From: Bacillus massilinigeriensis
GTDB lineage: Bacteria > Bacillota > Bacilli > Bacillales > Cytobacillaceae
Direction: 5' to 3'
Length of the DNA stretch: 64,000 nucleotides
Assembly (NCBI RefSeq): GCF_900111815.1
Contig: NZ_LT630004.1
Coordinates: forward strand, 140,373-204,372
The notes beneath the pieces were generated by a model that was not told the DNA's origin, searched no databases, and saw only the letters and a list, made by a program, of their open reading frames with translations. This document shows positions 1 through 64,000 of the stretch, in pieces (within the stretch, counting starts at the first letter, position 1; the number at the start of each line of letters is the position of its first letter). Both the position numbers and the translations under genes were made by a program.

Positions 1-1133
1 GCCCCTACCATACCAGTCTGCCTGTATTCCCCGACAAGTGGATGTTGCGAAAAAACCTGCTCGGCAAGCGTTTTCATATAAGCGCTTTTTTCGAGATTAC
101 TTTCCAATACATTCTCCTCTTCAAAAATGTTCAATACCTCGAGTGCGACGCGGCATGCTAACGGATTTCCTGTATAGCTATGCGAATGGAGGAATGCTTT
201 TCCTGTTCCGTAATCATCATAGAAGGCTTGATATACTCTATCATTGGTCAGCACGACCGAGAGAGGAAGATACCCGCCTGTCAGTCCTTTTGATAAGCAC
301 ATAAAGTCAGGGGTGATCCCCGCCTGCTCGCAAGCGAACATCGTCCCGGTGCGGCCGAAACCAACCGCAATTTCATCAGCAATGAGATGGACATCATAAG
401 CTTTGCAGAGCTCCCGCAGCTTTTTTAAATAGGCAGGAGGATACATTTTCATCCCGGCAGCAGCCTGAATCAACGGCTCGATGATGACAGCACTTAGTTC
501 TTCATGATGGCGTGCGAGCTGTTCTTCCATAAAAGCAATGCACGGCGCGCTGCAGCTTTCTTGTTTTTCACTGAAAGGGCAGCGATAGCAATCTGGTCCT
601 TGCGCTCTAATCGTATCGAGCAAGAGCGGCTGAAAAACTTCATTGTAAAGGGAGACGCCTCCAACCGAAAGGGCGCCGATCGTTTCACCATGATAAGCAT
701 CGGTCAGCGCGAGGAAGCGTTTTTTAGACGTTTTTCCCGTTTGCTGGTGGTATTGAAAGCTCATCTTTAAGGCGACTTCAATTGCGGCGGAGCCATTATC
801 GGCAAAAAAGACTTTGTTCAAGTTGCCTGGAGTGATGCTTGCCAGCTTTTCAGCAAGGAGGACTGCAGGTTCATGTGTGAAGTTGGCAAAAATAACATGC
901 TCAAGCATTGTAGATTGCCGGGAGAGCGCAGTGCTGATGCGATCGTTTGCATGGCCGAATAAATTGACCCACCAGGAGGAAACCGCATCTATGTATGATT
1001 TGCCGTTTTCATCATAAAGGTAAATGCCTTTTCCCTTTTTGATGACAATGGGAGGAAATTCCTCGTAATCTTTCATTTGCGAGCAGGGGTGCCACACATG
1101 GTTAAAATCTCTCTGTTGCATATCTGTTTTCAT
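1..1133 (-). CDS. bioA: BioA, adenosylmethionine-8-amino-7-oxononanoate aminotransferase (3' end cut by window)
   Basis: PLP-dependent aminotransferase that converts KAPA to DAPA with SAM as amino donor in biotin synthesis. Translation from ATG at 1133 gives [20 protein letters not shown] near the N terminus, then [13 protein letters not shown], the Asp region [14 protein letters not shown] and the PLP-lysine segment [19 protein letters not shown]. These are class III aminotransferase signatures in BioA order. About 377 codons are present; the family is usually 445-460, so roughly 70-80 C-terminal residues lie left of the window. The start overlaps the bioD stop (ATGA), which shows translational coupling. 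Confidence 0.95.
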
Positions 1134-1813
1134 AGAGTTATCAACCTTTCGAAAAATTCAACTTGCAGGTTTTTTAATTCTGTCAGATCCGCTAGTTTTG
1201 GAATGACGGTGAATGGCAAAGAAGTAAGATTCTGTATCGTTTCGATATTGTTTTTTTCAAGCTCAGTTCCTTCAAATTGGTTGAAGACGATTCCAATGAC
1301 AGGGATGTCCATGTTTTTTAGCGCCTTGAGCGATAGCACCGTATGGTTGATGGTTCCAAGGCCTGTACGGACGACGAGGACGCAAGGCAAGTTGGATTCT
1401 TTAATTAAAGAAATAAAATGATAGCCTTGCTTGGCGTCGAGCGGAACATACAGACCGCCAGCCCCCTCGCAAATGACATGGTCATAATGAGAGAGATTCT
1501 GCTGTAATTGCTCTAAAATGATATTTTTGTCAATCGTTTGTCCTTCAAGCATGGCAGCATAGTGCGGGGAGGCGGGTTCTTTGAAGGAATAGGTGTTAGT
1601 GTTGTTTTCATTAAGTTCTGCCATGCTGAAAGTTTGATAGAATGCAGTGTCTTCATAGTATGAGGTGTCACCTTCTGTGATGATGCCTGTCTGGACAGGC
1701 TTGTATGGAAGAACGGAATACCCTTTTGCTTGAAGTGTGCGCATAAAAAGGGCGGTGACAATCGTTTTTCCAACGCCTGTGTCACTTCCGACAATCCAGA
1801 AGTGGTTAGCCAT
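1130..1813 (-). CDS. bioD: BioD, dethiobiotin synthetase
   Basis: ATP-dependent closure of the ureido ring of DAPA with CO2 to form dethiobiotin. The 227-residue protein starts [17 protein letters not shown], where GSDTGVGKT is the characteristic BioD P-loop at residues 9-17, and has the substrate segment YKPVQTG (37-43) and [10 protein letters not shown] (115-124). Length is normal for the family. It is the first gene of this bio unit, followed by bioA with a 4-nt overlap. An AAGGAGGAAAAA-type ribosome binding site precedes the ATG, and a BirA operator lies directly upstream. Confidence 0.97.
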
Positions 1814-1835
1814 AGATTTTTCCTCCTTGAATATA

Positions 1836-1863
1836 TGTTAACTAATTATATAATAGGTTAACA
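1836..1863 (-). promoter_or_regulatory. BirA (biotin repressor) operator over the bioDA promoter
   Basis: Perfect inverted repeat TGTTAAC-N14-GTTAACA. This is the Firmicute BirA box pattern, with half-sites about two helical turns apart. The spacer is AT-rich and contains a TATAAT-like -10 on the minus strand, so bound BirA-biotinyl-AMP would cover the promoter. It sits 23 bp upstream of the bioD start. Confidence 0.88.
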
Positions 1864-1952
1864 CATTTTAGCTGCGCTTGTAAAATTGATTGACGGAGTT
1901 TTCAGATTATTATATACTCTATCAATCAAATTTTTTTAGGCAGGTGGGAAGG

Positions 1953-3122
1953 TTGGAACAAAAATTCGAGACGACCGTACTTCATGGCACGAAGAAAAAT
2001 CAAGGAAATATTAAGAGCAAGACGATGCCGATATACCAGACATCTGCTTTTTCGTTCGGAGGTTTAGAGGAGCTGGAAGGGTATTATCATGGGGAGGGCA
2101 ACTACCTTTATTCTCGTGTTGGCAACCCGAATACGGATGAGTTGGGAACGGCTGTCGCTGTGTTAGAAGGGGCACCTGTGGGTGTTGCTGCTTCATCAGG
2201 ATTGTCTGCGATCCTTGCGGGAATTCTTGCAGTAGCCAAAAGCGGCGATCATATCGTAGCGGCTGCTGATGTGTATGGCGGCAGTTATTTTATGCTGGAG
2301 TCGGAATTGAGGGATTTGGGTGTCGAGACGACGTTCGTGCCTTTCGGGGATCTGGGAAATGTGGAAAAGGCGATTCGACCGAATACAAAGCTGTTGTATA
2401 CAGAGTCGATTACGAATCCGTTTCTTCGCGTGGAGAATATCGAAGGCGTTGTGGCGATTGCGAAGGAGCACGGTTTGTACACGATGGTCGATAATACGTT
2501 CGCGACACCGTATCACTGCAAGCCATTTTTAACTGGTGTGGATCTTGTAGCGCATAGTGCTACAAAGTATATCGGAGGGCACAGTGACGTGACAGCGGGT
2601 GTTATCGTCGGTGAAGAGTCGCTGATGGCGAAGGTGCGGTCAAGGGTTGTGAACATGGGCAGTAATCTGAGTCCTTTTGAGGCATGGCTTGCGTGCAGAG
2701 GTTTAAAGACGCTGGCGCTTAGAATGAAGGCGCAGTCTGGAAATGCGTGCAAGCTAGCGGAAGCGCTGCGGGAAAACGAAGGCGTGGAAGAGGTTTATTA
2801 CCCCTTCGGGGAAGTTGGGGCGGATGCTGGCGATGGTGCTCGCGATTGCGGTGGTTATGGTGCAGTAGTGACTATTAGGCTTGCTGGCGCGGTGAATGTG
2901 GATAGATTTTTTTCATCGTTACAATGGGTGAAGATTGTGCCAACGCTTGCAGGCGTGGAAACTTCCGTTTCTCATCCTTTGACTACATCGCATAGAGCGC
3001 TTCCTAAAGAGGCGCAGGAGGCTTTGGGAATCACGAACGCGGTGGTCAGAATATCAGTCGGGATTGAGGATAGCGGGGACATTGTTCGAGTATTTGAAAG
3101 TGCGATTCGGGCAGGGCTTTGA
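1953..3122 (+). CDS. Cys/Met metabolism PLP enzyme (cystathionine gamma-lyase / O-acetylhomoserine sulfhydrylase family)
   Basis: Trans-sulfuration family PLP enzyme acting on a homoserine ester, cystathionine or methionine-type substrate; the exact reaction cannot be told from sequence. Visible motifs from the TTG start: YSRVGNPNTDELGTAVAVLEG, SSGLSAI, DNTFATPYHCKP and the PLP lysine in HSATKYIGGHSD. The C-terminal SVGIEDSGDIV is typical of the family. Length is 389 residues. The open frame extends to ATG 1890, but TTG 1953 (GTG 1944 is an alternative) has AGGTGG upstream and gives the usual N terminus. It diverges from bioD, and the two share a short intergenic region. Confidence 0.88.
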   Translation: MEQKFETTVLHGTKKNQGNIKSKTMPIYQTSAFSFGGLEELEGYYHGEGNYLYSRVGNPNTDELGTAVAVLEGAPVGVAASSGLSAILAGILAVAKSGDHIVAAADVYGGSYFMLESELRDLGVETTFVPFGDLGNVEKAIRPNTKLLYTESITNPFLRVENIEGVVAIAKEHGLYTMVDNTFATPYHCKPFLTGVDLVAHSATKYIGGHSDVTAGVIVGEESLMAKVRSRVVNMGSNLSPFEAWLACRGLKTLALRMKAQSGNACKLAEALRENEGVEEVYYPFGEVGADAGDGARDCGGYGAVVTIRLAGAVNVDRFFSSLQWVKIVPTLAGVETSVSHPLTTSHRALPKEAQEALGITNAVVRISVGIEDSGDIVRVFESAIRAGL

Positions 3123-3133
3123 TTTTTCATCAT

Positions 3134-3158
3134 GTTTAGACTTACATGAGGCGGGTAG
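3134..3158 (+). promoter_or_regulatory. Sigma-B type promoter of the general stress gene
   Basis: GTTTAG (3134-3139), 13-nt spacer, GGGTAG (3153-3158). This closely matches the sigma-B consensus GTTTAA-N12-15-GGGTAT, 46 nt before the start codon of a gene whose family is sigma-B controlled in B. subtilis. Confidence 0.75.
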
Positions 3159-3204
3159 TTTTACATATGAAGATGACAACAACCCGTCTAAAGGAGGAAT
3201 AAAT

Positions 3205-3870
3205 ATGAATTTGAAAATGAATGAACATGAAAAGCACCTTGTTGGAGTTTACAATAATGAGCGCGATGCGATTGACGCAATTGAAGACCTGAAGAGACAG
3301 GGCTACAGCACGGAGGATATTTCCGTCATTGGCCGTAATGATGATGATGTGGAAGATATCAACGATGCCACTGGTACAAAAACGGAGGAAGGCTTAGCTG
3401 CTGGAGCGGCTGCAGGTGGCGCGCTCGGCGGCATTGCCGGATTGCTTGCAGGTATCGGTGCATTAGCGATTCCTGGAATCGGGCCAATCGTGGCTGCGGG
3501 TCCTATCGCTGCAACTTTGACTGGAGCTGCAGTTGGCGCAGGCGCAGGCGGACTTGCGGGAGCGCTGATCGGAATGGGCATTCCGGAAGAAGAAGCAGAC
3601 CGTTATGAAGGCTATGTGAAGGAAGGCAAGATTCTTGTTGTGGTAGAGCGTCGTGATGACTTGCGTGGGCGCGGGTCTTATGATGCAGACGCAAATGCGA
3701 ACCTCACTGGAGGGACGATGACTTCTAACATGCCAAATGACGGTATCAGGGGCGACGCAAACGCACCAAGTGCTGGCGGTGTGTCCATGACGGACGGCGA
3801 TATTGCTGAACCGCCACTCACATCCAACAACCCAGCAAATCCAAGAGTCACCGGCCGCAAAGACTTCTAA
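3205..3870 (+). CDS. General stress protein 17M-domain (YflT-like) protein with glycine-rich hydrophobic core
   Basis: 221 residues. Residues about 8-45 (HLVGVYNNERDAIDAIEDLKRQGYS and on) are the general stress protein 17M domain. A long Ala/Gly stretch of two hydrophobic segments (about 67-120) follows, resembling a membrane-inserting glycine-zipper hairpin, then GKILVVVER and an acidic, Asn/Pro-rich tail. The biochemical role is not known for the family. ATG 3205 is chosen because AAAGGAGGAA lies 7 nt upstream; the frame is open further up only as read-through. A sigma-B promoter precedes it, supporting a stress role. Confidence 0.85.
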   Translation: MNLKMNEHEKHLVGVYNNERDAIDAIEDLKRQGYSTEDISVIGRNDDDVEDINDATGTKTEEGLAAGAAAGGALGGIAGLLAGIGALAIPGIGPIVAAGPIAATLTGAAVGAGAGGLAGALIGMGIPEEEADRYEGYVKEGKILVVVERRDDLRGRGSYDADANANLTGGTMTSNMPNDGIRGDANAPSAGGVSMTDGDIAEPPLTSNNPANPRVTGRKDF

Positions 3871-3872
3871 TG

Positions 3873-4246
3873 AAGCACCGTGGTAAAGCACAACACCGTG
3901 GTAAAGCACAACACCGTGCCTGACCCCCGGTCTGGTAAAGAGGTAAAGTGCGAAAGCGTGCCTGACCCCCAACGCGGTAAAGAGGTAAAGTAAAGAAGTT
4001 TCCTGAAGGAACGTTCCTTTCCTCATTTGGTGAAGGTTGTATATAATTCTTTCGGACAGACTTTCGTTTGTCCACATGGAGGAATCCATCAAGTGCAAAA
4101 GAGCTGTGGATCACTTATTCCACAGCTCTTTTGCTGTTGTTTTGTATTATATAGCATAGCGTGCTGGGGTAATTTGGTAAAGGGGAAAAGCGTGCCTGAC
4201 CCCCGGCGCGTTGAAGAGGTAAAGTAAAAAAGCGTGCCTGACCCCC
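3873..4246 (+). repeat. Cluster of GCGTGCCTGACCCCC dispersed repeats
   Basis: Four direct copies of the core GTGCCTGACCCCC in plus orientation at about 3916, 3956, 4190 and 4232, each followed by GG/AA and a short GCGGT-like tail and preceded by GGTAAAG-type text. Together with the hairpin at 4097-4132 they fill the 526-bp gap between the stress gene and the CAP-domain gene. No convincing gene was found in this gap. Confidence 0.85.
4097..4132 (+). terminator. Strong symmetric hairpin, terminator-like
   Basis: A 14-nt arm (AAAAGAGCTGTGGA) pairs with its perfect complement across an 8-nt loop and ends in TTTT. It lies inside the repeat-rich gap, with no clear gene just upstream. It could end read-through from the stress gene. 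Confidence 0.6.
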
Positions 4247-4396
4247 TTGTGCGGTTATGTCTACGTTGATAAATGATGGCATCGTAGGGAGTAAAAGAGA
4301 TTTATTATCACAGTGATGAGATTATTATGGTATTTATTGGTTGTTGAATAAAATTTAGCATTTTTCTCATCCTAATTTGGGAGGAGGATTGAGAAA

Positions 4397-5002
4397 ATGT
4401 TGAAAAAGATGTTTTTTACCTTGGCTGTTTTGTTGTTGCTTCCTACCATTTCCTTTGCACAGCAGGTTTATACAGTACAGCCGGGAGATACAATGTGGAA
4501 AATTTCTGTAAGGTATGAGGTAGGGCTTTCGGAAATTATTAATGCAAATAGGCAAATTAGGAATCCCGCTCTAATTTATCCAGGGCAAAAGTTGACGATA
4601 CCTGAAGTCAGTGCATCTAAAAATGTGGAATATCAGGTGATTCAGCTGACAAATCAGGAGAGAGCTAAGAATGGACTCAAGCCGCTAGCTGCAGATTGGC
4701 AAGTATCCAGAGTTGCAAGGTACAAATCTATTGATATGAGGGATAAAAATTATTTCTCCCATACGAGCCCGACATATGGCAGCCCTTTTAATATGATGAA
4801 GAACTTTGGAATCAACTACAGAAGCGCTGGAGAAAACATTGCTGCTGGTCAACGGACACCTCAAGAGGTAGTAAGGGCCTGGATGAACAGTCCAGGGCAC
4901 CGTGCCAACATTCTCAATGCGAACTATACGCATATTGGTGTAGGATATGCTTCAGGCGGCTCTTACGGGCACTATTGGACTCAAATGTTTATCTCGAAAT
5001 AA
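4397..5002 (+). CDS. Secreted LysM and CAP (SCP/YkwD-type) domain protein
   Basis: 201 residues. Residues 1-21 are a signal peptide (KK, Leu-rich core, FAQQ cleavage region). A LysM domain follows (about 24-70, YTVQPGDTMWKISVRY to YPGQKLTIP), then a CAP domain (about 78-200) with LTNQERAKNGLKPL, YFSHTSPTYGSPF, GENIAAGQ and SPGHRANILNANYTHIGVG, all hallmark CAP motifs. The LysM should bind peptidoglycan or cortex; the enzymatic role of bacterial CAP domains is unsettled. GGGAGGAGG precedes the ATG. A strong terminator follows immediately. Confidence 0.93.
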   Translation: MLKKMFFTLAVLLLLPTISFAQQVYTVQPGDTMWKISVRYEVGLSEIINANRQIRNPALIYPGQKLTIPEVSASKNVEYQVIQLTNQERAKNGLKPLAADWQVSRVARYKSIDMRDKNYFSHTSPTYGSPFNMMKNFGINYRSAGENIAAGQRTPQEVVRAWMNSPGHRANILNANYTHIGVGYASGGSYGHYWTQMFISK

Positions 5003-5012
5003 ACTGCTACAG

Positions 5013-5052
5013 GAAGAGGCCGGCGAAATCGCCGGCCTCTTCGCTATTTTTG
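5013..5052 (+). terminator. Terminator of the LysM-CAP gene
   Basis: GC-rich stem GAAGAGGCCGGCG / CGCCGGCCTCTTC with loop AAAT, then a T-rich tail (CTATTTTTG). Confidence 0.85.
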
Positions 5053-5073
5053 TTGCTTTACCGCACTACTACA

Positions 5074-5132
5074 CCGGGGGTCAGGCACGCAGCACCAGAG
5101 CACCGCACCACCGCACCGGGGGTCAGGCACGC
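5074..5132 (-). repeat. Two GCGTGCCTGACCCCC repeats, inverted orientation
   Basis: CCGGGGGTCAGGCACGC at 5074-5090 and 5116-5132, each preceded by CACCGCAC-like text. These are minus-orientation copies of the dispersed family, between the CAP gene and the lia operon. Confidence 0.85.
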
Positions 5133-5170
5133 TTTATTTAAGTAAAGCGCCATTTGGTCCTATGGGGAAT

Positions 5171-5237
5171 CGGTCGCAGGTCTTAGTGTGAAATCAAGCG
5201 TGGGGTCGTTATGGCTTTTTTGGCCGCGGGGTATGAT
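5171..5237 (+). promoter_or_regulatory. Putative LiaR-dependent liaI promoter region
   Basis: TATGAT (5232-5237) lies 17 nt after a weak -35 TTATGG (5209-5214), just before the liaI ribosome binding site. Upstream at 5171-5194 is an imperfect palindrome (TCGCA...TGTGA around GTCTTAG), in the position where LiaR binds in B. subtilis. The weak -35 suits an activator-dependent promoter. The operator assignment is inference. Confidence 0.45.
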
Positions 5238-5262
5238 GGAATCAAGAAAGGAGGGAGCGAAC

Positions 5263-5607
5263 ATGAAAAAATTTGGTTTGCTGGTAGCAGGAGGTATCGC
5301 GGCCATTGTCTTGATCGCCAACATCGGCTCGCTAATCGGGTTGGCCATCAGCATCGTATTAATGTACCTTGTGCTGAAACAGTTCCTGAAAGCGGGCAGC
5401 ACCTTCAAAAAAGTCATGTGGGCCATCCTCGGTCTGGTCATCCTGTCAACAGCCATCGGCAACGTACCCGCATTTTTTGGCCTGGCGGGAGCAGCGGTAC
5501 TCTATCTCGTCTATAAAAAATGGTCTGAGCCGAAAACATTCGATTTTAAAGAAGACAACGATCCGTTCGACAATTTTGAAAAGCAATGGGCTGAACTAAA
5601 CAAGTAA
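5263..5607 (+). CDS. liaI: LiaI-like small membrane protein
   Basis: 114 residues with an N-terminal pair of membrane segments (about 5-45) and a third near 55-80, then an acidic soluble tail ending DNFEKQWAELNK. In B. subtilis LiaI is the membrane anchor for LiaH under envelope stress. Here the gene sits directly before a PspA/LiaH gene, which is the main evidence. ATG 5263 follows AAAGGAGGGAGCGAAC; the longer frame from 5188 has no binding site. Confidence 0.8.
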   Translation: MKKFGLLVAGGIAAIVLIANIGSLIGLAISIVLMYLVLKQFLKAGSTFKKVMWAILGLVILSTAIGNVPAFFGLAGAAVLYLVYKKWSEPKTFDFKEDNDPFDNFEKQWAELNK

Positions 5608-5628
5608 AAGAAAAAGGAGAGGATAGAC

Positions 5629-6276
5629 ATGAACAACTTCATTAACCGTATGAAAAATATCGTTATGGCAGATCTTCACGAGGCTTTGGAAAAAAAGGAA
5701 AAACAAAACCCGATTGGTCTTCTTAATCAGTATTTGCGCGATTGCGAACGGGAAACAGATAAGGTGAAAAAGCTGATTGAACGCCATCGCCAGCTTCACG
5801 TACAGTTCGAAAAGGAACTCAAACTTGCAGCTAACATGGCTGAAAAACGCAAACGTCAAGCAGACATTGCCGCAGCGGCTGGTGAGGCACAGCTCCAATC
5901 CTTCGCCACCTTAGAGCAAGCACAGTATGAACAAAGAACGGAGCGTCTGCGCGCGTCGCTTTCAGAGGTGAAAGCCCAGATTTCCGAATTGGAGCAAAAA
6001 TACGAAGAAATGAAGCACAAGTTAAAAGATATGCATATCAGAAGGCTTGAGTTAATGGGAAAAGAAAATGCTACAAAGGCAAATCGCAGGATGGACATGG
6101 TGATTCATACTGATAAATATGAAGAAACCGCCGGCTCCAGATTTGCTGAAATCGACGAATACCTCGAACGGCTTGAACAGGAAGCGGACCGAAACTATAT
6201 GCACTCCACCATCGACAGCCGCATCGCCCAGCTCGAAAAAGAACAAAAAAATCAGGAAACCCATACTATTTCCTAA
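5629..6276 (+). CDS. liaH: LiaH, PspA/IM30 family envelope-stress protein
   Basis: 215 residues, almost wholly coiled coil, with the PspA/IM30 start MNNFINRMKNIVMADLHEALEKKEKQNPIGLLNQYLRDCE (an amphipathic helix then the conserved NP-LLNQYLRD-E block). The family forms rings that stabilise damaged membranes. It is 22 bp after liaI with its own AAAAGGAGAGG site, so the two should be co-transcribed. A hairpin follows before the regulatory genes. Confidence 0.92.
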   Translation: MNNFINRMKNIVMADLHEALEKKEKQNPIGLLNQYLRDCERETDKVKKLIERHRQLHVQFEKELKLAANMAEKRKRQADIAAAAGEAQLQSFATLEQAQYEQRTERLRASLSEVKAQISELEQKYEEMKHKLKDMHIRRLELMGKENATKANRRMDMVIHTDKYEETAGSRFAEIDEYLERLEQEADRNYMHSTIDSRIAQLEKEQKNQETHTIS

Positions 6277-6294
6277 ACACAACGTGGTATCCTA

Positions 6295-6326
6295 AAGAGA
6301 GGCGCAGAAATTCTTCCGCGCCTCTT
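6295..6326 (+). terminator. Hairpin between liaIH and liaFSR (partial terminator)
   Basis: Stem AAGAGAGGCGC / GCGCCTCTT with a loop of about 12 nt and no strong T tail. In B. subtilis a leaky terminator in the same place makes liaIH mRNA far more abundant than the regulatory part; this hairpin is well placed for that. Confidence 0.55.
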
Positions 6327-6397
6327 GAATCATTCAAAAAATTGCCGGATCCTTCATAGAGCTATGACAGCAATCAAGAAAGAAAGCGGGGATGGAC

Positions 6398-7129
6398 ATG
6401 CTTAAAAATAAAAAAGACTATATAGGCTGGATTGTGATTATCAGCATTGTTCTTCTGCTGCTTGAGATTGCTTTCTTTAACCAAGGACTGATTTTCTCCC
6501 TTCCTATTTCCGGTGCAATGGCTTATTTTGGTTGGAAAAAGATGCCTCGCAAGTTCGGAAAGCTGCTATTTTGGATCGGGCTGCTTATTTTAGCAAGCAG
6601 CATCCTCGGCATGATGATATTTCGATTTTTCCTGTTCGCTTTCCTTTTATATTTAATTATCGAATTTGCCCAATCAAAGAAAAATCCGCAAAAGATCACA
6701 CCAGTATTCATACAGCCAAAAGAAGAATCGTCACAAACAACAATCGTGGTAAAAAAGCCGCTTTTTCAAAACCAGTTGTTTGGACACCAACAGACACAAA
6801 GCCATGTTTATGAATGGAACGATATCAACATTTTTACTGGTATCGGTGACAGCATTATTGATTTTAGTTATACAGTCCTGCCAAAGGGTGAATCGGTTGT
6901 CTATATCCGTAGCCTCATTGGAAGCATTAAAGTTTTTATCCCATATGATATAGAAGTATGCATCAGCCAAGCAACACTTGCAGGCTCGATCGATGCGCTC
7001 GACCATCATGATGGAAAAATTTTTAACCAGAATCGCCTTCTTAAGACTCCTGATTATGATGGAGCTCCACAGAGGATTAAGATTGTAACATCCATGATAG
7101 TTGGGGACTTAGAGGTGAAAAGGATATGA
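6398..7129 (+). CDS. liaF: LiaF, membrane inhibitor of the LiaSR system
   Basis: About 243 residues: three or four membrane segments in the first 95 residues, a linker, and a C-terminal soluble domain of the LiaF/DUF2154 type (WNDINIFTGIGDSIIDFSYTVLPKGESVVYIRSLIGSIKVFIPYDIEV). LiaF holds LiaS off in unstressed cells. ATG 6398 has GGGGAT 6 nt upstream; ATG 6392 in the same frame is possible. Its stop overlaps the liaS start (ATGA). There is no liaG between liaH and liaF, unlike B. subtilis. Confidence 0.9.
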   Translation: MLKNKKDYIGWIVIISIVLLLLEIAFFNQGLIFSLPISGAMAYFGWKKMPRKFGKLLFWIGLLILASSILGMMIFRFFLFAFLLYLIIEFAQSKKNPQKITPVFIQPKEESSQTTIVVKKPLFQNQLFGHQQTQSHVYEWNDINIFTGIGDSIIDFSYTVLPKGESVVYIRSLIGSIKVFIPYDIEVCISQATLAGSIDALDHHDGKIFNQNRLLKTPDYDGAPQRIKIVTSMIVGDLEVKRI

Positions 7130-8175
7130 ATAGCATTTTGCGGCAGGCTATCGGCGGAATATTCGTAAGCGTCCTGTTCCTCCTTTTTCTGACGGGAACC
7201 TATATCTATGTTTTTCCGCTAAAAACCATCGGTGATTTATGGGAACAGGAGGTGTTCGATATTCCCTTTATCCTGTTCACCGCCTCCGTCAGCATCATGA
7301 TTGGATTGCTGCACGGGTTGTTTTCAGGCTTTTTCCATTACCGACAGTACCAAAAAATTGACCAATGGCTTTTTAGTCTGGAAGAAGGAAAATCTTCACA
7401 TCAGGAAGATGTCGCTATGCTTCAGGAAGTAACCAACATATTTGAGCGGATTGGCAGGCTCCAGAAGCAAATCTCTGATAAAGCGAAGCTCTCTCAGCGC
7501 CTCGCAACGGAAAAAGCGGAGGAGCAGGAGGTGAGAATCCAGGAAATCATTTCACAGGAGCGGAATCGGCTGGCACGCGAGCTGCATGATTCCGTGAGCC
7601 AGCAGCTTTTTGCGGCTTCGATGATGATGTCTGCGATCAACGAGCAAAATGAAGGAGGGGAGGATAACCTTCAAGCAAAACAGCTTAAAATGGTGGAAGA
7701 GATGGTTCAGCAGTCTCAGCTTGAAATGAGGGCGCTCTTATTGCATCTCCGCCCAGCGGCGCTCAAGGGAAAGAGCCTGCAGGAGGGAATGGATGATCTG
7801 TTGATGGAGCTGCAGCAAAAGGTATCTATGAAGATTTCCTGGAAAGTGGAATCCTTCCCGCTAGATAAAGGTGTGGAGGATCACCTTTTTCGCATATTGC
7901 AGGAAGGTGTATCAAATACATTGCGACATTCCAAAGCAGATGAGCTGGACGTCCTCCTTGTAAAAAGGGATGACCTGGTGATATTGCGCGTCACAGATGA
8001 TGGTGTCGGTTTCGAGCCGGAAAACGGGAAAGCGGGCTCTTATGGTTTACAGAATATGTACGAACGTGCTGGAGAAATAGGCGGCACGCTGAAGATTGTC
8101 AGTGTGAAAAACAAAGGCACCAAGCTTGAGGTAAAGGTGCCTATCTTGCATACAGCAGGTGATAAAAATGATTAA
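7126..8175 (+). CDS. liaS: LiaS, sensor histidine kinase (NarL/LiaS class)
   Basis: 349 residues with two membrane helices (about 10-30 and 46-66) around a very short extracellular loop, an intramembrane-sensing layout. A coiled linker leads to HisKA_3 with the phospho-accepting His in [19 protein letters not shown] (about 145-165), then an HATPase domain with [15 protein letters not shown] and [12 protein letters not shown]. It phosphorylates LiaR in response to cell-wall antibiotics acting on the lipid II cycle. Overlaps liaF by 4 nt and liaR by 8 nt. Confidence 0.94.
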
Positions 8176-8800
8176 AGTGGTTTTTGTCGATGATCATGAG
8201 ATGGTTCGTATCGGCGTATCTTCCTATTTATCTGCCCAGCCTGATATTGAAGTGATTGGGGAAGCGGACAATGGACGGACCGGTGTGGAAATGGCTTTAA
8301 AATTAAGACCGGATATTATTCTGATGGATCTTGTCATGAAAGAAATGGACGGAATTGAGGCGACGAGGCGAATTATCGAGGAGTGGCCTGAAGCAAAGAT
8401 TATCGTCGTGACAAGCTTTTTGGATGATGAAAAAGTATACCCCGCACTTGAGGCTGGCGCGACAAGCTATATGCTGAAAACTTCTAAGGCGAGTGAAATT
8501 GCTAATGCCATTAGAACGACCTATCATGGTCAGCCTGTACTCGAGCCGGAAGTGACCGGGAAAATGATGCGAAAGATGCGGAAGAGGAATGAAATGCTCC
8601 CGCACGAAGAACTGACAGAACGTGAAATGGAAGTCCTGCTGCTGATTGCGGAGGGAAAGGCGAATCAGGAAATCGCCGACGAGCTGTTCATCGCACTGAA
8701 AACAGTGAAAACCCATGTCAGCAACATCCTGAGCAAGCTGAACGTACAAGACCGTACCCAAGCCGTCATTTACGCATTCAAGCACAGACTGGCCAAATAA
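8168..8800 (+). CDS. liaR: LiaR, NarL-family response regulator
   Basis: 210 residues. The receiver domain starts [14 protein letters not shown] (acidic pair DD), has the phospho-acceptor Asp in [14 protein letters not shown] (about residue 54) and Lys in YMLKTSKA. The C-terminal LuxR-type helix-turn-helix reads [43 protein letters not shown] 8168 is preferred over GTG 8159 because AGGTGA is 5 nt upstream. Phosphorylated LiaR should activate liaIH from the promoter at 5.2 kb. Confidence 0.94.
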
Positions 8801-8806
8801 AGGCAA

Positions 8807-8870
8807 GCGTGCCTGACCCCCGGCGTGGTGAAGCAATAAAGCAACGCAGCGTTCCTGACCCCCGGCGCGG
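8807..8870 (+). repeat. Two GCGTGCCTGACCCCC repeats after liaR
   Basis: GCGTGCCTGACCCCCGG at 8807-8823, starting six bases after the liaR stop, and a variant with GTTCC in place of GTGCC at 8849-8870. Same family as at 3.9 kb. Confidence 0.8.
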
Positions 8871-8975
8871 TGATAGGATAAAGCGCCATGGGGTCATTGC
8901 TTCTAACCATTCCTTGCTTTATTACATCACCACACTGCAACACAAAACACTGTACCATCCCGATTACCTATAAAA

Positions 8976-9014
8976 ACCCCCGGGCTTTCTTAAGTTAATC
9001 GCCTCATCCGGGGG
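8976..9014 (-). terminator. Terminator overlapping the 3' end of the small minus-strand gene
   Basis: On the minus strand CCCCCGG ... CCGGGGG is followed by TTTTTA. The stop codon of the 8990-9199 gene lies inside the loop, so the coding region runs into its own terminator. Confidence 0.7.
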
Positions 9015-9199
9015 TCGTACTTGTCTAGGCGCACAAGCATTTCGCTTAGCGCTATATTGATTACTTCTCGTTCCTTAAATTCTTGCACCAGCTCGGATTT
9101 GAATTTAGTTTCCGTTATAGTTTGCTGTTTATTTAAATGCTCCTTTATTTGGTCGCACATCCAGAGCTGATAATCAGAAAGCGTTAAACATTTATGCAT
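8990..9199 (-). CDS. Small uncharacterised soluble protein (69 aa)
   Basis: Not recognised. The protein MHKCLTLSDYQLWMCDQIKEHLNK and on is helical and charged, ending DPRMRRLT, with two Cys near the N terminus. ATG 9199 is chosen over the upstream GTG because AAGGAG stands 8 nt before it. Its own terminator and a clear ribosome binding site argue that it is real. It is convergent with liaR and divergent from the 15-nt repeat region. Confidence 0.6.
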   Translation of the reverse strand: MHKCLTLSDYQLWMCDQIKEHLNKQQTITETKFKSELVQEFKEREVINIALSEMLVRLDKYDPRMRRLT

Positions 9200-9362
9200 G
9201 CAACCCACTCCTTTATTCTCCCATTACCCGCTTAAATGCCTGTCATAAACAGTTTATGAAAATGATAACACTTCCAATTATCGGGAGTTGTAGGGTGCAT
9301 TTGGACAGCAAAATTCTAACCTATTTCCATCTTCATACCATTCACGGCCCGAAAGTAATTCC

Positions 9363-9482
9363 GAACTCAACCAGACTGAACTCAACCAAACTGAACTCAA
9401 CCGAACTGAACTCAACCGAACTGAACTCAACCAAACTGAACTCAACCAAACTGAACTCAACCGAACTGAACTCAACCCAACC
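9363..9482. repeat. 15-nt tandem repeat, eight copies
   Basis: Unit GAACTCAACC(A/G)AACT repeated eight times without gaps; copies differ only at one or two positions until the degenerate last copy. The period is a multiple of three, so both strands stay open (Asn-Ser-Thr-Glu-Leu or Leu-Ser-Ser-Val-Trp repeats), but no credible start or flanking domain supports translation. The rest of 9200-9679 shows nothing recognisable. Confidence 0.9.
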
Positions 9483-9679
9483 GAACCTCTATCCATCACC
9501 CACTGCACTACTCCCAAAACCCTTGCCCACACCTGTCCTTCGCCACATCCAGCGCGGCCACAGCCAGCGCGCCTACATCCTCCCCAATCCAACTAACCAT
9601 TCCCCACACTTATTAATATTTCCCCAGGTTGTCTCATAGATATAGAAAAGCACTGCAAGACACACAAAGGGGAGCGTTT

Positions 9680-10999
9680 ATGAAAAATTTACTGAAAGGG
9701 ATGGCAGTCTTGGTTCTCGCAATGTTCCTTGGCGAGTGTGCCGAGTTCTTGATCAATATGATCCTGGCAAGGGAGCTTGGCGAAAGCGGAATCGGCCAGT
9801 ATATGACTATCCTTCCATCCATTTTCCTAATCATGATGCTGGCGAGCTTCGAATTGCCCGCATCGCTTTCTAAGCTTGTAGCCGAACGCGACAAAAAATA
9901 TCATCGCAGTCTCATTAAACACGCTTTCCGCATGACGGTCATATTCAGCATTTGCCTGCTTATCATTGCTGCGATGACTATTCCATTCATTCCAGTGTTC
10001 CGCGAATCCCATCCAATTTTGAAATATATCGTGCTGCTGCTCATTCCACTAGTGTCCTTTTCTGCAATTGCCCGAGGCTACTTCATGGGCAGAGAGCACA
10101 CTGGAAAAATTGCAGTCTCGCATCTTATGCGGCGCATCGTCCAAATGCTTTTGCTCGCCTCTGTGTACCAAGTGCTCGACTTCGAAAGGCCGGTCGCGCT
10201 GCTCATTGCCTTTTGTACGCTTGCCGCAAGCGAAGTAGCTGTTTTCCTTTATTTCGTTTATGCATTTATTATTTCCTATCAGGAAATCAAACGCATGACT
10301 GGCGAGCGTTTGTCAGCAGGCGATGTAAGGCGGAGCCTGGCTTCTGTTTCGATACCTTCCACTGCATTAAGACTTTTCCATGCTCTAGCACATGCAGCAC
10401 AGCCTTTCCTGATAAAATGGGCGCTCATCAAGTCGGGCGTACCGATGGACACCGCGACAGAGCAATTCGGCATGGTGGCGGGGGTCGCCATGACCATTGG
10501 CACTTTCCCGGCCTTCATTGCCCATTCCTTCATGGTTGTCCTCATCCCGGCAGTGGCTAAAATGCAGGCAGGCGCTAACCGCTTGCAGCTCAACCAATTG
10601 CTCCAGCAAGTCATGCTATTGACAGCGCTATACGGTATACCTGCTGTTGCAGCTGTCTACTTTTTCGCTGGTCCGCTTACTTCCCTGTTTTTCCACTCCG
10701 ACGATGCAGCCTACTACGTGCAGCTCCTTTGGCCGTACTTTTTGCTTCATTATTTCATCATTCCCATGCAGGCCTTTCTCATCGGTCTCGGGCTCGTTAA
10801 GGATGCTTTCTACCACACCTTCTGGACGACAGCCATTACTTTTTTGATTATTTTCTTTCTTGGCTCCAGACCTGAATGGCAGATGTCCGGCATCATTATC
10901 GGAATGAATGCTGGAACAGTCCTGCTCGCGATGATGCACTATCTCACCATTTGTAAAAAAATCGGGGTGTCTTGGACGCTCATGCAGCTGGAAAAATAG
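9680..10999 (+). CDS. Polysaccharide/oligosaccharide flippase (MVF superfamily, SpoVB-like)
   Basis: 439-residue membrane protein with about 12 helices. The N terminus KNLLKGMAVLVLAMFLGECAEFLINMILARELGESGIGQY resembles MATE/SpoVB/Wzx flippases, as does SIPSTALRLFHALAHAAQPFLIKWALI in the middle (the ISxxxxLxR block seen in SpoVB). It likely moves a lipid-linked sugar across the membrane, substrate unknown; it is shorter than SpoVB (about 518). ATG 9680 has GGGGAGCG upstream. It stands alone; DUF1284 follows 88 bp later. Confidence 0.8.
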   Translation: MKNLLKGMAVLVLAMFLGECAEFLINMILARELGESGIGQYMTILPSIFLIMMLASFELPASLSKLVAERDKKYHRSLIKHAFRMTVIFSICLLIIAAMTIPFIPVFRESHPILKYIVLLLIPLVSFSAIARGYFMGREHTGKIAVSHLMRRIVQMLLLASVYQVLDFERPVALLIAFCTLAASEVAVFLYFVYAFIISYQEIKRMTGERLSAGDVRRSLASVSIPSTALRLFHALAHAAQPFLIKWALIKSGVPMDTATEQFGMVAGVAMTIGTFPAFIAHSFMVVLIPAVAKMQAGANRLQLNQLLQQVMLLTALYGIPAVAAVYFFAGPLTSLFFHSDDAAYYVQLLWPYFLLHYFIIPMQAFLIGLGLVKDAFYHTFWTTAITFLIIFFLGSRPEWQMSGIIIGMNAGTVLLAMMHYLTICKKIGVSWTLMQLEK

Positions 11000-11087
11000 G
11001 ATTCAAAAATACTCACGAAAAAGGATTTTGCCACCGAGTGGCGAATGTTATCTTAATGACTAAATGACTAAGAACAGGGGGGAAACG

Positions 11088-11552
11088 ATGGATAAAGTTT
11101 TGCGCGGCCATCACCTCTTATGTGTACACGGCTTCAGGGGAATGGGCTACAGCCCAGCTTTTATTGAAAAAATGGCTTCCATCGTCAAGGATATTAGAGA
11201 CGAGAAAAAGGATTTTTTTATCACGACTGTCGAAGCTTTCGACGATGCATGCATGGCGTGCCCGCATAAAGGTGCTGCTGAATGCGAGGCGGGGGAGGGG
11301 GCCAACGAACATGTGCTGGGCATGGACGCCAAGGTGCTGCGCCATTTGGGACTGCAGCATGGCCAACAATACCTGAAGTCGGACATATTAAAACTCACCG
11401 CCGAAAAGGTCGTCCCGGATGACCTCGACACTCTTTGCGCCAACTGCTCATGGCTCTCCTACGGTGTCTGCAAAGAAGGAATCGCCAATTTAAGAAAAAA
11501 AGATATCGATGAACCGAAAAAAAAGCCTGCACTGCAGACTTCTAAAAAATAA
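11088..11552 (+). CDS. DUF1284 family Cys-rich protein
   Basis: 154 residues. It begins MDKVLRGHHLLCVHGFRGMGYSPAF, the typical DUF1284 opening (RxHHLLC...GxGYS). It has two Cys clusters, CMACPHKGAAEC (about 54-65) and CANCSWLSYGVC (about 117-128), suggesting an Fe-S cluster or zinc site; function unknown. The ATG at 11088 follows AGGGGGGAAACG. The tail is Lys-rich. It is convergent with the broken TrkA_C-type gene. Confidence 0.85.
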   Translation: MDKVLRGHHLLCVHGFRGMGYSPAFIEKMASIVKDIRDEKKDFFITTVEAFDDACMACPHKGAAECEAGEGANEHVLGMDAKVLRHLGLQHGQQYLKSDILKLTAEKVVPDDLDTLCANCSWLSYGVCKEGIANLRKKDIDEPKKKPALQTSKK

Positions 11553-11845
11553 ATTTAATAAGGATTTTCATCATCCCCGACCTGCTGCCGAAGGATTTCT
11601 TCAGGAAAAATGGCTCTGATTTGTTCCGTATTACCGTACACAACAGCTCTATCCCCGGGATGGAGCTCTGTGTCGTAAGCATTTTTCCGCACTTTTACGT
11701 CTCCGCGCCGAATGAAAAGGACGTTTATGTCCTCAGCTTGTGGAGAAAGGCACCTTTATTTCTTCCACAAGCTTTTTTATTTTAATTCCATTTAGCTTTT
11801 TTACTGTTTAATATCTCCTTTTCATAAAAAAACAAAGATCGCCAC

Positions 11846-12613
11846 TCACTTTCCTAGCCTTGCTAGGTGTGTGACGATCTTTTTTATATTCTGGCACGCT
11901 GCAGTGAGTAGGACCTGCTCACTCGCATTGTGCAATCCCCGTAACCGGCAATAGCGAAGCCCATGCAGTTCTTTTGAATCTGCGAAGCTTCGCTCTACTT
12001 TTTCTTTTCTGAACTTATAAAGCATCTTTCCAGAGAGGGAGAGCCTGTTTTGACGAACCTTCTCCTTGAATTCTTCCCACACATGGCGCGTAACGATCTT
12101 TTGTGTATTCCTTGATCGGGTACACTCCTTTAGGAGGGGGCATTCGGAACATCTCTTTGGATCTGACTTATATTCACGGTAACCTTCTCTTGTCGTTGTA
12201 CGATAAACTAACTCCTGTCCATTTGGACAAATGTAAACATCTTTCTCTTTATGATAGGTAAACTTCCATTTAGGAAAAAGTCCTTTTGTCGGCTGGTATC
12301 TACGATGGGCGATCACTCCAAAAACCTTACGGTCATGAAGTCCTTTACAAATTGGATTTGTTAAATATCCTGAGTCGAGTGCCACTGCTTCTACCTTAAA
12401 TCCAAAACGATCCATCTGACGGTCAAGCCTAGAAAGATAAGGGACAGAGTCATGGACATTTCCCGGAGTAACATAAGCATCAGTAATGATATTGAACTTC
12501 ATATCGGTTGTTCGATGATCAAGATAACAGAACATCTCCTGCTTATTTTCCCTGGACATGAAGCCACAATCTGGATCGGTTGTGCTTTTTCGAATTTGTT
12601 TGGTCTCTGTCAC
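11846..12613 (-). CDS. IS1182-family transposase, C-terminal frame
   Basis: 255 residues from GTG 12613 with the second catalytic Asp region (VEAVALDSGYLTNPI), the Cys-containing SECPLLKEC zinc-like motif and the Glu region (KVERSFADSKELHGLRYCRLRG). It lacks the N-terminal DNA-binding half, which lies in the other frame upstream. A GAGAGGAGGTG site precedes the GTG, so independent translation is possible. Alternatively it is joined to the upstream frame by -1 slippage at 12635-12641. Confidence 0.85.
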   Translation of the reverse strand: MTETKQIRKSTTDPDCGFMSRENKQEMFCYLDHRTTDMKFNIITDAYVTPGNVHDSVPYLSRLDRQMDRFGFKVEAVALDSGYLTNPICKGLHDRKVFGVIAHRRYQPTKGLFPKWKFTYHKEKDVYICPNGQELVYRTTTREGYREYKSDPKRCSECPLLKECTRSRNTQKIVTRHVWEEFKEKVRQNRLSLSGKMLYKFRKEKVERSFADSKELHGLRYCRLRGLHNASEQVLLTAACQNIKKIVTHLARLGK

Positions 12614-12627
12614 CTCCTCTCTTTCTT

Positions 12628-13221
12628 TTAGTGCTTTTTTCCGTGTTGGAATCTATCCTCTTCCACAGCTCTATTGAGTTCTTCTATGTATTCCCGAGTC
12701 TCCACTTCGACTTCTTCCCGTGTAAACTTGTGCTTATTGGCATTCGCTTTAAGGTGAGTAGAGTCAGTAAACAGAACTCTTCCACCAACCATTTTATGAT
12801 TCATGGCTAACAGGACAATCTCATCAAAAATTTCTTGAAAGATATTCGTATCTTTAAAACGGGTTCTTCTATTCCAACTGATGGTCGAGTGGTCCGGCAC
12901 AGGATCATTGAGCTTCAAGCCAAGAAACCATCGATAGGCTACATTTGTTTGCACTTCCCGTTCTAATCGGCGTTCCGAACGGATGCCATAAAAATAACCA
13001 ATAAACATCATTTTAAATAGAACTAGTGGATCCGAAGGACGCCCGGTACTCTCGGAATAATAAGGACGCAATTTCTCCCCGATAAAAGAAAAGTCTATGT
13101 ACTGGTCCACCTTTCTTAAAAAGTGATCCTGGGGAACCAAATCCTCAATTAAAACAAATTCTGCTTCTCCTTGTAATTCCCTTTTCGGTTTGAACATCGC
13201 ATCCACCATCCTAAGTGTCAT
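12628..13221 (-). CDS. IS1182-family transposase, N-terminal frame
   Basis: 197 residues containing the DUF772-type N-terminal domain ([62 protein letters not shown]) and the first catalytic Asp in [17 protein letters not shown]. It ends HGKKH-stop just after the heptamer A AAA AAG. In the -1 frame the reading continues [23 protein letters not shown], the normal family sequence. ATG 13197 is an alternative start with a better binding site. Either programmed frameshifting or loss of one A explains the split. Confidence 0.85.
12635..12641 (-). other. Slippery heptamer A AAA AAG at the transposase frame junction
   Basis: On the minus strand the zero frame reads GGA AAA AAG CAC TAA. A -1 slip on AAA AAG gives AAA AAA GCA CTA AAA and opens into the downstream frame. 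A6G is the classic IS-element -1 frameshift heptamer. Position is accurate to about one or two bases. Confidence 0.6.
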
Positions 13222-13870
13222 ATTAATAATATTATATCAAATTAACGCGGTGAATGAATAAAGAAATCGGATAAAAATTAGGCTGTCGAGAGTTTCTCGA
13301 CAGCCTGAGGACGTTTATGTCCTGATTTTCTTCAATGAGCTTCCGGAACGTTTTACCGGCAAGGTCGGATTTTTCCGGAATGGACAGCTCGGCAATTTCA
13401 TCCTTCTCACTAAAAAGAATCACATCGGAAACAGGGAGATCGGCAATATTATAATTTTTCTTCAGTTCCCCTTTCAAATGCTTCCCAAGCTTTTTTTTCA
13501 CAAAAGGAGTTTTCATAAACAGGGTGATAACCAGAAGCGCCGCGGCGATATAGCCGATTTCCGTGGCGAAAAAGTTATCTGATAAGAGGGAAGAAATCGC
13601 GGAAATAATGACAGCGAGGGAAAAAGCGCCGAATAGGATAAGGAAGGCACCAAGCCGCCTTCTGAATGGATGGTCAATGATTAATTCCGACTCGCCTGTC
13701 GTAAATCCCGTACCTGTCAGCATGGAAATCACCTGGAATCTTGCCACATGATGGTCAAGACCTGTCGCGATGAAAAGAATGACATTTATTTCGATTACGG
13801 CGAAGACAATTCCAAGGTAAATGAGGATAAATAAAAAGCCCATAAAATTTCCTCCATTTCATCAAGACAA

Positions 13871-13898
13871 AAGAAGCCCGGGGAGGAACCCCAAGGCT
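13871..13898 (-). terminator. Terminator of the 13905-14183 gene
   Basis: On the minus strand GCC(TT)GGGG-TTCCT-CCCC(GG)GGC followed by TTCTTTT, just before the start of the disrupted TrkA_C-type gene. Confidence 0.65.
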
Positions 13899-13904
13899 GG
13901 AAGG

Positions 13905-14183
13905 TTATTTTTGCTGAAGATTTTCATTGTAATAGTTAACGCCGTACATCGAACCTTCGCTGACCATTTTGTTGTCTTCTACATCATGCGGATCCGGGTT
14001 GCCTGCTTTTTGGACAGGAAGGACATCTTCTTTTCCTCTCGATTTCATCGTCATGACTTTGTCTTTGGCGTTTGTAGCCACCTTTTTCAACTTTTCCACG
14101 TTTTCCTTTGGCTTCATAGCCATCCATACTGCTGCAGCGCCAACACCGAGAAGTACATATGGTTTCATTGATTTTGCTTGCAT
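13905..14183 (-). CDS. Small membrane-anchored stress-type protein (92 aa)
   Basis: Function not recognised. A single hydrophobic segment (about residues 7-23, MKPYVLLGVGAAAVWMAM) is followed by a Lys-rich amphipathic region (NVEKLKKVATNAKDKVMTMKS) and a polar tail ending NVYYNENLQQK-like. The layout resembles YtxH-type proteins. AAAGGAGG lies 8 nt before the ATG. A sigma-B-like promoter is visible upstream, so a general stress role is the best guess. Confidence 0.7.
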   Translation of the reverse strand: MQAKSMKPYVLLGVGAAAVWMAMKPKENVEKLKKVATNAKDKVMTMKSRGKEDVLPVQKAGNPDPHDVEDNKMVSEGSMYGVNYYNENLQQK

Positions 14184-14251
14184 CGTTTAGTCCTCCTTTT
14201 ATGTTTGCCCGATATTCAGGTATATTTCGTTCCACTTGCTGTACATTAAAT

Positions 14252-14277
14252 TTACCCTAAAGCGGGGGAAGAGAAAC
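14252..14277 (-). promoter_or_regulatory. Sigma-B-like promoter for the small membrane protein
   Basis: On the minus strand GTTTCT (14277-14272), 14-nt spacer, GGGTAA (14257-14252). One mismatch from the usual -35; the -10 matches well. About 70 nt before the start codon. Confidence 0.5.
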
Positions 14278-14358
14278 ATGAACCTTTAAAAAAGTAAATG
14301 TTAGCAACTCCATCTTCAGGGGAATAGAAGAAGAAATTAATGAAAAGTAGTGAGGGAC

Positions 14359-15297
14359 ATGAATACATTTAATGAAGGCAAGTGGAAATGGTATCAAGTA
14401 TCAATCAATAATATCGACGAAATCATACCTTTGACGCAAAAACATCCAGGATGCGGCATGTGGGTCAAAGAAATGGAACATAAAAAATCCAACTCTATTA
14501 GAGTGGATGCCAGGACGGAAGGGGAAGAGTTCATCTGGGGCTCGCTTGTGTACCAGCAGGATGTTGAAAGCCGGGAAGACTACAATCTGTTTCATTTTTA
14601 TCTGACGAAGGAGTTTTTTGTCACCGTTGATTTTAAGCCTCCGCTTCTTGCACAAAGCGATTTTGAAGAAGTGAAAAAGCAGATGGACCACGCAGATAAT
14701 GCGGTGGAAGGTTTTTTTGTGCTGATTGGGGAAATATTGAACGACTATCTTAATCGAATCGACTTGTTCGAGGACAGGCTGCACGATCTTCTCTGGAAAG
14801 TAAAAAAACAAAACAATCTTAAAATCCTTGAGCGCATTTATGATAATCGGCATGAACTTCTCATATGGAAAAACTTGATGATTCCCATCACTGAATTGAA
14901 GTTTGCCATGGAAGAAGCCTTTGGCGATGAAATCAAAGAAGGCCCGGAGTTCAAGCGGGCGACACGGAGAATGACAAGAGGAAGAATTGTCATCCAAGAA
15001 TATCAGCAGGAAATTGATACATTGATTGACCTGGAGGAAGTTGTTTCCTCGCATAGAGGAAATGAAATCATGAAGACGTTGACCGTCATGACAATCATGT
15101 TCACGCCAGTCATGGCATGGGGCGCGCTTTGGGGAATGAACTTCAAAATCATGCCGGAGCTTGGCTGGAAATATGGCTATTTGTACGCGCTTATCCTTAT
15201 TATCGTGTCCACTCTTGGCCTGTATGTTTACCTGAAAATGAAAGGCTGGATGGGGGATATTCTGAAAGGGAAAAAGAAAAATTCGTTCTTTGAATAA
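14359..15297 (+). CDS. corA: CorA-family divalent metal transporter
   Basis: 312 residues. A long cytoplasmic helical domain ends in two C-terminal membrane helices (about 243-264 and 275-295), with the hallmark loop motif Gly-Met-Asn in WGALWGMNFKIMPELG. The family carries Mg2+, Co2+ or Ni2+ as a pentamer; B. subtilis YfjQ is the likely counterpart. ATG 14359 has GAGGG about 4 nt upstream; the in-frame GTG at 14350 is less likely. It has no operon partner; a repeat-rich gap follows. Confidence 0.92.
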   Translation: MNTFNEGKWKWYQVSINNIDEIIPLTQKHPGCGMWVKEMEHKKSNSIRVDARTEGEEFIWGSLVYQQDVESREDYNLFHFYLTKEFFVTVDFKPPLLAQSDFEEVKKQMDHADNAVEGFFVLIGEILNDYLNRIDLFEDRLHDLLWKVKKQNNLKILERIYDNRHELLIWKNLMIPITELKFAMEEAFGDEIKEGPEFKRATRRMTRGRIVIQEYQQEIDTLIDLEEVVSSHRGNEIMKTLTVMTIMFTPVMAWGALWGMNFKIMPELGWKYGYLYALILIIVSTLGLYVYLKMKGWMGDILKGKKKNSFFE

Positions 15298-15542
15298 AAA
15301 AATCGCTTGGAGTGGGTGACTTAGATGATAGATGTGCATGTGGATTTCCATTCTAAGCGCTTCCTCTTCCGCGGGTGGCCCGTTGGAAAGCATGAACGGA
15401 TGCGTTTGGCGGTGTCTTCCCTGTCCCATGCTCCCGCAGAAGTCTCCGGGCTTCCTGATGAGATAAATCGGAAATTCTGGTCTGATTTTACCGTTTTTTT
15501 CAGTGTGTACACTCCTGCCAATTCCCAGCCCGGTCTTCATCG

Positions 15543-15789
15543 CCCAAAACCTTAAAAATTGTCATTTTGCAATGTTTTTCTCAGGAAAAAGTAGACATTT
15601 AAGAGCAGGTAGCCGCTATTTTGCATAAGAATGTCCTCTGTAATTGGTTTCATCATTACAAAATGCAAAGTATCATACACCTGCAAAGACGGTATCTACC
15701 GTAATGGCCCGGTTATCTACGGTAAACCTCAATTTATCTACGGTAAATGCCTTTTTATCTACGGTAATCGGAGAAATATCTACAGTAGC
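15543..15789. repeat. 246-bp class intergenic element, copy A, with five 21-nt-spaced motifs
   Basis: Starts with a 27-bp head (15543-15569, CCCAAAACCTTAAAAATTG and on), has a diverged middle, and ends with five copies of ATCTACGGTAA at 15694, 15715, 15736, 15757 and 15778, spaced exactly 21 nt. The last copy is the variant ATCTACAGTAGC. A second copy of the same length and plan, inverted, is at 53382-53627. The rest of the 640-bp gap 15298-15937 holds only a hairpin at 15821-15846 and no supported gene. Confidence 0.85.
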
Positions 15790-15820
15790 ATACATTAAAT
15801 TCCAGATAACACGATGAAAG

Positions 15821-15853
15821 GCCTCCGCTCAAAAGGGCGGAGGCTTTATTAGT
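15821..15853 (+). terminator. Hairpin with GCCTCCGC stem
   Basis: GCCTCCGC-TCAAAAGG-GCGGAGGC followed by TTTATTAG. It stands between repeat copy A and the convergent DUF3243 gene and may serve either direction. Confidence 0.55.
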
Positions 15854-15937
15854 TTCCTAACCTATAAGCAAGGTTGTCCTATTTTTCTTTATTTGAAAAA
15901 TTTCACAAGCATGATTGCAGGGATATGCCATTTTTCG

Positions 15938-16270
15938 TTATTCAGCCAGTTTCACAAGCATGTGTGCAAGCTTGTGCTGTTCTTCTTCGGTGCCGACTTT
16001 CCATAGCTCTCGCAGAAGCTGTTCTTCGCGGTTGCGCGGCTCTACTTTTTCAGCGAGATAGTCAGCGATTTTTTGTGCGGCAGACGCAAGCTGCTCTTCG
16101 TTGAGGCCTGCTGTCTTTCCGAGCTGGATTCGCTTATGAAGATACGATTTAAACTCTTCGAAGTTGCCGAGAATATCGTCCGCACGTGAACTATCCATTC
16201 TATCCATTGTTTCTTCTACTTTATTTGTATTCACTGCTCCGTTTTTCTCTATCATATGATCTTTTTCCAT
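15938..16270 (-). CDS. DUF3243 family protein (YmfJ-like)
   Basis: 110 residues. A short charged lead is followed by the DUF3243 domain (about 38-110): LGNFEEFKSYLHKRIQLGKTAGLNEEQLASAAQKIADYLAEKVEPRNREEQLLRELWKVGTEEEQHKLAHMLVKL, with the diagnostic PRNREEQLLRELWKVG block. Function is unknown; the domain is helical and soluble. ATG 16270 follows AAAGGAGGAGAAAACA; the longer frame to 16348 has no binding site. Confidence 0.88.
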   Translation of the reverse strand: MEKDHMIEKNGAVNTNKVEETMDRMDSSRADDILGNFEEFKSYLHKRIQLGKTAGLNEEQLASAAQKIADYLAEKVEPRNREEQLLRELWKVGTEEEQHKLAHMLVKLAE

Positions 16271-16358
16271 TGTTTTCTCCTCCTTTGATTTACCGTTATG
16301 TCTATTAAATAGCCCACTATCAGCAAGCTTAAACAAGCGGCAGCACATCGGAGGAAAT

Positions 16359-16396
16359 GAAAGAAGGTACAGGCCGCTTGGCCCGTACCTTCTTTC
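16359..16396. repeat. Long perfect hairpin GAAAGAAGGTAC / GTACCTTCTTTC
   Basis: A 12-bp perfect stem encloses a second stem GGCC-GCTT-GGCC. It is not followed by a T tract on either strand, so it is not an ordinary terminator. A smaller perfect hairpin GAACCGAT...ATCGGTTC follows at 16446-16470. Both fill the 370-bp gap between DUF3243 and the yetJ-like gene; nothing else was seen there. Confidence 0.7.
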
Positions 16397-16642
16397 AGTC
16401 CGCTATTTTCTAACGGTCAGGGAGAGGGGAGTGTGACACTTGGATGAACCGATTCTAAATATATCGGTTCAGGACGAGCGTCCCTTTTGCCATTTCGGCA
16501 AAACTCCCTCCGTTCGCAATGCCAATGACAGAGTCAGAAGTCGCTATGTTCTTCAACTTGAACCAGTCCCTTCATGTTATATTGGCCTTGCACTTTTTCT
16601 TTACCCGGCTGTGAAAAAATAAACCGTTGTAAAACTTGGAAA

Positions 16643-17278
16643 TCAATCGTCGCTTGAAAGAATACCAAAGATTCGTAGCAGGCTGATGAACAAGTTGATG
16701 AAATCTAGATACAGGTTAAGCGCCATTAGCGGCACTTCTTCCGCACTGACACCATAGCGCTTCATCATGTTGAAATCATAGAGTACATAGCCGCTGAATA
16801 CGAGAACGCCAACGAAAGAGAATGCGAGCATGCCCGATGATGAAAGCGGCATGAACAGATTGAAAATCGAAATAGCAATCAGCGCTAGAAGTGCTGCAAG
16901 CAGGAATCCGCGCATGAAGCTGAAGTCACGCTTTGTTTTAGTCGCATATACGGCAATGCCGGAAAAAACGACGGTCGTGGTGCCGAGTGCCATCAAGACA
17001 ACATTGGCTCCAGAAGCTGCGGTGTAATAGGCAATAATCGGGTAGGTTGTGATGCCGGAAATAAAGGTAAATACATACAGGAATGTATAGCCTATGCTCT
17101 TTTTCCTGCGGAGGAAAAACGCCCCGATTAGCATGGCCATCTCTAAGATGGCGAGTGGCATGAAGAGTGCAGGAGGAATGAAAATGCCGCATGCCATTCC
17201 GATGAAAGAGATAGCGAGCGATAAGGCGAACGTTCTGATGACCGACGGCATAAAGGGATTTTCAGCGTGTGAGTACAT
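16643..17278 (-). CDS. yetJ: YetJ-like Bax inhibitor-1 family membrane protein
   Basis: 211 residues with seven predicted membrane segments. The ends match B. subtilis YetJ closely: LYLDFINLFISLLRIFGILSSDD at the C terminus, YDFNMMKR in the sixth to seventh helix region, and KSIGYTFLYVFTFISGITTYPIIAYY in the middle. YetJ is a pH-sensitive Ca2+ leak channel, with Asp residues of the C-terminal half forming the pH switch; both Asp of ILSSDD are present. ATG 17278 follows AGAGGTGG; the longer frame to 17515 is not supported. Confidence 0.9.
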   Translation of the reverse strand: MYSHAENPFMPSVIRTFALSLAISFIGMACGIFIPPALFMPLAILEMAMLIGAFFLRRKKSIGYTFLYVFTFISGITTYPIIAYYTAASGANVVLMALGTTTVVFSGIAVYATKTKRDFSFMRGFLLAALLALIAISIFNLFMPLSSSGMLAFSFVGVLVFSGYVLYDFNMMKRYGVSAEEVPLMALNLYLDFINLFISLLRIFGILSSDD

Positions 17279-17428
17279 GTAATGGACCACCTCTTGATGG
17301 TTAGTGTTATATAATACGGTCCCGAACGGAAAGGGTTTCAACTTTTTACTATGCCTGCTGGTTTTACTTTTCATATCCGGAAAAAGCAGGACGCGTAGGA
17401 AAGATCGAAAGCCGGCCACCTGAAAGAC

Positions 17429-17569
17429 ATGAAACAGCTGATTATCATTACCGGCATCCTGATTACCGCCCTGGCTGTCAGCTTCGGGTTTGAGACGTAT
17501 ATGAATGCATTGCAAGGCACCCGGTTAGGTTATCTCCTTATGTTGTCTCTTTTATTTCTTTTTCCTTGA
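17429..17569 (+). CDS. Possible small membrane ORF (46 aa)
   Basis: ATG 17429 to TGA 17569 encodes MKQLIIITGILITALAVSFG, then a short polar piece and a second hydrophobic end (YLLMLSLLFLFP). The composition is that of a single- or double-pass membrane peptide. The ribosome binding site is weak (GAAAG), and the end overlaps the 3' end of mscL on the other strand. It may be a chance frame. Confidence 0.3.
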   Translation: MKQLIIITGILITALAVSFGFETYMNALQGTRLGYLLMLSLLFLFP

Positions 17570-17924
17570 GAAGGTCGCGGATTTCCCTTAACAAATCTTC
17601 TTTCACATCAGCGCGGATTTCCTCTTGTACTTCTTCTTTATGCCTGAAAGAGCTGATCAAGCGGATAAAAAGAAAAATTGAAAATGAAATAATGAAAAAA
17701 TTAAAGATGTTTTGAAAGAATAACCCATACTTAATTTCTGCCTTCATAAAGGTGTACGAAAGGCCGGAAACATTGATGCCTCCGAGTAGGATGCCGACAA
17801 GCGGCATGATGATGTCATTGACAAGCGATGTGACGATTTTTCCGAACGCACCGCCGATGATGACACCGACAGCCAGGTCCAGCACATTCCCTTTAAGTGC
17901 AAACTTTTTAAAATCATTCCACAT
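17538..17924 (-). CDS. mscL: MscL, large-conductance mechanosensitive channel
   Basis: 128 residues. The N-terminal signature MWNDFKKFALKGNVLDLAVGVIIGGAFGKIVTSLVNDIIMPLVGILLGG contains the pore-lining first helix with the Gly/Ala packing. The second helix (about 70-90) and a cytoplasmic amphipathic helix follow. It opens under membrane tension to release solutes in hypo-osmotic shock. Clear AGGAGGAATTATCA site before the ATG. Length is within the family range. Confidence 0.97.
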   Translation of the reverse strand: MWNDFKKFALKGNVLDLAVGVIIGGAFGKIVTSLVNDIIMPLVGILLGGINVSGLSYTFMKAEIKYGLFFQNIFNFFIISFSIFLFIRLISSFRHKEEVQEEIRADVKEDLLREIRDLLKEKEIKETT

Positions 17925-17979
17925 TGATAATTCCTCCTAGTAGTGTTTGCAAGGTTGTTAAAGTATTATCCGGAGGTTC

Positions 17980-18010
17980 AAAAAATTGAAGGCAGTAAAT
18001 TAGCCTTCAA
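17980..18010 (-). terminator. Terminator of acyP
   Basis: TTGAAGGC / GCCTTCAA stem with a 9-nt loop followed on the minus strand by TTTTTTG, right at the acyP stop codon. Confidence 0.8.
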
Positions 18011-18283
18011 TCAGTATTTAATGGTGAACGATTGCCAATCATCATGGTGTTCGCATTCGTGGTATTCGAGACGATCAACTCTCGAAAATGGATTACCCCT
18101 GCGGAGCTCCTCCATATACTGCTCCAAATCAGCTTTAGTCCCCGTTGCTACAATTTTGACAGCATCGTCTCCCTGGTTCATAACCCAGCCGTTAATGCCA
18201 TATTGGATGGCTTTCATTTGGGCGTAGTACCTGTAGCCTACTCCTTGAACTTTTCCTGATACAAGAATCTGTAACTGAATCAA
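18011..18283 (-). CDS. acyP: Acylphosphatase
   Basis: 90 residues, hydrolysing acyl phosphates such as carbamoyl phosphate. The catalytic loop and Arg are in LVSGKVQGVGYRYY (about 7-20), and the conserved Asn is in INGWVMNQGDDAVKIVATG (about 30-48). Starts at TTG with GGAGGCGACATC before it. Counterpart of B. subtilis YflL. Confidence 0.95.
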   Translation of the reverse strand: MIQLQILVSGKVQGVGYRYYAQMKAIQYGINGWVMNQGDDAVKIVATGTKADLEQYMEELRRGNPFSRVDRLEYHECEHHDDWQSFTIKY

Positions 18284-18384
18284 GATGTCGCCTCCAGAAT
18301 CTTTTCGGTAAGAAATTGTACCTATTTGTTTTCATTATATCAACAAAGAATATGTGCGTATAGTTGAAAATCCCGCCATGAATG

Positions 18385-18413
18385 GTAAAAAGGCAGCTGT
18401 CATCCAGCTGCCC
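18385..18413 (-). terminator. Terminator of the aminopeptidase gene
   Basis: GGCAGCTG-GATGA-CAGCTGCC followed on the minus strand by TTTTT. Confidence 0.85.
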
Positions 18414-18433
18414 CCTTGAAGATAGCTTCCATT

Positions 18434-19666
18434 TTAGAATGCCCAGTTTCCGTTCCGGAATACAGGCTCTTCTTTTCCGTCAGCCGTGATGCCATCAATG
18501 TCCATCTCTGCCGACCCGATCATGAAATCAACGTGGGTGATGCTTATATTCAAGCCGTGCTGCTCCAGCTCTTCTTTTGACATTTTCTTTCCGCCCTCAA
18601 GACAAAAAGCGTAAGAGCTTCCGATTGCCAGATGGTTGGAGGCATTTTCATCGAAAAGCGTGTTGAAAAATAGGATGTTTGATTCAGAAATAGGCGAATG
18701 ATAAGGTACAAGTGCTACTTCACCGAGGTAATGGGATCCTTCATCCGTCTCCACAAGGCGCTTCAGGATTTCTTCGCCTTCCTCTGCGCGGACATCGGTA
18801 ATTCGGCCATTTTCAAACGTCAGGACGAAGCGGTCAATAATGTTGCCGCCATAGCTGAGAGGCTTCGTGCTGGAAACATGTCCGTTCACGCCATTTTTCA
18901 GCGGAACGGTGAAAACTTCTTCTGTTGGCATGTTCGCCATGAATTCATGGCCCTTTTCATTAACGCTGCCTGCTCCAACCCATATATGCTTTTCCGGCAG
19001 TTCAATCGTCAAGTCAGTCCCAGGTGCGCGGTAGTGAAGCTTTTTATAGCGCCTGCTGTTGAGATAATCCACTTTTTCATGAAGGGTGCTGTCATGCTTT
19101 TTCCACTCTTCCACAGGGTTTTCTTTATCAGCGCGTACCGCTTTGAAAATCGCTTCCCATAAAAGGCGCATGCTTTCATCTGCTGAAGCATCCGGGAATA
19201 CTTTTTGCGCCCAGCTTTCAGAAGGAGCTGCGATGACGGTCCAGCTCACTTTGTCTGACTGTATGTATTGGCGAAATTGTTCTAATGCAGTGCCTGTGGC
19301 TTTTTGATTGTTGGAAATACGCTCAGGGTCGATTCCTTTCAAAAGGTCAGGGCCTGAAGAGACGACCGACATGAAGGCAGCGCCCTGTTCGGCAAGATCG
19401 ACAATTTCTTTTGCGCGGAACTCTGGGTACTCATGGAAAACCTCATCAGGTGCAAGCTCATATTTCAGGCGGGTAACACTATCATCGTTCCAGTTGACAA
19501 TGACATTCTTTGCTCCAATTTCATACGCTTTTTTAACAATAAGACGCACAAGCTTCTGAGCATCAAGAGTAGCGTTGACAACGAGCGTCTGGCCTTTCTG
19601 AACATTGACGCCGACTTTCACGGCAAGGTCGGCATACTTTTCAAGTTGCGTTTGGAATTCACTCAT
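18434..19666 (-). CDS. ampS: Aminopeptidase, M29 family (AmpS-type)
   Basis: 410 residues, the family's usual length. M29 metalloaminopeptidase with a two-metal centre; visible landmarks are VVNATLDAQKLVRLIVKKAYEIGAKNVIVNW, EGSHYLGEVALVPYHSPIS (Glu and His ligand region), NHLAIGSSYAFCLEGG and ITHVDFMIGSAEMDIDG (His/Asp ligands). It trims N-terminal residues from peptides in the cytoplasm. The start is the ATG at 19666 (MSEFQTQLEKYADLAVKVG) with AAAAGGAG 7 nt upstream; the ATG two codons earlier is too close to the site. Confidence 0.94.
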   Translation of the reverse strand: MSEFQTQLEKYADLAVKVGVNVQKGQTLVVNATLDAQKLVRLIVKKAYEIGAKNVIVNWNDDSVTRLKYELAPDEVFHEYPEFRAKEIVDLAEQGAAFMSVVSSGPDLLKGIDPERISNNQKATGTALEQFRQYIQSDKVSWTVIAAPSESWAQKVFPDASADESMRLLWEAIFKAVRADKENPVEEWKKHDSTLHEKVDYLNSRRYKKLHYRAPGTDLTIELPEKHIWVGAGSVNEKGHEFMANMPTEEVFTVPLKNGVNGHVSSTKPLSYGGNIIDRFVLTFENGRITDVRAEEGEEILKRLVETDEGSHYLGEVALVPYHSPISESNILFFNTLFDENASNHLAIGSSYAFCLEGGKKMSKEELEQHGLNISITHVDFMIGSAEMDIDGITADGKEEPVFRNGNWAF

Positions 19667-19722
19667 ATACATTCTCCTTTTCTGAATCTTCTTATATATT
19701 CTATCTGCTATTGGGAAGGTCT

Positions 19723-20991
19723 TCAAGCAACTGAAGAAATTTTTTGTTTTTCATGCATCTGGAACATAACCCAATACAATACGGCGCTAAAGAGCGCAAG
19801 AATGGCAAGGATGATAAACGTCCAGCTGTAGCCAATCCATACTGTCAGCGGGATGGAAATCGGCGCGATCGTCCTTCCAAGCGTATAGCGAAGGCTTGCG
19901 GCCGCAAAATACTGCCCACGCATATGCTCAGGGGCAAGGCTTGAAATGAAGCTTTGCTGCATGCCTGCCGTCATCAGCTCGGCAAGGGTGAAGAGGCCCA
20001 TTGCCGCAATTAATCCCCAAATCCAGGATGTTTGGCCAAACAGGATGATAGAAGCAGCATAAATAACGGACGATAAGATAAACACGTTGCGCTCCCGATA
20101 CTTCGTCATCCACTTCGTTACACTAACAGTCAGCAGTGCAACAAAAAATCCATTTTCAGAGAGAAGGAGTCCGAATGCCTGCTCTCCACCGAGCGAGAAG
20201 GAGAAGTTGCCGAATTCGAACAGCGTCTGGCTTACGACTTTTTCCTTCGTATAGACAGGGATGAGGAGGTCTAACTGCATGAATGTCTGTGCAACGAGAA
20301 CTCCTGCAAGGATAAACAGCAGGAATACCCTGTCTTTCACAATGACTTTATAGTCGGAAATCTGTTCCTTCATGAAGGAATACCATTTCTCTTGTTTCTT
20401 TTTTACCTGAGAAGGCTTCGGCAGCGTTTCCCTTGTATATTGCCAGAGAACGGCAGCAAGGAGAACGCAGATGATTCCCACTGCGACAAGGAGTTCAAAG
20501 CGGTATTTCACGTAAAAAATAGCGCCAAGAATCGGGCCAATGACAACCGCAATATTGATGGACGTGTAAAAAACGGCAAACACGCTGCTCCGATCTTTTT
20601 CCTCGACAACATCGGCAATCATCGCCTGGCTGGCAGGCCAGTAAATCGATCCGAAAATTCCGACAATCGCGAATGCAATAAAGCCAGTAATCGGAGACGT
20701 GAACCATGGCGATACGGCAAGCGCGAAAACGAGGAAAGCAGCACCCTGCCCAAAGGCGGAGATCACCATCATCCGTTTGCGCCCGAAAGTATCCGCAAAA
20801 TATCCGCCCATCAGGTTCGCGGCAACGGAAAAAACTTGCGAGAATATCAACAGAAGCCCAGCGCGCCCTTTCCCAAAGCTCTCGGCAAAATAAATCGTCA
20901 AAAACGGGAAGAACATCCAAAAAGTAATGTTCATCAAAGCTTCTCCGAAAAGACGTACTTTTAAATTCCGATCCCAATCACGTATCCGCAT
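19723..20991 (-). CDS. MFS transporter (DHA1-like, 422 aa)
   Basis: Twelve predicted membrane segments. MFS signatures: GGYFADTFGRKRMMVISAFGQGAAF between helices 2 and 3, and AFYTSINIAVVIGPILGAIF in helix 5 (motif C type of drug:H+ antiporters). Substrate unknown. An insertion of about 20 residues between helices 7 and 8 (KEKVVSQTLFEFGNFSFSLGGEQAF) is outside the usual core. ATG 20991 follows CGAGGAGGGGCTGCG. The stop is 57 bp before the ampS start, so the two may be one transcript. Confidence 0.88.
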   Translation of the reverse strand: MRIRDWDRNLKVRLFGEALMNITFWMFFPFLTIYFAESFGKGRAGLLLIFSQVFSVAANLMGGYFADTFGRKRMMVISAFGQGAAFLVFALAVSPWFTSPITGFIAFAIVGIFGSIYWPASQAMIADVVEEKDRSSVFAVFYTSINIAVVIGPILGAIFYVKYRFELLVAVGIICVLLAAVLWQYTRETLPKPSQVKKKQEKWYSFMKEQISDYKVIVKDRVFLLFILAGVLVAQTFMQLDLLIPVYTKEKVVSQTLFEFGNFSFSLGGEQAFGLLLSENGFFVALLTVSVTKWMTKYRERNVFILSSVIYAASIILFGQTSWIWGLIAAMGLFTLAELMTAGMQQSFISSLAPEHMRGQYFAAASLRYTLGRTIAPISIPLTVWIGYSWTFIILAILALFSAVLYWVMFQMHEKQKISSVA

Positions 20992-21044
20992 CGCAGCCCC
21001 TCCTCGCCCCTTCGATTTCAGTAATCCTATCATACTATCTTACA

Positions 21045-21300
21045 GGAAAAACTTACAAGTATATTCTTTAGGGTTTCGAAACTTTCTTAGAGGTGGGCTG
21101 GTGTTGGAGGGTTGAGGTTAGGCGTAAGAATGTGATGGTAGAGGAGAATGGTGATTAGTTTGGAAAAGTGCTACAGAGCGGAATGTGGGAAAATGCTTGA
21201 AAGGGAGAGATGGGGGCACTGAGGGGTGGCTGGGAGCAGGGCAGGGGAGATGATTATTTGGGCAGGCGGTTTCATTCATAAGAAGGATGGATCGTTTTTG
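21045..21300. other. Intergenic stretch with strong purine bias
   Basis: Between the MFS gene and the topB terminator the plus strand is rich in G and A (runs such as GGTGGGCTGGTGTTGGAGGG). No open frame with a binding site, no repeat family member and no clear promoter was found. Confidence 0.6.
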
Positions 21301-21306
21301 GCTAGA

Positions 21307-21342
21307 AAATCAAACCCGCTTCCTAATATGGAGCGGGTTTGA
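21307..21342 (-). terminator. Terminator of topB
   Basis: AAACCCGCT(CC) ... AGCGGGTTT stem with an ATATTAGG loop, ending in TTGA on the minus strand. Confidence 0.8.
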
Positions 21343-21350
21343 TGGTTTCC

Positions 21351-23444
21351 TTACTCTTTTTTCTCGAGTGCGGCTTTCAGCAGGTCTCCAAGGCTGTTGC
21401 CGAAGGATTCTTGGCTTGGACTGTATTTTTGCTTGAGCTTGCGCTCTTCGTGCTTCGATACGGTCTTTTTGCGTTCTTCGGCCTTCTCGACGATATTGCA
21501 GCGCCTGCATTGGAAGTAGGTGCCTGCTTTGCCGTTATGAATTTCCATCTTTTTATGACATTGCGGGCAGCGTCTGTTGGATAGCTTTGGATCTTTATGT
21601 TTGCGGAAGCTGCAGTCTATGCTGGAACAAACGAGGATTTTGCCCTCTTTTGTTTTCCGTTCTTTCAGGAATTCGCCGCATTCCGGACATTTTGATCCTG
21701 TAAGGTTATGGGCCCGATACGATTTGTCGCTTGCTTTGATTTCCGAGACAAGCTGGTCTGTCTGCTTGCGGATTTTTGCTTTGAAGGCTTTCGGGTTACC
21801 TTTGCCGCGGGCGATTTCCTCGAGTTCTTTTTCCCATTTAGCTGTTAGCTCTGGTGAAGTAAGTTCATCGTTTACCAGATCAATTAGCTGTTTCCCTTTT
21901 TTAGTAGGGTATAGGCGGCTGTTTTGGCGCTCGACGGCTTCTGCGGATATTAGTTTTTCAATAATATCGGCTCTTGTGGCTGGCGTTCCGAGTCCGTACT
22001 TTTCCATTCTTCCAAGTATATCTGCTTCGGTATAGCGGTTTGGCGGCTCTGTCAGTTTTTTGCTGACAGTGACAGAGCTGATGTTGAACGCTTTGCCCTT
22101 GGTTAGGTTGCCTAGATTTTGATGCTTGCTGCTGTCATCATCCTTGCCCAATACTGTTTTAAACCCTTGCTCTACTATATTGGTTTCTCTTGCGCTAAGC
22201 GTTTCGCCGGCAATGTCAAATCGGGCTTGGATTGTTTCATATTCGTAAGCCGGATAGAATAGGGCAAGAAAGCGGCGAACAATCAGATCATACAGTTTGC
22301 GCTCATCATTCTCGAGCTTTCCTAAATTTAAGTGCTGTTCTGTTGGAATGATGGCGTGGTGGTCTGATACTTTTTCATTGTTGAAGACCCTTCGGGCCAG
22401 GACCTTGCCTTTATTGGCAAGCGCAGGTCTAGCCTCGTCTTTGTAGCCGGATGAAATGGCTTGGAGGCGGTCATTCATCGTTGCTTCCATATCTTTTGTG
22501 AGATAGCGTGAATCAGTCCGAGGGTAGGTGACAAGCTTGTGCTGCTCATAGAGACCCTGGAGGACGTTAAGCGTTTTTTTAGCTGAAAAGCCGAACCGTT
22601 TGTTCGCATCTCGCTGAAGCTCTGTCAGGTCATAAGGCAGCGGCTGGGGCTCGCTTTTCTTTTTGCGTGCTACCTCTGTTAATATTGCTTTTTGGCCTTC
22701 GAGCTTACCTTTTATTTTTTCAGCTGTCTCAGCAGAGAAGATTCTTTTTTCGCCGTTCTTTTCCCACTCAGCTGACAGGATACCAACAGAAGCTTGAATG
22801 GTGAAGTATTCTTTCGGGACGAAGGAAGAGATTTCTTTTTCCCGTTCGATCATCATGGCAAGTGTCGGAGTCTGGACGCGTCCGGCAGAGAGCGGGTCTT
22901 TGTACTTGGTCGTAAGCGCGCGGGAAACGTTCAGGCCGATGAGCCAGTCTGCTTCTGCGCGGCATACAGCGGATTCATAAAGATCGTCAAACTGTTTTCC
23001 GGGTTTAAGAGACTTAAAGCCGTCCTTGATTGCTTTATCGGTTTGGGAGGAAATCCAAAGACGTTTGATTGGCTTGTTGCATTTCGCCTTCTCGAGAATC
23101 CAGCGGGCTACTAATTCGCCTTCGCGACCGGCGTCAGTGGCGATAATGATGTCTTTAATATCTTTCCTTTTTGTCAGGTTTTCAATTGCTTTGTATTGCG
23201 CAGTGGTTTGCCTAATGACTTTGAGTCCCATTCTATCCGGAATGATCGGAAGGTCTTCGAGTCTCCAGGTGGTATATTTGGAGTCGTAGTGCTCCGGCAT
23301 TTTGAGCTCGATCAGGTGGCCAAGCGCCCATGTGACAATATGGTTGTTTCCTTCAATATAACTTTTATTTTTTTGATTGCAGCCGAGGACTCTCGCAAGT
23401 TCGCGGGCGACGCTCGGTTTTTCTGCAAGGACTAATGATTTCAT
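21351..23444 (-). CDS. topB: DNA topoisomerase III
   Basis: 697 residues, type IA topoisomerase that decatenates by passing strands through a transient single-strand break. Toprim domain at the N terminus (MKSLVLAEKPSVARELARVLG; ATDAGREGELVARWI with the acidic metal site), active-site Tyr in LVTYPRTDSRYLT (about 310), GRVQTPTLAM, and two C-terminal zinc-ribbon units CPECGEFL...CSSIDC and CPQCHKKM...CRRC. It lacks the longer C-terminal tail of some homologues. ATG 23444 has AAAGGAGCAAGC upstream. Confidence 0.96.
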   Translation of the reverse strand: MKSLVLAEKPSVARELARVLGCNQKNKSYIEGNNHIVTWALGHLIELKMPEHYDSKYTTWRLEDLPIIPDRMGLKVIRQTTAQYKAIENLTKRKDIKDIIIATDAGREGELVARWILEKAKCNKPIKRLWISSQTDKAIKDGFKSLKPGKQFDDLYESAVCRAEADWLIGLNVSRALTTKYKDPLSAGRVQTPTLAMMIEREKEISSFVPKEYFTIQASVGILSAEWEKNGEKRIFSAETAEKIKGKLEGQKAILTEVARKKKSEPQPLPYDLTELQRDANKRFGFSAKKTLNVLQGLYEQHKLVTYPRTDSRYLTKDMEATMNDRLQAISSGYKDEARPALANKGKVLARRVFNNEKVSDHHAIIPTEQHLNLGKLENDERKLYDLIVRRFLALFYPAYEYETIQARFDIAGETLSARETNIVEQGFKTVLGKDDDSSKHQNLGNLTKGKAFNISSVTVSKKLTEPPNRYTEADILGRMEKYGLGTPATRADIIEKLISAEAVERQNSRLYPTKKGKQLIDLVNDELTSPELTAKWEKELEEIARGKGNPKAFKAKIRKQTDQLVSEIKASDKSYRAHNLTGSKCPECGEFLKERKTKEGKILVCSSIDCSFRKHKDPKLSNRRCPQCHKKMEIHNGKAGTYFQCRRCNIVEKAEERKKTVSKHEERKLKQKYSPSQESFGNSLGDLLKAALEKKE

Positions 23445-23533
23445 GCTTGCTCCTTTCAATAACAGCGGTTTTGCTCTCCGCTTACTAGTATAATGGAAAA
23501 GAAGCCGAATTTGTATTCCTGCACCCCGCTAAA

Positions 23534-23603
23534 GCGTGCCTGACCCCCGGCACGTTAGTGTGGTACTGCTTTAACGAATTACTCAGCCGGGGGTCAGGCA
23601 CGC
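23534..23603. repeat. Inverted pair of GCGTGCCTGACCCCC repeats forming a long hairpin
   Basis: GCGTGCCTGACCCCCGGC at 23534-23551 and its exact complement GCCGGGGGTCAGGCACGC at 23586-23603, 34 nt apart. The pair can form an 18-bp stem. It lies between topB and the Nudix-GNAT gene; the rest of that gap shows nothing. Confidence 0.85.
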
Positions 23604-23701
23604 GTCAATGGAGTAAAGCGTTAATGCAAAGTTGCCGATTAGCAAATGAGTATGGGCATCCCGGGCTGGCACACTAGTAAATAGGAATGGGGGAGACACT
23701 T

Positions 23702-24616
23702 ATGGGAGATTACATACAGGAGATTAGAAGTCTTATTGGGACAAGACCATTTATCCTGGCTGGCTCTGCACTAATAGTGATAGATAGGGAGGGCAGGATT
23801 CTTCTTCAGCAACGTGCGGACACTGGGAACTGGGGATTGCCTGGCGGCGCAATGGAACCAGGGGAGAACCTTGAAGAAACAGCAAAGCGAGAGCTTTTCG
23901 AGGAAACAGGCTTAATAGCAAAGGAATTAAAGTTTCTTGATTTATTATCGGGAGGAGAATACTTCTTTCGTTATCCAAACGGAGATGAAATCTATAATTG
24001 CATTGCGCTATATGGGGTTGTCGATTGGGAAGGGGATCTTGTCATTAATGATGATGAAAGCCTTAGACTCCAATTCTTTTTTCAAGAAGAATTACCGTTA
24101 CTTAAGGGAAATCCCAAGATGATATTGGCCAAACTGCCTCAATATCATCTGCTTCCTGAAATGAAACAGTTTTCGATAAAGGATATCATGAATGCTGCAA
24201 GGGTGCTCGTTATCCAACGGGCGGCATACAGACTGGAAGCAGAGCTTATTGGCACAGATGAAATTCCTCCACTGAAAGAGAGCTTGGAAGATTTGCAGGG
24301 GTGCGGGCAAACGTTCATAGGATACTATAATCAAGGCGAGTTGGCAGGCGTTCTTTCTTATAAGAAGGAAGAAGGAACAATTGACATTCATCGGTTAGTT
24401 GTTGCTCCGGCACACTTTCGGAAAGGTATTGCACGCAAGCTGTTGGGATGGTTGGAGAATCAGGAGACTGATGCTGAACTGTTTACTGTCAGTACAGGAA
24501 GAGACAATGAGCCCGCCGTATGCCTGTACAAAAGCTTAGGCTATGTGTTGGAAAGAGAATCAATCGTAGGGCCGGGGATCAAATTGGTCCACTTCACCAA
24601 GCTAAAGCGTGCCTGA
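23702..24616 (+). CDS. Nudix hydrolase - GNAT acetyltransferase fusion
   Basis: 304 residues. The Nudix domain (about 15-150) carries the full Nudix box GAMEPGENLEETAKRELFEETGL, with the catalytic REL-EE residues. The C-terminal GNAT domain (about 190-300) shows IDIHRLVVAPAHFRKGIARKLLGWLE, where RKGIARKL is the acetyl-CoA binding A motif, and PAVCLYKSLGYVLERES. The substrates of both halves are unknown. ATG 23702 has GGGGGAG 6 nt upstream. The last codons and the stop (AAG CGT GCC TGA) are supplied by a GCGTGCCTGACCCCC repeat, so the native C terminus may have been changed by repeat insertion. Confidence 0.88.
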   Translation: MGDYIQEIRSLIGTRPFILAGSALIVIDREGRILLQQRADTGNWGLPGGAMEPGENLEETAKRELFEETGLIAKELKFLDLLSGGEYFFRYPNGDEIYNCIALYGVVDWEGDLVINDDESLRLQFFFQEELPLLKGNPKMILAKLPQYHLLPEMKQFSIKDIMNAARVLVIQRAAYRLEAELIGTDEIPPLKESLEDLQGCGQTFIGYYNQGELAGVLSYKKEEGTIDIHRLVVAPAHFRKGIARKLLGWLENQETDAELFTVSTGRDNEPAVCLYKSLGYVLERESIVGPGIKLVHFTKLKRA

Positions 24617-24655
24617 CCCCCGGTGCGTTAATTCGGTGAAGTGTGCCTGACCCCC
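24607..24655 (+). repeat. Two GCGTGCCTGACCCCC repeats over the Nudix-GNAT stop codon
   Basis: GCGTGCCTGACCCCCGG at 24607-24623 contains the stop TGA of the upstream gene. A second copy (GTGTGCCTGACCCCC) is at 24641-24655. Confidence 0.85.
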
Positions 24656-24739
24656 AGCGCGGTGAAACAGCAGTGCGTTAGTGGCTCACATTATTGCGGT
24701 ACAACTGCCCTTCACCGCGCCCCAAACCCCACCGTCTTA

Positions 24740-24901
24740 CTATTTCTCTTCTTCTTCCACTCTGTTTTTGAAGGCTTCCTGAACGACGAGAAATTCTTCG
24801 TCTTCCTGGGCTTCTGTTGTTCGCCCCTCAACGATGGTCCCTTTAGGGAATTCGCCTGGGTGGCCTTTCTTTTTATGGTTGAAACCTGTTCCGCGTGACA
24901 T
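24740..24901 (-). CDS. Small charged protein (53 aa), conserved-looking
   Basis: MSRGTGFNHKKKGHPGEFPKG at the N terminus, then an acidic C-terminal helix (EDEEFLVVQEAFKNRVEEEEK). The basic head with an acidic tail resembles small Bacillus proteins of unknown role. GAAAGGAGGTAGAGAC precedes ATG 24901, a very good start site; the longer frame to 24967 is not needed. Function unknown. Confidence 0.65.
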   Translation of the reverse strand: MSRGTGFNHKKKGHPGEFPKGTIVEGRTTEAQEDEEFLVVQEAFKNRVEEEEK

Positions 24902-25047
24902 GTCTCTACCTCCTTTCGCTCGAAAATAGCATTCCCGCAATCGATGTTGACTATCAATAAAATCCATGTCCGTCCTTCACCTTCATGAAAGTTGCCGCTG
25001 CACTTGCATAGTAATAAGTATGGAATTTGTGAAAGGAGAATGAGCAC

Positions 25048-25659
25048 ATGGGATTTCTGAACGAAAATCAGCGGAACATGGCAAGACAGCCTTTTTACGC
25101 TTCAATAGGGGATAGGGCGCCATTGTTCCAGGCTCAAGCCGTTTCAGGTGATAATATGCTGACAAGGCTGCAGCTCGCTGATTATAAAGGCAAGTGGCTG
25201 ATCCTGTTTTTTTATCCGAGCAATTTTACCTTTGTATGACCTACCGAGCTGGCGGCGGTCGCCGCTATTTATCCGCAAATTCGATCGGAAGGTGCCGAAG
25301 TGCTGGCCATCAGCACTGACAGCATTTATGCCCATGCAGTTTTTAAAAAAACATCCCCGTCACTCAGGAATGTTACCTACCCGCTTGTCAGCGACAGGAA
25401 CCAGGAAATCAGCCGTTCATACCGTGTGCTGGACGAAAAAGCCGGTGCATCTTTAAGGGCATCTGTTATCATTTGTCCTGATCAAATCATTCAAGCGAAA
25501 CTTATCTATCCTGGTGGCATCGGCAGGAACGTCCCAGAGCATCTCAGGCTGCTTCAAGCCTTTCGTTATGAAAAAGAAACAGGAAAAGGCATTCCAGCAA
25601 ACTGGGTTCCTGGCCAACCAGGAATAGAGAAAAAAGCCATAGACATTGGAAAAATATAA
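25048..25659 (+). CDS. Candidate selenocysteine peroxiredoxin (AhpC/TSA family, UGA at the peroxidatic position)
   Basis: ATG 25048 (AAAGGAG upstream) to TAA 25659 is one frame of 204 codons broken only by TGA at 25237-25239. That codon falls exactly on the peroxidatic Cys of the motif FTFVCPTEL: the sequence reads FYPSNFTFV-stop-PTELAAVAA. Downstream, AISTDSIYAHAVF, YPLVSDRNQEISRSYRVL, the catalytic Arg (about 137, GASLRAS) and GRNVPEHLRLLQAF are intact, with no other lesion. The resolving Cys of the usual CPANW motif is Ile (GIPANWVPG), so it would work as a 1-Sec enzyme or use Cys143 (IICPDQ). The family reduces H2O2 and organic peroxides. The alternative is a nonsense mutation of TGT/TGC in an otherwise intact gene. 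Confidence 0.85.
25250..25267 (+). promoter_or_regulatory. Candidate bacterial SECIS hairpin after the UGA codon
   Basis: U-G-GCGGC stem pairs with GCCGC-U-A around the tetraloop GGUC (25257-25260): five GC pairs plus G-U and U-A. The first loop G is 18 nt after the UGA, and the first two loop bases are both G. Bacterial SECIS elements are described as stem-loops with the loop about 16-37 nt from the UGA and a G among the first two loop bases. GC-rich Ala/Val codons could make such a hairpin by chance. Confidence 0.55.
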
Positions 25660-25665
25660 AAAACA

Positions 25666-25704
25666 AAAGCCCTATTTTCTTTCGGAAGGAAAAGGGCTTT
25701 TTTT
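25666..25704 (+). terminator. Terminator of the peroxiredoxin gene
   Basis: AAAAGCCCT ... AGGGCTTTT with an inner TTTTC/GAAGGA pairing, then a seven-T tract. Confidence 0.85.
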
Positions 25705-25764
25705 CTATTTTCGAGGAAAAAATAAGGGGAGCACGGACCTAAAAAGAAATGCTGTGAAGATTAG

Positions 25765-25799
25765 GTGACAATAATCACCGGTAAAAATAATTTTGTCAC
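25765..25799 (+). promoter_or_regulatory. Inverted repeat upstream of cydA, possible regulator site
   Basis: GTGACAA (25765-25771) and TTGTCAC (25793-25799) form a perfect inverted repeat about 100 nt before cydA. In B. subtilis cyd genes are repressed by Rex at TTGTGAA-type palindromes; this one is related but wider, so the regulator is uncertain. Confidence 0.35.
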
Positions 25800-25896
25800 A
25801 TACTTGCCCTAAATATTTTCTAATTAGCACACAAAATTTTCTTAGAATAGCATTGAGAGTAATTATGGAGAAATATTTAATTAGGAGGAGAACAAG

Positions 25897-27249
25897 ATGG
25901 ATGAGGTCCTCATACTGAGCAGGATCCAATTTGCGGTAACAGTTGTCTACCATTTCTTGTTTGTACCGCTCACAATAGGGTTAGTTATTTTAGTCGCAGT
26001 GATGGAAACTAGATTCGCAAAAACCGGTGACCGGATGTACCGGAAAATGGCTGATTTTTGGGGTAAACTTTTTACCATAAACTTTGTATTAGGGGTCATC
26101 ACCGGTATCACGATGGAATTCCAGTTTGGAACCAACTGGTCAGAGTATTCGAAGTACATGGGTGATATTTTCGGCTCGCCGTTAGCAATTGAAGCGTTGC
26201 TTGCCTTCTTCCTGGAATCCACTTTCTTCGGCATCTGGCTGTTCGGAAAAGATAAGATATCTCCAAAACTCCGTGCGTTTTCCATGTGGATGGTTGCGCT
26301 AGGTACGAATATTTCCGCACTATGGATCATCACAGCGAACGGCTTCATGCAAAATCCTGTAGGCTATGTTATCAGAGACGGCAGGGCTGAACTTGAGAGC
26401 TTCACAGCATTGATTACGAACCCGTACGCATGGCATATGTTCTTCCATACAGTCATCTCCTGCTATATCGTAGGCTCGTTCTTTGTTATGGCAGTAAGTG
26501 CTTACCATTTGCTTCGTAAGAACGAAACACCATTCTTTAAAAAATCATTCAAATATGGCCTTATCATGGCTGTGTTTGCGGCAACTGCAACACCGTTTAT
26601 CGGTCACCAGTCCGGCGTGTTTGCAACAAAAATCCAGCCGGCTAAAGGCGCGGCGCTTGAAGCTGTCTGGGAAACACAAGAGAAAATGCCATTCCATATT
26701 GTTCAGTTCCCGGATGCTGAAAACGAAAAGAATTCCATCGAAGGGCTCAGCATTCCGCGGATTGGAAGCTTCCTTTACACAAACAGTTTTGATGGAAAAG
26801 TCACAGGCTTGAAAGATATACCTGCTGACGAACGCCCGAATGTTCCGCTTGTATTCTATTCGTTCAGAATCATGGTTGCACTGGGGATATTCTTCCTTTT
26901 GGCGTCATGGTTCGGCGTATACCTTTACCGGAAAAACAAGCTGGAAAACTCCAGAAGATATTTAAAAATGATGCTATACTCTGTACTGCTGCCATACGTT
27001 GCCATTAATGTAGGCTGGATTGTCGCAGAAGCAGGACGGCAGCCATGGGCAGTATACGGTCTGATGAAAACAGCAGAAGGCGTTTCGCCAATAAGTCTGT
27101 CACAAATTATCTTCTCGCTCGGTTCGCTCGTGCTGTTCTATACGATATTGCTTGTTGCGGATGTTTACTTGCTAATGAAATTTGCAAGAAAAGGTCCTGG
27201 TACAGAGCTTGCGACAGGCACAGAAGGAGGAGTCAAGCATGTCTCATGA
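25897..27249 (+). CDS. cydA: Cytochrome bd quinol oxidase subunit I
   Basis: 450 residues. Membrane subunit holding haems b558, b595 and d; oxidises menaquinol and reduces O2 under low oxygen. Conserved features: N-terminal SRIQFAVTVVYHFLFVPLTIG with the His ligand, WGKLFTINFVLGVITGITMEFQFGTNW, GWIVAEAGRQPWAVYG in the penultimate helix, and a shortened Q-loop as in Bacillus types. AATTAGGAGGAGAACAAG precedes the ATG. It overlaps cydB by 11 nt. Confidence 0.96.
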   Translation: MDEVLILSRIQFAVTVVYHFLFVPLTIGLVILVAVMETRFAKTGDRMYRKMADFWGKLFTINFVLGVITGITMEFQFGTNWSEYSKYMGDIFGSPLAIEALLAFFLESTFFGIWLFGKDKISPKLRAFSMWMVALGTNISALWIITANGFMQNPVGYVIRDGRAELESFTALITNPYAWHMFFHTVISCYIVGSFFVMAVSAYHLLRKNETPFFKKSFKYGLIMAVFAATATPFIGHQSGVFATKIQPAKGAALEAVWETQEKMPFHIVQFPDAENEKNSIEGLSIPRIGSFLYTNSFDGKVTGLKDIPADERPNVPLVFYSFRIMVALGIFFLLASWFGVYLYRKNKLENSRRYLKMMLYSVLLPYVAINVGWIVAEAGRQPWAVYGLMKTAEGVSPISLSQIIFSLGSLVLFYTILLVADVYLLMKFARKGPGTELATGTEGGVKHVS

Positions 27250-28267
27250 TACGCTTGCTATTATCTGGTTTGGCCTATGGGGCCTGATCTGGACAGTTTA
27301 TTTTATTCTTGACGGCTATTCGCTCGGAACAGGTATGCTGTTTCCGTTCATCGCAAAGAACCGGCAGGAACGGAATCAGATTCAAGAGGCGATTGGTCCT
27401 TTCTGGGGCGGCAACGAAGTCTGGCTCATCACTGCAGGCGGTGCAACCTTTGCAGCTTTCCCTGCCGTGTATGCGGATATGTTCTCGTTCCTTTATACTC
27501 CCTTGTTCCTTGTATTGATCGCACTATTCCTCAGGGCTGCTGGCCTTGAGTTCATGCACAAAGATGATAATCCGACGTGGCAGGCTGCCTGCAAGTGGGC
27601 TTTCACTATCGGTAGCTTCCTGATTTCACTGCTTTTCGGTGTGACTTTCGCGAACCTTTACCGTGGTCTCTTGATTGGGAAGGAAGGATATGAAGGCAAC
27701 CTGCTTAGCCTGTTGAACCCTTATGGCCTTCTTGGAGGACTGCTGTTTGTCGCATTGTTCCTGCTCTCAGGTTCCCTTTGGATTCAGCTGAAGACAGCAG
27801 GAGACACAGCAAAAAGAGCGGCGAAGCTATCGCGCCCAATTGCAGGAGTTGCTGCAGCACTGTTGGCGCTATTCTTTCTTGCGACAGCAAACCGTACGCC
27901 GCTTACAGATAATTATGCTGACTATCCGATACTTTGGATTGTCCCATTCATTGCACTATTAGCAATGCTTGCAGCAGTACGATTCGTTTTCCGCAAGAAA
28001 ATTGGATTAGCTTTTACCGCAGTCTGCATCACTATTTTTGCAAAAATGGCTTTCGGCTTCATCGGGATGTTCCCGAACATGCTCCCGTCGAAAATCGACA
28101 ATGCCTACAGTATCAACCTGTTTGACGCTGCTGGCAGCAAGCTCAACCTTACCATCATGTTCGCAGTTGCTGTCATTTTCGTACCGATTGTTCTCGGCTA
28201 CCAGCTTTGGAGCTATAGGATATTTAAGGATAAGATCCTGAAAGAAAGTGCCAAAGGATATCAATAA
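27239..28267 (+). CDS. cydB: Cytochrome bd quinol oxidase subunit II
   Basis: 342 residues, about eight or nine helices. Begins SHDTLAIIWFGLWGLIWTVYFILDGYSLGTGML and has GPFWGGNEVWLITAGGATFAAFPAVYA, the diagnostic CydB motifs. It pairs with CydA. ATG 27239 follows GGAGGAGTCAAGC inside the cydA end, so translation is coupled. No cydC or cydD follows here, unlike the B. subtilis cydABCD operon. A terminator follows at about 28280-28310. Confidence 0.95.
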   Translation: MSHDTLAIIWFGLWGLIWTVYFILDGYSLGTGMLFPFIAKNRQERNQIQEAIGPFWGGNEVWLITAGGATFAAFPAVYADMFSFLYTPLFLVLIALFLRAAGLEFMHKDDNPTWQAACKWAFTIGSFLISLLFGVTFANLYRGLLIGKEGYEGNLLSLLNPYGLLGGLLFVALFLLSGSLWIQLKTAGDTAKRAAKLSRPIAGVAAALLALFFLATANRTPLTDNYADYPILWIVPFIALLAMLAAVRFVFRKKIGLAFTAVCITIFAKMAFGFIGMFPNMLPSKIDNAYSINLFDAAGSKLNLTIMFAVAVIFVPIVLGYQLWSYRIFKDKILKESAKGYQ

Positions 28268-28279
28268 CTTGTAACTTGT

Positions 28280-28310
28280 AAAGCTGTCGCCTAAGTCGGC
28301 AGCTTTTGTT
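28280..28310 (+). terminator. Terminator of cydAB
   Basis: AAAGCTG(T) ... CAGCTTTT stem with CGGC pairing inside, 12 bp after the cydB stop. Confidence 0.65.
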
Positions 28311-28388
28311 TTCCATGAAATCTCCTAGTTCCAGCGGCCATTTTGAAATATAATAATAGTAACAATACATGAAAAGGGGGAAGATGGT

Positions 28389-28763
28389 TTGGATTTTTCG
28401 CTTGTCATTGCAGAGGATAGAATCAGAAAAGCGTATGAGAACGGTGAATTTGAACATCTGCCAGGGTTCGGCAAGCCGCTCGAACCGGATGAACTGGCAT
28501 CGGTTCCCGAAGAATTGCGCATGGCCTATCGAATGTTGAAAAACGCGGGTTATTCTCTGGAAGAAAATGCATTACGGCAGGAAATGATGTCAATCGAAGA
28601 CTTGATTAGAAGCGGTGTGGACGGGGAAGAAGCCGAGTCGCTGCGAAAGGAACTGAACGAAAAGCTTGTGCGGTACAATGCCCTAATTTCGAAAAGAGGA
28701 ATTAGAACCAATTCTTCCATCTTTAAAAACTATCAGCAGAAAGTCGAAAAGAAGTTATTGTAA
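28389..28763 (+). CDS. DUF1992 (DnaJ subfamily C member 28-like) protein
   Basis: 124 residues from TTG 28389. The DUF1992 core is AEDRIRKAYENGEFEHLPGFGKPLEPDELASVPEELRMAYRMLKNAGYSLEENALRQEM: the GxFxxLPGxGKPL and RMAYRxLKNAG blocks are diagnostic. A helical tail follows. Function unknown; no J domain is present. AAAGGGGGAAGA lies upstream, consistent with a TTG start. Confidence 0.88.
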   Translation: MDFSLVIAEDRIRKAYENGEFEHLPGFGKPLEPDELASVPEELRMAYRMLKNAGYSLEENALRQEMMSIEDLIRSGVDGEEAESLRKELNEKLVRYNALISKRGIRTNSSIFKNYQQKVEKKLL

Positions 28764-28863
28764 TTATCCGAGCGAGTAAGCTTGGTTTTTTTATGGATTT
28801 ATTTTCCGCAAACAAGGCAGCTGTTGATAAGGCTTTACCCAATGTATTAGCGGATTATTCCAG

Positions 28864-28985
28864 TTATTGTCTGATCCGAATTTTATTGTCCAACCATTTC
28901 GTTTTATTATCCACGTCCCGATGTTTATCGTCCAATCCAACCAGTTTATTGTCCGAACGAAATCCTTCCGCAATCTTATTGTCCA
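28864..28985. repeat. Array of TTTATTGTCCAA motifs with 21-nt spacing
   Basis: Copies of TTATTGTCC or close variants begin at 28864, 28883, 28904, 28925, 28946 and 28976; the central steps are exactly 21 nt (the first is 19, the last 30). On the minus strand this reads as heptapeptides beginning Trp-Thr-Ile, but there is no good start. The rest of the gap 28764-29114 shows nothing else. Confidence 0.7.
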
Positions 28986-29114
28986 AACGGGAATCGCCAC
29001 CGTCTGATTATTCAGCTCGTTTCCCAAACTGGGTCCATCCACCATCCACTTTTCTGCTATCTCCGTCTTTTGTCCTATTTATTAGGGAATCCGGTCAATT
29101 TTTCTCTGCAATTC

Positions 29115-29141
29115 TAAAGGTTTCTTGGATTATGTCGAAAT
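29115..29141 (+). promoter_or_regulatory. Sigma-D promoter of motAB
   Basis: TAAA (29115-29118), exactly 15 nt, then GTCGAAAT (29134-29141); consensus is TAAA-N15-GCCGATAT (6 of 8 in the -10). It lies 51 nt before motA, a motility gene, as expected. Confidence 0.75.
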
Positions 29142-29192
29142 AAAAAATGACAGTAAGATTGTGTGAGCTTGATGCAGACAGGAGAGTCATAC

Positions 29193-29987
29193 ATGGACAA
29201 AACATCTATCATTGGGATAATCCTTGGAATTGTGGCAGTTGGAGTTGGAATGTTTTTGAAAGGGGTCAGTCCAAATGCGCTGCTCAATCCGGCGGCATTT
29301 CTTATCATTATTGTTGGTACGATAGCCGCAGTGACGATTGCATTCCCATCGAATGAATTAAAAAAGGTGCCAAAGCTGTTTGGTGTGCTTTTTAAAGAGC
29401 AAGAAAAAGTGGATACAGTAGAGCTTATCAGAATGTTTTCCGATTGGGCACAGCTTGCGCGGAAAGAAGGCCTGCTTGCACTTGAAAGTAAAGCGGGAGA
29501 AATTGACAACGATTTTCTCCGGAATGGTCTCACGCTTGCGGTTGACGGACAAAGTGCGGATTACATACGCGATGTTCTGTCAGAAGAGATTGAAGCAATG
29601 GAGGAGCGGCATCTATCAGGGGCACATATCTTCACGCAGGCAGGAACGTATGCGCCGACACTTGGGGTGCTAGGGGCAGTAGTTGGTTTGATTGCCGCTC
29701 TCGGAAATATGGACAATACGGACGAACTGGGTCATGCCATCAGCGCAGCGTTTGTAGCGACGCTTTTGGGAATTTTCACAGGCTATGTATTGTGGCACCC
29801 TTTTGCGAACAAGCTGAAGCGAAAATCGAAGCAGGAGGCACAGGTGAAATATATGATGGTAGAAGGCATTCTTTCCATCCTAGAGGGAGAAGCGCCAAGG
29901 GTGATTGAGCAGAAGCTTGCCTCATACCTGCCGGCTGGAGAACGTGCGAGAATCTTAGAGAAAAGCGGCGTGACACAGGATGAGTAG
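29193..29987 (+). CDS. motA: MotA, flagellar stator proton channel subunit
   Basis: 264 residues, four membrane helices. Starts MDKTSIIGIILGIVAVGVGMFLKGVSPNALLNPAAFLIIIVGT. The second half holds AGTYAPTLGVLGAVVGLIAALGNMDNTDELGHAISAAFVATLLGIFTGYVLWHPFANKLKRKS, almost identical to B. subtilis MotA and distinct from MotP. The cytoplasmic loop with the rotor-contacting Arg/Glu residues is normal. ATG 29193 follows AGGAG. Its end overlaps motB by 8 nt. Confidence 0.95.
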   Translation: MDKTSIIGIILGIVAVGVGMFLKGVSPNALLNPAAFLIIIVGTIAAVTIAFPSNELKKVPKLFGVLFKEQEKVDTVELIRMFSDWAQLARKEGLLALESKAGEIDNDFLRNGLTLAVDGQSADYIRDVLSEEIEAMEERHLSGAHIFTQAGTYAPTLGVLGAVVGLIAALGNMDNTDELGHAISAAFVATLLGIFTGYVLWHPFANKLKRKSKQEAQVKYMMVEGILSILEGEAPRVIEQKLASYLPAGERARILEKSGVTQDE

Positions 29988-30735
29988 GCGGAAGAAAAAA
30001 GCTCACCATGAAGAGCATACGGACGAGTCATGGCTCATTCCGTACGCAGATTTGCTGACGCTCCTGCTCGCTTTGTTCATCGTGCTTTTTGCGATGAGCT
30101 CCGTCGACGCTCGTAAGTTTCAATCTCTTTCTAAGACGTTCAATGAAGTGTTCGATGGGGGTTCGGGCGTGTTTCAATACCAGAGCCCGATGCCGGAAGG
30201 GCAAATGGCTTCTCCAGAGGAAGAGAAAGAAGACCAGGAGAAAAACGATAAAGAAGCGATAGCAAGAGAACAGCGTGAATTGCAGGCGCTGCAGAAGAGA
30301 GTGAATGCTTATATCAAGAAAAAGAACCTCTCCAACAAGCTTGCGACGTCGCTGACGGATGAAGGTCTTCTTGTTACAATACGGGATAATGTCCTATTCG
30401 CATCAGGGAAGGCGGAAGTGCGACCAGAAGATGTCATGACAGCGAATGAAATTGCAGAACTCCTTGTCATGGATCCGCCGAGGAACATCATCATCAGCGG
30501 CCATACGGACAATGTCCCTATTCGGAATTCAAATTTCGAGTCGAACTGGGAACTTAGCGTCATGAGGGCAGTCGAGTTCATGAAGATTATTTTAAAAAAT
30601 GATAAGCTGAATCCCCAGTGGTTCAGCGCTAAAGGTTTCGGGGAGTTTAAGCCAATTGCGACCAATGAAACACCTGAAGGAAAAGCGAAGAACCGGAGGG
30701 TTGAAATTCTAATCCTTCCGCGGATAAGTGAATAA
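29980..30735 (+). CDS. motB: MotB, stator subunit with OmpA-like peptidoglycan-binding domain
   Basis: 251 residues. One membrane helix with the proton-carrying Asp in WLIPYADLLTLLLALFIVLFA (about residue 23). The OmpA domain (about 125-248) has VLFASGKAEVRPED, IIISGHTDNVPI and KGFGEFKPIATNETPEGKAKNRRVEI, which anchor the stator to the wall. Between them is a charged plug/linker rich in Glu. A strong terminator follows. Confidence 0.95.
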   Translation: MSRRKKKAHHEEHTDESWLIPYADLLTLLLALFIVLFAMSSVDARKFQSLSKTFNEVFDGGSGVFQYQSPMPEGQMASPEEEKEDQEKNDKEAIAREQRELQALQKRVNAYIKKKNLSNKLATSLTDEGLLVTIRDNVLFASGKAEVRPEDVMTANEIAELLVMDPPRNIIISGHTDNVPIRNSNFESNWELSVMRAVEFMKIILKNDKLNPQWFSAKGFGEFKPIATNETPEGKAKNRRVEILILPRISE

Positions 30736-30737
30736 TC

Positions 30738-30765
30738 AGCCGGACCACTGATGGTCCGGCTTTTT
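30738..30765 (+). terminator. Terminator of motAB
   Basis: AGCCGGACCA-CTGA-TGGTCCGGCT followed by TTTT. Confidence 0.9.
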
Positions 30766-30946
30766 CGTAGTGTAAAAATATTTTCAAACCGTTCCGAATA
30801 ATTGCCTATCCTCGATAAGTGTTAGAGGCATGACAAGGCTAAAATAATATGTAACCATTCGTCTCACCAAGCGTTGTACCGCTAGAGAAGTTCTGCGGAA
30901 AAATGGTAATATGAGAAAAACATAACCATTACAACGAGGTGAAAAA

Positions 30947-31285
30947 ATGAAAAACAAAGTGATTTTACTTGCATCAGATCAGCTGGGTAAAGGGGAAAAA
31001 GAACTGGGAGAAGGTGTCTTAGAAACGTTCTTTACGATTTTGAAGCAAAAGGAAGAGCTGCCGGCAGCTGTGTTTTGCATGAACAGGGGAGTGTTTACAT
31101 TATCAGAGCAATCATTCGTCTCTCTCCAGCTAAAGGAACTAGAAGAGAAGGGCGTGGATGTCTTTGCTTGTAAAACATGCGTCGATTATTATGAACTCGG
31201 AGGCCAGCTAGTCGCAGGAAAAATCAGCGGCATGGATCGATTTATTGATCTTGCATCAGAATATGAAGTGTTAACATTATCTTAA
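30947..31285 (+). CDS. yedF: YedF-type DsrE/F protein (selenium-metabolism-associated family)
   Basis: 112 residues of the DsrE fold: KVILLASDQLGKGEKELGEGVLETFFTILKQKEELPAAVFCMNRGVFTL, then LKELEEKGVDVFACKTCVDYYEL, with a conserved CxTCxDYY-type pair of Cys (Cys75 and Cys78). This matches the C-terminal domain of YedF-like proteins found mainly in genomes with selenium metabolism; the N-terminal TusA-like half is absent. It may bind or carry a reactive sulfur or selenium species. AACGAGGTGAAAAA precedes the ATG. It stands alone, with its own terminator. Confidence 0.8.
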   Translation: MKNKVILLASDQLGKGEKELGEGVLETFFTILKQKEELPAAVFCMNRGVFTLSEQSFVSLQLKELEEKGVDVFACKTCVDYYELGGQLVAGKISGMDRFIDLASEYEVLTLS

Positions 31286-31294
31286 ATTTTTGTG

Positions 31295-31322
31295 AGACTG
31301 CAGATTCTGCAGTCTTATTTTT
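31295..31322 (+). terminator. Terminator of the yedF-like gene
   Basis: AGACTGCA-GATTC-TGCAGTCT followed by TATTTTTAT. From here to 31625 the sequence is AT-rich and shows no supported gene. Confidence 0.85.
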
Positions 31323-31640
31323 ATCTTCTCCCGACGTGCAGTCAATCTAAGATCATTCAGACCTTAAAAATGGTTCGTTCGGTTTGACACTCATTCGGGA
31401 AATGATGAAATAGCCTCGCTTTAACATGGAACTTACATTCATTATATCGAACAAAAAAGTTCTTTAAAAAATACAAAATAGTAAGGGAATTGAAGGAATA
31501 GTTAGATAAAGAAGAGAAATCGTTCTTTAAAGCGAAAATTTGGCGATTTCTCAACTTTTTCAGTTTGGCTGGAATAAAATATAATTTTAGACAGGAGGTA
31601 ATTTTTACAAAAAAGTTATTCGTAAGGGGAGATGGGGGAA

Positions 31641-31880
31641 ATGTATCGCAAGAACTGTTGCAAGTGCGGCAGGCCTTCTTATAGCAGCTGCGAACATGGA
31701 GAATGGCTGTGCCCTACCTGTGGAAATGATTTAACGAAGTATCCTCATTTCGATGGCCATGTTTTGGAGAAATTGAAGGCAGATTCGAAAAAGTCGAGCC
31801 TATCTTATAAAACAAGTGCTATGAAAAAAAAAAGAATAAAAGATTCTCTGTTAGTTGAGTTTCCAGAAAAAATAAACTGA
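31641..31880 (+). CDS. Small Cys-rich zinc-ribbon-like protein (79 aa)
   Basis: Not recognised. MYRKNCCKCGRPSYSSCEHGEWLCPTCGNDLTKYPHF contains Cys pairs CCKC, SCEH and CPTC, suggesting a zinc knuckle, followed by a Lys/Ser-rich basic tail. ATG 31641 is 9 nt after GGGGAG; ATG 31632 is an alternative. The frame ends in GAA AAA ATA AAC TGA; in the -1 frame a further 55 codons without stop (to TAA 32032) encode a helical segment, so a frameshift or a second small ORF is possible. Confidence 0.55.
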   Translation: MYRKNCCKCGRPSYSSCEHGEWLCPTCGNDLTKYPHFDGHVLEKLKADSKKSSLSYKTSAMKKKRIKDSLLVEFPEKIN

Positions 31881-32065
31881 ATATACCATCATTCGACAAA
31901 TTTCTCGCAAAAATCAATGTATTGATAGAAACGCTTACAAATTTATACATTTTAGCTAATAAAGCAACAAAAAAATATGAAGATTTCATGACAAAATACT
32001 ACAAGATGCTTACCGAGAACCAGTTACAATAAGATTGGGAAAAGGAAATAGCACTATTGCAGATA

Positions 32066-32142
32066 AGGGCAAACCTGTCGAAAGGCAGTGACGCAAAATC
32101 ACGGGTCTACGGGATTCTTCCTATGATAGCCGGATTGCCTGG
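32066..32142 (+). promoter_or_regulatory. Cyclic di-GMP-I (GEMM-I) riboswitch aptamer upstream of sinI
   Basis: The sequence has every GEMM-I landmark in order: GGGCAAACC, a GAAA tetraloop (CGAAAGG), GTGACGCAAAATCACGGG, GTCTAC, a short variable hairpin, and TATGATAGCCGGATTGCC closing the outer stem. It ends about 30 nt before the sinI start. TTCTTCC at 32115-32121, part of the variable hairpin, can pair with GGGAGAA at 32164-32170 (the sinI Shine-Dalgarno), which suggests control of translation. Direction of the switch is inferred, not shown. Confidence 0.93.
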
Positions 32143-32172
32143 AATACGACGCGGTATTTTGGGGGGAGAAAG

Positions 32173-32316
32173 GTGAACGCTAATACAAAAGTTGCTGCCC
32201 TTGACTCAGAGTGGATGCAACTAATCCAGGAAGCATTGGAGCTCGGGATAAAAACAGAAGAGATCCGTGAATTCTTGAACAGCAACAGCACAATGGCAGT
32301 CGTGCTGGAGAAGTGA
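32173..32316 (+). CDS. sinI: SinI-like antirepressor (47 aa)
   Basis: From GTG 32173 (GGGGGGAGAAAG upstream) to TGA 32316. The core ALDSEWMQLIQEALELGIKTEEIREFLN is the SinI/SinR dimerisation motif (LDxEWxxLixxAxxxGixxEEIRxFL). SinI binds SinR and frees matrix genes from repression. It is the only gene directly downstream of the c-di-GMP riboswitch. It is convergent with sinR, unlike the tandem sinI-sinR of B. subtilis, and shares a bidirectional terminator with it. Confidence 0.88.
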   Translation: MNANTKVAALDSEWMQLIQEALELGIKTEEIREFLNSNSTMAVVLEK

Positions 32317-32334
32317 CATACATAACTAAAAATG

Positions 32335-32362
32335 AAAAGCAGCTCATGCCTGAGCTGCTTTA
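32335..32362. terminator. Bidirectional terminator between sinI and sinR
   Basis: AAGCAGCTCA-TGCC-TGAGCTGCTT flanked by A-rich and T-rich sides, so it can act on both convergent transcripts. It touches the sinR stop. Confidence 0.85.
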
Positions 32363-32686
32363 TTTATTATGCTGGCTGATTCGCCATTTATTAAATTCAA
32401 GAAATTCCCGAAATTGATCTTTGCTGATGCCAGAGTCCATTGCTTCGCGGACAAGAGACACCCAGTCAGGATCCACCTTAGCAGTATCAGGTTTATCGTG
32501 AATAAGATAGTCCACCGGTATATCTAAAACAGAAGAAATTTTTTCCAGAAATTGAATGGATGGATTGGTCTGAAGGTTCCGTTCAAGCGAGCTTAAATAA
32601 GACTTCGCCACACCTGCCTGTTCGGCGAGTTCTGAAAGCGACATCTTTCTCTCTTGGCGCATCATTTTGACTCTATCTCCGATCAT
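32360..32686 (-). CDS. sinR: SinR-like biofilm master repressor
   Basis: 108 residues. The N-terminal Xre helix-turn-helix is MIGDRVKMMRQERKMSLSELAEQAGVAKSYLSSLERNLQTNPSIQFLEKISSVLDIPVDYL, nearly the B. subtilis SinR sequence. The C-terminal SinI-type dimerisation helices are DPDWVSLVREAMDSGISKDQFREFLEFNKWR. In B. subtilis SinR represses eps and tapA. ATG 32686 corresponds to the B. subtilis start; GTG 32695 in frame is closer to AAGGTG. Confidence 0.93.
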   Translation of the reverse strand: MIGDRVKMMRQERKMSLSELAEQAGVAKSYLSSLERNLQTNPSIQFLEKISSVLDIPVDYLIHDKPDTAKVDPDWVSLVREAMDSGISKDQFREFLEFNKWRISQHNK

Positions 32687-32827
32687 GAAGTTCACGCACC
32701 TTTTTAACGTATAGGTTTATCATAGCAGATAAAATGCTAGAGTTCCATAAAACGAATGATGATAAGATAAAAATGAAACCATCTTACTAGCCATATTCCC
32801 TTTCAAATGAGCCGTTGGGTCTCTTCA

Positions 32828-33118
32828 TCAATCGTTTGATGAAAAGTGCTTTGGGTACTTACCCACATGATGGATTGCGTTGATGATGCGCTTATTGATC
32901 CAAGTAAGATTTTCTTTTGTATTGAGTTGTTCAAAGATCATTCGCCGACCGTCAGCAGTTGTAACATAGTGGCTCGGCAAGTTATTCAAACTGATGGCGA
33001 TGATATCATTCCGGCACTTGGCGCAGCTGCAAAAGGTCTGGTAATCAGGACTTGCCATCAGCACATGAACAAGCGTCGTTACCATTTCCTCCATTACATT
33101 GGTATAACCTTTTTCCAT
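32828..33118 (-). CDS. ComFB-family protein
   Basis: 96 residues with a ComFB domain: VMEEMVTTLVHVLMASPDYQTFCSCAKCRNDIIAISLNNLPSHYVT, where the C-x-C-x2-C zinc-like cluster followed by DIIAxxLNxLPxxYV is diagnostic. It is not next to comFA or comFC, so it is a stand-alone paralogue. Members of this family have recently been reported to bind cyclic dinucleotides; a c-di-GMP riboswitch lies 0.7 kb away. ATG 33118 follows AGAAGG. Confidence 0.82.
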   Translation of the reverse strand: MEKGYTNVMEEMVTTLVHVLMASPDYQTFCSCAKCRNDIIAISLNNLPSHYVTTADGRRMIFEQLNTKENLTWINKRIINAIHHVGKYPKHFSSND

Positions 33119-33264
33119 GTTTAGCCTTCTTTCCATGATGTCTATCTATATTATAGAGAAGATTAGAACAGCTTATAGCTGGAAATGGACATAACTTTAA
33201 AAATAAGTATATAGTCCTTTATATTATGTAATCTAATCCATTTTTTCCAACCGAAAGAAAATAC

Positions 33265-33290
33265 GTTTACTTGAAGTTAGATGTGGGAAA
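33265..33290 (+). promoter_or_regulatory. Sigma-B promoter of the yfkM-like gene
   Basis: GTTTAC (33265-33270), 14-nt spacer, GGGAAA (33285-33290). 39 nt before the start; the B. subtilis homologue is a sigma-B general stress gene. Confidence 0.75.
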
Positions 33291-33328
33291 CGGATAAATA
33301 GAGACTTTTGAAAGGGAGTGGAAGTTTT

Positions 33329-33844
33329 ATGAGTAAGAAAATTGCCTGTGTCATTACAAACCTTTTCGAGGACTCGGAATATTTAGAGCCTTCAAGAGCA
33401 TTTATGGAGGCCGGCCATGAAGTAGTTTCAATTGAAAAGGAAAAGGGCAAGGAAGTAACTGGTAAAAATGGAAAGGTAACAACAAAGGTTGATGCCGGAA
33501 TTGATGAAGTCAATGCGGGAGATTTTGATGCGCTGTTTATTCCTGGAGGATTTTCACCTGACCAGCTGCGCGCGGATGACCGTTTTGTTGATTTTGCAAA
33601 AGCGTTCATGGATGCGAAAAAGCCAGTGTTCGCCATCTGCCATGGACCGCAGCTTCTCATCACTGCCAAGGCATTGGAAGGAAGAACAGCAACAGGATAT
33701 CAATCCATTCGCGTCGATATGGAATATGCAGGCGTGAATTTTAAGGATGAAGCTGCTGTTGTATGCGGAAACCAGCTTGTTACAAGCCGTACGCCGGAAG
33801 ATATCCCGGCTTTCAACAGAGAAGCATTGAAACTGCTTCAATAG
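33329..33844 (+). CDS. yfkM: DJ-1/PfpI family general stress protein (YfkM-like)
   Basis: 171 residues. Class I glutamine-amidotransferase-like fold with nucleophile Cys in FAICHGPQLLI (about residue 104) and the Glu of NLFEDSEYLEPSRAF at the N terminus. PDQLRADDRFVDFAKAF and VTSRTPEDIPAFNREALKLL match YfkM/PfpI proteins, which act as chaperone-deglycase or protease-like stress factors; the true substrate is uncertain. ATG 33329 has AAGGGAGTGG upstream. Sigma-B promoter present. Confidence 0.9.
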   Translation: MSKKIACVITNLFEDSEYLEPSRAFMEAGHEVVSIEKEKGKEVTGKNGKVTTKVDAGIDEVNAGDFDALFIPGGFSPDQLRADDRFVDFAKAFMDAKKPVFAICHGPQLLITAKALEGRTATGYQSIRVDMEYAGVNFKDEAAVVCGNQLVTSRTPEDIPAFNREALKLLQ

Positions 33845-33888
33845 TCTTCCTGCATGCAGTAATATCGTATGGTAAAATAGAAAGTGTT

Positions 33889-33921
33889 AAGCCCTTTGCA
33901 GGCTTCTGCAAAGGGTTTTTT
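33889..33921 (+). terminator. Terminator of the yfkM-like gene
   Basis: AGCCCTTTGCA-GGCTTC-TGCAAAGGGT followed by TTTTTT. Confidence 0.85.
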
Positions 33922-34006
33922 CCGTTTAAGCAAGTGCGGTTTTGAAAATACCGCATATATAAAATAGGGAATCATAATTACGGAAATATTTTTTCGGGGA
34001 GATGGA

Positions 34007-34768
34007 ATGATGATTGTATTGAAATCAGCACGTGAAATCGAAAAAATGAAAGAAGCAGGAAAGCTGTTGGCTTCCATCCATAAAGAAATCCGCAATATGA
34101 TCAATCCCGGTATTACGACATGGGAAATTGACCAGTTTGTGGACGGATATTTGAAAAAACACGGCGCGACAGCGGAACAAAAAGGCTACAGAGGATATGA
34201 GTACGCGACTTGTGCAAGCATCAACGATGAAGTATGCCATGGTTTCCCACGCAAGAAACCGTTAAAATCAGGCGATATTGTGACAATTGATATGGTTGTC
34301 AACCTTAACGGGGCGCTTGCGGATTCCGCTTGGTCTTATGCAGTTGGCGACGTGACAGAAAAGACGCAAAGGCTCTTGGATGTAACGAAAGAAGCGTTGT
34401 ATGAAGGAATTAAGGCATCCGTACCGGGGAATCGGATCGGCGACATTGGCCATGCGATTCAGACTTATGTGGAATCCAAGGGATTTTCAGTTGTGCGCGA
34501 ATTCATTGGCCACGGCATTGGCGCTGTCATTCATGAAAAGCCCGATGTGCCGCATTTCGGCCTGCCGGGAAAAGGCGCCCGCATCAAGGAAGGCATGGTG
34601 TTCACGATTGAGCCGATGGTCAATATCGGGGAATGGCCTACGAAGATGGATGACAATGGCTGGACTGCCCGTACGGTGGACGGAACCTTGTCCGCGCAAT
34701 ACGAACATACCATTGCGATCACAAAAGACGGCCCAGTTATCTTGACAGACCAGGACGAAAATTCCTAA
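34007..34768 (+). CDS. map: Methionine aminopeptidase, type I
   Basis: 253 residues. Removes initiator Met from nascent proteins. Metal ligands visible: the two Asp of IVTIDMVVNLNGALADSAW, His of EFIGHGIGAVIHEKPDVPH, Glu of VFTIEPMVN and Glu of QYEHTIAI. The start could be ATG 34007 or 34010, both after GGGGAGATGG. It is away from the ribosomal protein operon where the essential map copy normally sits, so it is probably a second enzyme like MapB (YflG) of B. subtilis. A long hairpin without T tract follows at 34782-34812. Confidence 0.93.
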   Translation: MMIVLKSAREIEKMKEAGKLLASIHKEIRNMINPGITTWEIDQFVDGYLKKHGATAEQKGYRGYEYATCASINDEVCHGFPRKKPLKSGDIVTIDMVVNLNGALADSAWSYAVGDVTEKTQRLLDVTKEALYEGIKASVPGNRIGDIGHAIQTYVESKGFSVVREFIGHGIGAVIHEKPDVPHFGLPGKGARIKEGMVFTIEPMVNIGEWPTKMDDNGWTARTVDGTLSAQYEHTIAITKDGPVILTDQDENS

Positions 34769-34876
34769 CAAGATCGTATAAGCATCAGACATCCATTCCC
34801 GATGTCTGATGCGCTAACAATGGGGATATCGAGCTGAGAGCTCTCCCTTACAAAAAGATATAATTTATGAGATGAG

Positions 34877-34909
34877 CCATCCTGTTTAAAACATAGGATG
34901 GATTTTTTT
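34877..34909 (+). terminator. Terminator-like hairpin in the map-yfkK gap
   Basis: CCATCCT ... AGGATGG with an 11-nt loop followed by ATTTTTTT. About 100 bp past map; it could end map read-through or a small RNA starting near 34820. No gene is seen between. Confidence 0.6.
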
Positions 34910-34974
34910 AAACGGTAATTGAAATATTTATGAATATTTTGTTATTATATGGTGATGTTCACTTAATAAATGAT

Positions 34975-35004
34975 AAAAGCGTGGTAAAATATCACCACGC
35001 TTTT
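34975..35004. terminator. Bidirectional terminator after the DUF1128 gene
   Basis: AAAAGCGTGGT-AAAATATC-ACCACGCTTTT: T-runs on both strands. Confidence 0.8.
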
Positions 35005-35018
35005 GTGTTTTTGCTTTT

Positions 35019-35243
35019 TTATGCTTTTTTCAGGCTGCCGAGTTCTTCTACGATTGCCTGCATTTCATTGATGCTGAAGTTGTCCTTTTTCATGATTAGC
35101 TCATAAATATCTTTCAACTCTTCATACATCTCTTCATCGAAGTGGGAAGACTTGATTGCCCCCATATTAAGTACATTCAGTTTTTCTTTAATTTTTTCAA
35201 TCATGTATTCCACATTTTCAGGAGTTTTCTTCGATAAGTCCAT
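35019..35243 (-). CDS. yfkK: DUF1128 family protein (YfkK-like)
   Basis: 74 residues: [73 protein letters not shown], helical and soluble, matching YfkK in length and in the NMGAIKxxxF block. Function unknown. ATG 35243 follows AAAGGATGACTGG. It diverges from yfkJ, the same arrangement as in B. subtilis. Confidence 0.88.
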
Positions 35244-35460
35244 TCCAGTCATCCTTTCGCCATCCCAGCAAGATTTTTAGTAGGGCATTTTCCTGCAAAG
35301 CATTATAATGTAAATAGTGATAATGTTAACCTCATCTTTCCATGATAAAGTGCGATTGTCAATTGCAAATTGTGCCTTGATGTACATACTGTAAAAAAAA
35401 TTTGCCTGGGCTGCATGATGATACGAATATCGTGGAAAATGAGTGAAGAGGGGTGAAAGC

Positions 35461-35928
35461 ATGAAAAAAGTAATTTTTGTCTGCCTCGGGAACATTTGCC
35501 GTTCGCCTATGGCTGAAGCCATGTTCCGCGAGCTGGTCAGAAAAAAAGGACTGGAAGATAAGATTATCGTCGATTCGGCAGGAACGGGTAACTGGCATGA
35601 GGGGTGCCCGCCGCATGAAGGGACAAGAAAGATACTCGACACATACGGTGTTGACGGAGCAGGACTAATTGCAAGGCAAATAAGGAAACAGGATCTTGAG
35701 GACTTTGACTACATCATTGGTATGGATAGTGAGAACGTGAAGAATATTAAGAATCTGGGACGTCTGCCCGAAAGCGCGGTTGTCGCAAGACTTCTCGATT
35801 TCGTGGAGGACAGCAAAACAAAGGACGTCCCCGATCCGTACTTCACCGGAGATTTTAATGAAACGTACGATCTTGTGAAACGAGGCTGCGAGGCATTGCT
35901 TCGGGAAGTGGAATCGAAACTGCAATAA
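35461..35928 (+). CDS. yfkJ: Low-molecular-weight protein tyrosine phosphatase (YfkJ-like)
   Basis: 155 residues. The P-loop CLGNICRSPMAE (C(X)4CRS-type, nucleophile at about residue 8) is at the N terminus, and the general-acid Asp is in DVPDPYFTGD (about 128). Dephosphorylates phosphotyrosine proteins; YfkJ is linked to stress resistance. ATG 35461 follows GAGGGGTGAAAGC. First gene of a yfkJ-yfkI-yfkH operon. Confidence 0.94.
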   Translation: MKKVIFVCLGNICRSPMAEAMFRELVRKKGLEDKIIVDSAGTGNWHEGCPPHEGTRKILDTYGVDGAGLIARQIRKQDLEDFDYIIGMDSENVKNIKNLGRLPESAVVARLLDFVEDSKTKDVPDPYFTGDFNETYDLVKRGCEALLREVESKLQ

Positions 35929-35951
35929 CTTTTTTCAAGGAGGAGGATATT

Positions 35952-36305
35952 ATGGCAAACTCAAGCAAATTTTGGACATGGATGGGGATTGGCGCAGCAA
36001 TCGGGGCAGGTTTAAGCTTATTTGACAAAAACACACGTGATGCTGTGAAGGATGACATGGTGAAAGTGACTGGAACCGCGCTGTATATCGTCAGGAATCC
36101 AAAAGGCTTCGCGTATGATGTCAAAGCCTCTGTCAATCAGGTTCGGTCAGCAGTAGAGCAGGTTGCGGACGATGTGGCATTCATCGCAGAAAAAGTCGAT
36201 GAAATCAAAGAAGTTCCGCCGCAAGTAGCAGATATCATGAAAGAGACAAAAGAAGCACTAGGAAAGATCAATTCAAAGGCAAACCTCTTTGAACAAGAGG
36301 TATAG
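35952..36305 (+). CDS. yfkI: YtxH-type membrane-anchored protein (YfkI-like)
   Basis: 117 residues. One glycine-rich membrane segment (WTWMGIGAAIGAGLSLFDKNTRDAVKDDM) followed by an amphipathic helical region (VNQVRSAVEQVADDVAFIAEKVDEIKEV). The G-I-G-A-A-x-G-A start and DKxTRxxVK match YtxH domains. Function unknown. AAGGAGGAGGATATT precedes the ATG, 23 bp after yfkJ; yfkH follows 25 bp later. Confidence 0.85.
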   Translation: MANSSKFWTWMGIGAAIGAGLSLFDKNTRDAVKDDMVKVTGTALYIVRNPKGFAYDVKASVNQVRSAVEQVADDVAFIAEKVDEIKEVPPQVADIMKETKEALGKINSKANLFEQEV

Positions 36306-36330
36306 TCTGTAGCGAGGGGAGCGAGGGAAA

Positions 36331-37149
36331 ATGGTGGTGAATCTTTCTTTTTTCCGGAGGATGTGGAGCAGGATCCAGGAGGATGAAGTCCCTGCGCTTG
36401 CTGCGCAATTGGCTTATTTCCTTCTTCTATCCCTGTTTCCGCTGCTCATTTTCCTCTTCTCCTTGCTTTCTTATTTGCCTTTCGAGAATCAAGATTTGCT
36501 TGCGTTTATCGGAAGCTATTTCCCTGCGGACACGGCGGATTTCATTCAAGGTAATCTAACGGTAGTAATGGGCAAGGATTTCACGATTTTGTCCTTTGGT
36601 GCTCTTGCTACGCTATGGACGGCATCGAAAGGAATCGATGCGGTCATCCGTGCATTCAATAAAGCTTACCGCGTCAAAGAGACGCGGTCGTACATAAAGG
36701 AACGCCTTATGTCAATGGTTGCGACTGTCGCAATGATTTTTGTCTTTCTCTTGGCATTAATGCTTCCGGTTTTCGGAAAGCATATTGGCGAAATCACCTT
36801 CGCGCATTTTGGAATGAAAAAAGAGTTCCTCGAAGGATGGAATACGCTAAGATGGCTTGTTAGTTTTTCCGTGTTGTTTCTTGTGTTCACGAATCTGTAT
36901 TGGATTGCTCCGAATAAAAAGCTGACATGCATCAGCGTTGTTCCAGGTGCGTTATTTTCAACCGTCGGCTGGGTGTCCGCCTCATGGCTGTTCTCTTTCT
37001 ATGTGGAGAACTACGGCCAGTACGCTGAGCTTTACGGAAAGATTGCCACCATCATCATCTTGCTGCTATGGCTTTATCTCACCGCCTACATCATCATTCT
37101 CGGCGGCGAAGTAAACGCCTATTTTAGCGAAAAGCAAGAAGGATGCTAA
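36331..37149 (+). CDS. yfkH: YihY/BrkB family membrane protein (YfkH-like)
   Basis: 272 residues with six predicted helices. Family blocks: DEVPALAAQLAYFLLLSLFPLLIFLFSLL, LWTASKGIDAVIRAFNKAYRV, and the C-terminal LLLWLYLTAYIIILGGEVNA. Formerly misnamed ribonuclease BN; the real role, probably transport or envelope, is unknown. Third gene of the operon. Confidence 0.92.
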   Translation: MVVNLSFFRRMWSRIQEDEVPALAAQLAYFLLLSLFPLLIFLFSLLSYLPFENQDLLAFIGSYFPADTADFIQGNLTVVMGKDFTILSFGALATLWTASKGIDAVIRAFNKAYRVKETRSYIKERLMSMVATVAMIFVFLLALMLPVFGKHIGEITFAHFGMKKEFLEGWNTLRWLVSFSVLFLVFTNLYWIAPNKKLTCISVVPGALFSTVGWVSASWLFSFYVENYGQYAELYGKIATIIILLLWLYLTAYIIILGGEVNAYFSEKQEGC

Positions 37150-37283
37150 AGACGTTGGAACGTTTGGAGACGATAGCCGCATAAAATTCGTAAAATTGTT
37201 CTGCTTTCCTTGTAATCTCAATGTTACCTTAACCTTTTTGTGGCCGTGACGCTAAATATGAAAAATCGTCGGGAGGATAAGAC

Positions 37284-37850
37284 ATGGTCAAGCACGATAG
37301 AAAGAGAAAAGTACTTTTAGATTTAGCAGTTTCTTTAGACGGATTTATCGAAGGTCCTAATGGAGAAACAGACTGGTGCATAATGGATTCTGATATGGAC
37401 TTCAAAGGTTTCTTAAACAGAATTGATACGATTTTATATGGAAGAAAAAGTTACGATATATGGGGGAATTATAACCCTGTAACTAAAGCGTCTGAAACAG
37501 AAAAAGAAATCTGGGAATTAGTCCATAGTAAGAAGAAATATGTATTTTCCAAAACACAAAAAGGCTCTAAGGATCATGTTACATTTATAAATGAAAATAT
37601 TGTGGATGAAATAAGAGAATTAAAGAATAAGCCAGGCCGTGATATTTGGCTTTATGGCGGGGCAAGCCTAATTACGGCTTTTGTAAATCTCGGGCTTGTC
37701 GATGAATTCAGATTATCCGTTCACCCTATCGTTTTAGGAGCAGGGAAACCACTGTTTATTGATATGAAGCAAAGGGTGAATCTGAAACTCGTTGAAAATA
37801 AAAGTTTTTCCTCCGGTGTCGTTCAACTGTGTTATCATCTTGAAGATTAG
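37284..37850 (+). CDS. Dihydrofolate reductase-like (RibD C-terminal domain) protein
   Basis: 188 residues: KVLLDLAVSLDGFIEGPNGETDWCIMD, then ILYGRKSYDIWG, DIWLYGGASLITAFVNLGLVDEFRLSVHPIVLGAGKPLF. These are the YyaP/RibD_C motifs; likely NADPH-dependent reductase with unknown substrate. GGGAGGATAAGAC precedes the ATG. From here to about 38970 the DNA is visibly more AT-rich than the neighbours, suggesting acquisition. Confidence 0.85.
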   Translation: MVKHDRKRKVLLDLAVSLDGFIEGPNGETDWCIMDSDMDFKGFLNRIDTILYGRKSYDIWGNYNPVTKASETEKEIWELVHSKKKYVFSKTQKGSKDHVTFINENIVDEIRELKNKPGRDIWLYGGASLITAFVNLGLVDEFRLSVHPIVLGAGKPLFIDMKQRVNLKLVENKSFSSGVVQLCYHLED

Positions 37851-37898
37851 GACTGCTAAATTTCGTTGTGTGCTTATGAATGGGAAGGTTAGATAAAA

Positions 37899-38201
37899 TT
37901 GATACTAGTAAGTTCCTGTTTAGCTGGATTAGAGGTAAGATATAACGCTACTCATTGTTTAAACAATGAGATAAGTCAATTGATAGAACAGAAAAAGGCA
38001 GTAGCTGTTTGTCCTGAATTACTTGGGGGTTTTTCTACACCAAGAGAACCTGCTGAAATAATTGGCGGTGACGGAACAGACGTCCTAGAAGGCAGAGCTA
38101 AAGGGCGCCCAGAGCACATTGAGGAAAGCTCAAGAATACAATGCTGCCGCAGTCGTGCTAAAGGAAGAAGGTTGTTAAAACATAGATTATTATATAGCTA
38201 G
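37899..38201 (+). pseudogene. DUF523 family gene, frameshifted and truncated
   Basis: TTG 37899 starts LVSSCLAGLEVRYNATHC ... VCPELLGGFSTPREPAEIIGGDG, the DUF523 N-terminal half. After VLEGRAK the frame leaves the family pattern. In the other frame at about 38126-38180 the text AQEYNAAAVVLKE, the DUF523 continuation, can be read up to a TAA, so internal sequence has been deleted and the frame shifted. The C-terminal Cys-containing part is missing. Confidence 0.7.
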
Positions 38202-38241
38202 TGGTAAGTAATTATAAAAGGCTAAGAGAATACTATAAAAT

Positions 38242-38289
38242 AAAAGACCAAATAACTGTAAAGAAATCTTTACAGTTATTTGGTCTTTT
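38242..38289. repeat. 48-bp near-perfect palindrome including an XRE operator
   Basis: Two 23-nt arms are exact complements around a central AA. The centre is TGTAAAGAAATCTTTACA (38257-38274), the same site found again at 38304-38321. With T-runs at both ends it can also act as a bidirectional terminator. Confidence 0.8.
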
Positions 38290-38303
38290 GTTATCATTTT
38301 ATA

Positions 38304-38321
38304 TGTAAAGATATCTTTACT
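38304..38321 (+). promoter_or_regulatory. Palindromic operator TGTAAAGATATCTTTACT
   Basis: Second copy of the palindrome, 20 nt before the XRE start codon and 30 nt after the first copy. Probably bound by the XRE protein itself. Confidence 0.6.
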
Positions 38322-38341
38322 TTTATTTGGAGGGCTAAGTA

Positions 38342-38557
38342 ATGAGGGTGATTAATTATATTCGTGAAATCCGCCAACAAAAGGGGATAACGCAAATGAA
38401 AATGGCGGAGGACCTACAAGTTACCCGTCAAACGATAAATGCCATCGAAAAAAATAAGTATAATCCCAGTCTGGAATTAGCCTTAAAAATAATAGCCTAT
38501 TTTGATATGCCGATTAATGAAATCTTTGTTTTAGAGGAGGATGACAAATGGATGTAA
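38342..38557 (+). CDS. XRE-family transcriptional regulator (71 aa)
   Basis: A compact helix-turn-helix protein: IREIRQQKGITQMKMAEDLQVTRQTINAIEKNKYNPSLELALKIIAYFDMPINEIFVLEED, matching small YgzD/YvaO-like regulators that sit upstream of a membrane protein gene. TTGGAGGGCTAAGTA precedes the ATG. It overlaps the next gene by 10 nt, so the two are coupled. Two palindromes upstream suggest autorepression. Confidence 0.92.
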   Translation: MRVINYIREIRQQKGITQMKMAEDLQVTRQTINAIEKNKYNPSLELALKIIAYFDMPINEIFVLEEDDKWM

Positions 38558-38970
38558 ATGACAGAAAAAAGTGGGGAAAGATTTTAGAAAAGTGGACTCC
38601 ATTCTTTATAATAGCTTGTACTTTTACAGGTGTGGCTTTGGGTTCATTTCTTGTTTACATTTATCAAGGCGAATTTCCGTATGAAGTGCTTGCAGGTGGT
38701 TTGGCAGCAACTATCATTATGATAGTATTGGAAGTGATTAAACGGAAACGCAAAAAAGATAACTTGCCTGATGTGGATGAACGAGTCATTCGAAACTTTT
38801 TTCGTTTTTTTGCTTACACGTCGCATATTTTCTTAGCCATTATTTTCATAGCTTTAGCAGTTTTTACAATGATGGGAAAGGAGACAATTTCCATTTTATA
38901 TCTATGGATCTTTTTCTTTTCCTATATTTGGGTTACGGGAATAGGTGTTCTCATTATGAAGCGAAGGTAA
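38548..38970 (+). CDS. Four-helix membrane protein coupled to the XRE regulator
   Basis: 140 residues with four hydrophobic segments (about 15-37, 45-62, 88-108, 113-135) and a central basic loop (VIKRKRKKDNLPDVDERV). Small XRE plus DUF2178/YoaI-like membrane protein pairs are common in Bacillus and of unknown role. TTAGAGGAGGATGACAA lies before the ATG within the upstream gene. AT-rich like its partner. Confidence 0.75.
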   Translation: MDVNDRKKWGKILEKWTPFFIIACTFTGVALGSFLVYIYQGEFPYEVLAGGLAATIIMIVLEVIKRKRKKDNLPDVDERVIRNFFRFFAYTSHIFLAIIFIALAVFTMMGKETISILYLWIFFFSYIWVTGIGVLIMKRR

Positions 38971-39097
38971 TAGTTCGTAATAATAAGTTGAAGGTCTATC
39001 CCGTCTTCACCTGCACGACTGTTCTAAAAGTTTTTTAAATGTTTGTGGACAAATCGTGGGTGTTTTTGGAGGTTACAATAAACTCAGAACAAAGAAA

Positions 39098-39120
39098 AAA
39101 GACCGTCAGAGACGGTTATC
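39098..39120 (-). terminator. Terminator of the RsbR-like gene
   Basis: AACCGTC-TCT-GACGGT followed on the minus strand by CTTTTTTC, at the stop codon. Confidence 0.8.
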
Positions 39121-39949
39121 ATCCTAATGAAAGATACTTCTTCAGTGTTTCTTGCAATGTGCCTCTCGTTTCGGCGTCTTTATCAAAACGGATGCCTGCA
39201 TGCACCATTCTTTTTACAAGGTCTGGGCGCATGCCGGTTAGGATGGTTTTGCAGCCCATCATGTATACTCCAGCCAGGACCTTTTCAAAATAATCTATGA
39301 CGTCTCTTTCCATTTGAGCCAGCCCGGAAAGGTCCATAATAAGCGTCTGGAATCTAGTTTTTGCAATTTCGTTTAGGACTTTTTCTTGGATAATTCGAAT
39401 TCTGTATTCGTCAATGGAACCTATTAAAGGCAGAACAGAAACATTCGTACTAACCGGAATGATTGGCACAGATAAATGTTCAACCGTTTGTCTCTGTTTT
39501 AAAAGCATTTCATCTTTATAGCTGGAATAGTTCAGGAAGAAACTATTAAGAAATTGATCAATTTGTTCATTTACAATTTTTTCAAGTTGGTAAAACTCTG
39601 ATCGATCTGCTGTTATCCTCTTTTCTTCATCAAGAGAATAAATAAATTGCCATAACGTTCTTCTGATTGCTTGCACCCATTCTAATTTTAATGAAAGGGT
39701 CAAGGAGTGTTCGGCCCAAGCAATGCCTTCCTGCTCTGCAAAAGAAACTAGCTCTTTTTCGTTTTGATCGAGCACATAAAAGACAAGCTTCCTTGCGTTT
39801 TTCAGCAGATCAATATTCCCCGTTCTTAAAATATCATTTATTTTAACTGAAACATTAACGGCTTCTGAGAGCAGCTTGTTATTAAACTTTTCCCCATTTT
39901 CGTTGATGAAAATTTCAATCTCATCCCTAAGGATCCCGATTGCAGACAT
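39119..39949 (-). CDS. RsbR-type STAS domain co-antagonist (stressosome paralogue)
   Basis: 276 residues. An N-terminal helical RsbR-type domain (about 1-150) and a C-terminal STAS domain (about 163-275): VSVLPLIGSIDEYRIRIIQEKVLNEIAKTRFQTLIMDLSGLAQMERDVIDYFEKVLAGVYMMGCKTILTGMRPDLVKRMVHAG. RsbR paralogues build the stressosome with RsbS and RsbT to control sigma-B. The STAS threonine phosphorylated in RsbRA (the DT of VxDT) is replaced here by ER (QMERDV), so this one may not be phosphorylated there. Sigma-B promoters elsewhere in the window fit. Confidence 0.85.
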   Translation of the reverse strand: MSAIGILRDEIEIFINENGEKFNNKLLSEAVNVSVKINDILRTGNIDLLKNARKLVFYVLDQNEKELVSFAEQEGIAWAEHSLTLSLKLEWVQAIRRTLWQFIYSLDEEKRITADRSEFYQLEKIVNEQIDQFLNSFFLNYSSYKDEMLLKQRQTVEHLSVPIIPVSTNVSVLPLIGSIDEYRIRIIQEKVLNEIAKTRFQTLIMDLSGLAQMERDVIDYFEKVLAGVYMMGCKTILTGMRPDLVKRMVHAGIRFDKDAETRGTLQETLKKYLSLG

Positions 39950-40182
39950 CTCTTTTCACACCCTTCTAGTCCTAAACCATAAGAACCAATTTATTTTACC
40001 CTTTTGTTAAATATATTAAACTTATATTAATAATATTATTTTACTCATGGTTCTGTTAATTTCAATGATTTTGACTTGCGTGCAGGAGGCTGTGAACCTA
40101 TTCTCTTTCAGCATTAGGCTGAATGTGATGGCTTTTCTTTTTTTGATTTTTATTTTGTCATGGGACTTTTTGCTCTGCCAGA

Positions 40183-42093
40183 TTACTTCAACAACCTCAA
40201 ACTATTGAGAATGACAAGAATGGTGCTGCCTTCGTGTCCGATGACCCCGAATGGGAGGTCGAGGAACTGAAGGAAGTTGGAGGCGATCAGGAACATGATG
40301 ATGAGAATCGAGAAGACGATATTTTGCTTCACGATTCTGTTCATCCGCTTCGACAGGTTGATCGCTTCCGCAATCTTCGGCAAATCGTTTTTCATCAAGA
40401 CGATGTCAGCTGTTTCAAGTGCAACGTCGGTTCCTTCGCCCATTGCGATTCCGACGTTTGCGGTTGCGAGGGCGGGTGCGTCGTTGATTCCGTCTCCGAC
40501 CATTGCTACTGTACCGTAGGTTGTGATGAGCTCTTTTAATTGTTCTACTTTCGTTTCAGGCAAGCACTCTGCAATATAGGAGTTCACATGGCTTTCATCC
40601 GAAATTGCCTTGGCTGTTTTTTCGCTGTCGCCAGTCAGCATGACAGTGGTGATGCCTTGCGATTTCAGAAGGTCGATGGCTTGCTTCGTTTCCTCGCGCA
40701 CAACGTCTTTCAGCGCAATGACTGCGGCCACTTCTCCGTTGCGCTCTACAAAAACGGTTGTTTTTCCTTCACTTGCAAGCTTCATGGCAGCTCCCTCGGC
40801 AAAACGTTCGCCTTCTTCTCTGCCGACAAAGGCGATCTTGCCGATTTTCCAGTCCTCGCCTGCATAATGGGCCTTCACACCCCAGCCTGGAACATCCTCA
40901 ATGCTTTCAGGGTGGACGAGTTCCTTGCCAAGCGTTTCTTTCGCATAGTTGACGATCGAGTTGGCCAGCGGGTGGTTCGAGTGGCTTTCAATAGAAGCAA
41001 CTTTTAAAAGAACATCGTCGCGGGAAAGGCCTTCTTTCACAATGATATCGGTCACTTCCGGCTTTCCTTTTGTCAGGGTGCCAGTCTTGTCAAATGCAAT
41101 CGCCTTTAAAGAAGACAGATTTTCAAGGTGGACGCCGCCTTTAAAAAGAATGCCGTGGCGCGCGCCATTTGAAATGGCCGATAGCGTTGCCGGCATGATG
41201 GACGCAACTAGCGCGCACGGGGAGGCAACAACTAGCAAGATCATCGCTCTGTAAAATGTCTCGTTCCAGCTCCAGCCGAGAAGGTAGTGTGGCAAAAACA
41301 TCATGAGTACGACGACCGCCAACACGACTTTTACATAAGTCCCTTCGAATTTTTCAATAAAAAGCTGGGATGGAGATTTTTCACTCTGGGCCGATTGCAC
41401 AAGCTCAATGATCTTTTGGAACAACGTGTCGCTGCTTGGCTTTGTGATTTCCACCGTCATCGAACCAGTAAGGTTGACGGTGCTTGCAAAAACATTATCT
41501 CCCTGCATTTTCGCAGAAGGCATCGATTCACCGGTGATGGCAGCTTCGTCAATCGTCGTTTGCCCCTTGGCAATCCTGCCATCTGACGGAATCCGTTCTC
41601 CCGGCTTTACGAGGATAGTATCACCAACGACAAGCTCAGTCACATGTACGCGTTCTTCTCTCCCATTAGTGATGCGGATGGCTTCTTCCGGCTGCAGCTC
41701 CATCAAGGAGGAAATTTCCTTGTGGCTCTTGTTCAGCGTATAAGTTTCCAATGCTCCACTCATCGCAAAAATAAAAATAAGGATGGCGCCTTCCGTCCAG
41801 TAGCCGATAACGGCAGAACCGAGAGCGGCAAGGATCATGAGAAGCTCGACATTCAGTTCCTTGTTCTCAATTGTATCTTCAATGCCTTCCTTCGCTTTCG
41901 CAAAGCCCCCGATAACGTAGGCCATAATGAAAAGGGCGATGGCGATCGACTCGCCTCCCGTTTTGCTGATCATCCAGCCTGCTGCAATCAAGACACCGCT
42001 AAAGCTTGCGGCGATAAGCTCGGCATGAGGTTTCCATTTATCTAACAGGCTGGTAGGTTCAACTTGTTTCTTTATTAGCACATTTTCACTCAT
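40183..42093 (-). CDS. zosA: Heavy-metal P-type ATPase (ZosA-like, PIB family)
   Basis: 636 residues. P-ATPase landmarks: TGES in DEAAITGESMPSAK (actuator), the metal-site motif SPCAL in VVASPCALVASIMPA, phosphorylated Asp in AFDKTGTLTKGKP, HP locus SIESHSNHPLA and hinge MVGDGINDAPALATA. There is no N-terminal Cys-x-x-Cys metal-binding domain. Length and the SPCALVASIMPA text match B. subtilis ZosA (Zn2+ uptake under peroxide stress), although export of Cd/Zn/Co is a family alternative. GGAGGAGAAAAAG precedes the ATG. Confidence 0.92.
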   Translation of the reverse strand: MSENVLIKKQVEPTSLLDKWKPHAELIAASFSGVLIAAGWMISKTGGESIAIALFIMAYVIGGFAKAKEGIEDTIENKELNVELLMILAALGSAVIGYWTEGAILIFIFAMSGALETYTLNKSHKEISSLMELQPEEAIRITNGREERVHVTELVVGDTILVKPGERIPSDGRIAKGQTTIDEAAITGESMPSAKMQGDNVFASTVNLTGSMTVEITKPSSDTLFQKIIELVQSAQSEKSPSQLFIEKFEGTYVKVVLAVVVLMMFLPHYLLGWSWNETFYRAMILLVVASPCALVASIMPATLSAISNGARHGILFKGGVHLENLSSLKAIAFDKTGTLTKGKPEVTDIIVKEGLSRDDVLLKVASIESHSNHPLANSIVNYAKETLGKELVHPESIEDVPGWGVKAHYAGEDWKIGKIAFVGREEGERFAEGAAMKLASEGKTTVFVERNGEVAAVIALKDVVREETKQAIDLLKSQGITTVMLTGDSEKTAKAISDESHVNSYIAECLPETKVEQLKELITTYGTVAMVGDGINDAPALATANVGIAMGEGTDVALETADIVLMKNDLPKIAEAINLSKRMNRIVKQNIVFSILIIMFLIASNFLQFLDLPFGVIGHEGSTILVILNSLRLLK

Positions 42094-42164
42094 CTTTTTC
42101 TCCTCCTTTTGGTGATCTTATTGAGAAGAAGAATCACCATCATTACCCTTAAAAAACACGAAAG

Positions 42165-42196
42165 CTGTCATCTAGGTCGATGACAGCAGTATTTCT
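42165..42196 (-). terminator. Hairpin upstream of zosA, probable terminator of the MFS gene
   Basis: GCTGTCATC-GACCTA-GATGACAGC followed on the minus strand by TTTCGTGTTTTTTAA. Confidence 0.65.
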
Positions 42197-42305
42197 TTGG
42201 TTAGCTATTGATTTGGTTTTATCTTATCATGGTGTGTGCTTTTTTTGAAGTAAAAAGCACTATGATAATAGAGTTTTCATGAGTTGTTTTTACAGTAAAC
42301 GGATA

Positions 42306-42336
42306 TTGGTCGAATCAGCAAAAATCTTGGTCGAAT
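42306..42336. repeat. Two TTGGTCGAAT motifs 21 nt apart
   Basis: TTGGTCGAAT at 42306 and 42327. Same 21-nt period as the arrays at 15.7, 28.9 and 53.4 kb but a different motif. The remainder of the gap 42200-42371 shows nothing else. Confidence 0.5.
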
Positions 42337-42371
42337 ATACCCCGAGAGTTGATATTATATCCCGCTAAAAA

Positions 42372-43559
42372 TCAACGCTCTGAGGTTATTCCAGCCTCAC
42401 TCGGGGCGGTATTCTCCCGGAAAGACAGCAGCGCGATAAATATAATCAGCAGCATGCCGCTAATGACATAGAAAAAGCTTGCACCTTTCAGGTTTTCGAT
42501 TGCGAGTCCGCCGACGAAAGGGCCTGCGATGCTGCCGAGGCTGAAGAAGATCCCGCACATCAAGTTGCCTGCTGGAAGCAGTTCTCTCGGTACGAGGCTT
42601 GCCATGTAGCTGATTCCAAGCGAAAAAGTAGAACCGACCACCATACCCGCCGCCAGGAAGCAGATAAACAGCAGCGTTGCAGATGCTTCGGCAAATGCCG
42701 CGAAAGTGAAAATAACGAAGCCTAACAGGGTAACGGCGGTAAGCACTCGTTTCCGGCCATAGCGATCGCTCATCATTCCGAGCGGCAGCTGCGAAATCAA
42801 ACTTCCTCCTGCAAATGCAGGGAGGATGATGCTGACGGCTGAGACATCAATTCCAATCCTTAACGCATAGACAGGGAAATTGCCGTTGAGCGATGCTTCG
42901 AGAAAGCCGTAGCCAAACGTCGGCAGGAAAGCAACCCATGCGTATTTGAACACTTTGCCGAACCTCCGGAAAGTCCCAAAGAAAGAGCTTTGCTCCATGT
43001 CGTGTTCAGGAAATTCATTTTTCAAGAGCCAGACGAAGAACCAGGCGATAAGGCTGATACATGCGGAAACAATGAATGGAAGCGACTCGTTAATTTTTAC
43101 AAGCGATGCGAGCATTGGCCCAGCGGTGAAGCCAAGCCCGAAGAATAACCCGTAAAGCGCAATGTTGCGGCCGAGCCTTTCTTTTGCCGAAAAAGAAGTA
43201 ATCCACGTTTGTGTTCCAAAATGAAGCATATGGTCGCCTATTCCGATTAATAGTCTCAAAAGGAACCAGAACCAGAACGACTTCCATAATGGAAACAGCG
43301 CAAGCGCTCCAGCGACCATCAAGCCTCCTGCGAGGATGACCGGCTTATAGCCGAAGCGGCGCAGCGGCGCTTCCATCAAAGGAGAAGCAAGCAAGATTCC
43401 GATATACAGCCCTGTTGCATGAAATCCGTTCATCGAGGAAGAAACGCCGTCTTGTTCAAAAATAATGGCGATAAGCGGCAGCAGCATGCCTTGGGAAAAA
43501 CCAGAAATGGATACGATGGCGACGAGTATCCAAAAGCGGTATTTTTGAGTATTTTCCAT
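42372..43559 (-). CDS. yfkF: MFS transporter (YfkF-like)
   Basis: 395 residues, twelve predicted helices. MFS motifs: PLMEAPLRRFGYKPVILAGGLMVAG between helices 2 and 3, and QLPLGMMSDRYGRKRVLTAVTLLGF between helices 8 and 9. A likely efflux pump, substrate unknown. The start is ATG 43559 with TCAGGAGAACGAATC before it. Position next to the Ca2+/H+ antiporter gene matches yfkF-yfkE of B. subtilis. Confidence 0.88.
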   Translation of the reverse strand: MENTQKYRFWILVAIVSISGFSQGMLLPLIAIIFEQDGVSSSMNGFHATGLYIGILLASPLMEAPLRRFGYKPVILAGGLMVAGALALFPLWKSFWFWFLLRLLIGIGDHMLHFGTQTWITSFSAKERLGRNIALYGLFFGLGFTAGPMLASLVKINESLPFIVSACISLIAWFFVWLLKNEFPEHDMEQSSFFGTFRRFGKVFKYAWVAFLPTFGYGFLEASLNGNFPVYALRIGIDVSAVSIILPAFAGGSLISQLPLGMMSDRYGRKRVLTAVTLLGFVIFTFAAFAEASATLLFICFLAAGMVVGSTFSLGISYMASLVPRELLPAGNLMCGIFFSLGSIAGPFVGGLAIENLKGASFFYVISGMLLIIFIALLSFRENTAPSEAGITSER

Positions 43560-43748
43560 GATTCGTTCTCCTGACATAATCATATGCTTAAATCGTATCG
43601 GGAATAAGAAGGGCTGGCAAGGGAAAGGAATGTTTTTTTAGTTTAAATCAGGGAAAAAATAGTGTAATCTCATTATGTAGCTGTATAAGGCACTTTTTAC
43701 CAAGTGCCTGCTAAAAAAACTGCATATTTTGAAGGGGAGAAGGAAGCA

Positions 43749-44147
43749 GTGAAGTTTGAAATGAAGGAGGAAGAAGGCTTTTACGCAGAGCTGGAGCATG
43801 GGAGGCTTGATGTTTCAGGTAATCCGGAGCATGGCTATCGGCCATTGGAGTTACTGGTGTCTTCTGCAGCGGTTTGCAGCGGCAGTGTCCTTAGGACAGT
43901 CATGGAAAAAATGCGCATTCCTTTTAAGAAGATCAGTGTCACAGGCGAGGCTGTTAGAAGCGATGGAGCGGGTTCACTAATTGAGGGAATCGATCTGCAT
44001 TTCGTGATTGAAGGCAAAGACCTTCAGCGGAAAAAAGTAGAAAAGGCGCTCACCATTGCTGCGAGAAATTGCCCGATTGTCCAATCGCTGCATGGCGGGA
44101 TTCCTGTCGGCAAGACATTTGAAATTGTTGAAGATCTACATTTATAA
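43749..44147 (+). CDS. OsmC family protein
   Basis: 132 residues from GTG 43749 (GGAGAAGGAAGCA upstream). OsmC-like peroxide reductases use two Cys; here Cys in VSSAAVCSGSVLRTVMEKM (about 44) and the second in AARNCPIVQSL (about 110) are both present, in the usual places. The earlier in-frame GTG at 43704 would add 15 unlikely residues. It precedes the antiporter by 18 bp, so the two are probably an operon. Confidence 0.88.
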   Translation: MKFEMKEEEGFYAELEHGRLDVSGNPEHGYRPLELLVSSAAVCSGSVLRTVMEKMRIPFKKISVTGEAVRSDGAGSLIEGIDLHFVIEGKDLQRKKVEKALTIAARNCPIVQSLHGGIPVGKTFEIVEDLHL

Positions 44148-44165
44148 AAAGAAAGGAAAAAAGAC

Positions 44166-45224
44166 ATGGCGAATAAAATTTTTATGATGATGACTTTCAT
44201 CGGTGTGCCGCTTTCGGTTATTGGCACGCTAATGCATTGGTCCAGCATTCTTTTGTTTACCATTTACTGCCTGACCATTATTGCATTATCAAGCTTTATG
44301 GGGAGGGCAACAGAAAGCCTTGCGATCGTGGCAGGTCCAAGGATTGGCGGCTTGTTGAACGCGACTTTCGGAAACGCGGTTGAACTTATCATTTCCATAT
44401 TTGCGTTGAAGGCAGGATTAGTCGGCGTTGTCCTAGCTTCCTTAACAGGTTCTGTGCTAGGAAACCTGCTGCTTGTCGCAGGGCTGTCGTTTTTCGTTGG
44501 CGGCATTCGATTCAAGCGCCAGTCTTTCAATGTATTCGATGCCCGTCACAACTCGGGACTGCTTGTTTTTGCTGTCATCGTGGCATTCGTCATACCGGAG
44601 GTTTTCTCCAATGATATGAATAATCAAGAAACACTTTCCATGAGTGTGGGTATTTCTATCATTCTGATGGCGCTCTATCTTGCAGCGTTATTTTTCAAGC
44701 TTGTTACTCACCGAGGCGTCTACCAGCACCCGGAAAGCGAGGAACAGCATGAGGAAGAAGAGCCGGAGTGGAGCAAGGGAAAATCACTCGCTATTTTGGG
44801 TGCTGCAACATTGGCTGTTGCCTATGTATCGGAAAATCTTGTTCATACTTTTGAAGCTGTTGGGGAATCATTTGGCTGGACGGAGCTCTTTATCGGAGTC
44901 ATTATCGTTGCAATCGTCGGTAATGCGGCGGAGCATGCTTCCGCTATCCTGATGGCATATAAAAACAAAATGGATGTGGCAGTGGAAATCGCTGTTGGTT
45001 CAACGCTTCAAATTGCGATGTTCGTTGCGCCGCTTCTTGTTTTGATATCGCTGCTCTTTGAAAAGAGTATGCCGCTTGTATTCACGCTTCCTGAACTCAT
45101 TGCAATGGTGACGGCCGTATTTTTGACCATCGTCATATCCAATGATGGAGAGACAAACTGGTTTGAAGGCCTCACAATGCTTGCAGCGTATACGATTATG
45201 GGCATCGGCTTCTACCTGTTATAA
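44166..45224 (+). CDS. cax: Ca2+/H+ antiporter (CaCA family, YfkE-like)
   Basis: 352 residues, eleven predicted helices. The two alpha repeats are visible: LLNATFGNAVELIISIFAL ... GSVLGNLLLVAG, and VAIVGNAAEHASAILMAYKNKMDVAVEIAVGSTLQIA, each with the metal-coordinating GNxxE. An acidic Glu/His-rich loop (HPESEEQHEEEEPEW) separates the halves. B. subtilis YfkE (ChaA) has the same length and structure. A terminator follows. Confidence 0.95.
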   Translation: MANKIFMMMTFIGVPLSVIGTLMHWSSILLFTIYCLTIIALSSFMGRATESLAIVAGPRIGGLLNATFGNAVELIISIFALKAGLVGVVLASLTGSVLGNLLLVAGLSFFVGGIRFKRQSFNVFDARHNSGLLVFAVIVAFVIPEVFSNDMNNQETLSMSVGISIILMALYLAALFFKLVTHRGVYQHPESEEQHEEEEPEWSKGKSLAILGAATLAVAYVSENLVHTFEAVGESFGWTELFIGVIIVAIVGNAAEHASAILMAYKNKMDVAVEIAVGSTLQIAMFVAPLLVLISLLFEKSMPLVFTLPELIAMVTAVFLTIVISNDGETNWFEGLTMLAAYTIMGIGFYLL

Positions 45225-45241
45225 TCGAATGTAAATTTAAC

Positions 45242-45268
45242 GACCCTGTGCCTTTTTGGGACAGGGTC
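45242..45268 (+). terminator. Terminator of the antiporter gene
   Basis: GACCCTGT ... ACAGGGTC stem with an 11-nt T-rich loop; weak T tail (AATTTG). Confidence 0.6.
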
Positions 45269-45293
45269 AATTTGTCTGGATGGAGGGATTGTT

Positions 45294-45911
45294 TTGCAGC
45301 TGTTTTATCGAACGGCATTTTTCGTTGCAGGTTTGGCGCTGCTGGCGCTTGGAATCAGCCTTAGCATCATTTCGGAATTAGGGTCAGGAGCGTGGGATGC
45401 GCTTAATGTCGGCCTATCAAAAACAGTCGGATTCACGACGGGAAACTGGGTTATCATGGTTGGCGTAATCCTCATCGCAGTCAACAGCTTTTTATTAAAA
45501 AGAAGACCCGAGGTATTAGCAATCATTACATTATTTTTAATCGGATTTCTCATTGATTTCTGGATGATGAAAGTGCTGGATGGAATCGATCCTTCCACAT
45601 TCGGAGAGAGGATCGGAATCTTCGCTGTGTCGCTTCTTATAATGGGAGCTGGATTGGCGATTTATATAACAGCAAAATTTCCGCTAAGTCCAATAGATAA
45701 TTTAATGATTGCCTTAAAGGAGAGACTCGGAGTGAGCCTTGGGGTCGCGAAAACGATTGGAGAAGCAACAGCGTTCGTTGGTGCATTGCTGCTCGGCGGG
45801 CCAATCGGTCTTGGAACCATCATTGTCACCTTCGGAATTGGACCGCTAATCTCCTTATTTATCCCTTACACAGAAAGGCTATTGGCGGCATTATCTGCAA
45901 AACAAAGCTAA
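45294..45911 (+). CDS. YczE/YyaS/YitT family membrane protein
   Basis: 205 residues, five or six helices. Starts at TTG with TGGAGGGATTG upstream. Family text: LGSGAWDALNVGLSKTVGFTTGNWVIMVGVILI, KFPLSPIDNLMIALKERLGVSLGVAKTIGEATAFVGALLLGGPIGLGTIIVTFGIGPLI. YczE is needed for surfactin production in some strains, but the molecular role is unknown. Confidence 0.88.
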   Translation: MQLFYRTAFFVAGLALLALGISLSIISELGSGAWDALNVGLSKTVGFTTGNWVIMVGVILIAVNSFLLKRRPEVLAIITLFLIGFLIDFWMMKVLDGIDPSTFGERIGIFAVSLLIMGAGLAIYITAKFPLSPIDNLMIALKERLGVSLGVAKTIGEATAFVGALLLGGPIGLGTIIVTFGIGPLISLFIPYTERLLAALSAKQS

Positions 45912-45991
45912 TTTTAAAATAACAAGCATAATCCTTAATGACTCCGAAAAAACTATCACCATGAGCATCAAGGTGGAAAGGAGTCTTCATC

Positions 45992-46786
45992 ATGAAAAAA
46001 CATACAGCCGTCCTGATATGCCTAATTCTTCTATCACTTGCGGCAATTTTTCCAACCATGGCAGCGGAAAAGACAAAACTTCCGGTTCCGCAATCTGTCA
46101 TGAATATAACAAAGGAAAACACATACCATAACCGTTCAGGAGACTCTCCTGAACTCCAGCCAAGCGAGCTGACGCAAAAGCTGCTCGACAACTCGAAAGT
46201 CAGTATTGAAAACTCTGAGCTCATCAAGCTGCTCAATGAAACATCGGTAAACAGCACCCCATTCGCGCTTGGATATCGGGCAATTGTCTATCTTGGAGAG
46301 TGGCCGTTGAATTATCAGTCAGCGGAAACAGCACCAAACTGGAAATTCCAAAAAATCAATACGAATTATTTTGACAACAGGGGCGGAGACCAATTATACA
46401 AAATGCACTATGTGCAGGAACAACAAGCCGCTGTCAAAGGCGGTCTTACTGCAAAAGTGCCAAGGGCGGAAAGCGTCCAGAACATGATTCTTTCGCAAGC
46501 GGTGAAAAAGACGGGCTTGCCGCTGGAGAACGATGCGACTGTTGGCGCAGGCACGAAGTTGGACCAGCTTTACCATGTCCCGCCTAGCTCACTTGGCTAC
46601 TTGTATGCCTATGTGCCTGCCATCCATGAAAAGGGGAAAGTCACATATGGTGAAGTATATTTGATGCTGAAAGGCAATAAAAAATTCCTTGTCGTCAAAA
46701 ACGTGGCATCCCAGGAGATTGGTGCCTGGATTCCCCTTAAAAACCATGTTTCCTTTGAATTCCTGCAAAGCAAGGTTCCGCGATGA
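45992..46786 (+). CDS. yfkD: YfkD family secreted/lipid-exposed protein
   Basis: 264 residues with a signal peptide (MKKHTAVLICLILLSLAAIFPTMAAE). The body (KLPVPQSVMNITKENTYHN ... STPFALGYRAIVYLGEWPLNYQSAETAPNWKFQKINTNYFDNRGG) matches YfkD, a conserved Bacillus protein of unknown function. GTGGAAAGGAGTCTTCATC before the ATG. In B. subtilis yfkD also neighbours yfkE and yfkF. Confidence 0.88.
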   Translation: MKKHTAVLICLILLSLAAIFPTMAAEKTKLPVPQSVMNITKENTYHNRSGDSPELQPSELTQKLLDNSKVSIENSELIKLLNETSVNSTPFALGYRAIVYLGEWPLNYQSAETAPNWKFQKINTNYFDNRGGDQLYKMHYVQEQQAAVKGGLTAKVPRAESVQNMILSQAVKKTGLPLENDATVGAGTKLDQLYHVPPSSLGYLYAYVPAIHEKGKVTYGEVYLMLKGNKKFLVVKNVASQEIGAWIPLKNHVSFEFLQSKVPR

Positions 46787-46823
46787 TTTATATGTGGTAA
46801 ATTTTTCTGCTTGACAAATATCC

Positions 46824-46849
46824 GTTTAGTACTGGATTCATCCGGGAAA
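46824..46849 (+). promoter_or_regulatory. Sigma-B promoter of the YtxH gene
   Basis: GTTTAG (46824-46829), 14-nt spacer, GGGAAA (46844-46849), 48 nt before the ATG. Confidence 0.7.
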
Positions 46850-46896
46850 CAAAACAACATGAAACCATTACGAGAAACCTTAAGGAGGAAAAAATA

Positions 46897-47613
46897 ATGT
46901 CACAAAATATTTTGCCTAATGACTCCCAACATTCGTACAACCAATCGGAAACGTATTACGACGGTTCCATGGGACGCAACTCCAACAACAACAGCAAGCT
47001 TCTACGCGGCATCATCATTGGCGGTGTGGTCGGAGGAATGGTTGCAATGCTTGACTCTACCACAAGGAATAAAATCAAGTATACGGCAATGAACGTAAAG
47101 GACACGTCCATGGACATGATCAGTGAAGTAAAGAACAATCCTGGAGAAGTAAAAGATCAAATGGTGAACTCTTTCAAAGAGGCTTCCAATGTATTGAAGG
47201 AAGCGATTGCTGACGCCCAAAATTTGTACGAGCGCCTGAACAATGACATGTTCGGCAAAATGGGTGATGTAAAAGAATTGACGAGCAATGCGATGGATAC
47301 AGCGATGGAAGCAAAAGAAGGTATCAAGAATATCGGATCTAAAGTAAAAGAAGCAGGTTCTACAATGATGGAAAACCCTGTTGCTCAAACAGCTGGTGCT
47401 AATAGCAGTTCTTCTTCCAGCGCTGCAAGCAGCTATGCGACAGGAAGCACGACTACGAACGCATCAAGTGGTTTCGGCAGTGCAGCTTCCGGAAACGCAG
47501 GTCTTGGTATGACGAACGGCCAAGGTGCAGACCGTGTAACAGACACACCTAATTCCTATACAACCGGAAATACAAAATCTGTTTCACCTAAGAACAAGAA
47601 GCACAACCGATAA
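46897..47613 (+). CDS. YtxH domain stress protein with low-complexity tail
   Basis: 238 residues. A polar N-terminal 35 residues, one glycine-rich membrane segment (LLRGIIIGGVVGGMVAMLDSTTRNKIKY, the YtxH signature), a long amphipathic helical region (about 65-160) and a Ser/Ala/Gly/Asn-rich low-complexity end (SSSSSSAASSYATGSTTTNASSG). Probably a general stress protein given the sigma-B promoter. AAGGAGGAAAAAATA precedes the ATG. Confidence 0.82.
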   Translation: MSQNILPNDSQHSYNQSETYYDGSMGRNSNNNSKLLRGIIIGGVVGGMVAMLDSTTRNKIKYTAMNVKDTSMDMISEVKNNPGEVKDQMVNSFKEASNVLKEAIADAQNLYERLNNDMFGKMGDVKELTSNAMDTAMEAKEGIKNIGSKVKEAGSTMMENPVAQTAGANSSSSSSAASSYATGSTTTNASSGFGSAASGNAGLGMTNGQGADRVTDTPNSYTTGNTKSVSPKNKKHNR

Positions 47614-47621
47614 AACATAGG

Positions 47622-47655
47622 AAACCAGCCCCTCGCCTGCGGGCTGGTTTTGTTT
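47622..47655 (+). terminator. Terminator of the YtxH gene
   Basis: AAACCAGCCC ... GGGCTGGTTT with a CTCGCCTGC loop, then TGTTTTG. Confidence 0.8.
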
Positions 47656-47716
47656 TGCTCTTCCCATGTATGGGTACTTAAACATTACCCATACTAAAAT
47701 GTTGGAGGAAATTACA

Positions 47717-49402
47717 ATGGCCAATGGAAAAGATATCATAACACGTTCAGATAAGAGCCTTTTTGAAAGAGAGACGGCAACAGGGAAAAAAGGAATGGTA
47801 GCCACAGCACACCCCGTTGCTTCCGATATAGGAAGAGAAATTTTAGAGAGGGGCGGGAATGCGGTGGACGCGGCTGTCGCCATTCAATTCGCTTTGAACT
47901 TGGGAGAGCCGATGATGACTGGAATCGGCGGCAGCGGTTTTTTTATGGTGCATGACAGCAAATCAAAGGAAACAAAAATTTATGACGGGCATACGAGAGC
48001 GCCGAAAAAGGCATATGCCGAAATGTTCCTTGATGAAAATGGCGAAGTTATTCCATTTCGCGATCGTTCAACACGCGCGACAGCTGTGGGAGTGCCGGGG
48101 ATTCTTGCTGCAATGGAACATGCCCTCGAAAAACATGGAACGATGAAACTGGCAGACTTGATTGAGCCGTCCATCCGGGCTGCGGAAAAAGGTGTAAAAG
48201 TAAATTGGGTAATGGACCAAAGCTTGAAGAATTTCGAATACCGTCTTGGCGACCATGCGAGGGAACTGTTCATGCCGAAGGGGAAGTGTCTTTGCGATGG
48301 CGAAACGTACTTTAAGGATGACCTGATAAAAACGTATCGAATCCTGCAAAAAGAAGGAATTCGAGCTTTTTACGAAGGGGAAATTGCCGAAGCTATTGTG
48401 GATACGCTAAAGGAGTTAGGCGGCTTCATGGAGCTCGAGGATCTTCGCAATTACAAAGTGACGATTGACGAGCCAGTATGGGGAGATTATCGAGGCTATA
48501 AGCTTGCTTCTTCTAATATGCCAAGCTCTGGCGGTACGATCGTTCTCTACATTCTGAAGCTTCTCGAAGGCTTTGATATGAGCCGATACGATGCGAAATC
48601 CTGGGAAAAATATTACTTGTTTGCGGAAGCGATGCGGGTAGCGTTTTCTGATAAAATTGCTTTTTCCGGCGATCCGGAAAACGCGCCTGTTCCTGTTAAG
48701 GGAATGCTTCATGAAAAGTATTTGGAGGAGCGACGCAAGCTGATCAACTTTGAATCGCGAAATCCTGATATCGACTTCGGCAATCCTTGGGCTTACGATG
48801 GAGGAAAAGAAATTAAGGTCGTTCGCCAGCCATACGAACCAGAACGGGACAGAAGCGAAACGACGCATTTCACTGTTGTCGACCAATGGGGAAATATAGT
48901 TGCCTGCACTTCAACGGTTGAGCATCCTTTCGGTTCCGGTATCATGGTGAAAGGTCACGGATTTGTCCTGAACAATGAGCTGACCGATTTTGATGCGATT
49001 CCGGGCGGGTTGAATGAACCAGGTCCAGGAAGGCGTCCTGTCAGCTGTAAATCTCCGACCATTGTCTTTAAGGATGGAGAGCCAGTTTTGACGCTTGGAT
49101 CACCTGGTGGCCCAACAATTGTTGGCTCCGTATTCCAGACGCTCGTGAATGTGCTCGACTTTGGAATGGATTTGAAAGAAGCGATTGAAGAACCGCGAAT
49201 TTTCAATAGCACTGGCCCGCTGATCGGCTGGGAGAAGGGAATCAGTATGGAAGCAAAAGGGAAGCTGGAGGAAATGGGATTTTCCTTTATTGAAGCGGCG
49301 TTTCCAATCGGGAACGTCCAGGGAATCGCGATTGATCGGGAGAACGGAATTTTGAAGGGTGCGTCAGATTCCAGCCGAGAAGGAAAAGCTGCAGGAATTT
49401 GA
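47717..49402 (+). CDS. Gamma-glutamyltransferase family protein (YwrD-like)
   Basis: 561 residues, no signal peptide. Ntn-hydrolase: the precursor cleaves before the nucleophile Thr in RSETTHFTVVDQWGNIVACTSTVEHPFGSG (about 394). N-terminal blocks MVATAHPVASDIGREILERGGNAVDAAVAIQFALNL and GIGGSGFFMVHD, and C-terminal SPTIVFKDGEPVLTLGSPGGPTIVGSVFQ are typical. The cytoplasmic type, as YwrD, may process gamma-glutamyl compounds rather than extracellular glutathione or PGA. ATG 47717 follows TTGGAGGAAATTACA. Confidence 0.93.
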   Translation: MANGKDIITRSDKSLFERETATGKKGMVATAHPVASDIGREILERGGNAVDAAVAIQFALNLGEPMMTGIGGSGFFMVHDSKSKETKIYDGHTRAPKKAYAEMFLDENGEVIPFRDRSTRATAVGVPGILAAMEHALEKHGTMKLADLIEPSIRAAEKGVKVNWVMDQSLKNFEYRLGDHARELFMPKGKCLCDGETYFKDDLIKTYRILQKEGIRAFYEGEIAEAIVDTLKELGGFMELEDLRNYKVTIDEPVWGDYRGYKLASSNMPSSGGTIVLYILKLLEGFDMSRYDAKSWEKYYLFAEAMRVAFSDKIAFSGDPENAPVPVKGMLHEKYLEERRKLINFESRNPDIDFGNPWAYDGGKEIKVVRQPYEPERDRSETTHFTVVDQWGNIVACTSTVEHPFGSGIMVKGHGFVLNNELTDFDAIPGGLNEPGPGRRPVSCKSPTIVFKDGEPVLTLGSPGGPTIVGSVFQTLVNVLDFGMDLKEAIEEPRIFNSTGPLIGWEKGISMEAKGKLEEMGFSFIEAAFPIGNVQGIAIDRENGILKGASDSSREGKAAGI

Positions 49403-49410
49403 GTTTTTAG

Positions 49411-49437
49411 AAAAGGCGGCGCAGGCTGCCTTTTTTC
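49411..49437 (+). terminator. Terminator of the gamma-glutamyltransferase gene
   Basis: AAAAGGCGGC-GCA-GGCTGCCTTTTTT stem with a T run. Confidence 0.75.
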
Positions 49438-49551
49438 CTGGAGAAAAGGCCATAATAAGAAAGGATATTTCTTCATCAAACGTTTGATTAATATTGCAGG
49501 ATACGTGAGTTTTCGGTAGGATGAATAACGAGTATGAAAGGAGCGAGACAT

Positions 49552-49737
49552 TTGGGAAGCCCGATTAAAGATTCAAACAACCAGGTTGTTTTTTTGAAAC
49601 ACAGGCTGAACGCATTCATGGATTTGCTTGATGCAATCGATCCAGAAGAAGCTGATTTAGACGATATTGACCGCATGATTGAAATCGTGGAAGAAATGGA
49701 CGCAAAATGCCGCGAATTCCGCAACCGCGAAGAATAA
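49552..49737 (+). CDS. SE1561-family small protein
   Basis: 61 residues from TTG 49552: residues NQVVFLKHRLNAFMDLLDAIDPEEADLDDIDRMIEIVEEMDAKCREFRN match the conserved Bacillales SE1561-type proteins; acidic, helical, function unknown. AAAGGAGCGAGACAT lies before the TTG; the upstream ATG 49534 overlaps that binding site and is unlikely. A terminator follows at 49747-49782. Confidence 0.8.
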   Translation: MGSPIKDSNNQVVFLKHRLNAFMDLLDAIDPEEADLDDIDRMIEIVEEMDAKCREFRNREE

Positions 49738-49746
49738 GTGGAGAAC

Positions 49747-49782
49747 ACCGCGAGTCCCGATATATGGGCTGGCGGTTTTTTC
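49747..49782 (+). terminator. Terminator of the SE1561-type gene
   Basis: ACCGC-GAGTCCC ... GGGCT-GGCGGT stem then TTTTTT. Confidence 0.7.
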
Positions 49783-49913
49783 TTGCCAAAAAATAATTAT
49801 TACTAGAATTTAATAATAGATTTTAGTACCAGGTAACAAATGTCACAGATTAATTTTTTTCGAGCGTGTAAAATGAAAAAGAAAAAGTTTAAAAAAGAAA
49901 AGGGGAATGTAGG

Positions 49914-50876
49914 ATGAAGCTGCCACAATTGAGAATTGGCCAAATGGCTCCGGAATATCCAATTATTCAAGGAGGGATGGGGATCGGCATTTCCTTAAGC
50001 GGGCTAGCTTCATCCGTTGCTGCCGCTGGGGGAATTGGGATTATTTCAGGAACGGGAATCACCGTTGAGGAGCTGCGCCATCATATCCGCAAGGCTCGGG
50101 AACTTTCGGGTGGAAAAGGCTATATCGGTGTCAATGTTCTTTTTGCCATGAACGATTTTGCAGAGAAAATGAAGGCTGCGATTGATGAGAAGGCAGATTT
50201 CATTATCTCTGGTGCCGGCATTTCACGGGATATGTACGCATGGGGAAAAGAAGCAGGAGTACCAGTGCTTTCCATCGTTTCAACGGCAAAGCTCGCAAGG
50301 CTTTCCGAAAGGCTCGGAGCCTCTGCAATTGTGGTAGAAGGCTTCGAAGCTGGTGGACATCTTGGCACAGACAGGCCGATGATGGATATCCTGCCGGAAG
50401 TAGTCGAAGCTGTCAGCATCCCTGTCATTGCAGCAGGGGGAATCATGACAGGTGCGGATTTGGCAAAGGCATTGAGCATGGGCGCGTCGGGCGTACAAAT
50501 GGGAACACGCTTTGTCGCAAGCGAAGAATGCGATGCGCCGCTCACCTTTAAACAAAAATATGTGGACGCAACACCGGAAGACCTTGTACTTGTGAAGACA
50601 ACGGTTGGACTGCACGGACGTGCCATCCGCAACACCTTCATCGATATCATTGAAAAAGAAGGAAAATACAAGGTGGACCGCTGCCATAAGTGCTTGAAGA
50701 ATTGCTCTTACCGTTTCTGCACGCTTGATTCGCTGTTCCGTTCACTCAAAGGGGACGTAGAAAAAGGCTTGGTGTTCGCAGGTGCGCGTGTTGGAGAGAT
50801 CAAAGAGATACTCCCAGTGAAAAAAATCATTGAAAGAATTGTCGACGAGTACAGGCTAGCTGTCGCACTCGGCTGA
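49914..50876 (+). CDS. Flavin-dependent nitronate monooxygenase / FabK-like oxidoreductase
   Basis: 320 residues. TIM-barrel FMN enzyme: YPIIQGGMGIGISLSGLASSVAAAGGIGIISGTG at the N terminus, IVVEGFEAGGHLG with the catalytic His, IPVIAAGGIMTGADLAKALSMGASGVQMGTRFVASEEC phosphate-binding part. The C terminus has a Cys-rich segment CHKCLKNCSYRFC (about 262-274) typical of a subgroup in anaerobes and some bacilli, perhaps an Fe-S cluster or zinc site. The substrate could be a nitronate or an enoyl thioester. GAAAAGGGGAATGTAGG before the ATG. Confidence 0.88.
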   Translation: MKLPQLRIGQMAPEYPIIQGGMGIGISLSGLASSVAAAGGIGIISGTGITVEELRHHIRKARELSGGKGYIGVNVLFAMNDFAEKMKAAIDEKADFIISGAGISRDMYAWGKEAGVPVLSIVSTAKLARLSERLGASAIVVEGFEAGGHLGTDRPMMDILPEVVEAVSIPVIAAGGIMTGADLAKALSMGASGVQMGTRFVASEECDAPLTFKQKYVDATPEDLVLVKTTVGLHGRAIRNTFIDIIEKEGKYKVDRCHKCLKNCSYRFCTLDSLFRSLKGDVEKGLVFAGARVGEIKEILPVKKIIERIVDEYRLAVALG

Positions 50877-50892
50877 AAATAGTATTATTGTG

Positions 50893-50923
50893 GCCGCCAA
50901 TGGAGAAGTTGGCGGTTTTTTTA
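50893..50923 (+). terminator. Terminator of the nitronate monooxygenase-like gene
   Basis: CCGCCAA-TGGAGAAG-TTGGCGG followed by TTTTTTT. Confidence 0.85.
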
Positions 50924-51034
50924 TTGAAGTTTAGTATCTGTATTTTACAAATCAGTTATTGTATAATAACCCCTGTTCTGTAAAATTACCTAAATTATAG
51001 AAGCTTCTTTTTTAGGAAAGGAGATGAAATTATA

Positions 51035-51328
51035 TTGTTCGCTAATACAAGTGATTTTGCTTATTTACCTGAGTATTTAACCTTATACTTATTTCTTTTA
51101 GTTTTAGCTTTAGCTTATATAAGTCTATTAGTTTATACATTCGCGAAATATAAGCATTCAACCGTTGGAAAGCTCCTGTTACTTCTCTCCATGGTGTCTT
51201 TCATCATGGCCTGCCTCTATCCAACAGCAAACGGATATTTTATGGATAGCAATCCTGAACATCCACGATTCGCGCCAGCTATCGGTTTTATGGAATTAGT
51301 CTTCATGCCTTATCCTTTTGTTTTTTAA
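51035..51328 (+). CDS. Small membrane protein, probably truncated at a T run (97 aa)
   Basis: From TTG 51035 (AAAGGAGATGAAATTATA upstream): three hydrophobic segments (about 14-37, 47-65, 84-97). Not recognised. The frame stops at TAA within GTTTTTTAATC. With one more T it would continue LIFAVVTGRKR-stop, a natural hydrophobic-then-basic end of a 108-residue protein. A slippage deletion in the T run is the likely cause. A terminator follows at 51371-51401. Confidence 0.6.
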   Translation: MFANTSDFAYLPEYLTLYLFLLVLALAYISLLVYTFAKYKHSTVGKLLLLLSMVSFIMACLYPTANGYFMDSNPEHPRFAPAIGFMELVFMPYPFVF

Positions 51329-51370
51329 TCTTTGCCGTTGTTACGGGAAGAAAGCGATAAGAATCTACTG

Positions 51371-51401
51371 AAAAGTCCTTTTTATAGTGAGGGACTTTTT
51401 T
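51371..51401 (+). terminator. Terminator after the small membrane protein gene
   Basis: AAAAGTCC ... GGACTTTTTT stem, 12-nt loop, T tail. Confidence 0.8.
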
Positions 51402-51560
51402 CGTTTTCTTAAAAAACCTGCTTTTCTTGTAAACGATTCCATCATATATCTTTTAATACTGTCGCGATAGGAGTATACTTGGAATCGGAAATTGTTATAT
51501 ACTGTTCACAAAAACTGCTTGACGAACAACACGGGGAGATATGAGGAGAGGGGTATACAA

Positions 51561-53123
51561 ATGAATATCGAAAAGTTTCAGGATAGCATATACGAGCTGA
51601 TTGTTGAAACTTCGACTAACTTGCCAAAGGACGTTAGGCGGGCTATTTTAGCTGCCAAGGGGCGTGAAAATGAGGGGACGCGCTCTGCAATGAGTTTGGC
51701 AACGATCACAAAGAATATCCGCATGGCGGATGAAAATGTTTCGCCAATCTGCCAGGATACTGGTCTTCCAACCTTTAAGATCAAGGTGCCTGTTGGCGCG
51801 AATACGATTGTGATGAAAAAAGCAATCTATGCGGCGATCGCCCAGGCGACGAAGGATGGGAAGCTCCGTCCGAATTCAGTTGATTCGCTGACTGGGGATA
51901 ACAGCGGCGACAATCTTGGAATAGGGACACCTGTGATTAAATTTGAACAATGGGAAAATGACTATGTAGACGCTCGTTTGATATTAAAAGGCGGCGGCTG
52001 TGAAAATAAAAATATCCAATACAGCCTACCGGCTGAATTGGAAGGTCTCGGACGTGCTGGACGCGACCTTGACGGTATCCGCAAGTGCATTATGCATTCC
52101 GTCTATCAGGCACAAGGGCAAGGGTGCAGCGCTGGATTCATTGGTGTTGGAATTGGCGGAGACCGTTCTTCCGGCTACGATTTGGCGAAGGAGCAGCTTT
52201 TTCGTTCAGTAGATGACGTGAATCCGAATGCCGATTTGAGGAAGCTTGAAGAATATATTATGGAGCACGCCAATGAACTTGGAATCGGAACAATGGGCTT
52301 CGGCGGGGAAACGACGCTTTTGGGCTGCAAAATCGGTGTAATGAACAGGATTCCGGCTAGCTTTTTCGTTTCGGTTGCGTATAATTGCTGGGCTTTCCGC
52401 CGCCTTGGTGTAAATATTGCTGCAGACACTGGAGAAATCATGAGCTGGCAATATCAAGAAGGAGAAAAAATCAGCTTTGACGAGAGCGATGTAGAACCGG
52501 CAAAAGCGGAAATCGCAGCGGCAGCGGAAGCGCCTGAAGAAAAGGTAGTAACATTGACTGCGCCGATTACCGAGGAGCAAATCCGCTCTCTTAAAGTGGG
52601 TGATGTCGTGAAAATTACCGGAATAATGTATACCGGACGCGATGCCATCCATAAATATTTGATGGACAACGATGCGCCTGTCGACTTGAACGGGCAGATC
52701 ATTTATCATTGCGGTCCTGTCATGCTGAAGGATGATGAGGGGAACTGGAGTGTGAAAGCTGCTGGACCAACGACAAGCATCAGGGAAGAGCCTTACCAAG
52801 GCGATATCATGAAGAAGTTTGGTATTCGTGCGGTCATGGGCAAAGGCGGCATGGGCGCGAAGACGCTCCAAGCGCTTGGCGAACACGGCGGCGTCTATTT
52901 GAACGCAATCGGCGGGGCAGCCCAATATTACGCAGATTGCATCAAGAGCGTAGAAGGTGTAGATCTCATGCAGTTTGGAATTCCAGAAGCAATGTGGCAT
53001 TTGAAAGTGGAAGACTTCACAGCCGTTGTCACAATGGATTCCCACGGAAACAGCCTCCATAAGGATATTGAAATGTCATCACTAGAAAAGCTCGCAACCT
53101 TTAAAGAGCCAGTATTTAAATAA
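51561..53123 (+). CDS. fumA: Fumarate hydratase, class I (iron-sulfur)
   Basis: 520 residues, alpha and beta regions fused. Fumarate to malate in the TCA cycle with an oxygen-sensitive [4Fe-4S] cluster; candidate ligands are Cys in VSPICQDTGLPTF (about 65), AQGQGCSAGF (about 188) and TTLLGCKIGV (about 260). The beta part has KVGDVVKITGIMYTGRDAIHKYL, IYHCGPVM, GPTTSIREEPYQGDIMKKFGIRAVMGKGGMG. ATG 51561 follows AGGAGAGGGGTATACAA; the longer frame from 51492 is not needed. B. subtilis has only a class II enzyme. Confidence 0.94.
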   Translation: MNIEKFQDSIYELIVETSTNLPKDVRRAILAAKGRENEGTRSAMSLATITKNIRMADENVSPICQDTGLPTFKIKVPVGANTIVMKKAIYAAIAQATKDGKLRPNSVDSLTGDNSGDNLGIGTPVIKFEQWENDYVDARLILKGGGCENKNIQYSLPAELEGLGRAGRDLDGIRKCIMHSVYQAQGQGCSAGFIGVGIGGDRSSGYDLAKEQLFRSVDDVNPNADLRKLEEYIMEHANELGIGTMGFGGETTLLGCKIGVMNRIPASFFVSVAYNCWAFRRLGVNIAADTGEIMSWQYQEGEKISFDESDVEPAKAEIAAAAEAPEEKVVTLTAPITEEQIRSLKVGDVVKITGIMYTGRDAIHKYLMDNDAPVDLNGQIIYHCGPVMLKDDEGNWSVKAAGPTTSIREEPYQGDIMKKFGIRAVMGKGGMGAKTLQALGEHGGVYLNAIGGAAQYYADCIKSVEGVDLMQFGIPEAMWHLKVEDFTAVVTMDSHGNSLHKDIEMSSLEKLATFKEPVFK

Positions 53124-53188
53124 TAGAGATTTGTAAGGGGACAAATTCGATTTAAGGCGAGTTTGTCTTTTTTTAACGCTTTACCGCA

Positions 53189-53273
53189 CCGGGGGTCAGG
53201 CACGCTTTAATGATTCACCGCACTGGGGGTCAGGCACGCTTTAATGATTCACCGCACTGGGGGTCAGGCACGC
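53189..53273 (-). repeat. Three GCGTGCCTGACCCCC repeats in tandem
   Basis: Copies ending at 53205, 53239 and 53273, each within a 34-nt unit TTTAATGATTCACCGCACTG + GGGGTCAGGCACGC. The spacing shows local duplication. Confidence 0.9.
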
Positions 53274-53381
53274 TTTAGTTGAGCGAAGCAAGCTTTAGTC
53301 GTTGTTGATTTTCGCACCAACTATCAGGGATGATCTGTTGCTGTATTTACAGATTAAAGATAATATGGAATCAAAGAGGAA

Positions 53382-53627
53382 GCTACTGTAGATAAATTAC
53401 TGTTTACCGTAGATAAACGGGGATTTACCGTAGATAAATTGCATTTTACCGTAGATAAATCGCCGTTTACCGTTGATATCCCAATTTGAGACGTATTCAA
53501 CAAGAGCAGAGTTACGTGTGTAATCGGTTACAGAAGCTCTCTATTCCAAAAAATAATGGCCCCTCATCAAAAGCCATCCTTTATTCCTCAAAAAACCAAT
53601 CAAAATGACAATTTTTAAGGGTTTGGG
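53382..53627. repeat. 246-bp class intergenic element, copy B (inverted)
   Basis: Mirror of copy A at 15.5 kb: the tail array GCTACTGTAGAT then four TTTACCGTAGATAAA-type copies with exact 21-nt spacing (53382-53477), a diverged middle sharing scattered blocks with A, and the 27-bp head at 53601-53627 identical to that of A except for one base. Total length 246 bp against 247 bp in A. Confidence 0.85.
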
Positions 53628-53682
53628 GGAGAATTTTGTTTCGTGAACCTACAAATTGATTTCCCTTTATCACTGTACCGCA

Positions 53683-53733
53683 CTGGGGGTCAGGCACGCT
53701 TTAGCGATTCACCGTACCGGGGGTCAGGCACGC
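53683..53733 (-). repeat. Two GCGTGCCTGACCCCC repeats before pdaA
   Basis: Copies at 53683-53699 and 53717-53733 with TTTAGCGATTCACCGTAC between, the same unit as at 53.2 kb. With copy B and the 53.2 kb cluster they account for nearly all of the 720-bp gap 53124-53845. Confidence 0.9.
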
Positions 53734-53845
53734 TTTAGTGCTTTATCACAACATCTCTCCCCCCTTTTTTTTTCCTGTTTATTTTTCTCGTGGTGACAAA
53801 TAATAAGGGAAATTTCACAAGAAAGTTTTGGAGGAATGAAGAGAT

Positions 53846-54652
53846 ATGAGATTGCTTTTATCACTCTTTGCGGCTGTGGCTATCAGCGTTGCCGGCATGG
53901 CACCGCTAGCGAGCGGGGCACAATCACACCCCAACAAGCCAATCCATTGGGGATTTAAGAAGGCGAGGGATGGGCAGCCTGCCGACGCTGGAAAGCCGCT
54001 TGAAAAGATTCTCGACAAGCATGGCGCAGTATACAAAGGCTCACCAGAGCGTAAAGACATTTACCTCACTTTCGACAATGGCTACGAGAACGGTTATACC
54101 GACAAAGTCCTCGATGTGCTGAAAAAAGAGAAAGTTCCTGCCGCCTTTTTCGTCACAGGACATTATCTCGAAAGCGCCGAAGAACAAGTCATCCGGATGG
54201 CGGAGGAAGGCCATATCATCGGTAACCACTCTTGGCACCATCCTGATCTGACTCAAACAAGCGACGCGAAACTAAGAAAAGAACTCGAAAGCGTCCGCGA
54301 AAAAACGGAAGAACTAACAGGCCAAAAAGGCATGGCTTATCTCCGGCCGCCACGCGGCGTGTTCAGCGAGCGTACGATGGCGCTTGCGAAGGAGCTTGGC
54401 TATACCCATGTGTTCTGGTCACTTGCATTTGTCGACTGGAATACAGATTCCCAAAAAGGCTGGCGCTACTCCTACGATAATATCATGAAGCAAATCCACC
54501 CAGGTGCAATCCTACTTCTTCATTCTGTCTCAAAAGACAATGCGGATGCATTGGAAAAGGTAATTCGCGATTTAAAGAAGCAAGGTTACACCTTTAAGAG
54601 TTTGGACGATTATACGCTCAGAGAAACGCTGAAAGAGCCGATGTTGTACTGA
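53846..54652 (+). CDS. pdaA: PdaA-like polysaccharide deacetylase (muramic delta-lactam synthesis)
   Basis: 268 residues with signal peptide (MRLLLSLFAAVAISVAGMAPLASGA). NodB domain: KDIYLTFDNGYENGYTDKVLDVL (Asp ligand; the usual DDG is DNG here as in PdaA), GHIIGNHSWHHPDLT (His ligands), RPPRGVFSERTMALAKELGY, VFWSLAFVDW and PGAILLLHSVSKDNADAL. It matches PdaA (YfjS), which deacetylates muramic acid in spore cortex and is required for germination. TTGGAGGAATGAAGAGAT before the ATG. A terminator follows. Confidence 0.94.
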   Translation: MRLLLSLFAAVAISVAGMAPLASGAQSHPNKPIHWGFKKARDGQPADAGKPLEKILDKHGAVYKGSPERKDIYLTFDNGYENGYTDKVLDVLKKEKVPAAFFVTGHYLESAEEQVIRMAEEGHIIGNHSWHHPDLTQTSDAKLRKELESVREKTEELTGQKGMAYLRPPRGVFSERTMALAKELGYTHVFWSLAFVDWNTDSQKGWRYSYDNIMKQIHPGAILLLHSVSKDNADALEKVIRDLKKQGYTFKSLDDYTLRETLKEPMLY

Positions 54653-54674
54653 CCACTCCGCACGGGGTGGTTTT
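54652..54674 (+). terminator. Terminator of pdaA
   Basis: ACCACTCC-GCAC-GGGGTGGT then TTTCTC. Confidence 0.8.
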
Positions 54675-54738
54675 CTCTTCACCAATAGTTGTATTATTAG
54701 AGGAATTTCGAGAGATCAGACGGTATCTCAACCTATAA

Positions 54739-55987
54739 CTAGCCCTTTGCTTTCGCGAGGTATTCTCTTTTCATCTCCTCAGGCACCATGCTGCCGCCCG
54801 TTGCCCAAGCGAGATGTGTGGCATTCTTCATTCTGCCACATAGCTTTTGTGCGCGGATGTAATCCTGCCCTTCTTTTTCACGCGTAAGCATAACAGGACC
54901 CTTCAGTCCAACAGCAGCGGAAGGCTCAAGGAAAATGCCCTCTGATGTAAAAATCGTACCGAGATGCCGGAATAGAATTCTGTCAGAAACGGTATAGCAG
55001 CCGCTCAATAGATGGCCCACCGTTTTGCCGACAAACCCTGATGGTCTGCCAACAGCAAGTCCATCCGCCTCGGTTACATTGTCGAGGCCAATGTCCCCAA
55101 CGGATATCTTGTCATGCAGTTCTGTCGCAAGTCCAAGCAGCATGCATGGCTCGCCGTAGAGTAGCTTCAGTCCGAATGCGACACCGCCTGGTCCACCTCC
55201 TACACCGCAAGGAAGGTAAACAAATAGAGGGTGTTGTTCATCGACAGCGATTCTTGCATCTTCCAGCTGGTTTTTCAGCCGGATTGCTGCCACAGCATAG
55301 CCTAGAAATAAGTCACGAGAGTTTTCATCATCGATAAAATACGTGTTTTCATCGAGCGCTGCTTGCTTTCGCCCTTCCTCGACGGCAAGGCTGTAATCAT
55401 CCTCGTATTCCATCACGGTAACGCCTTTTTCACGAAGAAGCTTCTTTTTCCACTCTTTCGCGTCAGCGGACATATGGACAGTGACAGAGAACCCGAGTGT
55501 TGCTCCCATAATGCCGATGCTTAAGCCCAAGATTGCCCGTCGAGCCAACGGCGATGCTATAGTTGGAGAAAAAAGAAGCGAAGGAATCGTCTGTCAGCAT
55601 GCTATAATCATCGCTTTCCTTTAGGAGGCCATGCTCGAAAGCCAGTGTCTCGGCGTGTTTCAACACTTCATAGATGCCTCCGCGTGCTTTGATGGAGCCG
55701 GATATCGGCAGCACATTGTCGCATTTCAGCATCAAGTTGCCGCCAACTTCCTGGATTGGTTTTATCGTTCGAAGCGGAGATTCGATCATCCCGCGGGCAG
55801 GTACTGTTTCTGGAAAAACAGCAGCAATGTACGGTGCAAACCGCGCAAGCCTTTTTTCAGCATCAAGGACGTCGTTCATTGTTATCAAACTTTCCGCTTC
55901 TTGTTCATATCGCGGATTGCGCCAGAACACTTCCTCCGCGGCTGCAACTTTTTCAAGAAAAGGCCATTTATCAATTAAATCTTTCAT
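54739..55987 (-). pseudogene. dsdA: D-serine ammonia-lyase gene with a single-base frameshift
   Basis: Fold-type II PLP enzyme that deaminates D-serine. The N-terminal frame (55987 down) has the PLP lysine in [20 protein letters not shown] and runs to [17 protein letters not shown]. There CTTAAGCATC carries one extra base against the expected CTTAGCATC (about 55521-55524). The second frame continues [26 protein letters not shown] and [24 protein letters not shown] to the normal C terminus at 54739. Everything else is intact, so the lesion is recent or a sequencing error. Confidence 0.88.
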
Positions 55988-56111
55988 TATATTCACCATC
56001 CTTATCCCTTACCTGTTTGCCACAGAAGCGTTATTTCCTGCCCCTTTTTCGTAAAAATAGCCACAATCTGCTATAATACGGGAAAATCACTTGAAAAAGG
56101 CGGGGAGAAAG

Positions 56112-56978
56112 ATGTGGCAAGAAACTGTAAGCATCCCTGGACCATACAACTTTGATTTAGCTTGTGACAGATTGCAGCTTGATCCGCTGCACGTTGTCGA
56201 TATTGAAAATAGAACGGTAAAGATACCGGTAATAATTGACGGTCGAAAGCAGGCTGTTGAAGTAAAAGGCATCGGAACGCTGGAAGAGCCTTCGTTCATG
56301 ATAAGCGGCAGGGAAGAAGCTTTAAAGGAAGCGGCGATTGCAAGAGTGGCGGAAGTTTTCCGCTGGGATGTCGACCTTGCGAAAGTCCATTCCCACTTCA
56401 TGGCAACCGATTTAGCACCGATTTTTGCCGAGCATTACGGGACGCCGCTTGTGCTCGACTTTGAGCCCCTCGGCTGCCTCATGAAATGCATCATCCATCA
56501 ACAGCTCAATCTGTCGTTTGCCATGACGCTGACAGAGCGATTTGTCCACACTTACGGGGAAAAAGTGGACGATGTTTGGTTTTATCCTGATGCAGAAACA
56601 GTGGCCGCATTGACGGTGGAGGAATTGCGCGAGCTGCAGTTCAGCGGAAGAAAGGCTGAATACGTGATTGGCATCGGGAAGCTGGCAGCGGAAGGCGAAC
56701 TTGATTTTTCAGAAATGAAAGAGAGGCCGGACGCGGAGATTGAGAAAGCGCTTTTGAAAATCCGCGGTGTTGGCCCATGGACGGTGCAAAACTTCCTGAT
56801 GTTCGGTCTCGGCCGGCCTAATCTTTTCCCGCTTGCAGACATCGGTATCCAGAACGCCCTGAAAAAGCTGTACAATCTTGAGAAGAAGCCTGGCGTGCCC
56901 GAAATGGAGCAGTGGAAGCAGCCGTGGGAACCTTACTTAAGCTACGCCTCGCTTTATTTATGGAGAAGCATTGAATAA
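56112..56978 (+). CDS. alkA: DNA-3-methyladenine glycosylase II (AlkA/YfjP-like)
   Basis: 288 residues. Base-excision repair of alkylated purines. The helix-hairpin-helix with catalytic Asp is ALLKIRGVGPWTVQNFLMFGLGRPNLFPLADIGIQNAL (about 215-255; Asp of LADIGI). CIIHQQLNLSFAMTLTERF is the conserved helical block before it. ATG 56112 follows GGGGAGAAAG; the ORF start at TTG 56091 is less likely. Downstream rlmCD follows after 18 bp, as yfjP-yfjO do in B. subtilis. Confidence 0.92.
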   Translation: MWQETVSIPGPYNFDLACDRLQLDPLHVVDIENRTVKIPVIIDGRKQAVEVKGIGTLEEPSFMISGREEALKEAAIARVAEVFRWDVDLAKVHSHFMATDLAPIFAEHYGTPLVLDFEPLGCLMKCIIHQQLNLSFAMTLTERFVHTYGEKVDDVWFYPDAETVAALTVEELRELQFSGRKAEYVIGIGKLAAEGELDFSEMKERPDAEIEKALLKIRGVGPWTVQNFLMFGLGRPNLFPLADIGIQNALKKLYNLEKKPGVPEMEQWKQPWEPYLSYASLYLWRSIE

Positions 56979-56996
56979 TATACTGGAGTGAAGAAA

Positions 56997-58421
56997 TTGA
57001 ACGGAAAAGCTAGAAAGCCTTTTTATAAAAAAGAAGAAAAGAACCAGCCTGTTGTTGTGGAATTGGGCCAAACCTTTCCACTGACGATCAAGCGGCTTGG
57101 AATCAACGGAGAAGGCGTCGGCTACTTCAAGCGCCGAGTCGTGTTCGTACCTGGAGCGCTGCCGGGTGAGGAAGTTGTAGCGGAAGTAACAAAAGTGCAC
57201 CCGAAGTTTGCGGAAGCAAAAATCAAGAAAATCCGCAAAGCTTCTGAGCATCGTGTGAAACCAGTCTGCCCTGTTTATGAGGAATGCGGCGGCTGCCAGC
57301 TCCAACATCTTCATTATAGCCAGCAGCTGAAGGAAAAGCGCGATATTGTCATCCAGTCTCTCGAGCGCCATACGAAGCTAGCAGTCGACAAACTCGACAT
57401 CCGCGAAACGATCGGGATGGACAATCCATGGGGCTATCGAAACAAGAGCCAGTTCCAGGTAGGCGAGAGGGGCGGCAAGATTCTCGCAGGCCTTTACGGC
57501 ATGAACTCGCATAAGCTCATCAACATCGAGCAGTGCGCCGTCCAGCACCCCGCAACGCTGAAAGCGACCGAAGTGGTGAAGGGAATTCTGCAGAAACATG
57601 GCATTACCGTCTATAACGAAAAAAGAGGCAAGGGACTCGTCCGCACCATCGTTGCCCGAACAGGCATCACGAGCGGCGAAGTTCAAATCGTCCTAGTTAC
57701 AACGAAAAGAGAGCTGCCGAACAAAGAAGAAATTCTTGCGGAAATAAAAGAAACGTTGCCGGAAGTCGTCTCCGTCGTCCAAAATATCAACGGCGAGAAG
57801 ACATCGCTCATCTTTGGCGAAAGCACAGAAACGCTGCAAGGAAACGACTTCATCCAGGAAACTTTAGGCGACCTGCAATTTGAGCTGTCCGCGCGCACCT
57901 TCTTCCAGCTGAACCCGGAACAGACCGTCAAGCTATATAATGAGGCGAAAAAAGCAGCGGCGCTTACCGGTACGGAAAAAGTGCTAGATGCCTATTGTGG
58001 TGTCGGAACAATCGGCCTCTGGCTCGCTGACCAGGCAGGGGAAATCCGCGGAATGGACATCATCCCTGAATCCATCGAGGACTCCAAGAAAAACGCTAAG
58101 CGCCACGGCATCACCCATGCCAAGTACGTCCCAGGCAAAGCCGAAGAAGTACTCCCAAAATGGGTCAAAAAAGGCTGGAAGCCAGACGTCATCATCGTCG
58201 ATCCCCCAAGGACCGGCCTCGACAACGCCCTGCTCCAGACCATCCAGCAAGTCCAGCCAGCCAAAATCGTCTACATCAGCTGCAACCCATCCACCCTGGC
58301 CAAGGACATCGACGCACTAAGCAAAAAATACAAGCTATCCTACATCCAGCCAGTTGATATGTTTCCGCATACGAGTCATGTGGAGTGTATCTCGCAACTC
58401 ATTTTAAAGGAAGGCAACTAA
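56997..58421 (+). CDS. rlmCD: 23S rRNA (uracil-5-)-methyltransferase RlmCD
   Basis: 474 residues. TRAM domain (about 20-80, [34 protein letters not shown]), four Cys for a [4Fe-4S] cluster ([17 protein letters not shown] plus the Cys of EQCAVQH), SAM-binding [27 protein letters not shown] and the nucleophile Cys in [13 protein letters not shown]. In B. subtilis the homologue methylates U747 and U1939. TTG 56997 has GGAG 8 nt upstream; the GTG at 56988 overlaps that site. Confidence 0.94.
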
Positions 58422-59050
58422 TCCTTGAGGTTGTTGCCTATTCTTGTTCTTTGAAGGATTTACGAAGTTGTAATGAATACGAATAAGTATGAAAATAAAT
58501 ATATCCTAAATTGCCTATATTGTTATAATTAAGTAAAAAAGTAACTATTATATTATAAATTAAAGGAGAGCTCTTAATGGAAGTAAAGAATGCTGAAGTC
58601 ATTTCTTTTATAAATTTAAAAGGTGGGGTGGGGAAAACTTCTGCTACAATTAATATTGCGGATGCTTTTTCAAAAGAAGGTAAAGCAGTATTAGTAATAG
58701 ATATGGACCCTCAATTTAATGCTACGCAAGCATTACTTAACCACCAGTATAGGCACCATAAAAAAAATATCGATCAGGATGTATTAGCAGACGTACATAA
58801 GGAACTAATAGAGAAATATAATGAAGTAATTGCAACAAGTACAGCTCAAGAGGAGGATAATGAAGAGGAATTAAATCCTGATGAAGAGTATAAAAGAGAA
58901 CTTTCTTCACAATTAATTTATAACCGGTTAAAGACCAAAAAAATGACTGTACGTACCTTATTTACATATGAAGGCATAGTGGATGGGTTAGACAATCCAT
59001 CTTTGATTTATAATTTAAAAGAAAACTTAGACTTGATTCCTGGTAATTTA

Positions 59051-60579
59051 CTCAACTTTCGCAGAGTGAAATCGGCAAATAAGCCTTGATATAACTGGGC
59101 AGATTGGCCAACCAAAGTTGTAATTGACATTCAATGTGCTTTTTCATTTTCGTATTGGTCTGCTTCAGGACATCATTAAGAAGCTCGATCAACTGCTGGA
59201 GCGCAACTGCCCAATCGAGTTCATTTACTTCATCACAAAATTCATAAAAAAGGCCGCCGAGTGTGCGTTGGTCGGTGTTGCAGCGATTTTGCCACGACAA
59301 AACAATATAGCGGGCAAATACTATCGTTGTATGGCTAATTAACCCATCATAGGAACGCCCTTGGAACTCCTTCTGGAGTTTTAACAGCGATTTGGTCGTC
59401 TTGAAGAAAACCTCGATGTCCCAACGCATGCCGTAGATCTGGATAATCTCCCGTTCGGTCAAGGTTTTGTCGGTGCTGAGGATGGCCAGCCATTCGCTTC
59501 TCTTGTTGCGATTTTGGACGAAGACAATCTTGACGCACGTTCCGTTAGCCATGACACAGTGAATGGAACGAAGAATTCCTTTTTTACCCTGGATAGGTTG
59601 CGCCAAACTATACAATTGCTTCAACGAAACCCGTTGTCCACCCGCTAGGTACCGCTGCTTCGTCTCTTTGACCATACCGATTACATCCAATCCCTGTCCT
59701 TTAATGGCTTGGACAAGCGGAGGTAAGGTGAACCAGGAGTCCATCAGAACATAGCTTGCATCGATACCATTCGCAAGCGCACGGCGGATCATGTCCGGAA
59801 TCTGTTCAGGCGCCGTTTGAAGCGCATTCATCCGGCGTTTGTAACCAGACGTACGTTTATCGATGTCCGATGAGATGCCGTTAATCTGTGCTTTCTTGGA
59901 ACTGAGCAGGGAAAAATCGATTGGCATGAAGGTGGAACCGTCCGACCAGCCGAGCGTTAACATCCGGAACCCTTTGTAGAATTTCATTTTCAATGATGCG
60001 TGGTCAAAACAACGGGCAAGTAGTTCAACCTTTTTACTGCGGTTCCGGTCGAACGCCGAATCATCGACAATGAAAACCTTTGGTCGTGTGTGATCGGTCA
60101 GACAATCGACCTTCTGGATGGTTGAAGCGCTGAACGACAAAAGGAATCGCTGCCAATTGAATGTTGGCTGATTAAGGAATCGATAAATGGCATCCTTCGC
60201 AGGATAACAGTCCGCTTTTTTCGAATTCAGCAGCGCAAACCAATTCTTATGTTGAAAGATTAGGCAGAAGACCAGTTGAAATAAGTACGAACAGGAAAAG
60301 CCGAAGGCTTTGGTGATACCAGCCTTCCGAAGATGCCTAAAGATATCTAGCTCGGAAAAAACCGAGCGCAATTCATTCGGGAGTTGATTGTTTGATTGGT
60401 TTTGATCTATCATATAGGAGGCACCTCTTCTATTGGTAGTGGTTTTTCGACAATTCTACTTTACCATAGGATGAGGTGTTTTTCTTTTGTCCAATTCAAT
60501 TGTCAAGGTACCTAATGAATTGCAGAAACACATAATTACGATGCCGGTTGGATCGATTTATATCGGTGCGAAAGTTGAG
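59051..60579 (-). mobile_element. IS4-type insertion sequence (1529 bp)
   Basis: Terminal inverted repeats CTCAACTTTCGCA / TGCGAAAGTTGAG are perfect over 13 bp. Target duplication TAATTTA at 59044-59050 and 60580-60586. Contains one transposase on the minus strand whose stop codon lies inside the left inverted repeat. Confidence 0.92.
59052..60413 (-). CDS. IS4-family transposase
   Basis: 453 residues, intact. DDE catalytic features: Asp in RPKVFIVDDSAFDRNRSKKVELLARCFDHA, second Asp in ASYVLMDSWFTLPPLVQAIKGQGLDVIGMVK, and the Y-(2)-R-(3)-E-(6)-K signature in IYGMRWDIEVFFKTTKSLL. Because the gene is complete and its ends perfect, the element may still move. CTATTGGTAGTGG-like text and a TATAGG site lie upstream. 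Confidence 0.92.
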   Translation of the reverse strand: MIDQNQSNNQLPNELRSVFSELDIFRHLRKAGITKAFGFSCSYLFQLVFCLIFQHKNWFALLNSKKADCYPAKDAIYRFLNQPTFNWQRFLLSFSASTIQKVDCLTDHTRPKVFIVDDSAFDRNRSKKVELLARCFDHASLKMKFYKGFRMLTLGWSDGSTFMPIDFSLLSSKKAQINGISSDIDKRTSGYKRRMNALQTAPEQIPDMIRRALANGIDASYVLMDSWFTLPPLVQAIKGQGLDVIGMVKETKQRYLAGGQRVSLKQLYSLAQPIQGKKGILRSIHCVMANGTCVKIVFVQNRNKRSEWLAILSTDKTLTEREIIQIYGMRWDIEVFFKTTKSLLKLQKEFQGRSYDGLISHTTIVFARYIVLSWQNRCNTDQRTLGGLFYEFCDEVNELDWAVALQQLIELLNDVLKQTNTKMKKHIECQLQLWLANLPSYIKAYLPISLCES

Positions 60580-61145
60580 TAATTTAGATTTATTTGAGAC
60601 TTTGACCGGCGATACTAGTGGGAAACATAATGTTTTACAAGATCATATAACAGAATATGGGTTGAGAGAATTATACGATTATATATTCATAGATTGTCCT
60701 CCCAATTGGACAATATTGACCCAAGCAAGCTTATTTGCATCTGATTACTACATAATCCCAAGTAAAGTTGACCTGTTTTCGAGTATAGGTATTGGACTTT
60801 TGGAGAATTTAGTAAACTCAACTTTTTATGAAAAAAAGTCTCCAATATCTACTTTATATAATGTTTATAGAAGAGAGTTAGCACGCCCACATATACAACC
60901 ATTAGGAGTTATATTTACATTAACACACGAAATAACCATTGAAGGTAAATTGAAAGAAAAATTAAAAAATAATATTCCGCTTGAATTTTTTGAAACGGAA
61001 ATTCCGTATCATTCTTCAGTTCCCTTAAAGTTTTCTTTATATAACGAGAGTGGAGCAAAACACGACACTTTAAAAAATTCAATCTCAAGAGCAATTTTAG
61101 AAATTTATGAAAGGATATCGCTAAGAAAGAAAGAGGTGATAGTAT

Positions 61146-61577
61146 ATGAAGGAAGCAGAAAGTAAAAGAAATTTTTTAAATGAGTTCAGCTTAATCAATA
61201 AAAATAAGTACACTCCTGAGCAAACTAAAAGTTTATACCTTGGGCTTCTTTTCGAACTAATTTCAAGTAGAGAAGTATTTGAAAAAAATAGAGATTTAGA
61301 GAATTTTGTTTTGAAAGTATACAAACAACAATATAATGATTATTTGTTTAGATCAAGACCTTACCTTGCTTCAAGATTACTAAAAGATATTTCCTCAGAA
61401 TATGACTTTCTGAGAATGTCTGCATCTATAAAATTAATTATTCTATTTCTCAAAGAAAAGGCAAACGAGGATAATATTAAGGTTGTTAGTGATAAAGAAA
61501 ACAAAAAAAATAGGACTAATATTGAAGCAGATACTATAGGTTGGTTTAATTCAGTAAATAAGGGAAGTAACAAGTAA
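61146..61577 (+). CDS. Unknown helical protein X of the ParA operon (143 aa)
   Basis: Not recognised. All-helical and charged: NFLNEFSLINKNKYTPEQTKSLYLGLLFELISSREVFEKNRDLENFVLKVYKQQYNDYLFRSRPYLASRLLKDISSEY, then a Lys/Asn/Asp-rich tail. It overlaps the parA-like 3' end by 20 nt and the next gene by 1 nt (TAATG). By position it could be the partner that ParA-like ATPases need, as ParB or a cargo adaptor, but nothing in its sequence shows DNA binding. Confidence 0.75.
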   Translation: MKEAESKRNFLNEFSLINKNKYTPEQTKSLYLGLLFELISSREVFEKNRDLENFVLKVYKQQYNDYLFRSRPYLASRLLKDISSEYDFLRMSASIKLIILFLKEKANEDNIKVVSDKENKKNRTNIEADTIGWFNSVNKGSNK

Positions 61578-62338
61578 TGAGCGAGTTAAGAAGTATTTTC
61601 AAACAAGAATTTATGAAGCTTCAAAATATTGAAGGAATTAAACAATCGTTCATAGCTACTAATGTTGATGAAATAAAAAAAATTTTTGGTTATATTTTTG
61701 TGATAAATTACCTGAAAAATAGAGCTGAGACAAAGCGGTATTTTGGTGCTGAATATAATATGACTTTCTCCTTACTTTTAGAATCTACCTTTGCACTTTT
61801 AACTGGTCAATGTAGAAGTTCTTTATTATTATTAAGGTCTGCTCAAGAAGCTAATTTTAGGTTTGTCTTAGAGAGAGAAAGGGAACTTATGTTGAGGCAA
61901 GATTCAACCTTAAGTTTTGAAAGTTTAGATTTTCGATTTATAGAAACTAAAAGAAAGTTTACAAAGGATTTACAAAATAGCATAGATAGAGGTAAATTCT
62001 CTGATTATTACAATTCTATTGAAAGAACCTATACGTTATATAATAAGTTAAGTGGAGTTGTACACTCACAATCAAAAAATATGCCAGTGATGAGTGTTGA
62101 ATATTTTTCAAGTCTACACAAAGAAACAATTATTGATAAACAAGAGTTCTTTAACTTATTTTCCGCAACTTTAAACGAAATGTTTTTATTAACATTTTTT
62201 ATGCTAAGAGAAAGTTTGAAAAAGTGGGATAGTTATGTTCTCTTTGATCTGCTAATAATTTTATACGGTAAAAAAAGATCCCAATCACTAATTAAACTTA
62301 TAAAAACTTTTGAAATAAACAATTTGGAGGTGGAGTGA
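61577..62338 (+). CDS. Unknown helical protein of the ParA operon, HEPN/DUF5677-like pattern (253 aa)
   Basis: Helical throughout. The arrangement of LLLESTFALLTGQCRSSLLLLRSAQEANFRFVLERERELMLR followed about 70 residues later by YTLYNKLSGVVHSQSKNMP resembles DUF5677/AbiV-type HEPN-like proteins, in which a Y-x2-LSxxVHS motif closes the helical bundle. This is a pattern resemblance, not proven homology. The canonical R-x4-6-H RNase motif is not clear. Coupled to the upstream gene by TAATG. Confidence 0.7.
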   Translation: MSELRSIFKQEFMKLQNIEGIKQSFIATNVDEIKKIFGYIFVINYLKNRAETKRYFGAEYNMTFSLLLESTFALLTGQCRSSLLLLRSAQEANFRFVLERERELMLRQDSTLSFESLDFRFIETKRKFTKDLQNSIDRGKFSDYYNSIERTYTLYNKLSGVVHSQSKNMPVMSVEYFSSLHKETIIDKQEFFNLFSATLNEMFLLTFFMLRESLKKWDSYVLFDLLIILYGKKRSQSLIKLIKTFEINNLEVE

Positions 62339-62395
62339 ATAGCTAAAATTCCGATAAAACTAATAGTTGATACAGTTAAAAACCAAGGACCAAAG

Positions 62396-62941
62396 GTGGG
62401 GAAGTTTGTTAAAAACAACTGGAAAGAGATATCAGAGGGAGTGGCTCTAGTAGGTTATGTTGGTAAAAAAGCAATAGATTTTAGACAAAGTAAGAAAGAT
62501 ACAGAACAGTATCAAAGAAAGATTCATTATCGAAAAACTCGGCATGGTCAGTATAAAACTGAAATATTGCTAAACTTGGATAATAAAAAAAGAAATGAGC
62601 TTTTTCAAGCTAAATTAGAGGTCGAGCAATTTATTCAGCAAATAAAAGATGAAGAAAGCAAGGAATTAGTTGTGAAAAAGCCGCTACATTCCCAACGAAT
62701 AAATAATTGGAATGAGGTTCTAACTCAAATTGAGGATAAGATGGCAATGAAGGATTATCAAGAATACTTAATGATATATAATAATCCTAACTATCAAAGT
62801 TTGTATTTTGAAGGATTCGAAGGTCAAATAGAAAAATTCAAAAATCTAATAGATAGTCAAAATACTTTTGAACTGTATGAATATCTCCTTACAAGAACAA
62901 AAAGAAGTAAGGAGGACATAAAAATAGATTTTTTATTGTAA
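62396..62941 (+). CDS. Unknown basic protein Y of the ParA operon (181 aa or longer)
   Basis: Not recognised. Helical with basic middle (FRQSKKDTEQYQRKIHYRKTRHGQYKT) and acidic C-terminal half. GTG 62396 has AAGGA six nt upstream. However the frame is open back to 62339, where ATA GCT AAA ATT CCG follows GGAGGTGGAG and the preceding stop; AKIPIKLIVDTVKNQGPKVG looks like native protein. So the original start was probably ATG at 62339, now ATA. Terminator at 62963-62990. Confidence 0.65.
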   Translation: MGKFVKNNWKEISEGVALVGYVGKKAIDFRQSKKDTEQYQRKIHYRKTRHGQYKTEILLNLDNKKRNELFQAKLEVEQFIQQIKDEESKELVVKKPLHSQRINNWNEVLTQIEDKMAMKDYQEYLMIYNNPNYQSLYFEGFEGQIEKFKNLIDSQNTFELYEYLLTRTKRSKEDIKIDFLL

Positions 62942-62962
62942 TATACTCCTCTTGCCTGTAGT

Positions 62963-62990
62963 GCACCCCAAAAGTTATGGGGTGTTTTAT
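62963..62990 (+). terminator. Terminator of the ParA operon
   Basis: CACCCC-AAAAGTTAT-GGGGTG followed by TTTTAT. From here to the IS66 end at 63343 the sequence is AT-rich; an open frame at 63130-63411 has no binding site and is not called. Confidence 0.75.
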
Positions 62991-63342
62991 CATGGCAAAA
63001 ATATAGTGATCTATTGCCTTACCCCCGATTTTACTCTTCCCGTTTAAGGTCCAATTCAATGAAATTATCCCTATTCAGTATTGTGCATCTCTTATTTTAT
63101 GCCCTTTCTCTCTTCGTTGATATAGCAGTTTGCACCATCCCTATCTCCATAGGAGAAAAAATGGTTCATTCATTTGCCTGATTTATCTGGTTTTGACTTA
63201 CGCCTATTTTTTTGATGAATCACCGTCGAAGTTTTTGAGAATAGAATACTTATATGGAGTTGCAGCCGATGAATACGACAAGGATTGTCTTAATGAGTTA
63301 CTTGGTATATTCCAATATTCTCTTTCGTTAATGAGGAAGATT

Positions 63343-63735
63343 GTAAGCCCCCAATCAAACAACGCATATAAGCATGCAGCACCTCCTGGTACGATGAATG
63401 TATCCATCTAAGGGAGGTGCTTTTCCTATGCTGCAACAAAAACTTACGATTGTCCCCGTTACATTACATGACGAAAATAACGTTTCCTGCCCATCCACTG
63501 TTTCACCAGCTACCACAAGTCACGTTTGCACAATCAAAACGGCTAACGTCGAAATCTCCTTTTCCAACGCTGTGGATCAGCACTTGATACAAACGGTAAT
63601 GAGGGAGCTGAAACACCTGTGAAATATGACTATACAAGTGTGAAAAATATTTATATCATTTGTGGGAAAACCGATATGCGAAAAGGCATTGACGGACTGG
63701 CAACACTGATTCAAGTGTATTTGGCAAGCAAAAAA
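63343..63735 (+). mobile_element. Left end of an IS66-family element, truncated by an IS21-type element
   Basis: Begins GTAAGCCCCC, the typical IS66 terminus, then the accessory genes tnpA and a truncated tnpB. The transposase gene tnpC is missing. The right border near 63735 is approximate. Confidence 0.75.
63428..63622 (+). CDS. IS66 accessory protein TnpA
   Basis: 64 residues: MLQQKLTIVPVTLHDENNVSC ... IKTANVEISFSNAVDQHLIQTVMRELKHL. The C-terminal block (I-x2-AN-x2-ISF-x3-VD-x3-L-x3-M-x2-L) is characteristic of IS66 ORF1 proteins, needed with TnpB for transposition. AGGGAGGTGCTTTTCCT precedes ATG 63428. It overlaps tnpB by 4 nt (GTGA). Confidence 0.82.
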   Translation: MLQQKLTIVPVTLHDENNVSCPSTVSPATTSHVCTIKTANVEISFSNAVDQHLIQTVMRELKHL

Positions 63736-63762
63736 TGTATGAAACGGCAGTTAAAAATGTAG
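63619..63762 (+). pseudogene. IS66 TnpB, truncated after about 35 residues
   Basis: GTG 63619: KYDYTSVKNIYIICGKTDMRKGIDGLATLIQVYL is the TnpB start (CGKTDMRKGIDGLA). After it the frame enters foreign sequence and stops at 63762. TnpB is normally about 115 residues; the break coincides with the IS21-type end. Confidence 0.85.
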
Positions 63763-64000
63763 CCACCTGCCAACCGTTTTCTAATTTTGTAATAATGACT
63801 CCTTATAGCGATGACTATCTCCATTAAATACCACCAGATGAGAGTGATGGATCAGTCGGTCAATGACTGCTTCCGTTAATATTGGATCTCCAAAGACGTG
63901 GTTCCACTGACCGAACTGAAGATTGGTCGTAATAATAATACTCTTGGACTCATAACACATTGAAATAATTTGGAATAATAGTTCTCCACCTTGCTTGTGC
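63736..64000 (-). mobile_element. End of an IS21-family element (continues beyond the window)
   Basis: From about TGTATGAAACGG at 63736 to the window edge. Holds the istB 3' part on the minus strand. The exact terminus is uncertain. Confidence 0.7.
63781..64000 (-). CDS. istB: IstB-like ATPase of IS21, C-terminal part (5' end beyond window)
   Basis: About 73 residues visible: GGELLFQIISMCYESKSIIITTNLQFGQWNHVFGDPILTEAVIDRLIHHSHLVVFNGDSHRYKES, the sensor I (TTN) and Arg-finger (DRL-HH) region of IstB AAA+ proteins that help target IS21 transposition. Stop at 63781-63783. Confidence 0.9.
   Translation of the reverse strand, partial: HKQGGELLFQIISMCYESKSIIITTNLQFGQWNHVFGDPILTEAVIDRLIHHSHLVVFNGDSHRYKESLLQN

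Follow-up and report, generated by a model that had tools for sequence, protein, structure and literature searches.

An example of a selenocysteine (Sec) peroxiredoxin is PrxU of Eubacterium acidaminophilum, reportedly described by Sohling in 2001. In their available portions, two further papers treat Sec-peroxiredoxins as already known (PMC9312934, PMC13188914), the second of them giving PxxxTxxU as their motif. A marine survey counted 253 Sec-peroxiredoxins (PMC2398784), and a survey from 2016 recorded Prx in 78 organisms (PMC5029168), again as far as their available portions go. For the Bacillales, a 2006 survey reported 3 selenoproteins of 3 families, which are not named in the part of it available to us (PMC1794560).

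A Sec-peroxiredoxin of Bacillaceae is named in none of these five papers (PMC9312934, PMC13188914, PMC2398784, PMC5029168, PMC1794560) as far as their available portions extend. Neither is it in any title among the matches listed in our literature searches, with supplements and subscription papers outside their scope. Since the 2006 and 2016 surveys give totals for Bacillales or for Prx, some members may already have been counted in their supplements.

Here, we analysed a peroxiredoxin gene with an in-frame TGA in a window of 64,000 nucleotides, the whole stretch of Bacillus massilinigeriensis DNA under study. A sequence-only reading had proposed the gene as a candidate selenoprotein, and its statement that such peroxiredoxins are known in other bacteria agrees with the literature (PMC9312934, PMC13188914 and PMC2398784, in their available portions).

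The peroxiredoxin gene and its in-frame TGA

The features of the locus, all of them on the forward strand, are the following:
25032..25038, +, AAAGGAG, a likely ribosome-binding site (by eye) that precedes the ATG at 25048
25048..25659, +, peroxiredoxin gene of 203 residues with UGA as residue 64 (frame, Pfam and solved-structure matches)
25237..25239, +, in-frame TGA at the peroxidatic position, predicted selenocysteine codon (base reading and ortholog conservation)
25250..25267, +, predicted bacterial SECIS hairpin, with stem 25250-25256/25261-25267 and loop GGUC at 25257-25260
25666..25705, +, terminator-like hairpin followed by a T run (by eye)

The TGA at codon 64 is the single interruption of the frame 25048-25659, which ends at a normal stop. 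With the TGA translated as U, the surrounding sequence reads PSNFTFV-U-PTEL, and the Pfam domain PF00578 (AhpC-TSA) spans the site with 115.5 bits. Both the placement of the TGA at 25237 on the peroxidatic position and the otherwise intact frame with a normal end, as described in the sequence-only reading, were confirmed. PF10417 matched with 21.4 bits, barely above its cut-off of 21.1, and among solved 2-Cys peroxiredoxins the best match to the window protein reached 136.3 bits. Downstream of the TGA, dN/dS ranged from 0 to 0.14 in eight within-genus pairs; the peroxiredoxin frame beyond the TGA is under purifying selection.

Regarding the neighbourhood, a small divergent frame upstream (24740-24967, -) lies beside the gene in 33 of the 34 related loci searched, and cydA downstream (25897-28267, +) is present in 21 of the 34, the flanks examined being mostly 1.5 kb. 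These conserved neighbours fit vertical inheritance. Further along the window there is a c-di-GMP-I riboswitch aptamer (32058-32142, +; 74.5 bits).

Selenocysteine genes and the TGA codon across relatives

The source genome searched (3.34 Mb in 27 contigs, 99.9% complete) contains the four Sec genes that the sequence-only reading had named for a check, all above curated cut-offs. The profile searches gave one match each for selB (355.9 bits), selA (556.9 bits) and selD (396 bits), and tRNA-Sec scored 64.6 bits against a cut-off of 47, with ARAGORN in agreement (tRNA-SeC, anticodon tca). A genome lacking selB or tRNA-Sec, given as one way for the proposal to fail, is thus not what was found.

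Two genes outside the window also contain an in-frame TGA:
G000:C1:1481958-1482884, selD with in-frame TGA
G000:C13:32467-33219, formate dehydrogenase-like gene with in-frame TGA

In selD the TGA falls at AG-U-GCK, and in the formate dehydrogenase-like gene of contig 13 within RI-U-HSSTVAGL, positions at which SelD and FdhA, in our reading, usually carry Sec. The best piece of the latter gene scored 193.9 bits, under the family cut-off; contig 1 holds the only formate dehydrogenase match above it, and this match is free of stops. Since selD and the formate dehydrogenase-like gene carry a TGA as well, the genome has at least three likely genes for selenoproteins, counting the window gene. Within the window, a DsrE-domain protein (30947-31285, +) corresponds to the C-terminal half of YedF, a protein of selenium metabolism, and lacks the N-terminal half; at 96.8 bits, its TIGR03527 match falls short of the cut-off (110).

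Across relatives, a base-by-base reading found TGA at the equivalent of codon 64 in 149 of 150 orthologous genes and TGT in the remaining one. In the GTDB family, the gene is present in 96 of the 193 genomes searched, so that the expectation of a Sec-peroxiredoxin being unusual in Bacillaceae was not borne out. The family search gave 99 strong matches, separated by a score gap from the ordinary copies (at least 197.8 bits vs. at most 129.6 bits), and all 99 read TGA. An order-wide draw of 397 genomes had a match in 54: 13 from the same family, one genome with an ordinary AhpC (G232), and 40 with orthologues, of which 39 carry TGA and one TGT. A class-wide draw of 398 genomes added ten further genes, all with TGA. 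Among 79 other, more distant homologues, the codon at the site was TGC in 55, TGT in 23 and TGA in one, L053.

L053, from Melghirimyces profundicolus, completes the 150 orthologous genes as the one added beyond the family, order-wide and class-wide sets. It retains the TGA and an intact hairpin, with its C-terminal part in another frame, which may be either real decay or an assembly error. The 150-gene set excludes repeats of the same gene (L048-L051, L218-L220, L269 and L275, the last dropped because its site and C terminus read like those of L053), as well as two distant TGA genes with 41-43% identity, L276 and L277. These two peroxiredoxins (from genomes G829 and G861) have TGA at the site followed by TCAGC-GGTC-GCTGA, and the outer stem pair is changed on both sides relative to the main group. 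As far as sequence comparison goes, they suggest a wider Sec-peroxiredoxin group. Three genomes hold two TGA-containing copies each: L137 and L171 (G095), L041 and L193 (G191), and L047 and L201 (G051). The source genome also holds an ordinary Cys-type AhpC-like gene with TGT (L204).

Alternatively, the gene could be decaying and the TGA a nonsense mutation that arose by chance, or the TGA could be an error of sequencing. It does break the frame under the standard code, and annotation pipelines apparently treated it so. Against this stand the same TGA in 149 of 150 orthologous genes from many genera and the remaining frame, intact and under purifying selection (dN/dS 0 to 0.14), which make this reading next to impossible. 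This is in line with the sequence-only reading, which had judged a random nonsense mutation unlikely; the pattern that it gave as speaking against Sec, TGT or TGC in relatives, with TGA and decay confined to this strain, is the opposite of what was found.

The gene also follows the Sec machinery. In the family, selA was found in 172 of 193 genomes, including all 96 carriers of the gene, and the gene is missing from all 21 genomes that lack selA (Fisher p 2.8e-7, a number that is only a guide because the genomes are related). Outside the family, all 39 TGA carriers tested have selA, so selA accompanies the TGA gene in 135 of 135 genomes tested. Another 76 family genomes have selA without the peroxiredoxin gene, and thus Sec users can do without it. 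In the order-wide set, selB was found in 19 of 20 TGA carriers tested; the exception, a 480-contig draft (G389), has selA and no selB match.

The sole TGT carrier, G369, is listed as 100% complete and gave no match for selA or selB. Its hairpin is broken, with loop AAUG, a change of Val71 to Met and a different predicted fold. A tree built from 74 of the 140 members collected by then and 22 Cys homologues (96 rows) separated the members from the Cys outgroup at 100/100 and nested the G369 protein among the TGA sequences. Because of this nested position, G369 is most simply read as having gone back from Sec to Cys, either after losing the machinery or along with its loss. This natural return, in a genome where neither selA nor selB was matched, would make the link among Sec, SECIS and machinery directly testable.

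The predicted hairpin downstream of the TGA

The predicted hairpin, at a spacing of 17 nt after the UGA, has a loop of 4 nt, a stem of 7 and a fold energy of -11.8 kcal/mol. According to the available part of PMC13188914, a bacterial SECIS (bSECIS) has a loop of 3-9 nt, a stem of 4-16 bp, a spacing of 16-37 nt, a G in the first two loop positions and an energy of -7.5 kcal/mol or below. The hairpin, whose loop begins with GG, lies within every one of these published limits.

Conservation at the nucleotide level is strong. In 98 of the 99 family genes codon 70 is GCG, and in 98 codon 71 is GTC; the normalised entropy of these two codons, 0.04, is the lowest among conserved codons, the other 55 having a mean of 0.83 and a minimum of 0.31 (99 genes). 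The loop is GGUC (138) or AGUU (11) and no other in the 149 TGA genes; accordingly, its first and last bases are G..C in 138 and A..U in 11, never mixed. The central stem pair is A-U in 75 of these genes, G-C in 60, G-U in 13 and U-A in one.

Homologues with Cys served as a control. Minimum-energy folding produced the five-pair hairpin for 122 of 149 TGA genes vs. 0 of 93 Cys homologues, and the mean energies were -11.9 and -5.8, respectively. At the position of the loop, GGTC or AGTT occurs in one of the 93 Cys homologues. The remaining 27 of the 149 TGA genes have a minimum-energy fold that departs from this exact hairpin.

A formal pair count used 74 of the 100 sequences then collected, near-copies left out. 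It found 98.6% of cells paired and a co-variation of 0.265 vs. 0.205 in shuffles, none of 500 being as high. Two-sided change was seen in one of the seven pairs only, no more than in shuffles, and after a slide of -3 columns 94.8% of cells still paired in this count, owing to the repetitive sequence.

Folding energy of single sequences was no better than that of shuffles (z of -0.68, -1.17 and 0.02, and -0.06 in a further run). Since this measure does not discriminate, we relied instead on conservation, codon entropy, co-variation and the Cys-homologue control. Searching Rfam over the peroxiredoxin UGA site gave no SECIS and chance matches only. The Rfam family SECIS_1 (RF00031) had 0 matches in the source genome and likewise 0 in 14 control genomes, which makes its empty result uninformative. 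As for the other two TGA genes, a loop predicted 18 nt downstream of the TGA in the formate dehydrogenase-like gene contains GGUCU, and the selD site folds otherwise than the peroxiredoxin hairpin.

The public entries bear on two other ways of reading the codon. None of the 17 database proteins retrieved for this peroxiredoxin shows the Sec. Five are shortened and start after the Sec codon, e.g., the 136-residue proteins of Mesobacillus zeae (P0012) and Bacillus sp. SG-1 (P0028), and therefore they miss the catalytic residue. The other twelve are metagenomic, full length, and have W at the site.

These twelve proteins could mean that the UGA is read through as another amino acid such as Trp, or by a suppressor, without selenium. 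The simplest account of the W is presumably gene calling with table 4, so we rejected them as non-Sec orthologues and kept them out of the 150-gene count. Moreover, distant homologues carry Cys and not Trp (78 of 79), selA is found alongside the TGA in 135 of 135 genomes, the sole carrier genome without a selA match, G369, has Cys, and the hairpin fits the bSECIS model. Readthrough without Sec is consequently extremely improbable.

The shortened entries, in turn, fit a scenario of regulated termination, in which Sec is inserted, low selenium stops translation at the UGA, and the 63-residue piece or a product starting after the UGA is what matters. However, the post-UGA starts fall within the hairpin region, would lose the catalytic residue and look like choices of the gene callers, and we regard this scenario as very improbable.

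The conservation of the UGA together with the hairpin in many species and the matches to Sec genes make it very likely that the peroxiredoxin UGA is read as selenocysteine, directed by the hairpin 17 nt downstream, which would function as a SECIS to which SelB binds. On genomic grounds, the proposal of a candidate selenoprotein is thus supported by the Sec genes present, the TGA in 149 of 150 orthologues and the conserved SECIS-like hairpin.

Predicted catalytic cycle and comparison with known systems

If the UGA encodes Sec, the product is a selenium enzyme that would destroy peroxides. SelB with Sec-tRNA would insert Sec at residue 64, and the selenol of Sec64 would reduce H2O2 or an organic hydroperoxide, becoming a selenenic acid.

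The position of the AhpC resolving Cys (xCPANW) is occupied in the 150 genes by V (124), T (9), I (8), A (4) or L (3). The remaining two are L198, with V in GVSANW, and the frameshifted L053, unreadable there. Hence none of the 149 readable genes encodes a C-terminal resolving Cys. At this position the window protein carries Ile, and its only Cys follows the Sec by 79 residues. Since no C-terminal resolving Cys exists, the selenenic acid would likely be reduced by an outside thiol, which may be thioredoxin, or bacillithiol with bacilliredoxin. A one-selenocysteine cycle of this kind, which is the likely chemistry of the window enzyme, would replace the two-cysteine cycle of AhpC.

Alternatively, a Cys about 52 residues before the Sec could resolve the selenenic acid in an atypical intramolecular Sec-Cys cycle. 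In the family, 74 of 99 members have Cys in that aligned column, and at least one Cys precedes the Sec in 77 of 99. Yet the window protein has Tyr in that column and no Cys upstream, its sole Cys lying after the Sec, and 17 of the 99 sequences contain no Cys at all. We rejected the N-terminal Cys as a general resolving residue, as it is not general and is absent from the window protein, and we consider the intramolecular cycle unlikely.

Returning to the one-selenocysteine cycle with an outside thiol, we tentatively propose a broader picture, to which we give somewhat less than an even chance. The gene would encode an AhpC-type peroxidase that works with one selenocysteine and is spread across a whole lineage, the spore-forming Bacillaceae and their relatives. 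This enzyme would have lost its C-terminal resolving Cys and would use bacillithiol or thioredoxin as the outside reductant, making it a bacterial counterpart of glutathione peroxidase. Together with Sec-SelD and formate dehydrogenase, it would help keep the Sec system, and it would revert to Cys when the system is lost. These findings point to a selenium-based peroxide defence in cultivable spore formers. In one Bacillaceae-type family, a selenoenzyme group has apparently gone unnoticed in roughly half of the genomes searched.

Compared with AhpC/Prx1-type 2-Cys peroxiredoxins, the window protein shares the fold family, the length, PF00578 and PF10417, and the GKI-like C-terminal residues, whereas it differs in the predicted Sec in place of the peroxidatic Cys and in the missing C-terminal resolving Cys. 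The AhpC model TIGR03137 gave it 142.7 bits, with the cut-off of 272 not reached. Its best NCBIfam match is PrxU (NF040737), from which it differs in scoring 158.9 bits, below the cut-off of 270. Another difference from PrxU is that carriers of the window-type gene are presumably aerobic-type spore formers, Bacillaceae and relatives. The hairpin agrees with the bSECIS model in the size of the loop and its G, the length of the stem, the spacing and the energy, all within the limits, and it differs in being nearly invariant in sequence across genera. As in the Sec-peroxiredoxins of the TxxU type (Prx), in the part of the literature available, the predicted Sec occupies the peroxidatic position in PxxxTxxU. 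Sec-peroxiredoxins are known, and what appears to be new here is a widespread form without the C-terminal resolving Cys.
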